This document shows positions 1 through 64,000 of a stretch of DNA of 64,000 bases, one piece after another; position 1 is the stretch's first letter, and each line of letters begins with the position of its first letter. Under the pieces are notes generated by a model. It saw only the letters and a program-made list of their open reading frames with translations. It did no database searches and was not told the origin of the DNA. This DNA is from Eunapius fragilis. Lineage: Eukaryota > Porifera > Demospongiae > Spongillida > Spongillidae. The position numbers and the translations under genes were made by a program. The stretch covers positions 10,030,020-10,094,019 of the forward strand of contig OY811977.1 of the NCBI GenBank assembly GCA_963681505.1. The letters run 5' to 3'.

Positions 1-2026
1 TATTCTCCCATAGAAATGTATGGGAGGGAACCACTAATCTATTTGCATAGTACAGCCAAACCAATGAGCTGATTATAGAGTAGGCATTATTTAGTGAAAG
101 AAAACAGGTTACTCGTTTGTTCCATGAAGTAGGATCGCAACTCCCCAAGGTTGTTAAATTAACACCTTGGTGGGTAGATAGCCAGTATTCTCCCATCGAA
201 CTGTATGGGAGGGAACCACTAATCTATTTGCATAGTACAGCCAAACCAATGAGCTGATTATAGAGAAGGCATTATTTTGAGAAAGAAAACAGGTTACCTG
301 TTCGTTCCATGAAGTAGGATCGCAACTCCCCAAGGTTGTTAAATTAACACCTTGGTGGGAAGATAGCCATTTTTCTCCCTTAGAAATGTATGGGAGGGAG
401 CCACTAATCTATTTGCATAGTACAGCCAAACCAATGAGCTGATTATAGAGAAGGCATTATTTTGAGAAAGAAAACAGGTTACTCGTTCGTTCCATGAATA
501 CATATCGCAACTCCACTAGTTTGTTAAATTAACACCTTGGCTGGAACATAGCCAATTTTCTCCCATAGAAATTTTTGGGAGGGAACCACTAATCTATTTG
601 CATGGTACAGCCAAACCAATGAGCTGATTATAGAGAAGGCATTATTTTGAGAAAGAAAAGAGGTTACTCGTTCGTTCTATGAAGTAGGATCGCAACTCCA
701 CTAGTTTGTTTAATTAACACCTTGGTGGGAAGATAGCCAATTTTCTCCCATAGAATTGTATGGTAGGGAACCACTAATCTAATTGCATCGTACAGCCAAA
801 CCAATAAGCTGAATATATAGGACGCATTATTTAGAGAAAGAAAACAGGTTACTCGTTCGTTCCATGAATACAAATCGCAACTCCACCAGTTTGTTAAATT
901 AACACCTTGGTTGGAACATAGCCAATTTTCTCCCATAGAAATGTATGGGAGGGAACCACTAATCTATTTGCATCGTACAGCCAAACCAATGAGCTGATTA
1001 TAGAGGAAGCATAATTTTGAGAAAGAAAACAGGATACTCATTCGTTCCATGAATACATATCGCAACTCCACTAGTTTGTTCAACTAACACCTTGGTTGGA
1101 ACATAGCCAATTTTCTCCCATAGAAATATATGGGAGGGAACCACTAATCTATTTGCATCGTACAGCCAAACCAATGAGCTGATTATTGAGGAGGCATTAT
1201 TTTGAGAATGAAAACAGGTTACTCGTTCGTTCCATGAAGTAGGATCGCAACTCCACTAGTTTTTTTAATTAACACCTTGGTGGGAAGATAGCCAATTTTC
1301 ACCCATTGAAATTTATGGGGGGGAACCACTAATCTATTTGCATCGTACAGCCAATCCAATGAGCTGAATGCATAGGAGGCATTATTTAGAGAAAGAAAAC
1401 AGGTTACTCGTTCTTTCCATGAATACATATCGCAACTCCACTAGTTTGTTACATTAACACCTTGGCTGGAACATAGCCAATTTTCTCCCATAGAAATGTA
1501 TGGGAGGGAACCACTAATCTATTTGCATGGTACAGCCAAACCGATGAGATGATTATATAGAAGGAATTATTTTGAGAAAGAAAACAGGTTACTCGTTCGT
1601 TCCATGAAGTAGGATCGCAACTCCACAAGGTTGTTAAATTATCACCTCGGTGGGAAGATAGCCATTTTTCTCCAATAGAAATGTATGGGAGGGAACCACT
1701 AATCTATTTGCATAGCACAGCCAAACCAATGAGCAGATTATAGAAGAGGCATTATTTTGAGAAAGAAAACAGGTTACTCGTTCGTTCCATAAAGTAGGAT
1801 CGCAACTCCACTAGTTTGTTAAATTAACACCTTGGTGGGATAATAGCCTATATTCTCCCATAGAAATGTATGGGAGGGAACCACTAATCTATTTGCATAG
1901 TACAGCCAAACCAATGAGCTGATTATAGAGTAGGCATTATTTAGTGAAAGAAAACAGGTTACTCGTTTGTTCCATGAAGTAGGATCGCAACTCCCCAAGG
2001 TTGTTAAATTAACACCTTGGTGGGTA
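1..2026. repeat. 185-bp satellite array, left block (about 11 monomers)
   Basis: The same sequence recurs every 185 bp; for example CCACTAATCT starts at 31, 216, 401, 586 and 771. Each monomer carries an inverted repeat with arms CTCCCATA and TATGGGAG, the motif CTATTTGCAT, and the block ACAGGTTACTCGTTCGTTCC. The array ends at the transposon and resumes in register at 8773. Short minus-strand reading frames of 69-95 codons occur in many monomers, but 185 is not a multiple of 3 and the frames break at monomer boundaries, so I do not call them genes. Confidence 0.97.
2025..2026. other. Target-site duplication, left copy (TA)
   Basis: TA precedes the element here and TA follows it at 8771-8772. 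Removing the element and one TA rebuilds the unbroken satellite found at 12281-12310. GGGTA is shared at both edges, so a 3-5 bp duplication is also possible; TA is preferred because it makes the two terminal inverted repeats equal in length. Confidence 0.8.
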
Positions 2027-2036
2027 CCCGGGCGAA
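2027..2036 (+). repeat. Terminal inverted repeat, left
   Basis: CCCGGGCGAA lies directly after the target TA. The inward-read right end is CCCGGGTGAA, so one mismatch in ten. Confidence 0.85.
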
Positions 2037-2043
2037 GCTTTGG

Positions 2044-2221
2044 GCGTTGCAACGCATAGCAGCGCGTTGTAAGAGTACAGTTTATAATAGTAATTACTTC
2101 ATACAACGCGTTGCCACGCTTTAGGCATGCCGTTGTATCGCGGTTTTAGGGCCGTTTTTCAAGCGTAACAGCGCGTTGTATACGCGTAACAACGCGTTAT
2201 ATGCACAACGCGTTGCAACGG
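2044..2221. repeat. Left subterminal repeat cluster (GCGTTG / CAACGC motifs)
   Basis: Seven or so related motifs occur within 180 bp, in both orientations. GCGTTGCAACGC at 2044-2055 is a perfect palindrome. Others are GCGCGTTGTA near 2062, ACAACGCGTTG near 2103, CCGTTGTATCGCGG near 2130, GCGCGTTGTATACGCG near 2171, ACAACGCGTTAT near 2189 and ACAACGCGTTGCAACGG near 2205. Clustered subterminal motifs are a known hallmark of CACTA-type elements, where an accessory protein binds them. The cluster lies downstream of the BEN gene stop codon, so it may also fall in its 3' UTR. Confidence 0.8.
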
Positions 2222-2340
2222 TATAATTCAATGTGTTTTTTTTTTTCAGATGATCAAGATGAAGAAAAAAAATGCAGCAAAATGTTAATGCACCAAAAAT
2301 GACTGTTGCACCACAAATGAGTTACAGTGCTACATCTGGC
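2222..2340. other. 3' flank of the BEN-domain gene
   Basis: This short stretch between the subterminal cluster and the BEN gene stop is probably 3' UTR on the minus strand. It is A/T rich; I see no clear AATAAA signal on the minus strand. Confidence 0.4.
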
Positions 2341-4909
2341 TCAGTGCGCCACCTCTCTGCCATTTTTGTTGGCGTTGGCACGAACAGTTCTACACTTGGA
2401 GTTCATGTTTACTTGGATGATGTGCTTCCATGCTGATGCATCCACTTCAGGATATTTGTATTGCACATGTACTAATAAATGTTTATAAATGATACATAAG
2501 GACAATAAAATACTACATCAACGAAACTTACAGCGAATACCATTGATGGTGCGTTGGTCAAGGAGTGGCCTTCCAGTAGGAGTTGGAGTACAGTTCCCTG
2601 TTTGAAGCTGGGCCTCCGTGAATAGCACCGTCATGAGGTGGATTGCAAGCTTGGAGGGTGTATCAGATATAAATTCTGCAGCCAGCACCTTCCCCTGTTC
2701 CGCTCCTTCTATCCAGACCTGCTCCCCATTAGGATCACCTAGCCAACATCCTGTGAAATCAGAACGTGCTAATACATGTATAATTGTGGGTTCAAAAAAC
2801 TTAAATGGGACAGTGTCCAGCAAAACATCTTGTTGTTATACTCTTTCCAGGACAAGCAAAATAAAAGTAACGCTCGCATTGAAATGTATGGCTAATTATA
2901 AATTCAGTGCCTAATAACTTTGTGATGGATATGTCCAATTTAGGATGCAAAAGGACCATTTGATAGAAGCTCATTGGCGTTCACGGAAAATCAAACTTGA
3001 AAAACTAGCCACAAGGGAGATATTGCTGGACACTGTCCCATATATATATATATATATTTTTTTTTTTCATGGTACAAATGATACATTGTGCATTGTGCAT
3101 GCATATACCTTTTTCAGTAGGTGCCATGCTACCACCGACTGCTCCTTTATCTAGGAAATTATAGAATATCAGATAAAAAACAACTTCATTGCAACCGTGC
3201 TGTACCTTTCATGACTGCAGATTCTGTGCTTCCTTTCAATTGAATCTGTAGAGTTCGTCAATTCAAGTATACAAATGTTGAAATCCGTAATTGAAAATTA
3301 CCAAATTCATCTGTCGCTGCAGTTCGTTCACACTCATTTCCAGGTCATACACCCTCTTTTTCATTCCTTGAATTGCCTGCTGCAGTGTAAAACAAAAGTT
3401 ACTATGCGCACATTGAAGTCAGCACATTATATGACTAGAACCTTAAGGTCATCATTCGTTTCTTTGCTTGCATATGATTCTACGTTGTTCAAATTGAAGG
3501 CAATTTGTAAGTAAAGTTTTATTCATACCTCCATAACTTGACCAGCTAGTAGACGGTGAAAGCATTATACTAGAATCATTGTCCTAAGTTAGAAAGTAGA
3601 AACTCAAAATACCAGCTCGTACTTATTTTAACACATACCTGATTTTGCATGGAAGACATTGCTTTTCGTTTCTTGACTGGCTGCACATAAAACTCTTCAG
3701 CATTCTAGAGCAAGTTACATGTAAACAGGTGATTATTTGTACTGCGATGATTTGGAAATTGTACCTCCAATCTGTATCTGCCTTCACTGGCAACCTTCAC
3801 CTGTTCCTAATTAACCAGATATAATAATTGTCATAAAAAAATATATGTATATATACCTTGTCATTCTTCATTGAAGTCAACAGTGCTGCACTTCGAGCCA
3901 GTGCTGCTTCATTCTTCTTTTTTTCTTTGCTGTGCTTCTACATGTATGTAGCATGCATGTTTGTGAAATCATACCACATTATCATCATAACATACAGAAA
4001 GAGGTCTCCGAACTTGGGCTAAAAAGAAGGTAACAAATGTCTCAGCTCTGAGGATTGCATAATTAAATGGCCATACTACCTGCATCTTCTGTAGTTACAA
4101 GCTCCTCAGCCTCTTTCTCCACCTAACAAGACCAGATGTGTTTGTAATGTCAAACAAATAAATTAATTACATTGTCTTTCTCCAGTAAATTTGAGAGTGT
4201 GCTAGCTGCTTCAGGTTTCTTCTTTTTGCGGTTTTTCTATACAGCATGCATTGTTGTACATAATTATTACCACATTATGTCATAAAACCTACGGAATTAT
4301 GAGCTCTCTGAACTTTTGTGGTTGGAAGTAAAAAAGGAGCACATGTGTCAGTTTCAAGCTAAAGAGTCAAATGGGGCATTTAAGGTTGTACCTGTATCGT
4401 CTGTCAGCTTCCCGTTTTCTTTGTCCACTTTCAACTTCTTTTCCTCGCCCTCATTTCCTTCCTTTTCATCATCTATTATTATGAGCGGTTAAATTCATAT
4501 TTAATCCAAACATTGACATACTCGATAACGATCCGTCACTATCGCCGCTTAAAGTGGCCAGCACAGCATCCATTTGCTTCCGCCCCCCTGCAACAAGAAC
4601 AGTAATCACACCTATTAGTATTTCCATGAACAGAACCGAGTGCCGTGATTGTTGCCGTGTAGAAGCTGCCGTCCGTCCACTTAACTTCCACATTATCGCC
4701 GACTCTGATGGATTTGTCCGACTCAGAAGTTGATGTAATACACGATAAAGGGACAGCACTCTTTTTTCCGTCAGAAAACTCAACACATGCATGTGTCGAT
4801 GCTGTAAAAGTAGAATCCATATAGTGCCTAGGCTAATAAATAACTTTCACACAGAATCACACTACTTACGACACCAATTCACACTCTGCTGTCTAAGTGT
4901 AGCCGCCAT
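2341..4909 (-). CDS. Tudor-like and BEN-domain accessory protein of the transposon (16 exons, 426 aa)
   Basis: Proposed coding exons in transcript order: 4909-4870, 4801-4637, 4587-4522, 4472-4392, 4312-4293, 4236-4171, 4122-4080, 4018-3996, 3937-3857, 3806-3765, 3704-3639, 3379-3302, 3245-3206, 3150-3109, 2828-2532, 2471-2341. Every intron is GT-AG, phases agree and the sum is 1281 nt. Residues about 14-68 resemble a Tudor-like fold (VGDNVEVKWTDGSFYTATI). Residues about 118-231 are lysine-rich, 232-257 look coiled-coil, and 285-426 form a BEN-like domain (PLLDQRTINGIR, KYPEVDASAW, NSKCRTVRA). BEN domains are known in chromatin, viral and transposon proteins and can bind DNA. The start is the ATGGCGGCT context at 4909; a later ATG at 4820 lies inside intron 1. 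The two smallest exons (20 and 23 nt) are the least certain. A role in binding the subterminal repeats is inferred. Confidence 0.8.
3858..4392 (-). repeat. Internal exon-intron duplication in the BEN gene
   Basis: The block with exons 5 and 6 (4312-4171) and the block with exons 8 and 9 (4018-3857) look like copies. Both encode a microexon (VQRAHNS versus AQVRRPLS) followed by a lysine-rich exon (KNRKKKKPEAAS versus KHSKEKKKNEAALA). The introns between the paired exons also match: both contain AGCATGCAT and ACCACATTAT in the plus strand. The end of exon 4 (DDT) and of exon 7 (EDA) are also similar. A DNA-level tandem duplication explains all three. Confidence 0.7.
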
Positions 4910-4969
4910 GTTTAACACGTGTACAAACTGTGATAAACCAGGAATTCTCCGCATACTCTACAATTTAAA
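4910..4969. promoter_or_regulatory. Compact bidirectional promoter region
   Basis: Only 60 bp lie between the two divergent start codons, so the transcription start regions must overlap or lie within the coding exons. A palindromic E-box CACGTG is at 4916-4921. No TATA box is obvious. Shared control of the two genes is an inference from geometry. Confidence 0.55.
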
Positions 4970-7900
4970 ATGTCTAACCCTCGGTTAGTATTCTTACGTG
5001 ATGGTGGTCCTATTCCTCCGAGAACGAAAAGGCGTCACAGCTTGTTTTCTTCAACACCGCGTACTAATGCAGTGTCAGAATGTGACTTTGATTGTCGACC
5101 GTTTGAATTGGGCAATGCTAGTTCTGATTCTGACATAGTTTATAGTGATGTCGATGACGTAACTGAACCAGACAGTTCTATAGTAGACGATTCGAATGGA
5201 AGCGATACCGATAATTTCTGTGATGAAATATGGAATGGAAGTGATACTGATGACGTTAGTGATGATGGAAACCATGATTCATTGTTTGACGAAGATATTA
5301 CTGATCGCATGAAGGATGTAGATGGTGAATCTGGTGATTTTTTTGAATATTGTGTACCTTTATATCCAAGTGCTATTAAAACTGTTTTTGAGTACCATGT
5401 AGAGACATATCAGTTTGCATTGAAGCACAATCTCACTAAAGTTGCTTACCAAGATCTCTTAAATCTTATCCCTCAATTTTTACCTTCCTCTAACTTGGCA
5501 ATAAAATCCCTACATAAACTCAAGGGCCTCTTTAACAACATTTGGAACAGAGATGTGGCCCTCAGTAAGCACAGGTACTGTTCGATTTGTCACATTCCAT
5601 TGACAAAAGATGAAAAAGTGTGCTCACGCAATTGTGGCCAAGCCATTGAACATTTCGTATTGTGTGACATTGAACTACAATTGAGGACATTCATGTCAGG
5701 TAATTTTTATTTGGCCACAATGTTTTAACTTTATGCTTTTTTATTGTGCAAGATCCAAACATATGGAATTGTTTGCAATTGCGTTTCAAACATGATGGGA
5801 GATTGACAGACATATATGGTGGTGCAGAATACAAAAAACTTATGGAGCCTGGACAATTTCTGTCGCATCCAGAAAATGTATCCTTTTGTTTGAATACTGA
5901 TGGTATTCAAGTCTTCAAGTCATCAAATACTGAGATTTGGCCAATTTGGTTACAGATCAATGAACTTCCCCCTGCAATGAGGTAAACTTTTTTTCATTTG
6001 CAATTATCACATAGTTATACTTGGTCATTTTCTAGATTCTCTAAAAAATATGTCATTTTGGCGGGCATTTGGTATTCCAAAGATAAGCCAACCATGTCAA
6101 CCTATCTTCAACCACTAATAGAGAAAATTAATATCCTTTATAATGAAGGTTACAGTATGTTGCATATAATAATGATCTCACATACTATATGTGTACCATT
6201 TCTCAGGGTTTGATGTGTGTACACCAGCAGGTCAAAGGAAGGCTCATGCCATCATTTTGCACTGCTCTGCTGATCTTCCAGCTGCTGCTAAAGTTGGAAA
6301 TCATATGCAATACAATGGATACTATGGTTGTGGCACTTGTGATAGCTCTGGTACATTAGTGGGTCGTACTATGTACTGGCCTTTTGATTCTGCAGCACAT
6401 ATTCGAACACATGACTCTATTCTAAAGTGTGCTGAAGAAGCAATAAAACAAAAAAAAGCGGTACACTCTATTAATACACTTTAGCTGTTATTTTAACATT
6501 TCTCATTTTTCATCAGGTATTTGGCATTAAAGGGTTACCAATTATGGCCTTGCACCATCCTTTTCACCTAGTTTACGGCATGGTTAAAGACATTCTGCAC
6601 TGTGGATATCTAGGAGTTGTGAAAGCATTGCTTGTAAATCATTGGTTCTCCACAACGAACAGAGATAAAGATTACAACATTGTTGATAAGGTAGAGCTGT
6701 ATCCATGATCTGACATGCACTCAATTTTATGCAACTGTTCATGCACTCAGTTAAGCATTTGTGATAATATTCTTGAGAATATACTTGTACCAAATACGAT
6801 TTCAAGACCTCCTAGGTCATTGAGACACTTGGCCAGATGGAAAGGTAATATCTAATATAAAGACATTGTGATAACATTTAAAACATTTTTTCAGGGTCTG
6901 AATTTCAATCATGGCTGCTGTATTACTCTATTCCAGTGTTGAAGGACATTCTTCCAAATAAGTATTTTGAGCATTATGTGCTGCTTGTGGGAAGTATCCA
7001 CATTATGATGAGTGATGACATATCTGATTTTGACATTCAGCTTGCTGAGTGCTGTCTTAATCACTTTTACATTCAGTTTTCAGATTTGTATGGTAATTAA
7101 AACATGCATGCTTCTTGCATAATGCATTTCATGTCATCTTAATTCAGGGGTATCTTCCACAACAATGAATGTACATTTACTCAGTCACCTATCATTGTAT
7201 GTTCGGCTGTGGGGTCCATTGTGGACAACATCATGCTTCTGCTTTGAAAGCCTGAATGGTGACCTGAAAAGATTATTTCATGGAACAAAGAATATGTCAA
7301 TGCAGGTAAGAGAGAAGTGATAAAAAGATACATTTCAAACACTTCAATTTCAATAGCTGTTATACTCGTTTGGAATGTCGCAACTACTTCCACATGTTAT
7401 GAAGAAGGGAATAGTTAATTGCAACCCAAGCTCAAGGTAAATGTTTGCATTTCTCCCTTTCTACCACTTCAGATACATTTATCCCTTTGTAGTACCATTT
7501 CAGGGCATTCTATTCATTCTACAGTGTACAAACTGGGTAAAGGTTGTAACGCAGATAATTACGTCACAACGACTGTGTTACAACAAATGTGTGAAGTAAT
7601 GGGAACAAGTGTCCGATCACATGATTGTGAAGTATTCTTCAGAGCATCTGTGAGGAATGAAATTTTTAATTCTGTTGCATACACAAGAACTAAAAAACAA
7701 AACAGTTATACAGTTGCATACAATCAGAACACAGGCATTGGAGAAATTGAGTACTATGTTTCATTCAAGCATTCTGAAACAATCCTAGCAGTCATTACTC
7801 CATTCCACATGATGACACCTCCAACTGTATCTTCTTTTGCTTGTATCCAGGAATACATAAGTACGAGACTGGGAGTTCTTGATCAATTGAACAGAGGAAG

Positions 7901-8018
7901 CAAAATTATAATTTCTGCAAAAGACATATACTGTAAATGTGTGACCATGAGAATAGGATCGAAATTGTATGCTTGTAGGCTTGCAAATCATTTGTATAAT
8001 TCATCATTAATTAAGTGA
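4970..8018 (+). CDS. Transposase, EnSpm/CACTA tnp2-like (10 exons, 851 aa)
   Basis: Proposed coding exons: 4970-5699, 5753-5981, 6036-6148, 6207-6460, 6517-6690, 6751-6844, 6895-7092, 7148-7305, 7357-7436, 7493-8018. All introns are GT-AG, phases agree, and the sum is 2556 nt with one terminal stop. The N-terminus (about 45-120) is acidic and serine-rich. A CxxC-x10-CxxxC putative zinc knuckle uses Cys204, 207, 218 and 222. Three family motifs carry candidate catalytic acids: Asp293 in NTDGIQVFKSSNTEIWPIW, Asp467 in VKDILHCGYLGVVKAL, and Glu631 in FCFESLNGDLKRLFHGT. This order and spacing match tnp2-type transposases with a DDE/RNase-H core. No stop or frameshift is visible. The acceptor at 7493 was chosen by phase; nearby AGs break the frame. 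The DDE assignment rests on motif resemblance. Confidence 0.87.
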
Positions 8019-8631
8019 ATTATGTAATACAATTCTTAGTATGAAAAACAGTACTCTGATATTTGTGTTATTGTAATATGCTCTTTCAGTGTTATTATAG
8101 TAATACACAATGTCATGTATTTCTGCAATGTACATGCACATAGTCACTAACTTTACAATCCAAGCATAGTTAACTAAGTGTACTATTATTAGCATGCATT
8201 TAAGTATTCAATTGTCCAGTTCCATATTTGCATGTGTAAACAGTTACGGTATAAGATTAACACGCTTGGCGTTAGTGCTGTTCAGTATATAAAGTGTCGA
8301 TGTAATCATAGCGCGATGTTTAATTCCCTCCGTATGGTAATTAATGCATATGCGATAAGAGTGTACGAATTTATCGCGAGCTCTTTAGTAATGAATCTAC
8401 TTTAAGCTAAACAATTGATGCAGCTACGACTACCATATTTAGGCCGTTTGCATTAGCCCCCCCCCCCCCCCCCCCCAACCCCCTTCCCCGGTTTCTATAC
8501 GCCTCTGTGCTCAATGGATACTATCATATCTCATAATAATGACCTATGCAGAGCGCGATGATTCCCCTGCTATCTATATAAACTTATACTGATCGATCGA
8601 GCAGCGCGGACTCCCGAGCAGGATCCTCAAT
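8019..8631. other. Right flank of the transposon, 3' of the transposase
   Basis: This stretch holds no gene I can support. It contains a 20-base C run and two GCGCGATG motifs (near 8312 and 8554). It probably includes the transposase 3' UTR. Confidence 0.5.
8457..8476 (+). repeat. Homopolymer C20
   Basis: Twenty consecutive C residues, followed by AA and further C-rich sequence to about 8490. The minus strand could form a G-quadruplex. Homopolymers this long are prone to sequencing error, so the exact length is uncertain. Confidence 0.9.
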
Positions 8632-8653
8632 ACAACGCGTTCCAACGGCAACT
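8632..8653. repeat. Right subterminal motif
   Basis: TACAACGCGTTCCAACGGC repeats the left-end motif type. Only one or two copies are seen here against about seven at the left, so the ends are asymmetric. Confidence 0.65.
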
Positions 8654-8760
8654 TTTCTCTCGGGTAGCTGGTGCCCAGTCCCTACAAACACGTGAACTAA
8701 CGGAAGGTAACGCCATCCAACAAAATTGTGCGCATGAATACGCGTGTACACACTTAAATT

Positions 8761-8770
8761 TTCACCCGGG
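8761..8770 (-). repeat. Terminal inverted repeat, right
   Basis: TTCACCCGGG is the inverse of the left terminus with one mismatch and is followed directly by the target TA. Confidence 0.85.
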
Positions 8771-8772
8771 TA
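8771..8772. other. Target-site duplication, right copy (TA)
   Basis: TA is followed by GATAGCCAG, which continues the satellite exactly where the left block stopped at 2026. Confidence 0.8.
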
Positions 8773-11700
8773 GATAGCCAGTATTCTCCCATCGAACTGT
8801 ATGGGAGGGAACCACTAATCTATTTGCATAGTACAGCCAAACCAATGAGCTGATTATAGAGAAAGCATTATTTTGAGAAAGAAAAGAGGTTACTCGTTCG
8901 TTCCATGAAGTAGGATCGCAACTCCACTAGTTTGTTTAATTAACACCTTGGTGGGAAGATAGCCAATTTTCTCCCATAGAATTGTATGGGAGGGAACCAC
9001 TAATCTAATTGCATCGTACAGCCAAACTAATAAGCTGAATATATAGGACGCATTATTTAGAGAAAGAAAACAGGATACTCGTTCGTTCCATGAATACAAA
9101 TCGCAACTCCACTAGTTTGTTAAATTAACACCTTGGTTGGAACATAGCCAATTTTCTCCCATAGAAATGTATGGGAGGGAACCACTAATCTATTTGCATC
9201 GTACAGCCAAACCAGTGAGCTGATTATAGAGAAGGCATTATTTAGAGAAAGAAAACAGGTTACTCGTTCGTTCCATGAATACATATCGCAACTCCACTAG
9301 TTTGTTAAATTAACACCTTGGCTGGAACATAGCCAATTTTCTCCCATAGAAATTTTTGGGAGGGAACCACTAATCTATTTGCATGGTACAGCCAAACCAA
9401 TCAGCTGATTATAGAGAAGGCATTATTTTGAGAAAGAAAAGAGGGTACTCGTTCGTTCTATGTAGTAGGATCGCAACTCCACTAGTTTGTTTAATTAACA
9501 CCTTGGTGGGAAGATAGCCAATTTTCTCCCATAGAATTGTATGGGAGGGAACCACTATTCTAATTGCATCGTACAGCCGAACCAATAAGCTGAATATATA
9601 GGACGCATTATTTAGAGAAAGAAAACAGGTTACTCGTTCGTTCCATGAATACAAATCGCAACTCCACTAGTTTGTTAAATTAACACCTTGGTTGGAACAC
9701 AGCCAATTTTCTCCCATAGAAATGTATGGGAGGGAACCACTGATCTATTTGCATCGTACAGCCAAACCAATGAGCTGATTATAGAGGAAGCATAATTTTG
9801 AGAAAGAAAACAGGATACTCATTCGTTCCATGAATACATATCGCAACTCCACTAGTTTTTGCAACTAACACCTTGGTTGGAACATAGCCAATTTTCTCCC
9901 ATAGAAATATATGGGAGGGAACCACTAATCTATTTGCATCGTACAGCCAAACCAATGAGCTGATTATTGAGGAGGCATTATTTTGAGAATGAAAACAGGT
10001 TACTCGTTCGTTCCATGAAGTAGGATCGCAACTCCACTAGTTTTTTTAATTAACACCTTGGTGGGAAGATAGCCAATTTTCACCCATAGAAATTTATGGG
10101 AGGGAACCACTAATCTATTTGCATCGTACAGCCAAACCAATGAGCCGAATGCATAGGAGGCATTATTTAGAGAAAGAAAACAGGTTACTCGTTCTTTCCA
10201 TGAATACATATCGCAACTCCACTAGTTTGTTAAATTAACACCTTGGCTGGAACATAGCCAATTTTCTCCCATAGAAATGTATGGGAGGGAACCACTAATC
10301 TATTTGCATGGTACAGCCAAACCAATGAGATGATTATATAGAAGGAATTATTTTGAGAAAGAAAACAGGTTACTCGTTCGTTCCATGAAGTAGGATCGCA
10401 ACTCCACAAGGTTGTTAAATTATCACCTCGGTGGGAAGATAGCCATTTTTCTCCAATAGAAATGTATGGGAGGGAACCACTAATCTATTTGCATAGCACA
10501 GCCAAACCAATGAGCTGATTATAGAAGAGGCATTATTTTGAGAAAGAAAACAGGTTACTCGTTCGTTCCATGAAGTAGGATCGCAACTCCACTAGTTTGT
10601 TAAATTAACACCTTGGTGGGATAAAAGCCTATATTCTCCCATAGAAATGTATGGGAGGGAACCACTAATCTATTTGCATAGTACAGCCAAACCAATGAGC
10701 TGATTATAGAGTAGGCATTATTTAGTGAAAGATAACAGGTTACTCGTTTGTTCCATGAAGTAGAATCGCAACTCCCCAAGGTTGTTAAATTAACACCTTG
10801 GTGGGTAGATAGCCAGTATTCTCCCATCGAACTGTATGGGAGGGAACCACTAATCTATTTGCATAGTACAGCCAAACCAATGAGCTGATTATAGAGAAGG
10901 CATTATTTTGAGAAAGAAAAGAGGTTACTCGTTCGTTCCATGAAGTAGGATCGCAACTCCACTAGTTTGTTTAATTAACACTTTGGTGGGAAGATAGCCA
11001 ATTTTCTCCCATAGAATTGTATGGGAGGGAACCACTAATCTATTTGCATCGTACAGCCAAACCAATATGCTGAATAAATAGGAGGCATTATATAGATAAA
11101 GAAAACAGGTTACTCGTTCGTTCCATGTATACATATCGCAACTCCACTAGTTTGTTAAATTAGCACCGTGGTTGGAACATAGCCAATTTTCTCCTATAGA
11201 AATGTATGGGAGGGAACCACTAATCTATTTGCATCGTACAGCCAAACCAATATGCTGAATAAATAGGAGGCATTATTTAGAGAAAGAAAACAGGTTACTC
11301 GTTCGTTCCATGAATACATATCGCAATTCCACTAGTTTGTTAAATTTACACCTTGGTTGGAACATAGCCAATTTTCTCCCATAGAAATGTATGGGAGGGA
11401 ACCACTAATCTATTTGCATGGTACAGCCAAACCAATGAGATGATTATATAGAAGGAATTATTTTGAAAAAGAAAACAGGTTACTCGTTCGTTCCATGAGG
11501 TAGGATCGCAACTCCACAAGGTTGTTAAATTATCACCTCGGTTGGAAGATAGCCATTTTTCTCCAATAGAAATGTATGGGAGGGAACCACTAATCTATTT
11601 GCATAGCACAGCCAAACCAATGAGCTGATTATAGAAGAGGCATTATTTTGAGAAAGAAAACAGGTTACTCGTTCGTTCCATGAAGTAGGATCGCAACTCC

Positions 11701-14700
11701 ACTAGTTTGTTAAATTAACACCTTGGTGGGATAATAGCCTATATTCTCCCATAGAAATGTATGGGATGGAACCACTAATCTATTTGCATAGTACAGCCAA
11801 ACCAATGAGCTAATTATAGAGTAGGCATTATTTAGTGAAAGAAAACAGGTTACTCGTTTGTTCCATGAAGTAGGATCGCAACTCCCCAAGGTTGTTAAAT
11901 TAACACCTTGGTGGGTAGATAGCCAGTATTCTCCAATCGAACGGTATGGGAGGGAACCACTAATCTATTTGCATAGTACAGCCAAACCAATGAGCTGATT
12001 ATAGAGAAGGCATTATTTTGAGAAAGAAAAGAGGTTACTCGTTCGTTCCATGAAGTAGGATCGCAACTCCACTAGTTTGTTTAATTAACACCTTGGTGGG
12101 ATAATAGCCTATATTCTCCCATAGAAATGTATGGGATGGAACCACTAATCTATTTGCATAGTACAGCCAAACCAATGAGCTGATTATAGAGTAGGCATTA
12201 TTTAGTGAAAGAAAACAGGTTACTCGTTTGTTCCATGAAGTAGGATCGCAACTCCCCAAGGTTGTTAAATTAACACCTTGGTGGGTAGATAGCCAGTATT
12301 CTCCCATCGAACTGGATGGGAGGGAACCACTAATCTATTTGCATAGTACAGCCAAACCAATGAGCTGATTATAGAGAAGGCATTATTTTGAGAAAGAAAA
12401 GAGGTTACTCGTTCGTTCCATGAAGTAGGATCGCAACTCCACTGGTTTGTTTAATTAACACCTTGGTGGGAAGATAGCCAATTTTCTCCCATAGAATTGT
12501 ATGGGAGGGAACCACTAATCTATTTGCATCGTACAGCCAAACCAATGAGCTGATTATAGAGGAAGCATTATTTTGAGAAAGAAAACAGGATACTCATTCG
12601 TTCCATGAATACATATCGCAACTCCACTAGTTTGTTCAACTAACACCTTGGTTGGAACATAGCCAATTTTCTCCCATAGAAATGTATGGGAGGGAACCAC
12701 TAATCTATTTGCACCGTACAGCCAAACCAATGAGCTGATTATTGAGGAGGCATTATTTTGAGAATGAAAACAGGTTACTCGTTCGTTCCATGAAGTAGGA
12801 TCGCAACTCCACTAGTTTTTTTAATTAACACCTTGGTGGGAAGATAGCCAATTTTCACCCATAGAAATTTATGGGAGGGAACCACTAATCTATTTGCATC
12901 GTACAGCCAAACCAATGAGCTGAATGCATAGGAGGCATTATTAAGAGAAAGAAAACAGGTTACTCGTTCTTTCCATGAATACATATCGCAACTCCACTAG
13001 TTTGTTAAATTAACACCTTGGCTGGAACATAGCCAATTTTCTCCCATAGAAATGTATGGGAGGGAACCACTTATCTATTTGCATGGTACAGCCAAACGAA
13101 TATGCTGAATAAATAGGAGGCATTATTAACAGAAAGAAAACAGGTTACTCGTTCGTTCCATGAATACATATTGCAATTCCACTAGTTTGTTAAATTAACA
13201 CCTTGGTTGGAACATAGCCAATTTTCTCCCATAGAAATGTATGGGAGGGAACCACTAATCTATTTGAATGGTACAGCCAAACCAATGAGCTGAATATATA
13301 GGAGGCATTATTTAGAGAAAGAAAACAGGTTACTCGTTCGTTCCATGAATACATATCGCAACTCCACTAGTTTGTTAAATAAACACCGTGGTTGGAACAT
13401 AGCCAATTTTCTCCCATAGAAATGTATGGGAGGGAACCACTAATCTATTTGAATGGTACAGCCAAACCAATGAACTGAATATATAGGAGGCATTATTTAG
13501 AGAAAGAAAACAGGTTACTCGTTCGTTCCATGCATACATATCGCAATTCCACTAGTTTGAAAAATAACACCTTGGTTGGAACATAGCCAATTTTCTCCCT
13601 TAGAAATGTATGGGAGGGAACCACTAATCTATTTGCATCGTACAGCCAAACCAATATGCTGAATAAATAGGAGGCATTATTTAGATAAAGAAAACAGGTT
13701 ACTCGTTCGTTCCATGTATACATATCGCAACTCCACTAGTTTGTTAAATTAGCACCGTGGTTGGAACATAGCCAATTTTCTCCAATAGAAATGTATGGGA
13801 GGGAACCACTAATCTATTTGCATCGTACAGCCAAACCAATATGCTGAATAAATAGGAGGCATTATTTAGAGAAAGAAAACAGGTTACTCGTTCGTTCCAT
13901 GAATACATATCGCAATTCCACTAGTTTGTTAAATTTACAATTTGGTTGGAACATAGCCAATTTTCTCCCATAGAAATGTATGGGAGGGAACCACTAATCT
14001 ATTTGCATGGTACAGCCAAACCAATGAGATGATTATATAGAAGGAATTATTTTGAAAAAGAAAACAGGTTACTCGTTCGTTCCATGAAGTAGGATCGCAA
14101 CTCCACAAGGTTGTTAAATTATCACCTCGGTGGGAAGATAGCCATTTTTCTCCAATAGAAATGTATGGGAGGGAACCACTAATCTATTTGCATAGCACAG
14201 CCAAACCAATGAGCTGATTATAGAAGAGGCTTTATTTTGAGAAAGAAAACAGGTTACTCGTTCGTTCCATGAAGTAGGATCGCAACTCCACTAGTTTGTT
14301 AAATTAACACCTTGGTGGGATAATAGCCTATATTCTCCCATAGAAATGTATGGGATGGAACCACTAATCTATTTGCATAGTACAGCCAAACCAATGAGCT
14401 GATTATAGAGTAGGCATTATTTAGTGAAAGAAAACAGGTTACTCGTTTGTTCCATGAAGTAGGATCGCAACTCCCCAAGGTTGTTAAATTAACACCTTGG
14501 TGGGTAGATAGCCAGTATTCTCCCATCGAACTGTATGGGAGGGAACCACTAATCTATTTGCATAGTACAGCCAAACCAATGAGCTGATTATAGAGAAGGC
14601 GTTATTTTGAGAAAGAAAAGAGGTTACTCGTTCGTTCCATGAAGTAGGATCGCAACTCCACTAGTTTGTTTAATTAACACCTTGGTGGGATAATAGCCTA

Positions 14701-17700
14701 TATTCTCCCATAGAAATGTATGGGATGGAACCACTAATCTATTTGCATAGTACAGCCAAACCAATGAGCTGATTATAGAGTAGGCATTATTTAGTGAAAG
14801 AAAACAGGTTACTCGTTTGTTCCATGAAGTAGGATCGCAACTCCCCAACGTTGTTAAATTAACACCTTGGTGGGTAGATAGCCAGTATTCTCCCATCGAA
14901 CTGTATGGGAGGGAACCACTAATCTATTTGCATAGTACAGCCAAACCAATGAGCTGATTATAGAGGAAGCATAATTTTGAGAAAGAAAACAGGATACTCA
15001 TTCGTTCCATGAATACATATCGCAACTCCACTAGTTTGTTCAACTAACACCTTGGTTGGAACATAGCCAATTTTCTCCCATAGAAATGTATGGGAGGGAA
15101 CCACTAATCTATTTGCATCGTACAGCCAAACCAATGAGCTGATTATTGAGGAGGCATTATTTTGAGAATGAAAACAGGTTACTCGTTCGTTCCATGAAGT
15201 AGGATCGCAACACCACTAGTTTTTTTAATTAACACCTTGGTGGGAAGATAGCCAATTTTCACCCATAGAAATTTATGGGAGGGAACCACTAATCTATTTG
15301 CATCGTACAGCCAAACCAATGAGCTGAATGCATAGGAGGCATTATTAAGAGAAAGAAAACAGGTTACTCGTTCTTTCCAGGAATACATATCGCAACTCCA
15401 CTAGTTTGTTAAATTAACACCTTGGCTGGAACATAGCCAATTTTCTCCCATAGAAATGTATGGGAGGGAACCACTAATCTATTTGAATGGTACAGCCAAA
15501 CCAATGAACTGAATATATAGGAGGCATTATTTAGAGAAAGAAAACAGGTTACTCGTTCGTTCCATGCATACATTTCGCAATTCCACTAGTTTGAAAAATA
15601 ACACCTTGGTTGGAACATAGCCAATTTTCTCCCTTAGAAATGTATGGGAGGGAACCACTAATCTATTAGCATCGTACAGCCAAACCAATGAGCTGAATAT
15701 ATAGGAGGCATTATTTAGAGAAAGAAAACAGGTTACTCGTTCGTTCCATGAATACATATCGCAACTCCAGTAGTTGGTTAAAATAACACTGTGGTTGGAA
15801 CATAGCCAATTTTCTCCCTTAGAAATGTATGGGAGGGAACCACTAATCTATTTGAATGGTACAGCCAAACCAATGAGCTGATTTTAGAAGAGGCATTATT
15901 TAGAGAAAGAAAACAGGTTACTCGTTCGTTCCATGAAGACATATCGCAACTCCACTAGTTTGTTAAATTAACACTGTGGTTGGAACATAGCCAATTTTCT
16001 CCCACAGAAATGTATCTGAGGGAACCACTAATCTATTTGCATCGTACAGCCAAACCAATATGCTGAATAAATAGGAGGCATTATTAAGAGAAAGAAAACA
16101 GGTTACTCGTTCGTTCCATGAATACATATTGCAATTCCTCTAGTTTGTTAAATTAACACCTTGGTTGGAACATAGCCAATTTTCTCCCATAGAAATGTAT
16201 GGGAGGGAACCACTAATCTATTAGCATCGTACAGCCAAACCAATGAGCAGATTATAGAGGAGGCATTATTTTGTAGAAAAAAACAGGTTACTCGTTCGTT
16301 CCATAAAGTAGGATCTCAACTCCACTAGTTTGTTAAATTAACACCTTGGTGGAAAGATAGCCAATTTTCTCCCATAGAAATGTATGGGAGGGAACCACTA
16401 ATCTATTAGCATCGTACAGCCAAACCAATGAGCAGATTATAGAGGAGGCATTATTTTGTAGAAAAAAACAGGTTACTCGTTCGTTCCATAAAGTAGGATC
16501 TCAACTCCACTAGTTTGTTAAATTAACACCTTGGTGGGAAGATAGCCAATTTTCTCCCATAGAAATATATGGGAGGGAACCACTAATCTATTAGCATCGT
16601 ACAGCCAAACCAATGAGCAGATTATAGAGGAGGCATTATTTTGTAGAAAAAAACAGGTTACTCGTTCGTTCCATAAAGTAGGACCTCAACTCCACTAGTT
16701 TGTTAAATTATCACCTTGGTGGGAAGATAGCCAATTTTCTCCCATAGAAATGTATGGTAGGGAACCACTAATCTATTTGCATCGTACAGCCAAACAAATA
16801 TGCTGAATATATAGGAGGCATTATTTAGAGAAAGAAAACAGGTTACTCGTTCGTTCCATGAATACAAATCGCAACTCCACTAGTTTGTTAAATAAACACC
16901 GTGGTTGGAACATAGCCAATTTTCTCCCATAGAAATGTATGGGAGGGAACCACTAATCTATTAGCATCGTACAGCCAAACCAATGAGCTGAATATATAGG
17001 AGGCATAATTTAGAGAAAGATAACAGGTTACTCGTTCGTTCCATGAAGTAGGATCGCAACTCCACTGATTTGTTAAATTAACACCTTGGTGGGAAGATAG
17101 CCAATTTTCTCCCATAGAAATGTATGGGAGGGAACCACTAATCTATTAGCATCGTACAGCCAAACCAATGAGCAGATTATAGAGGAGGCATTATTTTGTA
17201 GAAAAAAACAGGTTACTCGTTCGTTCCATAAAGTAGGATCTCAACTCCACTAGTTTGTTAAATTAACACCTTGGTGGGAAGATAGCCAATTTTCTCCCAT
17301 AGAAATGTATGGGAGGGAACCACTAATCTATTTGCATCGTACAGCCAAACAAATATGCTGAATATATAGGAGGCATTATTTAGAGAAAGAAAACAGGTTA
17401 CTCGTTCGTTCCATTCATACATATCGCAACTCCACTAGTTTGTCAAATTAACACTGTGGTTGGAACATAGCCAATTTTCTCCCATAGAAATGTATGGGAG
17501 GGAACCACAAATCTATTTGAATGGTACAGCCAAACCAATGAGCTGATTATAGAGGAGGCATTATTTTGTAAAAGAAAACAGGTTACTCGTTCGTTCCATG
17601 AAAACATATCGCAACTCCACTAGTTTGTTAAATTAACACCTTGGTGGGAAGATAGCCAATTTTCTCCCATAGAAATGTATGGGAGGGAACCACTAATCTA

Positions 17701-20700
17701 TTAGCATCGTACAGCCAAACCAATGAGCAGATTATAGAGGAGGCATTATTTTGTAGAAAAAAACAGGTTACTCGTTCGTTCCATAAAGTAGGATCTCAAC
17801 TCCACTAGTTTGTTAAATTAACACCTTGGTGGGAAGATAGCCAATTTTCTCCCATAGAAATGTATAGGAGGGAACCACTAATCTATTTGCATCGTACAGC
17901 CAAACAAATATGCTGAATGTATAGGAGGCATTATTTAGAGAAAGAAAACAGGTTACTCGTTCGTTCCATTAATACATACCGCAACTCCACTAGTTTGTTA
18001 AATTATCACCGTGGTTGGAACATAGCCAATTTTCTCCCTTAGAAATGTATGGAAGGGAACCACTAATCTATTAGCATCGTGCAGCCAAACCAATAAGCTG
18101 AATATATAGGAGGCATTATTTAGAGAAAGAAACCAGGTTACTCGTTCGTTCCATGAATACATATCGCAACTCCACTAGTTTGTTAAATTAACACCTTGGT
18201 TGGAACATAGCCGATTTTCTCCCTTAGAAATGTATGGGAGGGAACCACTAATCTATTAGCATCGTGCAGCCAAACCAATATGCTGAATATATAGGAGGCA
18301 TTATTTAGAGAAAGAAAACAGGTTACTCGTTCGTTCCATGAATACATATCGCAACTCCAGTAGTTGGATAAAATAACACTGTGGTTGTAACATAGCCAAT
18401 TTTCTCCCTTAGAAATGTATGGGAGGGAACCACTAATCTATTTGAATGGTACAGCCAAACCAATGAGCTGATTTTAGAAGAGGCATTATTTAGAGAAAGA
18501 AAACAGGTTACTCGTTCGTTCCATGAAGACATATCGCAACTCCACTAGTTTGTTAAATTAACACCTTGGTGGAAAGATAGCCAATTTTCTCCCATAGAAA
18601 TGTATGGGAGGGAACCACTAATCTATTAGCATCGTACAGCCAAACCAATGAGCAGATTATAGAGGAGGCATTATTTTGTAGAAAAAAACAGGTTACTCGT
18701 TCGTTCCATTAAGTAGGATCTCAACTCCACTAGTTTGTTAAATTAACACCTTGGTGGGAAGATAGCCAATTTTCTCCCATAGAAATGTATGGGAGGGAAC
18801 CACTAATCTATTTGCATCGTACAGCCAAACAAATATGCTGAATATATAGGAGGCATTATTTAGAGAAAGAAAACAGGTTACTCGTTCGTTCCATGAATAC
18901 ATATCGCAACTCCACTAGTTTTTTAAATAAACACCGTGGTTGGAACATAGCCAATTTTCTCCCATAGAAATGTATGGGAGGGAACCACTAATCTATTTGA
19001 ATGGTACAGCCAAACCAATGAACTAAATATATAGGAGGCATTATTTAGAGAAAGAAAACAGGTTACTCGTTCGTTCCATGCATACATATCGCAATTCCAC
19101 TAGTTTGAAAAATAACACCTTGGTTGGAACCTAGCCAATTTTCTCCCTTAGAAATGTATGGGAGGGAACCACTAATCTATTAGCATCGTACAGCCAAACC
19201 AATGAGCAGATTATAGAGGAGGCATTATTTTGTAGAAAAAAACAGGTTACTCGTTCGTTCCATAAAGTAGGATCTCAACTCCACTAGTTTGTTAAATTAA
19301 CACCTTGGTGGGAAGATAGCCAATTTTCTCCCATAGAAATGTATAGGAGGGAACCACTAATCTATTTGCATCGTACAGCCAAACAAATATGCTGAATGTA
19401 TAGGAGGCATTATTTAGAGAAAGAAAACAGGTTACTCGTTCGTTCCATTAATACATACCGCAACTCCACTAGTTTGTTAAATTATCACCGTGGTTGGAAC
19501 ATAGCCAATTTTCTCCCTTAGAAATGTATGGAAGGGAACCACTAATCTATTAGCATCGTGCAGCCAAACCAATAAGCTGAATATATAGGAGGCATTATTT
19601 AGAGAAAGAAACCAGGTTACTCGTTCGTTCCATGAATACATATCGCAACTCCACTAGTTTGTTAAATTAACACCTTGGTTGGAACATAGCCGATTTTCTC
19701 CCTTAGAAATGTATGGGAGGGAACCACTAATCTATTAGCATCGTGCAGCCAAACCAATATGCTGAATATATAGGAGGCATTATTTAGAGAAAGAAAACAG
19801 GTTACTCGTTCGTTCCATGAATACATATCGCAACTCCAGTAGTTGGATAAAATAACACTGTGGTTGTAACATAGCCAATTTTCTCCCTTAGAAATGTATG
19901 GGAGGGAACCACTAATCTATTTGAATGGTACAGCCAAACCAATGAGCTGATTTTAGAAGAGGCATTATTTAGAGAAAGAAAACAGGTTACTCGTTCGTTC
20001 CATGAAGACATATCGCAACTCCACTAGTTTGTTAAATTAACACCTTGGTGGAAAGATAGCCAATTTTCTCCCATAGAAATGTATGGGAGGGAACCACTAA
20101 TCTATTAGCATCGTACAGCCAAACCAATGAGCAGATTATAGAGGAGGCATTATTTTGTAGAAAAAAACAGGTTACTCGTTCGTTCCATTAAGTAGGATCT
20201 CAACTCCACTAGTTTGTTAAATTAACACCTTGGTGGGAAGATAGCCAATTTTCTCCCATAGAAATGTATGGGAGGGAACCACTAATCTATTTGCATCGTA
20301 CAGCCAAACAAATATGCTGAATATATAGGAGGCATTATTTAGAGAAAGAAAACAGGTTACTCGTTCGTTCCATGAATACATATCGCAACTCCACTAGTTT
20401 TTTAAATAAACACCGTGGTTGGAACATAGCCAATTTTCTCCCATAGAAATGTATGGGAGGGAACCACTAATCTATTTGAATGGTACAGCCAAACCAATGA
20501 ACTAAATATATAGGAGGCATTATTTAGAGAAAGAAAACAGGTTACTCGTTCGTTCCATGCATACATATTGCAATTCCACTAGTTTGAAAAATAACACCTT
20601 GGTTGGAACCTAGCCAATTTTCTCCCTTAGAAATGTATGGGAGGGAACCACTAATCTATTTGCATCGTACAGCCAAACCAATATGCTGAATAAATAGGAG

Positions 20701-23700
20701 GCATTATTTAGATAAAGAAAACAGGTTACTCGTTCGTTCCATGTATACATATCGCAACTCCACTAGTTTGTTAAATTAGCACCGTGGTTGGAACATAGCC
20801 AATTTTCTCCAATAGAAATGTATGGGAGGGAACCACTAATCTATTTGCATCGTACAGCCAAACCAATATGCTGAATAAATAGGAGGCATTATTTAGAGAA
20901 AGAAAACAGGTTACTCGTTCGTTCCATGAATACATATCGCAATTCCACTAGTTTGTTAAATTTACACCTTGGTTGGAACATAGCCAATTTTGTCCCATAG
21001 AAATGTATGGGAGGGAACCACTAATCTATTTGCATGGTACAGCCAAACCAATGAGATGATTATATAGAAGGAATTATTTTGAAAAAGAAAACAGGTTACT
21101 CGTTCGTTCCATGAAGTAGGATCGCAACTCCACAAGGTTGTTAAATTATCACCTCGGTGGGAAGATAGCCATTTTTATCCAATAGAAATGTATGGGAGGG
21201 AACCACTAATCTATTTGCATAGCACAGCCAAACCAATGAGCTGATTATAGAAGAGGCATTATTTTGAGAAAGAAAACAGGTTACTCGTTCGTTCCATGAA
21301 GTAGGATCGCAACTCCACTAGTTTGTTAAATTAACACCTTGGTGGGATAATAGCCTATATTCTCCCATAGAAATGTATGGGATGGAACCACTAATCTATT
21401 TGCATAGTACAGCCAAACCAATGAGCTGATTATAGAGTAGGCATTATTTAGTGAAAGAAAACAGGTTACTCGTTTGTTCCATGAAGTAGGATCGCAACTC
21501 CCCAAGGTTGTTAAATTAACACCTTGGTGGGTAGATAGCCAGTATTCTCCCATCGAACTGTATGGGAGGGAACCACTAATCTATTTGCATAGTACAGCCA
21601 AACCAATGAGCTGATTATAGAGAAGGCATTATTTTGAGAAAGAGAAGAGGTTACTCGTTCGTTCCATGAAGTAGGATCGCAACTCCACTAGTTTGTTTAA
21701 TTAACACCTTGGTGGGATAATAGCCTATATTCTCCCATAGAAATGTATGGGATGGAACCACTAATCTATTTGCATAGTACAGCCAAACCAATGAGCTGAT
21801 TATAGAGTAGCCATTATTTAGTGAAAGAAAACAGGTTACTCGTTTGTTCCATGAAGTAGGATCGCAACTCCCCAAGGTTGTTAAATTAACACCTTGGTGG
21901 GTAGATAGCCAGTATTCTCCCATCGAACTGTATGGGAGGGAACCACTAATCTATTTGCATAGTACAGCCAAACCAATGAGCTGATTATAGAGGAAGCATA
22001 ATTTTGAGAAAGAAAACAGGATACTCATTCGTTCCATGAATACATATCGCAACTCCACTAGTTTGTTCAACTAACACCTTGGTTGGAACATAGCCAATTT
22101 TCTCCCATAGAAATGTATGGGAGGGAACCACTAATCTATTAGCATCGTACAGCCAAACCAATGAGCTGAATATATAGGAGGCATTATTTAGAGAAAGAAA
22201 ACAGGTTACTCGTTCGTTCCATGAATACATATCGCAACTCCAGTAGTTGGTTAAAATAACACTGTGGTTGGAACATAGCCAATTTTCTCCCTTAGAAATG
22301 TATGGGAGGGAACCACTAATCTATTTGAATGGTACAGCCAAACCAATGAGCTGATTTTAGAAGAGGCATTATTTAGAGAAAGAAAACAGGTTACTCGTTC
22401 GTTCCATGAAGACATATCGCAACTCCACTAGTTTGTTAAATTAACACTGTGGTTGGAACATAGCCAATTTTCTCCCACAGAAATGTATCTGAGGGAACCA
22501 CTAATCTATTTGCATCGTACAGCCAAACCAATATGCTGAATAAATAGGAGGCATTATTAAGAGAAAGAAAACAGGTTACTCGTTCGTTCCATGAATACAT
22601 ATTGCAATTCCTCTAGTTTGTTAAATTAACACCTTGGTTGGAACATAGCCAATTTTCTCCCATAGAAATGTATGGGAGGGAACCACTAATCTATTAGCAT
22701 CGTACAGCCAAACCAATGAGCTGAATATACAGGAGGCATTATTTAGAGAAAGAAAACAGGTTACTCGTTCGTTCCATGAATACAAATCGCAACTCCACTA
22801 GTTTGTTAAATAAACACCGTGGTTGGAACATAGCCAATTTTCTCCCATAGAAATGGGAGGGAACCACTAATCTATTAGCATCGTACAGCCAAACCAATGA
22901 GCTGAATATATAGGAGGCATAATTTAGAGAAAGATAACAGGTTACTCGTTCGTTCCATGAAGTAGGATCGCAACTCCACTGATTTGTTAAATTAACACCT
23001 TGGTGGGAAGATAGCCAATTTTCTCCCATAGAAATGTATAGGAGGGAACCACTAATCTATTAGCATCGTACAGCCAAACCAATGAGCAGATTATAGAGGA
23101 GGCATTATTTTGTAGAAAAAAACAGGTTACTCGTTCGTTCCATAAAGTAGGATCTCAACTCCACTAGTTTGTTAAATTAACACCTTGGTGGGAAGATAGC
23201 CAATTTTCTCCCATAAAAATGTATGGGAGGGAACCACTAATCTATTTGCATCGTACAGCCAAACAAATATGCTGAATATATAGGAGGCATTATTTAGAGA
23301 AAGAAAACAGGTTACTCGTTCGTTCCATTCATACATATCGCAACTCCACTAGTTTGTTAAATTAACACTGTGGTTGGAACATAGCCAATTTTCTCCCATA
23401 GAAATGTATGGGAGGGAACCACTAATCTATTTGAATGGTACAGCCAAACCAATGAGCTGATTATAGAGGAGGCATTATTTTGTAAAAGAAAACAGGTTAC
23501 TCGTTCGTTCCATGAAAACATATCGCAACTCCACTAGTTTGTTAAATTAACACCTTGGTGGGAAGATAGCCAATTTTCTCCCATAGAAATGTATGGGAGG
23601 GAACCACTAATCTATTAGCATCGTACAGCCAAACCAATGAGCAGATTATAGAGGAGGCATTATTTTGTAGAAATAAACAGGTTACTCGTTCGTTCCATAA

Positions 23701-25196
23701 AGTAGGATCTCAACTCCACTAGTTTGTTAAATTAACACCTTGGTGGGAAGATAGCCAATTTTCTCCCATAGAAATGTATGGGAGGGAACCACTAATCTAT
23801 TTGCATCGTTCAGCCAAACAAATATGCTGAATATATAGGAGGCATTATTTAGAGAAAGAAAACAGGTTACTCGTTCGTTCCATTAATACATACCGCAACT
23901 CCACTAGTTTGTTAAATTATCACCGTGGTTGGAACATAGCCAATTTTCTCCCTTAGAAATGTATGGAAGGGAACCACTAATCTATTAGCATCGTGCAGCC
24001 AAACCAATAAGCTGAATATATAGGAGGCATTATTTAGAGAAAGAAACCAGGTTACTCGTTCGTTCCATGAATACATATCGCAACTCCACTAGTTTGTTAA
24101 ATTAACACCTTGGTTGGAACATAGCCGATTTTCTCCCTTAGCAATGTATGGGAGGGAACCACTAATCTATTAGCATCGTGCAGCCAAACCAATAAGCTGA
24201 ATATATAGGAGGCATTATTTAGAGAAAGAAAACAGGTTACTCGTTCGTTCCATGAATACATATCGCAACTCCAGTAGTTGGTTAAATTAACACTGTGGTT
24301 GGAACATAGCCAATTTTCTCCTTTAGAAATGTATGGGAGGGAACCACTAATCTATTTGAATGGTACAGCCAAAGCAATGAGCTGATTTTAGAAGAGGCAT
24401 TATTTAGAGAAAGAAAACAGGTTACTCGTTCGTTCCATGAAGACATATCGCAACTCCACTAGTTTGTTAAATTAACACTGTGGTTGGAACATAGCCAATT
24501 TTCTCCCATAGAAATGTATGGGAGGGAACCACTAATCTATTTGCATCGTACAGCCAAACCAATATGCTGAATAGATAGGAGGCATTATTTAGAGAAAGAA
24601 AACAGGTTACTCGTTCGTTCCATGAATACATATCGCAACTCCACGAGTTTGCTAAATAAACACCTTGGTTGGAACATAGCCAATTTTCGCCCATAGAAAT
24701 GTATGGGAGGGAACCACTAATCTATTAGCATCGTACGGCCAAACCAATGAGCTGAATATATAGGAGGCATTATTTAGAGAAAGAAAACAGGTTCCTCGTT
24801 CGTTCCATGCGTACATATCGCAACTCCACTAGTTTGTTAAATTAACACCTTGGTTGGAACATAGCCAATTTTCTCCCGTAGTAATGTATGGGAGGGAACC
24901 ACTAATCTATTTGCAACGTACAGCCAAACCAATGAGCTGAATAAATAGGAGGCATCATTTTGAGTAAGAAATCAGGTTACTCGTTTGTTCTATGAATACA
25001 TATCGCAACTCCACTAGTTTGTTTAATTAACACCGTGGTTGGAACATAGCCAATTTTCTCCCATAGAAATGTATGGGAGGGAACCACTAATCTATTTGCA
25101 TCGTACAGCCAAACCAATAATAAGAATATATTGGAGGCATGTTTAAGAGAAAGAAAACAGGTTACTCGTTCGTTCCATGAATACATATCGCAACTC
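8773..25196. repeat. 185-bp satellite array, main block (about 89 monomers)
   Basis: The monomer and period are those of the left block. Variants define subtypes: CTATTTGCATCG versus CTATTAGCATCG, AACAGG versus AAGAGG, and GAATACATATCGC versus GAAGTAGGATCGC. Subtypes recur in fixed orders, giving higher-order units. The last monomers (24840-25196) diverge most, and the array stops after CGCAACTCC at 25196. No gene is supported inside. Confidence 0.97.
17690..20647. repeat. Tandem 8-monomer higher-order repeat, two copies of 1479 bp
   Basis: 17690-19168 is repeated almost exactly at 19169-20647. Diagnostic variants such as GAATGTATAGGAGG and AGTAGTTGGATAAAATAAC occur in both at an offset of 1479, which is 8 x 185 minus 1. 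This is typical of recent unequal exchange. Confidence 0.88.
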
Positions 25197-25631
25197 CGCG
25201 ATTCGGAGCAATTCGTTTAGACCAATTGCTCCCAATTGTTCCGAATTCCTCCCGTGGCACCAATTGGGAGCAATTGGTCTAAACGAATTGCTACGAATTG
25301 CTAAAGCAGGAGCAATTGGGAGCAATTGGTCCAAACATATTATTCCGAATTGCTCCCGTGGGACCAATTGGGAGCAATTGGTCTAAACGAATTGCTACGA
25401 ATTGCTAAAGCGGGAGCAATTGGGAGCAATTGGTCCAAACAAATTGCTCCGATTTGCTCCCGTGGGACCAATTGGGAGCAATTTGTCTAAACGAATTGCT
25501 ACGAATTGCTAAAGCGGGAGCAATTGGGAGCAATTGGTCTATACGAATTGCTCCGAGTTGCTCCCGCGGGAGCAATTGTTCCTAACCAATTTCTCGGAAT
25601 AGCTCCAGCGGGAGCGATTGGGAGCAATTGG
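25197..25631. repeat. AATTG-rich palindromic satellite, period about 104 bp
   Basis: CCAATTGGGAGCAATTGGTC recurs at about 25260, 25364 and 25469, giving a 104-105 bp period and about four copies. Most of the unit is built from CAATTG, GAATTGCT and GGGAGC words in both orientations, so it is strongly self-complementary. It bridges the 185-bp satellite and the GACTCC array. Confidence 0.85.
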
Positions 25632-28600
25632 TAATTCAATGTATGAGTCCCGCAGGAGTCAAGTATTTCAATGTATGACTCCTGCAGGAGTCAAATATGT
25701 CAATATGTACGACTCCTGCAAGTGTCAAGAATCTCAATGCATGACTCCGGCAGGAGTCAAATATGTCAGAATGTATGAGTCCTGCAGGAGTCAAGTATGT
25801 CAATATGTAAGACTACTGCAGGAGTCACTTATATATTTGCATGGCTTCTACAGGAGTCAAGTATGTCAGATTGGATGACTTCTGGAGTAGTCAAATATGT
25901 CACCATGAATGACTCCTGCAGGATTCAAGTATTTCAATGTATGACTCCAACAAGAGTTAAGTTTGTCAGTATGCATGACTACTGCAGGAATCAAATATTT
26001 CAATGTAGGACTCCTGCAGGTGTAAAGTATGTCAATATGTATGACTCCTCCAGGAGTCATGTATCTCCATGCATGACTCCTGCAGGAGTAAAGGATGTCA
26101 GTATGTATGACTCCTGCAGGAGTCAAATATATATTTGCATGACTCCTGCAGGAGTCAAGTATGTCAGTATGCAAGACTCCTGCAGGAGTCAAGTATCTCA
26201 ATGAATGACTCCTGAGGAGTCAAGTGTCTCCATGCATGACTCCTGCAGGAGTGAAGTATATCATTATGTATGAACCCTGCAGGAGTCAAGTATGTCACTC
26301 AAGTATTTCAATGTATGACTCCTGCAGGAGTCAATTATTTCAATTATGACTCCTGCAGGAGTCAAGAATGTCAATATGAATGACTCTTGCAGGAGTCAAA
26401 GATCTGCATACATGACACCTGCAGGAGTCAAGTATGTAAGTATCAATGACTCCTGCAGGAGTCAAGTATTTCAATGTATGACTCCCGCAGGAGTCAAGTA
26501 TATCAATGTATGACTCCTGCAGGAGTCAAATATGTCAATATGTATGACTCCTGCAGGAGTCAACTCTATATTTGCATGACTCCTGCAGGAGTCAAGTATT
26601 TCAATGTATGACTCCTGCACAAGTTAAGTATGTTAGTATGTATGACTCCTGCAGGAGTCAACTATATATTTGCATGACTCCTGCAGGAGTCAAATATTTC
26701 AATGAAGGACTCCTGCAGGAGTAATGTACGTCAGTATGTATGACTCCTCCAGGAGTCATGTATCTCCATGCATGACTCCTGCAGGAGTCAAATATGTGAG
26801 TCTGTATGACTCCTGCAGGAGTCAAATATATATTTCCATGACTCCTGCAGGAGTCAAGTATGTCAGTATGCAAGACTCCTGCATGAGTCAAGTATCTCAA
26901 TGTATGACTCATGCAGGAGTCAAGTATCTCCATGCATGACTCCTGCAGGAGTCAAGTATGTCAGTATGTATGACTCCTGCAGGAGTCAAGTATGTCACTC
27001 AAGAATTTCAATGTATATGACTCCTGCAGGAGTCAAGTATTTCAATTATGACTCCTGCAGGAGTCAAGTATGTCAATATGTCTGACTCCTGCAGGAGTCA
27101 AGTATTTCATTGTATGACTCCTGCAGGAGTCAAATATGTCACTATGAATGACTCCTGCAGGAGTCTAGTATTTCAATGTATGACTCCTACAAGAGTCAAG
27201 TTTGTCAGTTTGCATGACTCCTGCAGGAGTCAAATATTTCAATGAAGGACTCCTGCAGGAGTAAAGCATGTCAATATGTATGACTCCTCTAGGAGTCATG
27301 TATCTCCATGCTTGAATCCTGCAGGAGTCAAGTATGTCAGTATGTATGACTCCTGCAGGAGTCAAATATATATTTGCATAACTCCTGCAGGAGTCAAGTA
27401 TGTCAGTATGCAAGACTCCTGCAGCAGTCAAGTATCTCAATGTATGACTCCTGCAGGAGTCAAGTATCTCCAAGCATGACTCCTGCAGGAGTCAAGTATG
27501 TCAGTATGTATGATACCTGCAGGAGTCAAGTATGTCACTCAAGTATTTCAATGTATGACTCCTGCAGGAGTCAATTATTTCAATTATGACTCCTGCAGGA
27601 GTCAAGTATGTCAATATGTCTTACTCCTGCAGGAGTCAAGTATTTCAATGTATGACTCCTGCAGGAGTCAAGTATGTCAATATGTCTGACTCCTGCAGGA
27701 GTCAAGTATTTCAATGTATGACTCCTGCAGGAGTCAAGTACTTCGATATGTATGACTCCTGCAGTAGTCAAGTATCTCCATGCATGACACCTGAAGGAGT
27801 CAAGTATTTCAGTATCAATGACTCCTACAGGAGTCATATGTCAATATGTATGACTCCTGCAGGAGTGAAGCATTTCAATGAATGACTCCTGCAAGAGTCA
27901 AGAATGTCACTATGTATGACTCCTCCAGGAGTCATGTATCTCCATGCATTACTCCTGCAGGAGTCAAGTATGTCAGTCTGCATGACTCCTGCAGGAGTCA
28001 AATATATATTTCCGTGACTCCTGCAGGAGTCAAGTATGTCAGTATGCAAAACTCCTGCAGGAGTCAAGTATCTCAATGTATGACTCCTGCAGGAGTCAAG
28101 TATCTCCATGCATGACTCCTGCAGGAGTCATACATGGAGATTGCTCACTCTTGCAGGAGTCAAGTATGTCACTAAACAATTTCAATGTATATGACTCCTG
28201 CAAGAGTCAAGTATTTCATTTATGACTCCTGTAGGAGTCCAGTATGTCAATATCTCTGACTCCTGCAGGAGTGAGCAATCTCCATGTATGACTCCTGCAG
28301 GAGTCAAATATGTCTCTATGAATGACTCCTGCAGTAGTCACGTATTTGAATATATGACTCCTGCAGGAGTGAAGTATTTCAATGAATGACTCCTGCAGGA
28401 GTCTAGAAAGTCAATATGTATGACTCTTGCAGGAGTCAAGGATCTCCATACATGACACCTGCAGGAGTCAAGTATGTCAGTATCAATGACTCCTGCAGGA
28501 GTCAAATCTTTCAATGTATGACTCCCGCAGGAGTCAAATATTTCAATGAATTACTCCTGCAGTAGTCAAATATGTCAATATGTATGACTCCTGCAAGAGT

Positions 28601-31600
28601 CAAGTATCTCCATGCATGACTCCTGCAGGAGTCAAGTATGTCAGAATGTATGAGTCCTGCAGGAGTCAAGTATGTCAATATGTATGACTTCTGCAGGAGT
28701 CAACTATATATTTGCATGACTCCTGCAGGAGTCAAGTATGTCAGATTGGATGACTGCTGCAGGAGTCAAATATGTCACTATGAATGACTCCTGCAGGAAT
28801 CAAGTATTTCAATGTATGACTCCTACAAGAGTCAAGTTTGTCAGTATGCATGACTCCTGCAGGAGTCAAATATTTCAATGAAGGACTCCTGCAGGAGTAA
28901 AGTATGTCAATATGTATGACTCCTCCAGGAGTCATGTATCTCCATGCATGACTCCTGCAGGAGTCAAGTATGTCAGTATGTGTGACTCCTGCATAAGTCA
29001 ACTATATATTTGCATGACTCCTGCAGGAGTCAAGTATGTCAGTATGCAAGACTCCTGCAGGAGTCAAGTATCTCATAGTATGACTCCTCCAGGAGTCAAG
29101 TATCTCCATGCATGACTCCTGCAGGAGTCAAGTATGTCAGTATGTATGACTCCTGCAGGACTCAAGTATGTCACTCAAGAATTTCAATGTATGACTCCTG
29201 CAGGAGTCAAGTATTTCAATGAATGACTCCTGCAGTAGTGAAATATGTCAATATGTATGACTCCTGCAAGAGTCAAGTATCTCCATTCATGACTCCTGCA
29301 GGAGTCAAGTATGTCAGAATGTATGAGTCCTGCAGGAGTCAAGTATGTCAATATGTATGATTCCTGCTGGAGTCAACTGTATATTTGTATGACTCCTGCA
29401 GGAGTCAAGTATGTCAGATTGGATGACTGCTGCAGGAGTCAAATATGTCACTATGAATGACTCCTGCAGAAGTCAAGTATTTCAATGTATGACTCCTACA
29501 AGAGTCAAGTTTGTCAGTATGCATGACTCCTGCAGGAGTCAAATATTTCAATGAAGGACTCCTGCAGGAGTAAAGTATGTCAATATGTATGACTTCTCCA
29601 GGAGTCATGTATCTCCATGCATGACTCCTGAAGGAGTCAAGTATGTCAGTATGTGTGACTCCTGCAGGAGTCAAATATATATTTGCATCACTCCTACAGG
29701 AGTCAAGTATGTCAGTATGCAAGACTCCTGCAGGGGTCAAGTATCTCAATGTATGACTCCTGCAGGAGTCAAGTTTCTCCAAGCATGACTCCTGCAGGAG
29801 TCAAGTATGTCAGTATGTATGACTCCTGCAGGAGTCAAGTATGTCACTCAAGTATTTCAATGTATATCTCCTGCAGGAGTCAATTATTTCAATTATGACT
29901 CCTGCAGGAGTCCAGTATGTCAGTATGTCTGACTCCTGCAGGAGTCAAGTATTTCAATGTATGACTCCTGCAGGAGTCAAGTATCTCCATGTATGACTCC
30001 TGAAGGAGTCTATGTCAGTATCAATGACTACTACAAGAGTCATATGTCAATATGTATGACTCCTGCAGGAGTGAGCAATCTCCATGTATGACTCCTGCAG
30101 GAGTCAAATATGTCACTATGAATGACTCTTGCAAGAGTCACGTATTTCAATATATGACTCCTGCAGGAGTGAAGTATTTCAATGAATGACTCCTGCAGGA
30201 GTCAAGAAAGTCAATATGTATGACTCTTGCAGGAGTCAAGGATCTCCATACATGACACCTGCAGGAGTCAAGTATGTCAGTATCAATGACTCCTGCAGGA
30301 GTCAAGTATTTCAATGTATGACTCCCTCAGGAGTCAAGTATTTCAATGTATTACTCCTGCAGTAGTCAAAAATGTCAATATGTATGACTCCTGCAAGAGT
30401 CAAGTATCTCCATGCATGACTCCTGCAGGAGTCAAGTATGTCAGAATGTATGAGTCCTGCAGGAGTCAAGTATGTCAATATGTATTACTTCTGCAGGAGT
30501 CAACTATATGTTTGCATGACTCCTGCAGGAGTCAAGTATGTCAGATTGGATGACTGCTGCAGGAGTCAAATATGTCAATACGTCTGACTCCTGCAGGAGT
30601 CATGTATTTCAATGTATGAGTCCTGCAGGAGTCAAGTATTTCAATGTATGACTCATACAGGAATCAAGTATGTCAATATGTACGACTCCTGCAGGAGTCA
30701 AGTATCTCCATGCATGACTCCTGCAGGAGTCAAGTATGTCAGTATGTATGACTCCTGCAGGAGTCAATCATGTCACTCAAGTATTTCAATGTATGACTCC
30801 TGCAGGAGTCAAGTATTTCAATTTATGACTCCAGCAGGAGTCAAGTATGTCAATATGTCTGACTCCTGCAGGAGTCAAGTATTTCAATTTATGACTCCTG
30901 CAGGAGTCTAGTATGTCAATACGTCTGACTCCTGCAGGAGTCAAGTATTTCAATGTATGAGTCCAGCAGGAGTCAAGTATTTCAATGTATGACTCATACA
31001 GGAGTCAAGTATGTCAATATGTACGACTCCTGCAGGAGTCAAGTATCTCCATGCATGACTCCTGCAGGAGTCAAGTATGTCACTATGTATGACTCCTGCA
31101 GGAGTCAAGTATGTCACTCAAGTATTTCAATGTATGACTCCTGCAGGAGTCAAGTATTTCAATTTAAGACTCCAGCAGGAGTCAAGTATGTAAATATATC
31201 TGACTCCTGCAGGAGTCAAGTATTTCAATTTATGACTCCTGCAGGAGTCTAGTATGTCAATATGTCTGACTCCTGCAGGAGTCAAGTATTTCAATGTATG
31301 AGTCCTGCAGGAGTCAAGTATTTCAATGTATGACTCCTACAGGAGTCAAGTATGTCAATATGTCTGACTCCTGCAGGAGTAAAGTATTTCAATGTATGAG
31401 TCCTGTATTTCAATGTATGACTCCTGCAGGAGTCAAGTATGTCAATATGTATGACTCCTGCATGAGTCAAGTATCTCCATGCATGACTCCTGAAGGAGTC
31501 CAGTATGTCAGTATCAATGGCTCCTATATGAGTCATATGTCAATATGTATGACTCCTGCAGGAGTGAGCAATCTCCATGTATGACTCCTGCAGGAGTCAA

Positions 31601-34600
31601 GTATGTCAGAATGTATGACTCCTGCAGGAGTCAAGTATGTCAATATGTATAACTCCTGCAGGAGTCAACTATGTATTTTGCATGACTCCTGCAAGAGTCA
31701 AGTATGTCAGTATACATGACTCCTGCAGGAGTCAAGTATGTCAATGTATGACTCCTGCAGGAATCAAGTATTTCAATTTATGACTCCTGCATGAGTCAAG
31801 TATGTCAATATGTCTGACTCCTGCAGGAGTCAAGTATTTCAATGTATGAGTCCTGCAGGAGTCAAGTATTTCAATGTATGACTCCTACAGGAGTCAAGTA
31901 TGTCAATATGTCTGACTCCTGCAGGAGTAAAGTATTTCAATGTATGAGTCCTGTATTTCAATGTATGACTCCTGCAGGAGTCAAGTATGTCAATATGTAT
32001 GACTCCTGCAGGAGTCAAGTATCTCCATGCATGACTCCTGAAGGAGTCCAGTATGTCAGTATCAATGGCTCCTATATGAGTCATATGTCAATATGTATGA
32101 CTCCTACAGGAGTGAGCAATCTCCATGTATGACTCCTGCAGGAGTCAAGTATGTCAAAATGTATGACTCCTGCAGGAGTCAAGTATGTCAATATGTATAA
32201 CTCCTGCAGGAGTCAACTATGTATTTTGCATGACTCCTGCAAGAGTCAAGTATGTCAGTATACATGACTCCTGCAGGAGTCAAGTATGTCAATGTATGAC
32301 TCCTGCAGGAATCAAGTATGTCAGTATGCATGACTCCTGCAGGAGTCAACTATATTTTTGCATGACTCCTGCAGGAGCCAAATATGTCAGTATGCATAAC
32401 TCAAGCAGGAGTCAACTATGTATTTGCATGACTCCTGCAAGAGTCAAGTATGTCAGTATGCATGACTCCTGCAGGAGTCTGCAGGAGTCAAGTATCTCAA
32501 TGTATGACTCCTCCAAGAGTCATGTATCACCATGCATGACTCCTGCAGGAGTCAGGGATGTCAGTATGCATGACTCCGGCAGGAGTCCACTATGTATTTG
32601 CATGACTCTTGCAGGAGTCAAGTATGTCAGTATGCAAGACTCCTGCATAAGTCAAGTATCTCAATGTATGACTCCTGCAGGAGTCAAGTATCTCCATGCA
32701 TGACTCCCGCAGGAGTCAAGTATGTCACTATGTATGACTCCTGCAGGAGTCAAGTATGTCACTCAAGTATTTCAATATATGACACCTGAAGGAGTCAAGT
32801 AATTCAATTTATGACTCCAGCAAGAGTCAAGTATGTCAATATGTCTGACTCCTGCAGGAGTCAAGTATTTCAATTTATGACTCCTGCATGAGTCAAGTAT
32901 GTCAATATGTCTGACTCCTGCAGGAGTCAAGTATTTCAATGTATGAGTCCTGCAGGAGTCAAGTATTTCTATGTATGACTCCTGCAGGAGTCAAGTATAA
33001 CAATATGTATGACTCCTACAGGAGTCAAGTATCTACATGCATGACTCCTGAAGGAGGCCAATATGTCAGTACCAATGACTCCTATAGGAGTCATATGTCA
33101 ATATGTATTACTCCTGTAGGAGTGAGCAATCTCCATGTATGACTCCTGCAGGAGTCAAGTATGTCAATATGTATAACTCCTGCAGGAGTCAACTATGTAT
33201 TGTGCACGACTCCTGCAAGAGTCAAGTATGTCAGTATGCATGACTCCTGCAGGAGTCAAGTATCTCAATGTATGACTCCTCCAGGAGTCATGCATCTCCA
33301 TGCATGACTCCAGCAGGAGTCAAGTATGTCAGTATGCATGACTCATGCAGGAGTCAACTATATATTTGCATGACTCCTGCAGGAGTCAAGTATGTCAGTA
33401 TGCAAGACTCCTGCATAAGTCAAGTATCTCAATGAATGACTCCTGCAGGAGTCATGTATCTCCATGCATGACTCCTGCAGGAGTCAAGTATGTCAGTATG
33501 TATGACTCCTGCAGGACTCAAGTATGTCACTCAAGAATTTCAATGTATGACTCCTGCAGGAGTCAAGTATTTCAATGAATGACTCCTGCAGTAGTGAAAT
33601 ATGTCAATATGTATGACTCCTGCAAGAGTCAAGTATCTCCATTCATGACTCCTGCAGGAGTCAAGTATGTCAGAATGTATGAGTCCTGCAGGAGTCATGT
33701 ATGTCAATATGTATGATTCCTGCTGGAGTCAACTGTATATTTGTATGACTCCTGCAGGAGTCAAGTATGTCAGATTGGATGACTGCTGCAGGAGTCAAGT
33801 ATGTCACTATGAATGACTCCTGCAGAAGTCAAGTATTTCAATGTATGACTCCTACAAGAGTCAAGTTTGTCAGTATGCATGACTCCTGCAGGAGTCAAAT
33901 ATTTCAATGAAGGACTCCTGCAGGAGTAAAGTATGTCAATATGTATGACTTCTCCAGGAGTCATGTATCTCCATGCATGACTCCTGAAGGAGTCAAGTAT
34001 GTCAGTATGTGTGACTCCTGCAGGAGTCAAATATATATTTGCATCACTCCTACAGGAGTCAAGTATGTCAGTATGCAAGACTCCTGCAGGGGTCAAGTAT
34101 CTCAATGTATGACTCCTGCAGGAGTCAAGTTTCTCCAAGCATGACTCCTGCAGGAGTCAAGTATGTCAGTATGTATGACTCCTGCAGGAGTCAAGTATGT
34201 CACCCAAGTATTTCAATGTATATCTCCTGCAGGAGTCAATTATTTCAATTATGACTCCTGCAGGAGTCCAGTATGTCAGTATGTCTGACTCCTGCAGGAG
34301 TCAAGTATTTCAATGTATGACTCCTGCAGGAGTCAAGTATTTCAATATGTATGACTCCTGCAGGAGTCAAGTATCTCCATGTATGACTCCTGAAGGAGTC
34401 TATGTCAGTATCAATGACTACTACAAGAGTCATATGTCAATATGTATGACTCCTGCAGGAGTGAGCAATCTCCATGTATGACTCCTGCAGGAGTCAAATA
34501 TGTCAATATGTATGACTACTGCAAGAGTCAAGTATCTCTATGCATGACTCCTGCAGGAGTCAAGTATGTCAGAATGTATGAGTCCTGCAGGAGTCAAGTA

Positions 34601-36204
34601 TGTCAATATGTATTACTTCTGCAGGAGTCAACTATATGTTTGCATGACTCCTGCAGGAGTCAAGTATGTCAGATTGGATGACTGCTGCAGGAGTCAAATA
34701 TGTCACTATGAATGACTCCTGCAGGAATCAAGTATTTCAATGTATGACTCCTACAAGAGTCAAGTTTGTCAGTATGCATGACTCCTGCAGGAGTCAAATA
34801 TTTCATTGAAGGACTCCTGCAGGAGTAAAGTATGTCAATATGTATGACTCCTCCAGGAGTCATGTTTCTCCATGCATGACTCCTGCAGGAGTCAAGTATG
34901 TCAGTATGTGTGACTCCTGCATAAGTCAACTATATATTTGCATGACTCCTGCAGGAGTCAAGTATGTCAGAATGCAAGACTCCTGCAGGAGTCAAGTATC
35001 TCAATGTATGACTCCTGAGGAGTCAAGTATTACCATGCATGACTCCTAAAGGAGTCAAGTATGTCAGTATGTATGACCCCTGCAGGAGTCAAGTATGTCA
35101 CTCAAGAATTTCTTTGTATGACTCCTGCAGGAGTCAAGTATTTCAATTATGACTCCTGCAGGAGTCAAGAATTGCAATATGTATGACTCTTGCAGGAGTC
35201 AAGTATGTCAGTATCAATGACTCCTGCAGGAGTCAAGTATTTCAATGTATGACTCCCGCAGGAGTCAAGTATATCAATGTATGACTCCTGCAGGAGTCAA
35301 ATATATCAATATGAATGACTCCTGCAGGAGTCAACTCTATATTTGCATGACTCCTGCAGGAGTCAAGTTTCACCAAGCATGACTCCTGCAGGAGTCAAGT
35401 ATGTCAATATGTATGACTCCTGCAGGAGTCAAGTATGTCACTCAAGTATTTCAATGTATGACTCCTGCAGGAGTCAATTATTTCAATTATGACTCCTGCA
35501 GGAGTCAAGTATATCAATATGTGTGACTCCTGCAGGAGTCAAGTATTTCAATGTATAACTCCTGCAGAAGTCAAGTATTTCAATATGTATGACTCCTGCA
35601 GGAGTCAAGTATCTCCATGTATGACACCTGAAGGAGTCAAGTATGTCAGTATCAATGACTACTACAGGAGTCATATGTCAATATGTATGACTCCGGCAGG
35701 AGTGAGCAATCTCCATGTATCACTCCTGCAGGAGTCAAATATGTCACTATGAATGACTCCTGCAGGAGTCACGTATTTCAATATATGACTCGTGCAGGAG
35801 TGAAGTATTTCAAGTATGCCAGAATGTATGACTCCTGCATGAGTCAACTATATATTTGCATGACTCCTGCAGGAGTCAAGAATGTCAGTATGCAAGACTC
35901 CTGCAGGAGTCAAGTATCTCAATGTATGACTCCTGCAGGAGTCAAGTATCTCCATGCATGACTCCTGCAGGAATCAAGTATGTCAATATGTATGACTCCT
36001 GCAGGAGTCAAGAATCTCCAAACATGACTCCTGCAGGAGTCAAGTATGTCAGTAAGAATGCCTCCTGCAGGAGTCGTATGTCAATTTGTATGACTCCTGC
36101 AGGAGTGAGCAATCTCCATGTATGACTCCTGCAGGAGTCAAGTATGTCAGAAAGTATGAGTCCTGCAGGAGTCAAGTATGTCAATATGTATGACTCCTGC
36201 AGGA
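25632..36204. repeat. Palindromic minisatellite array 1 (GACTCCTGCAGGAGTC, about 320 units)
   Basis: A 16-bp perfect palindrome alternates with 16-20 bp A/T-rich linkers, giving units of 32-36 bp. Linkers fall into a few classes, for example AAGTATTTCAATGTAT, AAGTATCTCCATGCAT, AACTATATATTTGCAT and AGCAATCTCCATGTAT, that recur in set orders. Because the core is its own reverse complement, both strands show chance open frames with SCRSQ and TPAGV words; these are not genes. Larger duplications inside the array include 31291-31584 versus 31839-32132 and 29414-29898 versus 33770-34254. Confidence 0.95.
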
Positions 36205-37346
36205 CATATCGAGAAATTGGCGGTCAAAAGGATTACGCGGTATTCGGTCATTGCGTAATTCTATGTCCATAGAAAATGAATGGACGCATTCAGAAAACTG
36301 CATCGAACTGCAGAAAAAAAAATTATATTGACTAGGTGCTCTCGGATTTGCAATGTGGGGACTATTTGGCATATTTTGAGTACTTTCACGCACCGTAGGT
36401 ACCTATATCCGCACTTCCACATTAATTATGCAAGGTTTCCAATGTCCATTCATTTTATCTCATTTACTTATTCAGTCATCAATAGTTTCCCAACCAAATT
36501 ATATTTTCCTTAGGTGCCACCGGATTATATGAGAGTAATCAATGCACTTATTTATCATTATTTTTTCAGAGCTTAGGGCCTTCAAATCGCCCTTCCCTTG
36601 AATGGTTAGTGAGACACACCCCACATACAAAACGCATAATATCACGTGCTACCCTTTCGTCAGTTAGCCGTGCCCAGACCGAACTGTTTTTGCAAGTAGT
36701 TAAAATATGTGTTGACGTCTATAACTACGACCCCACCCACCACTATAATGACACAACAACTTAACGTGCATGCGATTTATTAACCGTTATTTACGGTACT
36801 AGTGGCTCTTCGCTTTTGGTTCGGTACTTCCTAATCCACGGACGATTTCGAACGGTACAAAGACGACGATATCTGAGATCAATCCCACGAGGTTTAAGAC
36901 CTGGAAGGCTACCTGTGGGACCCTCCATTGAATACCGGTATATACGTACATATATATGGAATACCTCACAGCTAACAGCTACAGTACAGTATGGAGTTGA
37001 CCCTATGGCGACATATGGCGAGACAGCGCTACGGAATACCCGACAGCTAGCAAACAAGTACTGTATGTGTATGTGTGACTGTATGCATGTGTTGTGTGAG
37101 TGGCTATGAATCCTCTCTCCCCCTCTCTGTGCACGTATGCCAGTATGTACATGTATATGTACATGTATGCTAAGAATCAGTTCTTGTGTGTTGTTGTGTT
37201 ACCTTGTGCATACGTACATGAATGTACATGTAATTGGCTTGTTTTAATGACATTCTGCATTGTTTTCCACAGTACACAGCTCAATCTCCAGCTATCAATG
37301 TTCACCAAAGGCAAGTTTAGCTTTGCAGGGTTGGCCTATTTACCCA
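36205..37346. other. Non-repetitive segment at the start of the 6.3-kb block
   Basis: The palindromic array stops inside a unit at 36204. The next 1.1 kb is mostly unique. AAATTATATT followed by AGGTGC words occurs twice (near 36320 and 36497), suggesting a decayed duplication. No gene is supported. Confidence 0.6.
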
Positions 37347-37702
37347 CTCCCTCCCTCCCTCCCTCCCTCCCTCCCTCCCTCCCTCCCTCCCTCCCTCCCT
37401 CCCTCCCTCCCTCCCTCCCTCCCTCCCTCCCTCCCTCCCTCCCTCCCTCCCTCCCTCCCTCCCTCCCTCCCTCCCTCCCTCCCTCCCTCCCTCCCTCCCT
37501 CCCTCCCTCCCTCCCTCCCTCCCTCCCTCCCTCCCTCCCTCCCTCCCTCCCTCCCTCCCTCCCTCCCTCCCTCCCTCCCTCCCTCCCTCCCTCCCTCCCT
37601 CCCTCCCTCCCTCCCTCCCTCCCTCCCTCCCTCCCTCCCTCCCTCCCTCCCTCCCTCCCTCCCTCCCTCCCTCCCTCCCTCCCTCCCTCCCTCCCTCCCT
37701 CT
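37347..37702 (+). repeat. (CTCC)n microsatellite, about 89 units
   Basis: An uninterrupted CTCC/CCCT tract of about 355 bp. The complementary strand is (GGGA)n, with potential for triplex or G-quadruplex structure. Every frame is open on both strands, producing artefactual PPSL or GREG polymers. It lies directly upstream of the RNF113-like fragment, apparently in an intron. Confidence 0.98.
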
Positions 37703-37758
37703 CTCTCCTTGCCTCTTCCCTTCTTCCATGATCCTCTCCTTCCACTTTCCTTCAACAG

Positions 37759-38229
37759 AGGAGGCCCAGAACAGTGACGAAGATAAGGACAGACTCAGCA
37801 AGGTAACCCACACATACCAGTCTGAGAGGAAGGCAGAGCCAGCAGGCCTGGGGGCCACTCTCACCTTGGAGATGGAGACAGAACAGAACAGGGACCAGCG
37901 GAGAAGGAGAAGGCACAGAATTTGAACCAGGTCTGGGCACTGGGCACCACTTGCAGTAACCCTTTATAGGCCAGTCAGATACAGTGATATAAGACACCAA
38001 TATTAGCATTATTAATTTTTATTTGTATACGTACATATGTCTAGTTGCCATGGTGATTTTACCATAGTACATGTCCTCGTACTATGCAGCAAAACTCATA
38101 GTCTGTTGTATAATGATTTTAAAATATTGTTTGTTTATATATAGTATGGAAGAGGACAATATACAGAGGACAGGACTACACCAAGTACATTGAGAGGAGG
38201 GAGACCTCACAGAGGAGTGCAGCCAGCAG
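37759..38229 (+). pseudogene. Decayed RNF113/Cwc24-like gene fragment
   Basis: RNF113 (yeast Cwc24) is a nuclear CCCH-zinc-finger and RING protein tied to splicing. Two exon-like blocks are visible. 37759-37930 follows an AG and encodes an acidic stretch, then THTYQSERKAEPAG and GLGATLTLEMETEQNRD, matching the conserved segment upstream of the family zinc finger. After that the frame is lost, and a +1 frame continues as AEKEKAQNLNQ to a GT. 38145-38229 follows TATATAG and encodes IYRGQDYTKYIERRETS, matching the YRG-x-NNY segment, and ends at GTGGGT. The two proposed exons do not join in phase. The zinc finger and RING regions are absent; a minisatellite follows. The retained intron argues against a processed copy. 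Identification rests on remembered family sequence. Confidence 0.62.
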
Positions 38230-38304
38230 GTGGGTGTGATCAAGGGAGGTGTGGTAGCAGATGTGATGAAGCCAAATATTGTGGCATACAAATGTACGAT
38301 TACA

Positions 38305-40030
38305 TGTGGTGTGTTGTATGTACTGGATTGGTGTGTTGCATGTACTGGACTGGTGTGTTGTATGTACTGGACTGGTGTGTTGTATGTACTGGACTGGTGT
38401 GTTGTATGTACTGGACTGGTGTGTTGTATGTACTGGACTGGTGTGTTGTATGTACTGGACTGGTGTGTTGTATGTACTGGACTGGTGTGTTGTATGTACT
38501 GGACTGGTGTGTTGCATGTACTGGACTGGTGTGTTGTATGTACTGGACTGGTGTGTTGTATGTACTGGTTGGTGTGTTGTATGTACTGGACTGGTGTGTT
38601 GTATGTACTGGACTGGTGTGTTGTATGTACTGGACTGGTGTGTTGTATGTACTGGACTGGTGTGTTGTATGTACTGGTTGGTGTGTTGTATGTACTGGAC
38701 TGGTGTGTTGCATGTACTGGACTGGTGTGTTGTATGTACTGGACTGGTGTGTTGTATGTACTGGACTGGTGTGTTGTATGTACTGGACTGGTGTGTTGCA
38801 TGTACTGGACTGGTGTGTTGTATGTACTGGACTGGTGTGTTGTATGTACTGGACTGGTGTGTTGTATGTACTGGACTGGTGTGTTGTATGTACTGGACTG
38901 GTGTGTTGTATGTACTGGACTGGTGTGTTGTATATACTGGACTGGTGTGTTGTATGTACTGGACTGGTGTGTTGTATGTACTGGACTGGTGTGTTGCATG
39001 TACTGGACTGGTGTGTTGTATGTACTGGACTGGTGTGTTGTATGTACTGGTTGGTGTGTTGTATGTACTGGACTGGTGTGTTGTATGTACTGGACTGGTG
39101 TGTTGTATGTACTGGACTGGTGTGTTGTATGTACTGGACTGGTGTGTTTCATGTACTGGTTGGTGTGTTGTATGTACTGGACTGGTGTGTTGTATGTACT
39201 GGACTGGTGTGTTTCATGTACTGGTTGGTGTGTTGTATGTACTGGACTGGTGTGTTGCATGTACTGGACTGGTGTGTTGTATGTACTGGACTGGTGTGTT
39301 GTATGTACTGGATTGGTGTGTTGTATGTACTGGATTGGTGTGTTGTATGTACTGGACTGGTGTGTTGTATGTACTGGACTGGTGTGTTGTATGTACTGGA
39401 CTGGTGTGTTGTATGTACTGGATTGGTGTGTTGTATGTACTGGATTGGTGTGTTGTATGTACTGGACTGGTGTGTTGTATGTACTGGACTGGTGTGTTGT
39501 ATGTACTGGACTGGTGTGTTGTATGTACTGGTTGGTGTGTTGTATGTACTGGACTGGTGTGTTGCATGTACTGGACTGGTGTGTTGTATGTACTGGACTG
39601 GTGTGTTGTATGTACTGGACTGGTGTGTTGTATGTACTGGATTGGTGTGTTGTATGTACTGGATTGGTGTGTTGTATGTACTGGACTGGTGTGTTGTATG
39701 TACTGGACTGGTGTGTTGTATGTACTGGATTGGTGTGTTGTATGTACTGGACTGGTGTGCTGTATGTACTGGATTGGTGTGTTGTATGTACTGGATTGGT
39801 GTGTTGTATGTACTGGACTGGTGTGTTGCATGTACTGGACTGGTGTGTTGTATGTACTGGACTGGTGTGTTGTATGTACTGGACTGGTGTGTTGCATGTA
39901 CTGGGCTGGTGTGTTTCATGTACTGGACTGATGTGATATATGTACTGGACTGGTGTGTTTCATGTACTGGGCTGGTGTGATATATGTACTGGACTGATGT
40001 GATATATGTACTGGACTGGTGTTTTTACTG
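38305..40030 (+). repeat. 22-bp minisatellite (about 78 units)
   Basis: The unit begins ACTGGACTGG and ends TTGTATGT. Variants include a 21-bp form with GGTTGG and substitutions such as TTGCATGT and TTTCATGT. Since 22 leaves remainder 1 when divided by 3, all three forward frames cycle through the same 22-residue peptide and stay open for more than 500 codons; long reverse frames are also open. I regard these frames as artefacts. The 3' end degenerates after about 39900. Confidence 0.97.
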
Positions 40031-40426
40031 GTGTATGCACTGGACGAGTATGTTGTAGGTGTGATGTGCCTACTGGATTGCAATGTGGCACTGTGGTCAC
40101 TGTGATCCAGAAGCCTCTGATTATGGGTGGGTGTGTGTCACTAGTTCCTGAGTCCTACATGCACTACAGAGGCATAAGCTATTAGCTGGCCTATCTGCTT
40201 GCCACCACCTCACATATTTCGTCATAGCAAACTGTGTGTGTGCTTGTGTTTTTTTGTTATGTACATGGTCCATTTCTAGGGGTCTCTAGCTTTTTACTGG
40301 AGGGAAGCCTTGATAGTGGCAGTGAAACCCTATCTCAATAGATTTGTAAGGACTGGGCCACTGGAAAGTTTATATGCTGAGCTATTCACACACATGGCTT
40401 CATATAAACCCATGGCTTCTCCAAGA

Positions 40427-40428
<2 letters not shown>
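40031..40428. other. Unique spacer, no feature recognised
   Basis: Ordinary mixed sequence between the 22-bp minisatellite and the first GT tract. I find no continuation of the RNF113-like coding sequence here. Confidence 0.5.

Positions 40429-40516
<88 letters not shown>
40429..40516 (+). repeat. (GT)44 microsatellite
   Basis: A perfect 88-bp GT tract. Confidence 0.98.
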
Positions 40517-40518
<2 letters not shown>

Positions 40519-40697
40519 GGGTGGGGGCACTCACCTAAATTTACAAATTCTGAGGATGATACACTGGTGTCTACTGTATCTCACCACCACCCTTCCTCTT
40601 TACCAAAGGTGCAGGGGCAATGCCCCACCCCCTATCCTCCCCCTCATACAACATACCAATTGAGTACATACAACACAGCACATACAGTGTATTATGT

Positions 40698-40923
40698 ATT
40701 GGACTGGTATGTTGAACTGGACTGGTATATGTACTGGGCTGGTGTATTGGACTGGTATGGCCAGTCCAGTACATACAACACACCAGTCCAGTGCATACAA
40801 CACACCAGTCCAGTACATACAACACACCAGTCCAGTACATACACCACACCAGTCCAGTACATACAACACACCAGTCCAGTACATACAACACACCATTCCA
40901 GTACATACAACACACCAGTCCAA
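40698..40923 (-). repeat. Inverted outlier of the 22-bp minisatellite
   Basis: 40758-40923 carries about seven units in opposite orientation (CCAGTCCAGTACATACAACA type). A few degenerate forward units lie at 40698-40757, and the orientation switches at 40757/40758 within GGTATGGCCAGTCC. With the main array at 38305-40030 this forms a large inverted-repeat pair. Confidence 0.9.
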
Positions 40924-41314
40924 CACAGGATGGATGGGTCTCTTCTATAATAAAGAATGGTGTGGCAATAAGTCCTGAAAATAGTGTGGCAGTAAGTCCT
41001 GAAAATAGGAAGGGCATTTTAGCTTGGATGACATGTGGGTTTGAAATTGATGCTAGTCCTTTTATCTTATACATGTATACCACAAGCGTGGTTTTGTAGG
41101 CTACAGCATGAAGCAGTATGTAAACTACCTTAGTCCAGGTAACCACAAATTTGACAGAGAGCTGATAATTCTAAAGCTTTGTTTTTGAATGTCAATGTCT
41201 CTGTCTTTGACAATGTGTATGACATGATTTTTGAAATAGATGGTGCCCTCATGAAGGCACTTGCCCAGGAGACTACTGCTGATTGCAGATTTCCATCTTA
41301 ATGTGCCCCTCCTC

Positions 41315-41316
<2 letters not shown>
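40924..41316. other. Unique spacer, no feature recognised
   Basis: Contains a short direct repeat (GTGTGGCA.TAAGTCCTGAAAATA at about 40960 and 40984). No gene is supported. Confidence 0.5.

Positions 41317-41393
<77 letters not shown>
41317..41393 (+). repeat. (TG)n microsatellite, 77 bp
   Basis: Uninterrupted TG tract, the second in this block. Confidence 0.98.
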
Positions 41394-41394
<1 letters not shown>

Positions 41395-41750
41395 CAGAGC
41401 CCTGCCTACCAACCCATATTGGAGTAAGGTCTGGAGAAGAAAATGGAGGTCACTACCATGTGCAGGAATCAAACTTTTATGTATGTGTGTTAAATTTGTT
41501 TGGTAGTGTGAACATTTCGGTTCTCTCCACATAAACTGATTTCTGTCACAATGGGCAAATGCCACAAATGGCTCAGCACAGCAGGGGACTTTCATGATGA
41601 TTCACACATGTGTGTGTAAAGCATGGCATGGGACATTGGCTACAAAATTGAAATGCAATGTAGATGTGACAAATCAATTTGGGATCTGTTTATACAACAT
41701 GACAGTACTGATGTGATGTGGTCAAGAAACCTTATGAGCATGCAACATCT
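41394..41750. other. Unique spacer, no feature recognised
   Basis: Mixed sequence with no coding or structural signal that I can defend. Confidence 0.45.
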
Positions 41751-41774
41751 ACACACACACACACACACACACAC
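41751..41774 (+). repeat. (AC)n microsatellite, 24 bp
   Basis: Short AC tract immediately before the AAGATCTT cluster. Confidence 0.9.
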
Positions 41775-41792
41775 CAGCAAACAGTTCTTGGA

Positions 41793-41915
41793 CAAGATCT
41801 TGCCCATGGTGGCAAGATTATGCTGGCAAAGATCGTGGCCAAGATCTTACCCAAGGTATGGCAAGATCTAGGCCTCCTGCCAAGATCTTGCTCTTGGCAA
41901 GAATCTTGCCCAAAA
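41793..41915. repeat. Degenerate AAGATCTT palindrome cluster
   Basis: CAAGATCTTGCC and its variants (GGCAAGATTA, GCAAAGATCG, CAAGATCTTACC, GGCAAGATCT, CAAGATCTTGCT, CAAGAATCTTGCC) recur seven or more times in 123 bp. The core AAGATCTT is self-complementary. Confidence 0.7.
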
Positions 41916-42483
41916 ACTTTTTGCTGGGACCAGACCCCTGAATAGACATCACTGCATGCATGAATTGCTACCACACAAAAAGGGTTATGTTATGAAAGTA
42001 CAGGTCCTGCTATGAGGTTCTCAACGTGACATCATAGTATCTTAGAGCGTACAATAAAAAATAATAAAACGGTACATATCTTGAAAGAGAACTACGGGGT
42101 TCCGAAGGCTGTAGGGGTTAGCGCTTAAGTTTAACAGACTGCCCTGGAAAATGGTCGCGGCCGACGTCCGAGTTTGTGCTAATTGATGCGCATCCACCTC
42201 TTGTCGGATGGGTGACGTTAAAGTATAGGAGTTTATTAACGAAGCGCAATTAAAATGGCAGTTATTGAACAGTGCAATTACAAGCAAGTCTCGTTTCCAG
42301 GCCCAGGAACGAGACTGCGACAGTAATTAATTTTTTGTCTTGATTTTTGTATAATATTGCTTTATTGTAACGCAATGAAAACTACAATTCAAATTCAGAC
42401 TAATTTTTAGTATTTTCCGTGGTCATTTAGAATTCAATTTGAAATAAAATGCAAGATGACCGCCGATGTATGGGCCATTTCTC
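41916..42483. other. End of the 6.3-kb block; includes one strong hairpin
   Basis: No gene is supported. GTCTCGTTTCC and GGAACGAGAC at 42288-42314 form a 10-bp stem with one bulged base around a 6-nt loop. The palindromic array resumes at about 42484. Confidence 0.55.
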
Positions 42484-44753
42484 CATATGAGTCAACTATA
42501 TATTTGCATGACTCCTGCAGGAGTCAAGTATGTCAGTATACATGACTCCTGCAGGAGTCAAGAATCTCCAAACATGACTCCTGCAGGAGGCAAGTATGTC
42601 AGTAAGAATGCCTCCTGCAGGAGTCGTATGTCAATTTGTATGACTCCTGCAGGAGTGAGCAATCTCCATGTATGACTCCTGCAGGAGTCAAGTATGTCAG
42701 AAAGTATGAGTCCTGCAGGAGTCAAGTATGTCAATATGTATGACTCCTGCAGGAGTCAACTATATATTTGCATGACTCCTGCAGGAGTCAAGTATGTCAG
42801 TATACATGACTCCTGCAGGAGTCAAGTATCTCAATGTATGACTCCTGCAGGAGTCAAGTATGTCACTATGCATGACTCCTGACGGAGTCAAGTATGTATA
42901 ACTCCTGCAGGAGTCAACTGTACTTTTGCATGACTCCTGCAGGAGTCAAGTATGTCAGTATGCATGACTCCTGCAGGAGTTAAGTATCTCAATGTATGAC
43001 TCCTGCAGGATGCAAGTATGTCACTATGCAAGTATTTCACTATGACTCCTGCAGGATGCAAGTATGTCACTATGCATGACTCCTGTAGGAGTCAAGAATT
43101 TAAATGATTGACTCCTGCGAGAGTCAAGTATTTCAATATGTGACTCCTGCGGGAGTCAAGTATTTCAAAGGATAACTCCCGCAGGAGTCAAGTATGTCAA
43201 TATAAATGACTCCTGCAGGAGTCAAGTATCTCAATGCATGACTCCTGCAGGGAGTCAAGTATGTCACAATGCAAGACTCCTGCAGTAGTCTAGTATTTCA
43301 ATGTATGACTCCTACAAGAGTCAAGTTTGTCAGTATGCATGACTCCTGCAGGAGTCAAATATTTCAATGAATGACTCCTGCAGGAGTAAAGTATGTCAAT
43401 ATGTATGACGCCTCCAGGAGTCGTTTACCTCCGTGCATGACTCCTGCAGGAGTCAAGTATGCCAGTATGTATGACTCCTGCATGAGTCAACTATATATTT
43501 GCATGACTCCTGCAGGAGTCAAGTATGTCAGTATGCAAGACTCCTGCAGGAGTCAAGTATCTCAATGTATGACTCCTGCCGGAGTCAAGTATCTCCATGC
43601 ATGACTCCTGCAGGAGTCAAGTATGTCAGTATGCATGACTCCTGCTGGAGTCAAGTATCTCAGTGTATGACTCCTGCAGGAGTCTAGTATCTCCAAGCAT
43701 GACTCCTGCAGGAGTCAAGTATGTCAGTATATATGACTCCTGCAGGAGTCATACATATATTTGCATGACTCCTGCAGGATTCAAGTATGTCAGTATGCAA
43801 GACTCCTGCAGGGGTCAAGTATCTCAATGTATGACTCCTGCAGGAGTCAAGTTTCTCCAAGCATGACTCCTGCAGGAGTCAAGTATGTCAGTATGTATGA
43901 CTCCTGCTGGAGTCAAGTATGTCACTCAAGTATTTCAATGTATGACTCCTGCAGGAGTCAATTACTTCAATTATGACTCCTGCAGGAGTCAAGTATATCA
44001 GTATGTATGACTCTTGCAGGAGTCATACATATATTTGCATCACTCCTGCAGGAGTCAAGTATGTCAGTATGCAAGACTCCTGCAGGAGTCAAGTATGTCA
44101 GTATGTATGACTCCTGCAGGAGTCAAGTATGTCAGTATGTATGACTCTTGCAGGAGTCATACATATATTTGCATCACTCCTGCAGGAGTCAAGTATGTCA
44201 GTATGCAAGACTCCTGCAGGAGTCAAGTATCTCAATGTATGACTCCTGCAGGAGTCAAGTATCTCCAAGCATGACTCCTGCAGGAGTCAAGTATGTCAGT
44301 ATGTATGACTCCTGCAGGAGTCAAGTATGTCACTCAAGTATTTCAATGTATGACTCCTGCAGGAGTCAATTATTTCAATTATGACTCCTGCAGGAGTCAA
44401 GTATATCAATATATCTGACTCCTGCAGGAGTCAAGTATTTCAATGTATAACTCCTGCAGGAGTCAAGTATTTCAATATGTATGACTCCTGCAGGAGTCAA
44501 GTATCTCCATGTATGACACCTGAAGGAGTCAAGTATGTCAGTATCAATGACTACTACAGGAGTCATATGTCAATATGTATGACTCCGGCAGGAGTGAGCA
44601 ATCTCCATGTATCACTCCTGCAGGAGTCAAATATGTCACTACGAATGACTCCTGCAGGAGTCACGTATTTCAATATATGACTCGTGCAGGAGTGAAGTAT
44701 TTCAAGTATGCCAGTATGTATGACTCCTGCATGAGTCAACTATATATTTGCAT
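42484..44753. repeat. Palindromic minisatellite array 2
   Basis: The same GACTCCTGCAGGAGTC units as array 1, about 68 copies. Its first part (42541-42754) nearly duplicates the last 214 bp of array 1 (35991-36204), including rare linkers such as AAGAATCTCCAAACAT and the variant GCCTCCTGCAGGAG. Confidence 0.94.
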
Positions 44754-45130
44754 CACAGTGCAAAAAGTTAGTTATACGATACTGTATATTTTTGCGTATA
44801 TTGAAGAATACTCAAAATATACGCGTGTGTAGTATATTTTAAGTATACGACGGCGTATATTCAAGAATACGCATGTGTTAATTACGTCACTGTTTATATA
44901 GGCACCGCACTGCAAAAGGTTAGTTTTACGATACTGTATATTTTTGCGTATATTTGAAGAATACCCAAAATATACACCTGAGTAGTATAAGCCTGCGAAT
45001 CCGCAAGTGTCGAATACGTCACTGTTTTTATAGGCACCACAGTGCAAACGTTAGTTTTATCATTACCGTATATTTTTGCGAATACATGCACGCCGGAGTA
45101 GTATATTGTAATCCGCAAGCGTCACCGTTT
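44754..45130 (+). repeat. Three AT-rich promoter-like modules, copy 1
   Basis: Units begin CA[C/G]TGCAAA at 44754, 44908 and 45040. Each full unit ends with a CRE-like TACGTCAC followed by a TATA-like run: 44883-44890 with TTTATATA at 44893, and 45015-45022 with TTTTTATA at 45025. The third is cut off by the duplication breakpoint. Promoter activity is inferred from motif arrangement only. Confidence 0.6.
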
Positions 45131-46818
45131 ACTCCTGCAGGAGTCAAGTATGCCAGTATGTATGACTCCTGCATGAGTCAACTATATATTTGCATGACTC
45201 CTGCAGAAGTCAAGTATGTCAGTATGCAAGACTCCTGCTGGAGTCAAGTATCTCAATGTATGACTCCTGCAGGAGTCAAGTACATCCATGCATGACTCCT
45301 GCAGGAGTCAAGTATGTCAGTATGTAAGACTCCTGCAGGAGTCAAGTATGTCACTCAAGAATTTCAATGTATGACTCCTGCAGGAGTCAAGTATTTAAAT
45401 CATGACTCCTGCAAAAGTCAAGTATGTCAATGTGTCTGACTCCTGCAGGAGTCAAGTATTTCAATGTATGACTCCTGCAGGAGTCAAGTATTTCAATTTA
45501 TATGACTCCTGCAGAAGTCAAGTATGTCAGTATGTATGACTCGAGCAGGAGTCATACATATATTTGTATGACTCCTGCAGGAGTCAAGTATGTCAGTATG
45601 CAAGACTACTGCAGGAGTCAAGTATCTCAATGTATGACTCCTGCCGGAGTCAAGTATCTCCATGCATGACTCCTGCAGGAGTCAAGTATGTCAGTATGCA
45701 TGACTCCTGCTGGAGTCAAGTATCTCAGTGTATGACTCCTGCAGGAGTCTAGTATCTCCAAGCATGACTCCTGCAGGAGTCAAGTATGTCAGTATATATG
45801 ACTCCTGCAGGAGTCATACATATATTTGCATGACTCCTGCAGGATTCAAGTATGTCAGTATGCAAGACTCCTGCAGGGGTCAAGTATCTCAATGTATGAC
45901 TCCTGCAGGAGTCAAGTTTCTCCAAGCATGACTCCTGCAGGAGTCAAGTATGTCAGTATGTATGACTCCTGCTGGAGTCAAGTATGTCACTCAAGTATTT
46001 CAATGTATGACTCCTGCAGGAGTCAATTACTTCAATTATGACTCCTGCAGGAGTCAAGTATATCAGTATGTATGACTCTTGCAGGAGTCATACATATATT
46101 TGCATCACTCCTGCAGGAGTCAAGTATGTCAGTATGCAAGACTCCTGCAGGAGTCAAGTATGTCAGTATGTATGACTCCTGCAGGAGTCAAGTATGTCAG
46201 TATGTATGACTCTTGCAGGAGTCATACATATATTTGCATCACTCCTGCAGGAGTCAAGTATGTCAGTATGCAAGACTCCTGCAGGAGTCAAGTATCTCAA
46301 TGTATGACTCCTGCAGGAGTCAAGTATCTCCAAGCATGACTCCTGCAGGAGTCAAGTATGTCAGTATGTATGACTCCTGCAGGAGTCAAGTATGTCACTC
46401 AAGTATTTCAATGTATGACTCCTGCAGGAGTCAATTATTTCAATTATGACTCCTGCAGGAGTCAAGTATATCAATATATCTGACTCCTGCAGGAGTCAAG
46501 TATTTCAATGTATAACTCCTGCAGGAGTCAAGTATTTCAATATGTATGACTCCTGCAGGAGTCAAGTATCTCCATGTATGACACCTGAAGGAGTCAAGTA
46601 TGTCAGTATCAATGACTACTACAGGAGTCATATGTCAATATGTATGACTCCGGCAGGAGTGAGCAATCTCCATGTATCACTCCTGCAGGAGTCAAATATG
46701 TCACTACGAATGACTCCTGCAGGAGTCACGTATTTCAATATATGACTCGTGCAGGAGTGAAGTATTTCAAGTATGCCAGTATGTATGACTCCTGCATGAG
46801 TCAACTATGTATTTGCAT
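45131..46818. repeat. Palindromic minisatellite array 3
   Basis: About 50 more GACTCCTGCAGGAGTC units. From 45565 it is the second copy of the 2065-bp-offset duplication. Confidence 0.94.
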
Positions 46819-47216
46819 CACAGTGCAAAAAGTTAGTTATACGATACTGTATATTTTTGCGTATATTGAAGAATACTCAAAATATACGCGTGTGTAGTAT
46901 ATTTTAAGTATACGACGGCGTATATTCAAGAATACGCATGTGTTAATTACGTCACTGTTTATATAGGCACCGCACTGCAAAAGGTTAGTTTTACGATACT
47001 GTATATTTTTGCGTATATTTGAAGAATACCCAAAATATACACCTGAGTAGTATAAGCCTGCGAATCCGCAAGTGTCGAATACGTCACTGTTTTTATAGGC
47101 ACCACAGTGCAAACGTTAGTTTTATCATTACCGTATATTTTTGCGAATACATGCACGCCGGAGTAGTATATTGTAATCCGCAAGCGTCACCGTTTATATA
47201 AGCACGTTTTCGATTC
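46819..47216 (+). promoter_or_regulatory. Three AT-rich promoter-like modules, copy 2
   Basis: The same modules as copy 1, with an intact third module: GCGTCAC at 47184-47190 and TTTATATA at 47193-47200. Sequence then changes to low-copy DNA (GCACGTTTTCGATTCACC). I see no convincing gene directly downstream, so these may be relics or non-coding-RNA promoters. Confidence 0.4.
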
Positions 47217-48540
47217 ACCAGTGAGTATTTTTATATCGTACTACCAACCGTGCATATTCAAATTCTTGTGTGTATATACTTGTGGGAATTTTTCTAATCC
47301 TTACACGTTAATAACCTACACCGCCTAATAGTGGCATGGCGGTGGCGTCGGTACCGTTGGCAATACATTGAATAGGCGTGTGGTTACTCATTAGGTAACC
47401 ATTTTTATTCATTGCCAACGATAACCCTGCCAACGGTAGAAATGGTTACCAACCCTAGTAACCATTTTTTTTTTGCGCATATCTTTTGTTGCGTAGCTTA
47501 TGGCTTAAACTGGCTTGGTTTTCTCGATAGACCAGTCACTATAGAATTAGCCCGTACCTCTTGTTGTGTATCGGATGGTAGTGGCTTGCGCGCTACGACG
47601 CCGCTAGCTAATACTCCCCCCTCTCCAGGTGCTGTAGCTCAAATCAATTGTACAAGCACAACACACGATCATATATACTAATGCACAAAATTGTTTCGAC
47701 ATTGCACTTCCAGTTCTGCCTCCTCAGGTCCTCCTCTCTCGGGCAACGCGTCTGGTCACTCGCCATCTGCAATCCTTTACAGTGTAGCTATGAGAAGGTT
47801 GGATTAACATAGGACACAGTAAAAAATGAAAACAGCTAGCCAAGCGTTGGCCATGCGGGCCCAAAAAATTCACTACCACACAGCTATGCGGACCCATGGG
47901 ACACCAACAATTCATTATCACACTCCCTGTGTGTACGGCACCCACGGTACGGTCGAACATGCCATGTGGACTGTTCGACCCGGCTTACCCATGCGGACCA
48001 ATGGGGCACTCTAACAAGCGTTACCACGGGTTAGGGAGGCATGAAGCACTCTATACCAAATCAACTGTTCAAGCGTTAGCCATGGTGCAGCTTGAAACAC
48101 TGTTACAAATCATTACCAACACCCTGTTCAAGGGCTAACCATACGGGCCATGCGGGCTATGTGGACCCATGGGACACATGCACTTACGCTGCGCTTATAA
48201 CTTGTAGAAACACAGCCACATACAATACACGCACGCACCACAAAGCAAATTCTCCTGTACACAAAGCTAGAACGAGCGTATTGTAACATGCCAACACATG
48301 TACTAGTGTAACTACCGTCAGCCTATTGTAACACGCCAATACTTAAACTGACTGGCACAACCAACTGTATTACTTCCATACTGCCATACATCATTATTCG
48401 GCATGAATAAGATTAGGTTACTCTTTGGGTGCTCGTCATGAATGTAATTAGGTTCCTTTGTCATGGCATATCTCAAAAGCTGTTTCCTACCCTACAATTG
48501 TATCATTTATACCTTTAGTCACTTGGCGAAGGCTATCCGT
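47217..48540. other. Low-copy subtelomeric spacer
   Basis: No gene is supported. CGTTGGCAAT near 47358 and ATTGCCAACG near 47412 are inverted copies. CATGCGGACC or CATGCGGGC followed by CATGGG-like words recurs near 47886, 47991 and 48153, suggesting a decayed repeat. Open frames here are short and lack recognisable motifs. Confidence 0.5.
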
Positions 48541-50830
48541 GCTACGACGATGGGCGTGTTAGAACGTCTTCATGTGAATAGGAGGGCCAGGACCAACCAC
48601 CCGCCAACCCAACGGACTTTGAATAGTACGAGGCACACCCACGCCGTACTAGCTCCAGCGCGTGCACACGAGAACACACGCACTCACACTATTACACAGA
48701 GCCTGGAGTACGTACGGGATCGCTGCATCAAGCAGACCTCTAGTTACGAGGCAGACCATCCAGCGCGTACACACCGCACATGTGCACTCCATAAAGATAA
48801 AAGCTTTGCCCCTCACTCACCTTTTAAAAATTCTCAAGTCACTACAAGAAGCCTTTGCTACCTAGTACCTACCAATCTACGTCGCACGAATTCTTTAAAA
48901 TTTGAATTTGAAATAGTTACTTATTAATAACTCCTTTTAATGCACTTTGTAGTGATTGGCCTTGGTTAGCAGAGCTGAGCTGGATCTATCTTTCCGAGGT
49001 AAGTTCCACGTTATATGGGCCTGCCCTGTAATTGGGCGACCTTACATTGCCACGAGAACACAGGCAGCCCAGGTGAAAACCGTACTTTGTACTCGTCTAT
49101 TAAACGCTCGTCGAGGATGTTGGTAAGTGCTACCCACAGCATCACTTTCTACCGCGTGCTATTTACAACCTTAGTTCACATCTGCCGTGCCCCATGTTCC
49201 TAGTATACTTACATTCGCTTACATAGCCACGGGTACGCATACATAGCCATGGGGCAAGCTTACGTTGTCACGGGAGCACTTGTATTCACTTACATCGCTT
49301 ACATAGCCACGGGTACGCTTACACTAGCCTAAATACCCGCGGGGCAAGCTTTCGTAGTCGCGTGCACACTTGCAAATGCCTTTCAAGCATACTCTAGCCT
49401 TTAGAACAGACATGGGTACCCTCGTTCAAATCCATGCATACTACGCCGTCAGCGTTCTAGGTCACGGGCACACATAAACAAGCTATCATTACAATGGGAA
49501 AAGCTTAGAGTCACGACACCACTTATGCCTTGCGTTTTATTGGCTGCCAATTGAAAATCAATTGATTTAATTGACATACATTGTATGGTCCGGGCACGAC
49601 TAAAATTATTTGTTTATCATCTTCGAGTGACTCGCGTTATTGGGCCCAGTGTTGCACTGTGCAACGAATCCTTGTGTTAGCGCCAGGTATACGATGATTA
49701 TATTTGTATGGTTGCTCTGAACAGAGCAGTAATTGTTCAGCACGAATGTCATTTACGGGTGTCTATTTTACTAACATCAAGGCTTGACGTAGTCAAGCCA
49801 TAGGTTCAAAGCGCCACTGTATTAGGACGTGTTGTTGGAAGATTGCGTTGTGCTCTGGCGTATCGTAAGCACCATATAGGACCAATTGCTGCATCAAGCA
49901 GACCTCTAGTTACGAGGCAGACCATCCAGCGCGTACACACTGCACACGCACTCCACACAGATATAAGCTTTGCCCCTCACCTTTTAAAAACCCTCACGTC
50001 ACTACAATAAGCAGCCTGTACGCTCGCTACCTACCAATCTAATCCTTAAAATTTGAATTTGAAATAGTTACTTATTAATAATTCCTTTTAATGCACTTTG
50101 TAGCGATTGGCCTTGGTAGCAGAGCTGAGCTGTTTAAACAGGTACGAAGGGTGGGATATACGTGCCGCACATTTCTGAAGGTGAACAGGGGTACGCGGGA
50201 GAGTGTACAACCTATTCCGGAATACAATGCGCGAGTCCCTTTATGTACAACCACTCGATACTTTGAAATTTGCCATAGACTTGCCTTACACCTTTCATCC
50301 TTTAGAAATGTGTGGCAAAGGAGCGAGGACAGACTGCCCACGCAAGACCGAACTTTGTTCTCGTCTATTGAACATCCATCGAGGTACGTTCCTAATTACT
50401 TCTTTGTACAACGTCCGCACATATGGCCGTTGATACAAGTTTTTTCTATTACCTAAGCTTCCCACACGACTGGCGTGCCACGTACGAGCTTAATTCACAT
50501 CTGCTGGGTCACGCTCAATATTATATCCCTAAGCCGTGCGATTCAAACGCACTACCGTACCTACCTTGTCACCTAAATTAAGTCGTTGTCCATTAATTAA
50601 CCAGGCTTCACTCACGCGTGTGGCGTGTCTTTTACCAGCTAGCTTTATACCTGCAGTGCCATGTATAATTTGAACACACGTATGCAGCGGTAGTAAAAAG
50701 CACTACAGTACCTGCATATGGCCTTGTCACTTAGCTAAGGTTACGTGTGCTGCCACGATGGGCTTGTTAGAACGTCTTGATGCACTAAGGGAAGGACCAA
50801 CCACCCGCCAACCCACCCAACAGACTTACA
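48541..50830. repeat. Mosaic of duplicated low-copy segments
   Basis: GCATCAAGCAGACCTCTAGT and about 50 following bases occur near 48724 and 49889. CCTTGGT(T)AGCAGAGCTGAGCTG occurs near 48959 and 50110, after a matching TTTGAATTTGAAATAGTTAC. TTAGAACGTCTT with GACCAACCACCCGCCAACCC occurs near 48559 and 50769. The paired blocks are diverged and partly reordered. No gene is supported. Confidence 0.75.
49200..49400. repeat. Degenerate AGCCACGGG short repeat, cluster 1
   Basis: TTACATAGCCACGGGTACGC-like words recur near 49222, 49247, 49297 and 49328, each joined to a CTTAC word. Confidence 0.65.
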
Positions 50831-51117
50831 AATTTTCCTTGCATAAATTCTATTGAAGTGCACATACTGGAACTACATCATTTTAAGTGTACACTGTATT
50901 ACATGTCCTTAGTATGTGAAGAAACATCGCACTGTGAATTAAAACAACTTGCAATTAGCAAACGACTTACACAGATTTGTTGACTTAATTACATTCATAC
51001 TGATGAACCCACAACTGCTTCGTAAGGTTAATACATCGCTATAAATAGACAAATCGATAGTATTTCATTTATACCAGCGAGGCCCGGGAACAAAGTACCG
51101 CCAAGGTTCATAGCATT
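50831..51117. other. Low-copy spacer, no feature recognised
   Basis: AT-rich mixed sequence with no supported feature. Confidence 0.4.
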
Positions 51118-53295
51118 ATGGCTTTGGGTCCGCTATGTTCCTCCCATAGCAGGGGTTTTCTTAACCATTTTTATTTTTGTGTATCGCAACAATATATTTA
51201 TTTTATCTCCAGTGTGTTTTACAGTTACTTACAAAGGCTAGGTGCCCCCGCATCACTACTTTTGTACGTCTGCCTGCCGTGCCATGTACAAGCATTGTAC
51301 ACATCTGCCGTGCCACGTGCAATCCTTAACTGTGTTTGCAGTGCCGATTCTAATGCACAACCCCCCCACCCCACATACACACATACTGCCTTGTCTATTA
51401 TCCAAGCTTTACACACGACAGGCGTGGCACGTAAGCTTAATGACATCTTTAATCATGCCGATTCTAACGCACTACCCCTCCACTAGCTTAACAAATTACT
51501 GGCATGCCATGTAAAAGCAATATCAGCCGTACCCAATCTTCATACACGTCTGCCACGTGATTGAAATGCATTACCCCCACCACCACACACACACACGCAC
51601 ACGCTCATATATGTCACGTAGCCTTTGTCATGGATACAGTACACGCTTTGAACATGCCTAAACGGCAGACCGTGTATATGTATTTACCCCTACTAAATAT
51701 TTACTTACTACCATGCGTTGCTCTATTGTTTTGATAAGGCCACTAGGTCCTTCCTTAAAATCACACATATTTGCCATGCAGTGCAGTTAAAAATAGTACA
51801 CAAAAAAAGGTTTCCAATTTTTTTGATTATGGCTCTTACAAAGGTTCTAAGTCAAAAGATATGTAGGAAAATAACAATATGTATGAATTCTTTGGGTAAC
51901 CAACACATACCTATACATGTATGTAAGATACACTGTAGATGTACGCATTATAAGAATCTGCTGTGCTATATAGGTAACACCTACTCACGAGATTACTGTG
52001 CCAGGCAGAGAGACCTTATAAGTTTACAGTAGTAATAAATTTAATTTTAACGAGAGACTCATTAACTTATAAGTACCCTATGGGTGGTCCTGTTTGAATT
52101 GGTTCAAATACATTGTACCAAATACATAATGGTATTCGGTCCCATCTCACTCAAAATACGATCTATTAAGATGTAATAGTTTTTGAACACAAATGTCAAG
52201 TCTGTTGGCAATAGATTCAGAGGGTTATGCACACATGCATTATAATTGACACATTGTGATCTGCTTAAATATATGGGAACCACCATAACAATAAGATTTA
52301 TTGAAGCAATAAAATTAATAGTTGGTACTTGTAGGTTATTATAAATATTTTCTTGTACGTTTCCAGGTGGACCAGCAGTGCTTTGAAGGCATGCATCATT
52401 TTTGACCCTCATCTGAAAGAAGAAAGAGTTATCACCAAGTGGGAACAAAATACAGCCATGCAAAAAGGCAAATATGAAGGTGACATTGAAGCAGTGGCTA
52501 TTGCAAAGTAGGGTTGGTAAGTACATAAATTATACTAAGACAAATTGCCTAGCTTGCATAATTCTCACCTCCCCTTTGTACTGTGGCTATAGACTTGCAT
52601 TTAAAAAGTTTACACCGTCACAGGCACACTTGCACTGTCAAGGATATTATGCTAACTTTACACTGCCTTGGGCACACCTGCAAAAAAGCTCTAACGGTCT
52701 ACACTAATGTTGCACACTTACACTGCTTCAAAAATGCTTTTAGCATTACGGGCAACACTTAAAATAAATAACAATGCTATTGGACAAGCTTGTACTCCCA
52801 TGCGGCATTTGCAGTGCCTTTAGCAGCTTAAACGTAGCCACGGGGCACCTGCAATGCCTTGTAAAAGCATACATAGGCACGGGGACACTTATACAAGCTA
52901 GCAATGTCAAAATTGGTTATGGGAGGAAGCTGAGTGGACCCAGAGCCATAATGTTCAGTACCTTGTGTAGCCGTTATCCTCCCACTACAATTTCCAATCT
53001 TAGATATGCCATAATGTAGTGGTAACTTAACCTTCCAGTGCAATTGTGGGTTGGTAACAAAAAATGAAATATTGAATTATTTAAGTGGCTTGTACTTGTT
53101 TACAATGGCTGCACAATGTAAACACGTAGACCATTATACAAATGACTGCCTATATACGGGCTTATTCACTAAATTTGGCCTTTAATATTAACCAAGCCTC
53201 ACACACGACTGGCATGCCATGTAAAAGCTTACTCCATATCTGCCGTGACATGTGCAATCTTCACACAAGTATGCAGCGCGAGTAAAATGCACTAC

Positions 53296-53337
53296 ACACA
53301 CACATAACTCACACACACACAACACACACACACATAT
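53296..53337 (+). repeat. Interrupted (CA)n tract
   Basis: CA repeats broken by TAACT and AA insertions. Confidence 0.85.
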
Positions 53338-53640
53338 GGCCTTGTCACATAGCTTAGTTGATACACCAACATTCCTGGGGCAGACTTAATTTCTTTACTC
53401 CTACTAAAAATAATACAGGCCTAGATTATAATTGTTAGATTTTGTCAAGGCCACTAGGGCCTTCCTTAAAAATCACACACATTTGCCATGGCAGTTAAAA
53501 AAAAAAGTTCACAAATAAAAATAAACAAAGGCACACATGTATAAAAAGGATCCCAAACATTAAAGGTTGTGCCTCTCACAATGTACAACCTGGATAAAGA
53601 AAGTGAATAGTAATATATAAATATAAGTGAATTTATTCTC

Positions 53641-53695
53641 ACAAACACACATACACATTCATATACACACACACACACAGACACACACACACACA
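53641..53695 (+). repeat. Interrupted (CA)n tract
   Basis: CA repeats broken by TACACATTCATAT and AG. Confidence 0.85.
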
Positions 53696-54499
53696 AATAC
53701 TAAATTATTTATGGGTGCTATAACATATTATGCTGCAAACAGCTTACGGGTCTAGGCCTATGTACTACTTATCACAGTGTACGATGTATTATATAGATCT
53801 ATTAATGGTGCACACTGAGACCTATAGCAGTTAAATTAATTTTAGTTTGAGGTAGATTAGCTTAAGCACCCTATGGTCCTATTTCAATTGGTTTTAATAT
53901 ATTGTAACACTCATGTAAGAACTACCAAATACATAATGGTATATTACTGCCCAAAGCATTTAGCAATTGTGCCATCAGTTAGTTACTACAAGTGGCCATA
54001 GCATTAAAATGAAAAAAAAAATGTGGAGGCAAGTACCTCACTGAGTCAAGGTTGGGTATGGGGGAAAGCTGAACGGACCCAAGGCCATAAATGCCAAACA
54101 ATCTTTTCGTTTTTGCGGCTGGCATTTAATGTTGTCTGCTTTATCCAGCCAATAAAAGAATAATCAGTCAGGATCAGTTTCACACAAGTTTTAGCACACA
54201 CATCTCAGCACTTGTAAGTTTATCATCCTCATCCGCTAGCTGGTACAGTACACTTGCAATGCTTTGTAAATAGCCACGGGACATTTGCAATGGGTGCACC
54301 TGCAATGCCTTACAAAAATATTACATAGCAATAGCTACACTTGCAATTGTACACCTGCAATGCCTTGCAATAGGTACACTTGCAGCCTTTAATATAGCCA
54401 CAGGGACACTTGCAATATGCCTTATAAAAGCTTAAATAGCCACGAGGACACTTACATGAAGCTTACAGACTTGCGCGGGCATGCACAACTAATACACTA

Positions 54500-55070
54500 G
54501 CCACCATTACCATACCAAGCTTCTACACACTTATACATAGGTTTAGAAGCTTTACAGGCCCACAGACACACAGTTACATGCAAGGTACCATTAACTCTCT
54601 ACCATAACGTGTCCAATGGGACATACTTATGCTTGGGATCGTATTCAAGGTTGCTGATGAGGTCAAACATTCGTAAAGCCACTTTCCATGCAGTAAATCT
54701 CATAGCCATTCTATTGTAACAGTATACATTTTTTTGTACTTGTATAGTACAAGTACTAATAGCCGTTTGTGTATAACTAAGATGTTTATGTATACTACAC
54801 GATTTCAGGTATTAGTGTTAGTTGCAATTAAATAATTATGTATACCATTATAGTAATACCTCTTTAAAATAAAAGCAATTATGTGATATGCTCAGCCAAA
54901 ATGCACCTTAAAAAACAAGTGCACATGCTTATTACAAAAGGGAGTTCAGTTTTTCAAGGGTGCACCATATGGGTTCTTGTACATTGTTCATTACCAGTGT
55001 GTGTTTTTAGTAGATAATGTGCATACAAGTGTAGAGAATTGCCTGTTGTACTATCACATACATAAGTAGA
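54500..55070. other. Low-copy spacer, no feature recognised
   Basis: AT-rich sequence with several TGTATA words and no supported gene. Confidence 0.4.
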
Positions 55071-55134
55071 TGTGCATAGCTCTTACCTTTTTCCACCTCA
55101 CAAACAGGAAGTACATCATCGTCCTACATGTGTT

Positions 55135-56225
55135 GGAGTTGCCACTTGGACAAGCTGGACCAAATAAATATACACGATCTTACAAATTAATCTCGCATCT
55201 GCTTCAGTTTGAGACTGTTAGTAGCTATCCTGCAAGGCAAAATGTTGGACAGTGCAGATGAGGTTTTTTTATTTGAGCTTTGCTTATGTTTAAGTGTTGT
55301 AAAGAAATGTTTATTGAGTTGATTTAATTATTTTAATTTAATTTTAGATACATTAATGTAATATAATGTACACACAGACATACAAAATTATTAATACAAT
55401 CACACTGATATCACGTAATTTTATTAAAAACGATGTTTATATGCTAGCTGGCACACTTTAACAAGTGGTTTTGCAATGCATCTCAAGGTGCAGCATTCCT
55501 TTTAGGGTTCTTAGAAGGCTTCAATCCAGCGTTTGGGTGCAGAGAGGCAATGCAGCATCTGTCATGGGATTTAGAAACTGTGTAATTGTAATGTATTGAA
55601 CTTTGTATTTCTTTCATTCTGTACCTTTAAATAATCGTAGTTTAAAAGAAATCGTCTACCGCCCGACAATATGAATATTTATATTGGGGCATGGCGATAC
55701 CCAGAAGGGTACGAAACAAGAAAGAAAGCAGTGATGAAGCTACTCCTGACCAAATGGGTATATGCATTGAAGAGGCTTAAACGAAAATCCGACTTAATGT
55801 TATCGGAGGGAGGATTGCTGAATGATATCCAGAAGGGCACAGATAGTTGCGCTGAGCTACTCTTGACCTTTAAAGGCTTTAAAGGAGCCAAAAAAAAAAA
55901 TAAAAATCCGACACTACCACAAAATATGATGGTTTAATACCGGAGAGAAACGGACGTGCGGAGAGATATCCAGAAGGGTACAAAAAAGAAAGTTGCGATC
56001 GATGGAGCTACTCCCGACCCTTTATTAATGGCAGCATAAAAGCCTAGACAACAAATTAGGCATTGTCCCCACCACCAGAGGAGTTGCCACTTGAACAAGA
56101 AAGACGAAGTATATATGCGCGATGAAACAAATGAATCTCACATCTGCTCGATTCCTGAGGCTGTTAGTAGACATCCTGCAAGGCAATGCCAATATAGTCG
56201 GAGAGTGCAGATCAGGATTTTTTTT
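55135..56225. repeat. Paired decayed coding-like segments
   Basis: About 125 bp at 55135-55262 (GAGTTGCCACTTGGACAAG to GTGCAGATGAGG) recurs at 56074-56217 with substitutions and indels. Between them, a GATA(C/T)CCAGAAGGG(T/C)AC motif followed by GCTACTCC or GCTACTCTTGACC occurs three times, near 55694, 55826 and 55964. Frames are open locally (for example YPEGYETRKKAVMKLLLTKW) but disagree between copies. I do not recognise a protein family; a decayed repeated gene or transposon relic is possible. Confidence 0.55.
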
Positions 56226-56896
56226 GTAACATTTATATAGCAGTATTATATTTAAAAATAGTGTATGATATAGCATTTTATTATATAAAAGTGAAAGCAT
56301 ATGCGGCAAGCTGCTGCATTTGAATAAGGGTTCATTCTATCAGAGATCATATACAAATCACTCTGATTCTATGGCTTGCATTGGTAATGGTTTACAAATC
56401 CTCGCGTGCTAGTGGTTGAGCATCCCTAGCTGGTTTTAGCCATGCACTCTCGCTTGCCTTCTGGAATTGTTCCAAACATTCTCTCCTATACGTCACTCCC
56501 ATGCACGGCATTCAATAGTGAATCCCCAGTTGTGGACCATACTGTCACCAATTTTCAAATGCAAAAGGCAGAGTTGACACGTACCTTGTATGAGCTTGAT
56601 ATCTGCTAAAAACTCATATATGGCACATTTGAGCAATTGTCTTGTCCTGTAAATCCTCAGGGAAGTGCTATGATCCCTTGGCCCAGTTATTTTTCTTTGT
56701 TCGACACAGTGTTATAACTTGGTACTAATTCGCTCATCATATATGAGTTGCCCGAGTTTTTTAAAGACCAACTGTAACAGTGATGGGACATGCAGGATCG
56801 ATCGTGCTGTGCATGGTCTCACTATGTTTCCTTTGAGAGTCATAAGTTGTTTAGTTTCTGTTAGGGGCCCTATATTATAGAACGGTTTATTTATCT
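56226..56896. other. Low-copy spacer, no feature recognised
   Basis: Mixed sequence without supported genes. Confidence 0.4.
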
Positions 56897-57172
56897 GTGC
56901 ATACACATCGTCGGGTGTTAGCCAATTATAGAGGCAAATGCAGGAATCTGTATACCGTTATTGTTGACGAGGTGGATTACATTAACCATTTTATCAAAGC
57001 TCCCAATTTTTTTAAATTGAGAAAAAATTGTTATGCAAGTCTGACAACACGGATGGTCATTCTCACAGGGTTTGGAGCAACCTATTATTCACTGGCTCAA
57101 TCATGTGTATTGCAAGGTGGATTAATTAAGGACACTTTATTGGCTCCATACATGCAGTTGCATGGAGCTTGA
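56897..57172 (+). other. Unrecognised open reading frame, possible gene relic
   Basis: A 91-codon frame contains TVIVDEVDYINHF and, 27 residues later, TRMVILTGFGATYYSL. The DE-containing strand followed by a TG.GAT-like turn is loosely reminiscent of helicase motifs II and III, but spacing and context are not convincing and no other helicase motif is visible in frame. The frame is open further upstream without an ATG. It may be chance. Confidence 0.2.
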
Positions 57173-57227
57173 ATGACAAAGCCTACCTCTATTCCAGAAG
57201 GATGGAGGTTTGCGGGTCGGGACGAGA

Positions 57228-58190
57228 AAATGGCAGATAATTACGATGTCCATCTACACTGTGCAGATCATTGAATTTAACATTAACACACGACTGTAAC
57301 AGTAGGAGAGATGACGTGTAAAAGCAGACCGAATTAGATAATACAAATCGGTTTCCGAATCTTGCCATAGAGTGTAACCAAGACATTATGTGCATCTGTT
57401 GATACACGACAATCAACTAACGAGTATAATATTAACTATTCCTCTCACATACAACATGTACGAGTGTTTCTGCATTGCACACTTGGTAAATGCATATAAC
57501 CTTTACATTATACATGCAGCTGTACACGCATATAGTGACGATCATATCATTTTAGACTTAACGATATGCACGGGATGACAATTGACGGCAATAGCATTAT
57601 TTGCAACCGTTGAACGGTATTCTAGTTACTATGTGGAAAAATACAAATCTCTTGAATAGTAATCTACGTGCAAGCAGTAAAATCAAAATAGATGCAACAT
57701 CACTAAGTACGTATGCACAAATTGGAATGCCACATTTGTGTGAATGCTGTATGTGTAAATACACGCGTATATATGACTGCAGCAAATGCACATTGTATAT
57801 GAAGCAATGTATTGACGACAGAAAATGGCAAAGTCAACCAGTATTAATACATTTCTCTGTAGTGATTGGAGAGCACGTTCATTGACTGAGAATTGGCAAG
57901 TCCATCTACACTGTGAAGATCAGTTGTCAATTTAGCATCAAACACGACTGTAACGGTCTCATATGCAGACCGAATTATTCTATGTGTGTTCATACATATC
58001 AGAATTTATGGCCTTGCTCTGAGCAGCATCTCTCTGGTACGCTTCAATCAACTGACGAGTGGGAAACCAGCCGTCTCCTATATAACAGGTACGAGTATTT
58101 CCGATCGACCATTTGCAATACTTGTATTTACACTTGGTAAATACATGCACGTAACCAACTTGATTATACCCGCAGCCTATGCACGTATAT
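57228..58190. repeat. Direct duplication of about 650 bp
   Basis: GTCCATCTACACTGTG(C/A)AGATCA near 57247 and 57900, CACGACTGTAACRGT near 57290 and 57943, AATCAACTAACGAG versus AATCAACTGACGAG near 57410 and 58047, and the ACTTGGTAAATRCATGCA-like block near 57480 and 58131 are in the same order. Identity is moderate with indels. Confidence 0.75.
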
Positions 58191-58870
58191 GGGGACTATC
58201 GATATTATCATTTTAAATATTATGGACTTAATGATATGCACGAGACGGCAATTGACGGCGATAGAAACATTGAACTGGATATTTTTGTTTACTACAATGT
58301 GGAGCAATTCAAATCTCTCACAGTTAGTTACGTGCAAACGGTCAGAACAAGTTATCTGGAAACGTACATGGCAATTTTTGCAGATGAGACGATGCAAACG
58401 ATACCCGCAGCTGTACACGCATATGGGGACTATCGATAATATCATTTTAAATATTTTGGACTTAATGATATGCACGAGACGGCAATTGACGGCGATGGAA
58501 ACATTGAACGGGACTTTCTCGTTTACTCCAATGTGGAGTAATTCAGATCTCTCACAGTTAGTAACGTGCAAACAGAACAAATTAAAAGGAAACATACATG
58601 CCAATTTTCGGCAGACGAGACGATGCAAACGATACCCGCAGCTGTACACGCATATGGGGACTATCGATAATATCATTTTAAATATTATGGACTTAATGAT
58701 ATGCGCGAGATGGCAATTGACGGCGAAACATTGAACTTGGATTTATTCTGTTTACTACAATGTGATGCAATTTAAATCTCTCACAGTTACTAACGTGCAA
58801 ACAGTCAGAACTAATTATCTGGAAACATTCATGGCAATTTTTGGCAGATGAGACGATGCAAACGGAAATA
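58168..58870. repeat. Tandem repeat, period about 230-236 bp, three copies
   Basis: CGCATATGGGGACTATCGAT with the following TATCATTTTAAATATT occurs near 58183 (variant CGTATATGG), 58419 and 58649. Each unit also holds GGCAATTGACGGCGA, TACAATGTGG or CCAATGTGG, and GCAGA(T/C)GAGACGATGCAAACG. Open frames on both strands follow the repeat and show no known domain. A diverged earlier copy starts near 57513. Confidence 0.85.
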
Positions 58871-60214
58871 TTATATTTCTCAAATGTTTACGAATGCACG
58901 TGGGAATACATCGTACAAAAAATACTTTGACAAAAGCGTGTTTGTATGCTTTCATAATATATAAAATGCAAGACTGTATGAATCCAGCAAATGCAGCATT
59001 TTTAGGTGCATCAAATTTCTGAGCACCGTTCATCTGAATGCAGTACGTGCATGTGATTATAAATGTAAATACATATAAACGACAGCAGCAACTACTCATG
59101 AATTAGAATACATGCTAATGCAAATCTGTACTAATGTTGAAAACCATAAAAATGCAATTTTGAATGCAGTGTCGTTAAAAGATAAATGCAACATAGAGAG
59201 CAAGACAAAAAGGGTCAGATAAACTTTTGACAACAATTTATCCAATGTGATAAAGAAGTGGATAAAGATTTTGAATTCAGTTAAACATGGGATAAAAGGG
59301 ACGGATAAAGCAGGTGTAAGTGAGCTGTATGGGTCATAGGAAAGAGGTTTTGAAATGAAGGGTTCATGATATTTGTGTTTAGTTAAACAATTAAAACAGA
59401 CCAAGAAAATATTACTTAGTATTATGTGGTAATAGGAGAGATTTTGAATAAAGTGGGTCATAATTTCAAGCGAAGTGAAACAATTATTGACTCCAAAAAT
59501 TCACCAAGAAGTACAAACAGGACAAGGTCTGGTAGCAGGAAAATAGATATTATGAATGAATAGGGTCGTAATTTTCAAGTGTAGATAAACAAGTATAGAT
59601 TAAGAAAATACTGAGAAGTTCATACACGGCAGTGTGTCGGATAGATACTTTAATGAAGAGGGTCAAGATATTCATGTGTACATAAATAACTAAAGAACGA
59701 ACAAGAAGTTATTAGGGGCAATGTATCGTAGTAGGATATTAGACATTAAAAATAAAACAGTTCATGATTTTGAATGGTGATGAAAAAAATATAGAATGAA
59801 GAAAAATAAAACAAGGTCATACTGCAGTGTATGGTAATAGAAAAAATGAGATATCGAATGAAATGTTAATGATTTTCAAATGTAGTTAAACAATAATAGA
59901 TTGATGAAAAACATTAAGTACATACAGGGCAATGTGTGGTAAAAGGAAATTGGAGATCAAGAAAAGTCATGATGTTCAAGTGTAGTGAAACAATAATACA
60001 TTAAGGAAAAAGAACAATTAGATATTACAAGGTAGTGTGAGGTAGTTGGAAAATAGAGATTTTGAATGAAGAGGTTCATTACTTTCAAGTCAAGTTAAAT
60101 AATTACTGATTAAACGAATACATCAAGAAGTTCATACAGAGCAATGTGTGGTAGTAGGTAAACAGAGATTTTGAATGAAGTGGGTCACGATTTTCAAGTT
60201 TGGTTAAGAGATAA

Positions 60215-60218
60215 TTAA
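60215..60218. other. TTAA target duplication, left
   Basis: TTAA precedes the inverted repeat here and follows the other one at 60858-60861. Joining across one TTAA gives GATAATTAA followed by a TATAGAAATACAT-type sequence, the normal interior of the 110-bp unit. Confidence 0.82.
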
Positions 60219-60857
60219 CTGATTACCAGCTAAATTATTCATAACGTAAATCCACTTCCGGCCAAATTAATTTTGCTATAGTTTTAAATGTGATGTACGT
60301 TACTCAAAACTCTGTCAGCGTTCGTTCGGCGCTTAAACGGATGACGTTTAGTATGAGAAGGTATGTTACTTTGTTTTTTACATCCATGGACTATAGCTTC
60401 ACCGCAAGACCGCCGTCAAAACATTGATTTTTCATTCTATAAACCGTACGCGCGCGTACGCTAGTGTTCCGATTTTGTCGAATGAAGCTTACGTTTGTCA
60501 GCAACCTAACTACGAAAAACTGGTAGAGAATTCTTCAACCTTCTTGGAAATGTATAGATGCCGTTGCAATCTTTTGTATGGAGTGAATAAAGACCTTCGT
60601 TCGAATATGCATATTCTTCCAATTAGTGCACGGCTGGTATTTTTTAGTTTCTATACGAGTGTTTATGAGCGCAAGTACCTGGATGCCTCTTGTATCTGTT
60701 TATTACCCTCTAATTTTGACAAATTTGTCATAACAACACTGTCTGTTCACTTAAAATTACTTTTGTCCAACATAACCGGCTGCGCGTCTTTAGACGCTTA
60801 CGGCTGCCACGTAACGTAATGATTGCGTGTCTTTAGACGCTTACGGCTGGTAATCAG
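60219..60857. mobile_element. TTAA-flanked non-autonomous DNA element (639 bp)
   Basis: Perfect 12-bp terminal inverted repeats, CTGATTACCAGC at 60219-60230 and GCTGGTAATCAG at 60846-60857, lie just inside TTAA duplications and inside a 110-bp repeat unit. TTAA targets are known for piggyBac and Kolobok-type transposons. The right end has two copies of GTCTTTAGACGCTTACGGCTG (near 60787 and 60831). A 131-codon frame at 60424-60819 has no family I recognise and runs into the right-end repeats. The element is likely non-autonomous. Confidence 0.8.
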
Positions 60858-60861
60858 TTAA
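60858..60861. other. TTAA target duplication, right
   Basis: Second copy of the TTAA target, followed by GTATAGAAATACATT, which continues the 110-bp repeat. Confidence 0.82.
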
Positions 60862-62560
60862 GTATAGAAATACATTAAATAGTAATTACAGGCTAGTGTG
60901 TGGAAAATCGAAAATAGATTTTGAATAAAGGGGTCATGATGTACAAGTGTTAGTTACACATTTACGAATTAAAGAAATACATCAAACAGTTAACACAGCA
61001 GTGTTTAATAGTAGGAAAACAGAGATTTTGAATGAAGAGGGTCACATTATTAAAGTTCAGTTAAACGATAATTTTAAAATAGAAATACATAGAGAAGTAG
61101 TAACAGGGCAATGTGTTGTAATAGGAAAACAGAGATTTTGAACGAAGTGGGCCATGTTATTCAAGTGTTGGTTACACAATTGCGAATTAAATAAATACAA
61201 CGAAAAGTCTATACATCAGAGTATGTGGTAATAGGAAAACAGAGATTTTGAATAAAGTGGGTCACGTTATTCAAGTGTTCGTTACACAATTACGAATTAA
61301 AGAAATACATCGAAAAGTATATACAGCAGAGTGTGTGGTAATAGGAAAACATAGATTTTGAATAAAGGGGGTCATGTTATTCAAGTGTTAGCTGCACAAT
61401 TACGAATTAAAGAAATACATCGAAAAGTTTATACAGCAGAGTGTGTGGTAAAAGGAAAACATAGATTTTGAATAAAATGGGTCATGTTATTCAAGTGTTA
61501 GTGACACAATTACAAATGAAAGAAATACATCGAAAAGATTATACAGCAGGGAGTGTAATAATAGGAAAACAGAGATTTTGAATAAAGTAGGTCATGTTAT
61601 TCAAGTGTTAGTAACACAATTACGGATTAAAGAAATATAACAACAGTTAATACAGCAGAGTGTGAAGTAGTAGGAAAAAATAGATTATGAATGGAGAGGG
61701 TGTAAATATTCAAGTTTAGTTACACGATAATTAAAAAATAGAAATACATAGAGAAGTAGTAGCAGGGCAGTGTGTGGTATTAGGAAAAAAGAGAGTTTGA
61801 ATGAAAAGGATCACAATATTCAAGTTTAGTAACACGATAATTTAAAAATACAATTACACAGAAGTAGTAACAGGGCAGTGTGTAGTAATAGGAAAAGAGA
61901 TTTTGAATAAAGAGGGTCAAGTTATTCAATTTTAGTTACACAATTACGAATAAAAGAAATAAATCGAAAAGTTTATACAGCAGTGTGTGGTATAAGGAAA
62001 AAAGAGATTTAGAATAAAGAGGGTCATGTTATTCAAGTGTTAGTACACAAATGCGAATTAAAGAAATACATAGAAAAGTTTATACAGCAGAGTGTAGTAA
62101 TAGAAAAACAGACATTTTGAATACAGTGGGTCATGTTATTCAAGTGTTAGTTACACAATTACGGATTAAAGAAATAGAACAAAAAGTTAATACAGCAGTG
62201 TGTAGTAATAGGAAAACAGAGAATTTAAATGAAGAGGGTCACAATATTCGAGTTTAATTACACGATAATTTTAAAATAGAAATACATAGAGAAGTAGTAA
62301 TAGTGCAGTGTGGTATTAGGAAAACAGAAAATTTGAATATAGTGGGTCATGTTATTCAAGAGGTAGTGACACAATTACGAACTAAAGAGGTACAACAAAA
62401 AGTTAAACAGCAGTGTGTAGTAGTAGGAAAGCAGAGATTTTGAATGAAGAGGGTCACAATATTCAAGTTAAGTAACACGATAATTAAAAAATAGAATTAC
62501 ATAGAGAAGTAGTAACATGGCAGTGTGTGGTATTAGGAAAACAGAGATTTTGAATAAAGT

Positions 62561-62598
<38 letters not shown>

Positions 62599-63990
62599 GG
62601 TTAGGGTTAGGGTTAGGGTTAGGGTTAGGGTTAGGGTTAGGGTTAGGGTTAGGGTTAGGGTTAGGGTTAGGGTTAGGGTTAGGGTTAGGGTTAGGGTTAG
62701 GGTTAGGGTTAGGGTTAGGGTTAGGGTTAGGGTTAGGGTTAGGGTTAGGGTTAGGGTTAGGGTTAGGGTTAGGGTTAGGGTTAGGGTTAGGGTTAGGGTT
62801 AGGGTTAGGGTTAGGGTTAGGGTTAGGGTTAGGGTTAGGGTTAGGGTTAGGGTTAGGGTTAGGGTTAGGGTTAGGGTTAGGGTTAGGGTTAGGGTTAGGG
62901 TTAGGGTTAGGGTTAGGGGTTAGGGTTAGGGTTAGGGTTAGGGTTAGGGTTAGGGTTAGGGTTAGGGTTAGGGTTAGGGTTAGGGTTAGGGTTAGGGTTA
63001 GGGTTAGGGTTAGGGTTAGGGTTAGGGTTAGGGTTAGGGTTAGGGTTAGGGTTAGGGTTAGGGTTAGGGTTAGGGTTAGGGTTAGGGTTAGGGTTAGGGT
63101 TAGGGTTAGGGTTAGGGTTAGGGTTAGGGTTAGGGTTAGGGTTAGGGTTAGGGTTAGGGTTAGGGTTAGGGTTAGGGTTAGGGTTAGGGTTAGGGTTAGG
63201 GTTAGGGTTAGGGTTAGGGTTAGGGTTAGGGTTAGGGTTAGGGTTAGGGTTAGGGTTAGGGTTAGGGTTAGGGTTAGGGTTAGGGTTAGGGTTAGGGTTA
63301 GGGTTAGGGTTAGGGTTAGGGTTAGGGTTAGGGTTAGGGTTAGGGTTAGGGTTAGGGTTAGGGTTAGGGTTAGGGTTAGGGTTAGGGTTAGGGTTAGGGT
63401 TAGGGTTAGGGTTAGGGTTAGGGTTAGGGTTAGGGTTAGGGTTAGGGTTAGGGTTAGGGTTAGGGTTAGGGTTAGGGTTAGGGTTAGGGTTAGGGTTAGG
63501 GTTAGGGTTAGGGTTAGGGTTAGGGTTAGGGTTAGGGTTAGGGTTAGGGTTAGGGTTAGGGTTAGGGTTAGGGTTAGGGTTAGGGTTAGGGTTAGGGTTA
63601 GGGTTAGGGTTAGGGTTAGGGTTAGGGTTAGGGTTAGGGTTAGGGTTAGGGTTAGGGTTAGGGTTAGGGTTAGGGTTAGGGTTAGGGTTAGGGTTAGGGT
63701 TAGGGTTAGGGTTAGGGTTAGGGTTAGGGTTAGGGTTAGGGTTAGGGTTAGGGTTAGGGTTAGGGTTAGGGTTAGGGTTAGGGTTAGGGTTAGGGTTAGG
63801 GTTAGGGTTAGGGTTAGGGTTAGGGTTAGGGTTAGGGTTAGGGTTAGGGTTAGGGTTAGGGTTAGGGTTAGGGTTAGGTGTTAGGGTTAGGGTTAGGGTT
63901 AGGGTTAGGGTTAGGGTTAGGGTTAGGGTTAGGGTTAGGGTTAGGGTTAGGGTTAGGGTTAGGGTTAGGGTTAGGGTTAGGGTTAGGTTA
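62561..63990 (+). repeat. Telomere, (TTAGGG)n, about 237 units
   Basis: TTAGGG repeats run to the window end with the G-rich strand reading outward, as at a right chromosome end. The motif is the common animal one. Only a few variants appear: TTTAGGG near 62576, TTAGGGG near 62913 and TTAGGTG near 63876. The tract begins directly after AATAAAGTGGG in a 110-bp unit that would normally continue TCATG. Confidence 0.97.
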
Positions 63991-64000
63991 GGACCACGTT
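63991..64000. other. Short non-telomeric tail
   Basis: The last bases (GGACCACGTT after TTAGGTTA) do not fit the telomere repeat. They may be a read-end or adapter artefact, or the edge of other sequence beyond the window. Confidence 0.6.

What the first reader, a model, noticed from the sequence alone, without database searches (positions are those of the whole stretch)
2027..8770. An apparently intact transposon that pairs a CACTA-like transposase with a Tudor/BEN protein
Seen: both genes splice to uninterrupted frames (851 and 426 residues) with consistent GT-AG phases, between matched inverted repeats and a restored target. Known: classical EnSpm/CACTA elements encode a catalytic protein and a second protein that binds subterminal repeats. 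Inference: the BEN protein replaces that second protein here. A Tudor-like plus BEN combination could link the element to chromatin. Whether this two-gene arrangement has been described is not something I can establish.
Basis: partly seen in the sequence, partly recalled or inferred. Interest (0 to 1): 0.88.

Follow-up and report, generated by a model that had tools for sequence, protein, structure and literature searches.

The report
Animal transposon carrying a BEN-domain gene
An apparently intact cut-and-paste jumping element, inserted in satellite DNA of what is probably a sponge genome, carries beside its transposase a chromatin-type DNA-binding gene (Tudor-like plus BEN) that probably recognises short palindromes at the element's own ends; I did not find this pairing described.

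Summary
Window 2027-8770 is a 6,744-bp element with CCCGGGYGAA termini and a TA target duplication. Joining the flanks restores the 185-bp satellite, and 8 of 42 matched monomers show the unoccupied site. It encodes a 10-exon, 853-aa transposase (Transposase_21; D293, D382, CxxC, HxxxH, E633) and, head-to-head, an 18-exon, 431-aa protein with a weak Tudor-like N-terminus and a BANP-type BEN domain.

The pairing is not a one-off: two further elements of one diverged family (transposase 52% identical) carry both genes in the same layout, so 3 of 3 near-complete copies seen, in two families. Ephydatia muelleri has several gene models of the same Tudor-like/BEN protein.

AACGCGTT recurs near the ends of both families. 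Human BANP's BEN domain binds CGCG sites, and its base-contacting Ser and Arg are kept here. Best reading: an animal TRC-type CACTA element whose BEN protein does the job of plant TNPA. Binding and transposition are inferred. The window BEN scores 0.5 bit below Pfam's cut-off, the Tudor part well below; expression was not testable. New variant of a known kind.

The parts
2025..2026 (.). TA, left copy of the target site duplication
2027..2036 (+). left terminal inverted repeat CCCGGGCGAA (BEN-gene end)
2105..2214 (+). left subterminal repeats: AACGCGTT at 2105-2112, 2191-2198, 2207-2214
2341..4909 (-). Tudor-like/BEN gene, 18 exons, 431 aa: 4909-4870, 4801-4637, 4587-4522, 4472-4392, 4312-4293, 4236-4171, 4122-4080, 4018-3996, 3937-3857, 3806-3765, 3704-3639, 3583-3529, 3479-3442, 3379-3302, 3245-3206, 3150-3109, 2750-2532, 2471-2341
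   Evidence: exon model by eye
4637..4801 (-). exon 2, holding the Tudor-like stretch
   Evidence: below Pfam cut-off
2341..2750 (-). exons 17-18, holding the BANP-type BEN domain (residues about 313-420)
4910..4969 (.). 60 bp between the two start codons; presumed divergent promoter (inference)
   Evidence: coordinates
4970..8018 (+). transposase gene, 10 exons, 853 aa: 4970-5699, 5753-5981, 6036-6154, 6207-6460, 6517-6690, 6751-6844, 6895-7092, 7148-7305, 7357-7436, 7493-8018
8634..8641 (+). right subterminal AACGCGTT
8761..8770 (-). right terminal inverted repeat, TTCACCCGGG on the + strand (CCCGGGTGAA read inward)
8771..8772 (.). TA, right copy of the target site duplication

Best explanation
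This is a two-gene DNA transposon of the animal TRC branch of the CACTA/EnSpm group. Shown by sequence: CCC-type inverted ends, a 2-bp TA duplication in a satellite, a DDE transposase with the group's metal-binding signature, and a second, divergently transcribed gene for a protein with a Tudor-like N-terminus and a BANP-type BEN domain, kept together with the transposase in two diverged families. Inferred: the BEN protein binds the AACGCGTT repeats just inside both ends, helps pair the ends for the transposase, and perhaps regulates the central divergent promoter. It would thus do what TNPA does in plant En/Spm, having been taken from a host Tudor-like/BEN gene family. Least certain: that the Tudor-like part reads a histone mark.
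For: Element borders and empty site. Transposase_21 and, in an alignment of 14 transposases, D293, D382, C401 and C404 invariant and H609, H613, E633 in at least 90% of rows, the D-D-C(2)C-H(3-4)H-E layout described for this group (PMC12730594, passages). BEN. Co-occurrence: E11 and E4 have both genes head-to-head with CCCG ends; their transposase is 52% identical to the window's and groups with it at 100/100 support. Remnants of both genes remain in the C1 copy and in C19, C9 and C20. Substitutions against the C1 copy: transposase Ka 0.039, Ks 0.107 (419 codons); BEN Ka 0.042, Ks 0.115 (211 codons). Motif: the 4 exact AACGCGTT in the 64-kb window all lie within 250 bp of the element's ends, 0.16 expected, 0 of 100 shuffles reach 4; left/right/interior counts W 3/1/0, E11 3/1/1, E4 4/1/1, 0 of 1000 shuffles of the ends reach them. 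BANP BEN: S313 and R316 contact bases of a CGCG site (PMC10206803, passages); the aligned letters here are S413 and R416 in SKCRT, and SKCRS in E11 and E. muelleri. TNPA binds subterminal repeats and is required for transposition in En/Spm (PMC2613891, passages).
Against: No binding, expression or transposition data. The window BEN scores 0.5 bit under Pfam's cut-off. E11 and E4 are about 97-99% alike, so the pairing rests on two families, not three. E11 and E4 gene models are rough and guided by the window proteins. E4's flanks do not match (TA and TG). Ka/Ks is against a decayed copy with 8 transposase codons and 1 BEN codon excluded as stops, and exons are only slightly more alike than introns (0.943 and 0.931; 0.941 and 0.924); a first, poorer alignment gave BEN 0.182/0.254. 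BANP prefers AAATCTCG and binds any DNA weakly, so AACGCGTT is not its known best site. Right ends have few repeats (one exact copy each). No E. muelleri transposase turned up, so co-mobility there is untested.
Confidence: 0.65

Rival explanations
1. The BEN gene is a passenger: a host gene captured in an ancestor of both families and carried along, with no part in transposition (perhaps acting only on host chromatin or on silencing).
For: A BEN gene outside the element (L006, C11:7578973) has a related Tudor-like exon (37% identity over 51 aa to the E. muelleri protein) and then a BEN domain on the same strand, so a host source is plausible. 30 of 30 sampled Transposase_21 loci of the same genome gave a transposase match but no BEN match within 1.5 kb, so the group as a whole does not need a BEN protein.
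Against: Kept in both families despite transposases only 52% identical; Ka below Ks to the same degree as the transposase; the shared subterminal AACGCGTT.
Confidence: 0.2
2. The BEN protein is a self-encoded regulator or anti-silencing factor (acting on the element's promoter or chromatin) rather than an end-pairing factor.
For: BEN proteins are described as transcriptional regulators (PMC10206803, passages); the two genes start 60 bp apart; plant TNPA also regulates its promoter (PMC1636069, passages).
Against: Exact AACGCGTT is absent from the interior of the window element, promoter included (0 in 6,244 bp), and sits at both ends.
Confidence: 0.12
3. Chance: two unrelated genes trapped between matching ends, or a false gene model.
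For: The BEN exons are short and were chosen by eye.
Against: The same pair, orientation and end type in a second family; E. muelleri gene models with the same domain order; exact empty site.
Confidence: 0.03

Closest known systems
SmTRC1 and other animal TRC elements of the CACTA superfamily (PMC1636069; passages seen)
   Same: Transposase_21 transposase, TIRs beginning CCC, 2-bp target duplication, extra element-encoded product(s) lacking the transposase domain.
   Different: The extra SmTRC1 proteins come from alternative splicing and showed no detectable similarity to TNPA or to other elements; no BEN or Tudor-like protein is mentioned in the passages I saw. Here the second protein has its own divergent gene.
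Plant En/Spm (CACTA): TNPD plus TNPA (PMC2613891; passages seen)
   Same: Catalytic protein plus a second DNA-binding protein; subterminal repeats; non-autonomous deletion copies.
   Different: Ends are not CACTA and the duplication is 2 bp. TNPA is a splice product of the same unit and not a BEN protein.
Fungal TET/JBP-carrying transposons, ESTA and Plavaka (PMC12730594; passages seen)
   Same: DNA transposons with a captured chromatin-type gene; ESTA makes TA duplications; same D-D-C(2)C-H(3-4)H-E signature.
   Different: The cargo is a dioxygenase, the hosts are fungi, and Plavaka termini are TGT or CATCA rather than CCC.
BANP (animal BEN transcription factor; PMC10206803 passages; PDB 7yuk)
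   Same: BEN domain with the SKCRT recognition segment; the CGCG-binding class.
   Different: A host gene; PMC10206803 passages describe no Tudor domain; reported sites are TCTCGCGAGA and AAATCTCG, not AACGCGTT.
Tn3-family TnpA, domain DBD1 (PMC9579193; one passage)
   Same: A BEN-like fold used for sequence-specific binding of transposon inverted repeats.
   Different: Bacterial, part of the transposase itself, resemblance by fold only.

Membership tests
CACTA/EnSpm group (CMCT), transposase | Transposase_21 domain | tested here: met
   60.7 bits, cut-off 28.6
CACTA/EnSpm group (CMCT), transposase | D, D, C(2)C, H(3-4)H, E catalytic layout | tested here: met
   D293, D382, C401xxC404, H609xxxH613, E633 in a 14-row alignment; the definition is from PMC12730594
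Classical CACTA | TIR beginning CACTA, 3-bp duplication | tested here: not met
   CCCGGG termini, TA duplication
Animal TRC | TIR beginning CCC | tested here: met
   window, E11 and E4 at both ends; the decayed C1 copy has CACGGG at its right end
Animal TRC | 2-bp target duplication | tested here: met
   TA in the window (with empty site) and in E11; E4 has TA and TG
En/Spm-like two-protein system | Subterminal repeats at both ends | tested here: met
   AACGCGTT, left and right, in both families, though one exact copy only on the right
En/Spm-like two-protein system | Second protein binds those repeats and is needed for transposition | not testable with these tools
   needs binding and transposition assays
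BEN domain | Pfam BEN over the curated cut-off | tested here: inconclusive
   window protein 22.7 against 23.2; E11 protein 27.3, P0001 33.3, P0002 33.0
BEN domain | Sequence match to a solved BEN structure, with the recognition helix residues | tested here: met
   BANP 7yuk E 2e-7, BEND3 7v9h E 0.013; SKCRT kept
Tudor domain | Pfam Tudor model over cut-off or confident fold | tested here: inconclusive
   Tudor_2 20.2 against 31.4; best PDB match KDM4A at E 0.074; the model of the E. muelleri relative has mean pLDDT 37

The most novel reading that the evidence does not exclude
A lineage of sponge DNA transposons recruited a host chromatin gene as its end-recognition subunit: the BEN domain binds CG-centred palindromes at the ends while the Tudor-like part docks on marked histones, so that the element couples end pairing, or choice of target such as satellite chromatin, to chromatin state.
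Probability: 0.25. Interest if true: 0.82.

Novelty: new variant of a known kind. Interest (0 to 1): 0.62.

Why it matters
It would give an animal counterpart of the plant TNPA/TNPD two-protein system, in which the accessory protein is of a recognisable, structurally understood class (BANP-type BEN) and its presumed site can be read off the ends. That makes a long-standing gap, namely what recognises subterminal repeats in animal CACTA-type elements, directly testable with one protein and one oligonucleotide. It would also add a transposon-borne branch to the BEN family, otherwise described in animal chromatin factors and viruses (PMC10206803, passages).

Tried and rejected
Sequence-only gene finding without homology gave poor BEN models; I replaced them with hand-picked splice sites. 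A MAFFT alignment of the window element to the internally deleted C1 copy gave BEN Ka/Ks 0.72; the block-wise BLAST alignment replaced it because MAFFT forced sequence across the deletion. Both are reported. Structure prediction of the E. muelleri relative on a 5-row alignment gave mean pLDDT 37 and was not used. Viral contigs held no relative of either protein (2 scans; 25 and 64 pattern matches, none confirmed). Rfam found nothing in the window. PF02992 over the genome lists 150 matches (150 of 305 candidates scored), but the window, E11 and E4 transposases, which are split by introns, are not among them, so that list cannot count this clade. The PF10523 search (29 candidates, 3 matches) likewise missed the three transposon BEN genes. 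I considered GGGTA as a 5-bp duplication with unequal ends; TA is preferred because the ends then match and E11 shows TA too. The fungal TET paper was consulted for termini only.

Literature: searches 'BEN domain' with transposon+Tudor+transposase (1 paper), with CACTA (2 papers), two of BEN domain/transposase/EnSpm (75 papers, 20 listed), sponge+transposable element, DNA transposon+captured, Repbase, transposons+terminal inverted repeats. In the listings and passages that I saw, none describes a BEN gene inside a DNA transposon. Only open-licence PMC papers are searched; Repbase itself was not available, and the paper that defined BEN was not held.
Full report
What was checked. The window lies at G000:C7:10030020-10094019 of a 219-Mb genome. 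It is probably a sponge, because the closest relatives of the BEN protein are six entries all bearing Ephydatia muelleri gene names; this is an inference.

Borders. The element runs from 2027 (CCCGGGCGAA) to 8770 (TTCACCCGGG), 6,744 bp, flanked by TA. It interrupts a 185-bp satellite that the repeat finder places at 3-2024 and from 8774 to beyond 14000, the end of the stretch scanned. Counting one TA, the satellite spacing across the element is 185. Of 42 monomers in the window that match the local motif, 8 read GGTGGG-TA-GATAGCC, which is the joined-flank sequence. This shows a clean insertion with a 2-bp duplication.

Transposase. Ten exons on the + strand (4970-8018) give 853 residues without a stop. 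Pfam gives Transposase_21, E 1.5e-16, and DUF1258, E 5e-9. In a 14-row alignment D293, D382, C401 and C404 are invariant, and H609, H613 and E633 are present in at least 90% of rows (one row, P0066, ends early). This is the arrangement that Kojima describes for EnSpm, Plavaka, ESTA, Transib and RAG1 (PMC12730594, passages).

BEN gene. Eighteen short exons on the minus strand (4909-2341) give 431 residues; the start codons of the two genes are 60 bp apart. Residues 349-417 match Pfam BEN at 22.7 bits, E 1.2e-4, half a bit under the cut-off. Residues 313-420 match human BANP in the PDB, E 2e-7. The N-terminal stretch resembles Tudor_2 and KDM4A at E 0.074: Tudor-like, not established. The middle may be a coiled coil; this is inference, as the only model is of low confidence.

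Other copies. DNA searches found: (a) C1:11603905-11607531, 87-91% identical, with an internal deletion removing most of the shared 5' region of both genes and its left end missing; (b) E11 (C11, 8,464 bp) and E4 (C4, 8,610 bp), about 97-99% alike; (c) C20, C19 and C9, a further lineage about 71-83% identical in pieces, all three with the same junction that removes the part corresponding to window 4708-5003. E11 and E4 contain both genes, head-to-head, and end in CCCGACGAAT (BEN side) and CCCGGGTGGA (transposase side). E11 is flanked by TA on both sides, E4 by TA and TG. Guided models give a transposase of 725 (E11) and 762 (E4) residues and a BEN protein of 476 and 455; the models are rough. 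Thus 3 of 3 near-complete copies seen carry both genes, but they represent two families. The shared junction of C20, C19 and C9 on three contigs suggests a non-autonomous derivative that spread.

Not fitting or not opened. C8:8820314 is a BEN fragment with no transposase match in the 5.5 kb fetched. C1:14463291 matches the E11 BEN exon at 96%, but the transposase DNA search lists nothing there; it was not fetched. C6:859735 and C4:4522387 match 98 bases of the transposase and were not fetched. Protein searches of the genome did not complete, so the survey is by DNA similarity and is incomplete.

Specificity. Of 30 other Transposase_21 loci fetched automatically with 1.5-kb flanks (the best 30 of 150 listed), 30 match the transposase queries and 0 match the BEN queries at E up to 1e-3. 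This only covers 1.5 kb and would miss a BEN gene further away. In a tree of 47 rows the window, E11 and E4 transposases form one group with 100/100 support, apart from the 21 of those 30 loci that gave a long enough piece. The tree program warned of several long branches, so the deeper order is not used.

Selection. Against the decayed C1 copy, block-wise alignment gives Ka 0.039, Ks 0.107 for 419 transposase codons and Ka 0.042, Ks 0.115 for 211 BEN codons; 8 and 1 codons were set aside as stops, and codons with gaps were skipped. Exon and intron identities are close (0.943/0.931 and 0.941/0.924). An earlier alignment, which I judge faulty, gave BEN 0.182/0.254. I read this as modest support for constraint on both genes.

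Ephydatia muelleri. The search for the BEN protein returned six entries, from two annotation sources, so some may be the same locus; the gene names and two different contig lengths suggest at least several loci. Three of them (P0001-P0003) begin with the Tudor-like stretch and contain the BEN domain. BEN-domain pieces are 71-89% identical to E11/E4, other pieces about 40-91%. No E. muelleri transposase came up, so linkage there is unknown.

Ends. AACGCGTT occurs 4 times in the 64-kb window, in every case inside the element within 250 bp of an end; 0.16 are expected and 0 of 100 shuffles reach 4. Left 250/right 250/interior counts are 3/1/0 (window), 3/1/1 (E11), 4/1/1 (E4); 0 of 1000 dinucleotide shuffles of the ends reach the observed sums. 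For plain CGCG the excess is smaller (5 or 6 of 1000 shuffles reach it) because the ends are CG-rich. The left (BEN-gene) end carries most copies. Human BANP's BEN domain binds CGCG within TCTCGCGAGA, with S313 and R316 touching bases; its best array site is AAATCTCG and it binds other DNA about 15-fold more weakly (PMC10206803, passages). The aligned residues here are S413 and R416. So a CG-centred palindrome is a plausible, unproved, target.

TIR-related elements. TACCCGGGYGRAA occurs 63 times in the genome against 25 for the backwards pattern; by position there are 13 converging pairs 483-487 bp apart and 10 converging pairs 1.8-15.5 kb apart. None of the 10 long intervals holds a listed PF02992 or PF10523 match, but those lists also miss the window, E11 and E4 genes, so this says little. 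Their content was not read.

Mechanism proposed. The transposase cuts at CCC/TA; the BEN protein, made from the divergent gene, coats the AACGCGTT arrays, brings the ends together or loads the transposase, as TNPA does for En/Spm (PMC2613891, passages), and may regulate the promoter. A host gene with a related Tudor-like exon followed by a BEN domain exists in the same genome (L006, 8 kb from E11), giving a plausible source, though it could be related in other ways.

Comparison. The element fits the animal TRC group: Transposase_21, CCC termini, 2-bp duplication (PMC1636069, passages). Its second gene is what sets it apart. In the seven text searches listed under Tried and rejected no such element appears; Repbase was not available.

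Verdict. Observation confirmed, interpretation supported with the limits above; new variant of a known kind.

Noticed in passing
window 2802-3044: A MITE-like insert with 22-nt inverted arms (core GGGACAGTGTCCAGCAA) lies within BEN intron 16 (2751-3108); a 165-bp part has a 72% match at C1:13444001-13454000.
   Followed up: partly
window 3-2024 and 8774 to about 25,000: 185-bp satellite array, about 90% matches between copies; landmark words run to about position 25,075.
   Followed up: partly
G000 pattern hits, e.g. C2:4107133-4107617: 13 converging pairs of TACCCGGGTGAAA ends 483-487 bp apart look like a MITE family with the same terminal bases as the window element.
   Followed up: no
G000, e.g. 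C6:1987896-2002534, C19:1250979-1266471: 10 converging pairs of such ends 1.8-15.5 kb apart may be further large elements; content unread.
   Followed up: no
L006 (C11:7578973): A BEN gene outside E11, about 8 kb from it, has a related Tudor-like exon about 1.35 kb upstream of its BEN domain on the same strand.
   Followed up: partly
L052-L057 (C20, C19, C9): Three dispersed copies of a third lineage share one internal deletion junction spanning the divergent promoter and both N-termini.
   Followed up: partly
L059/L060 (C1:19644572) and C1 copy right end: Two decayed ends read CACGGG instead of CCCGGG, closer to the CA..TG ends of the wider group.
   Followed up: no
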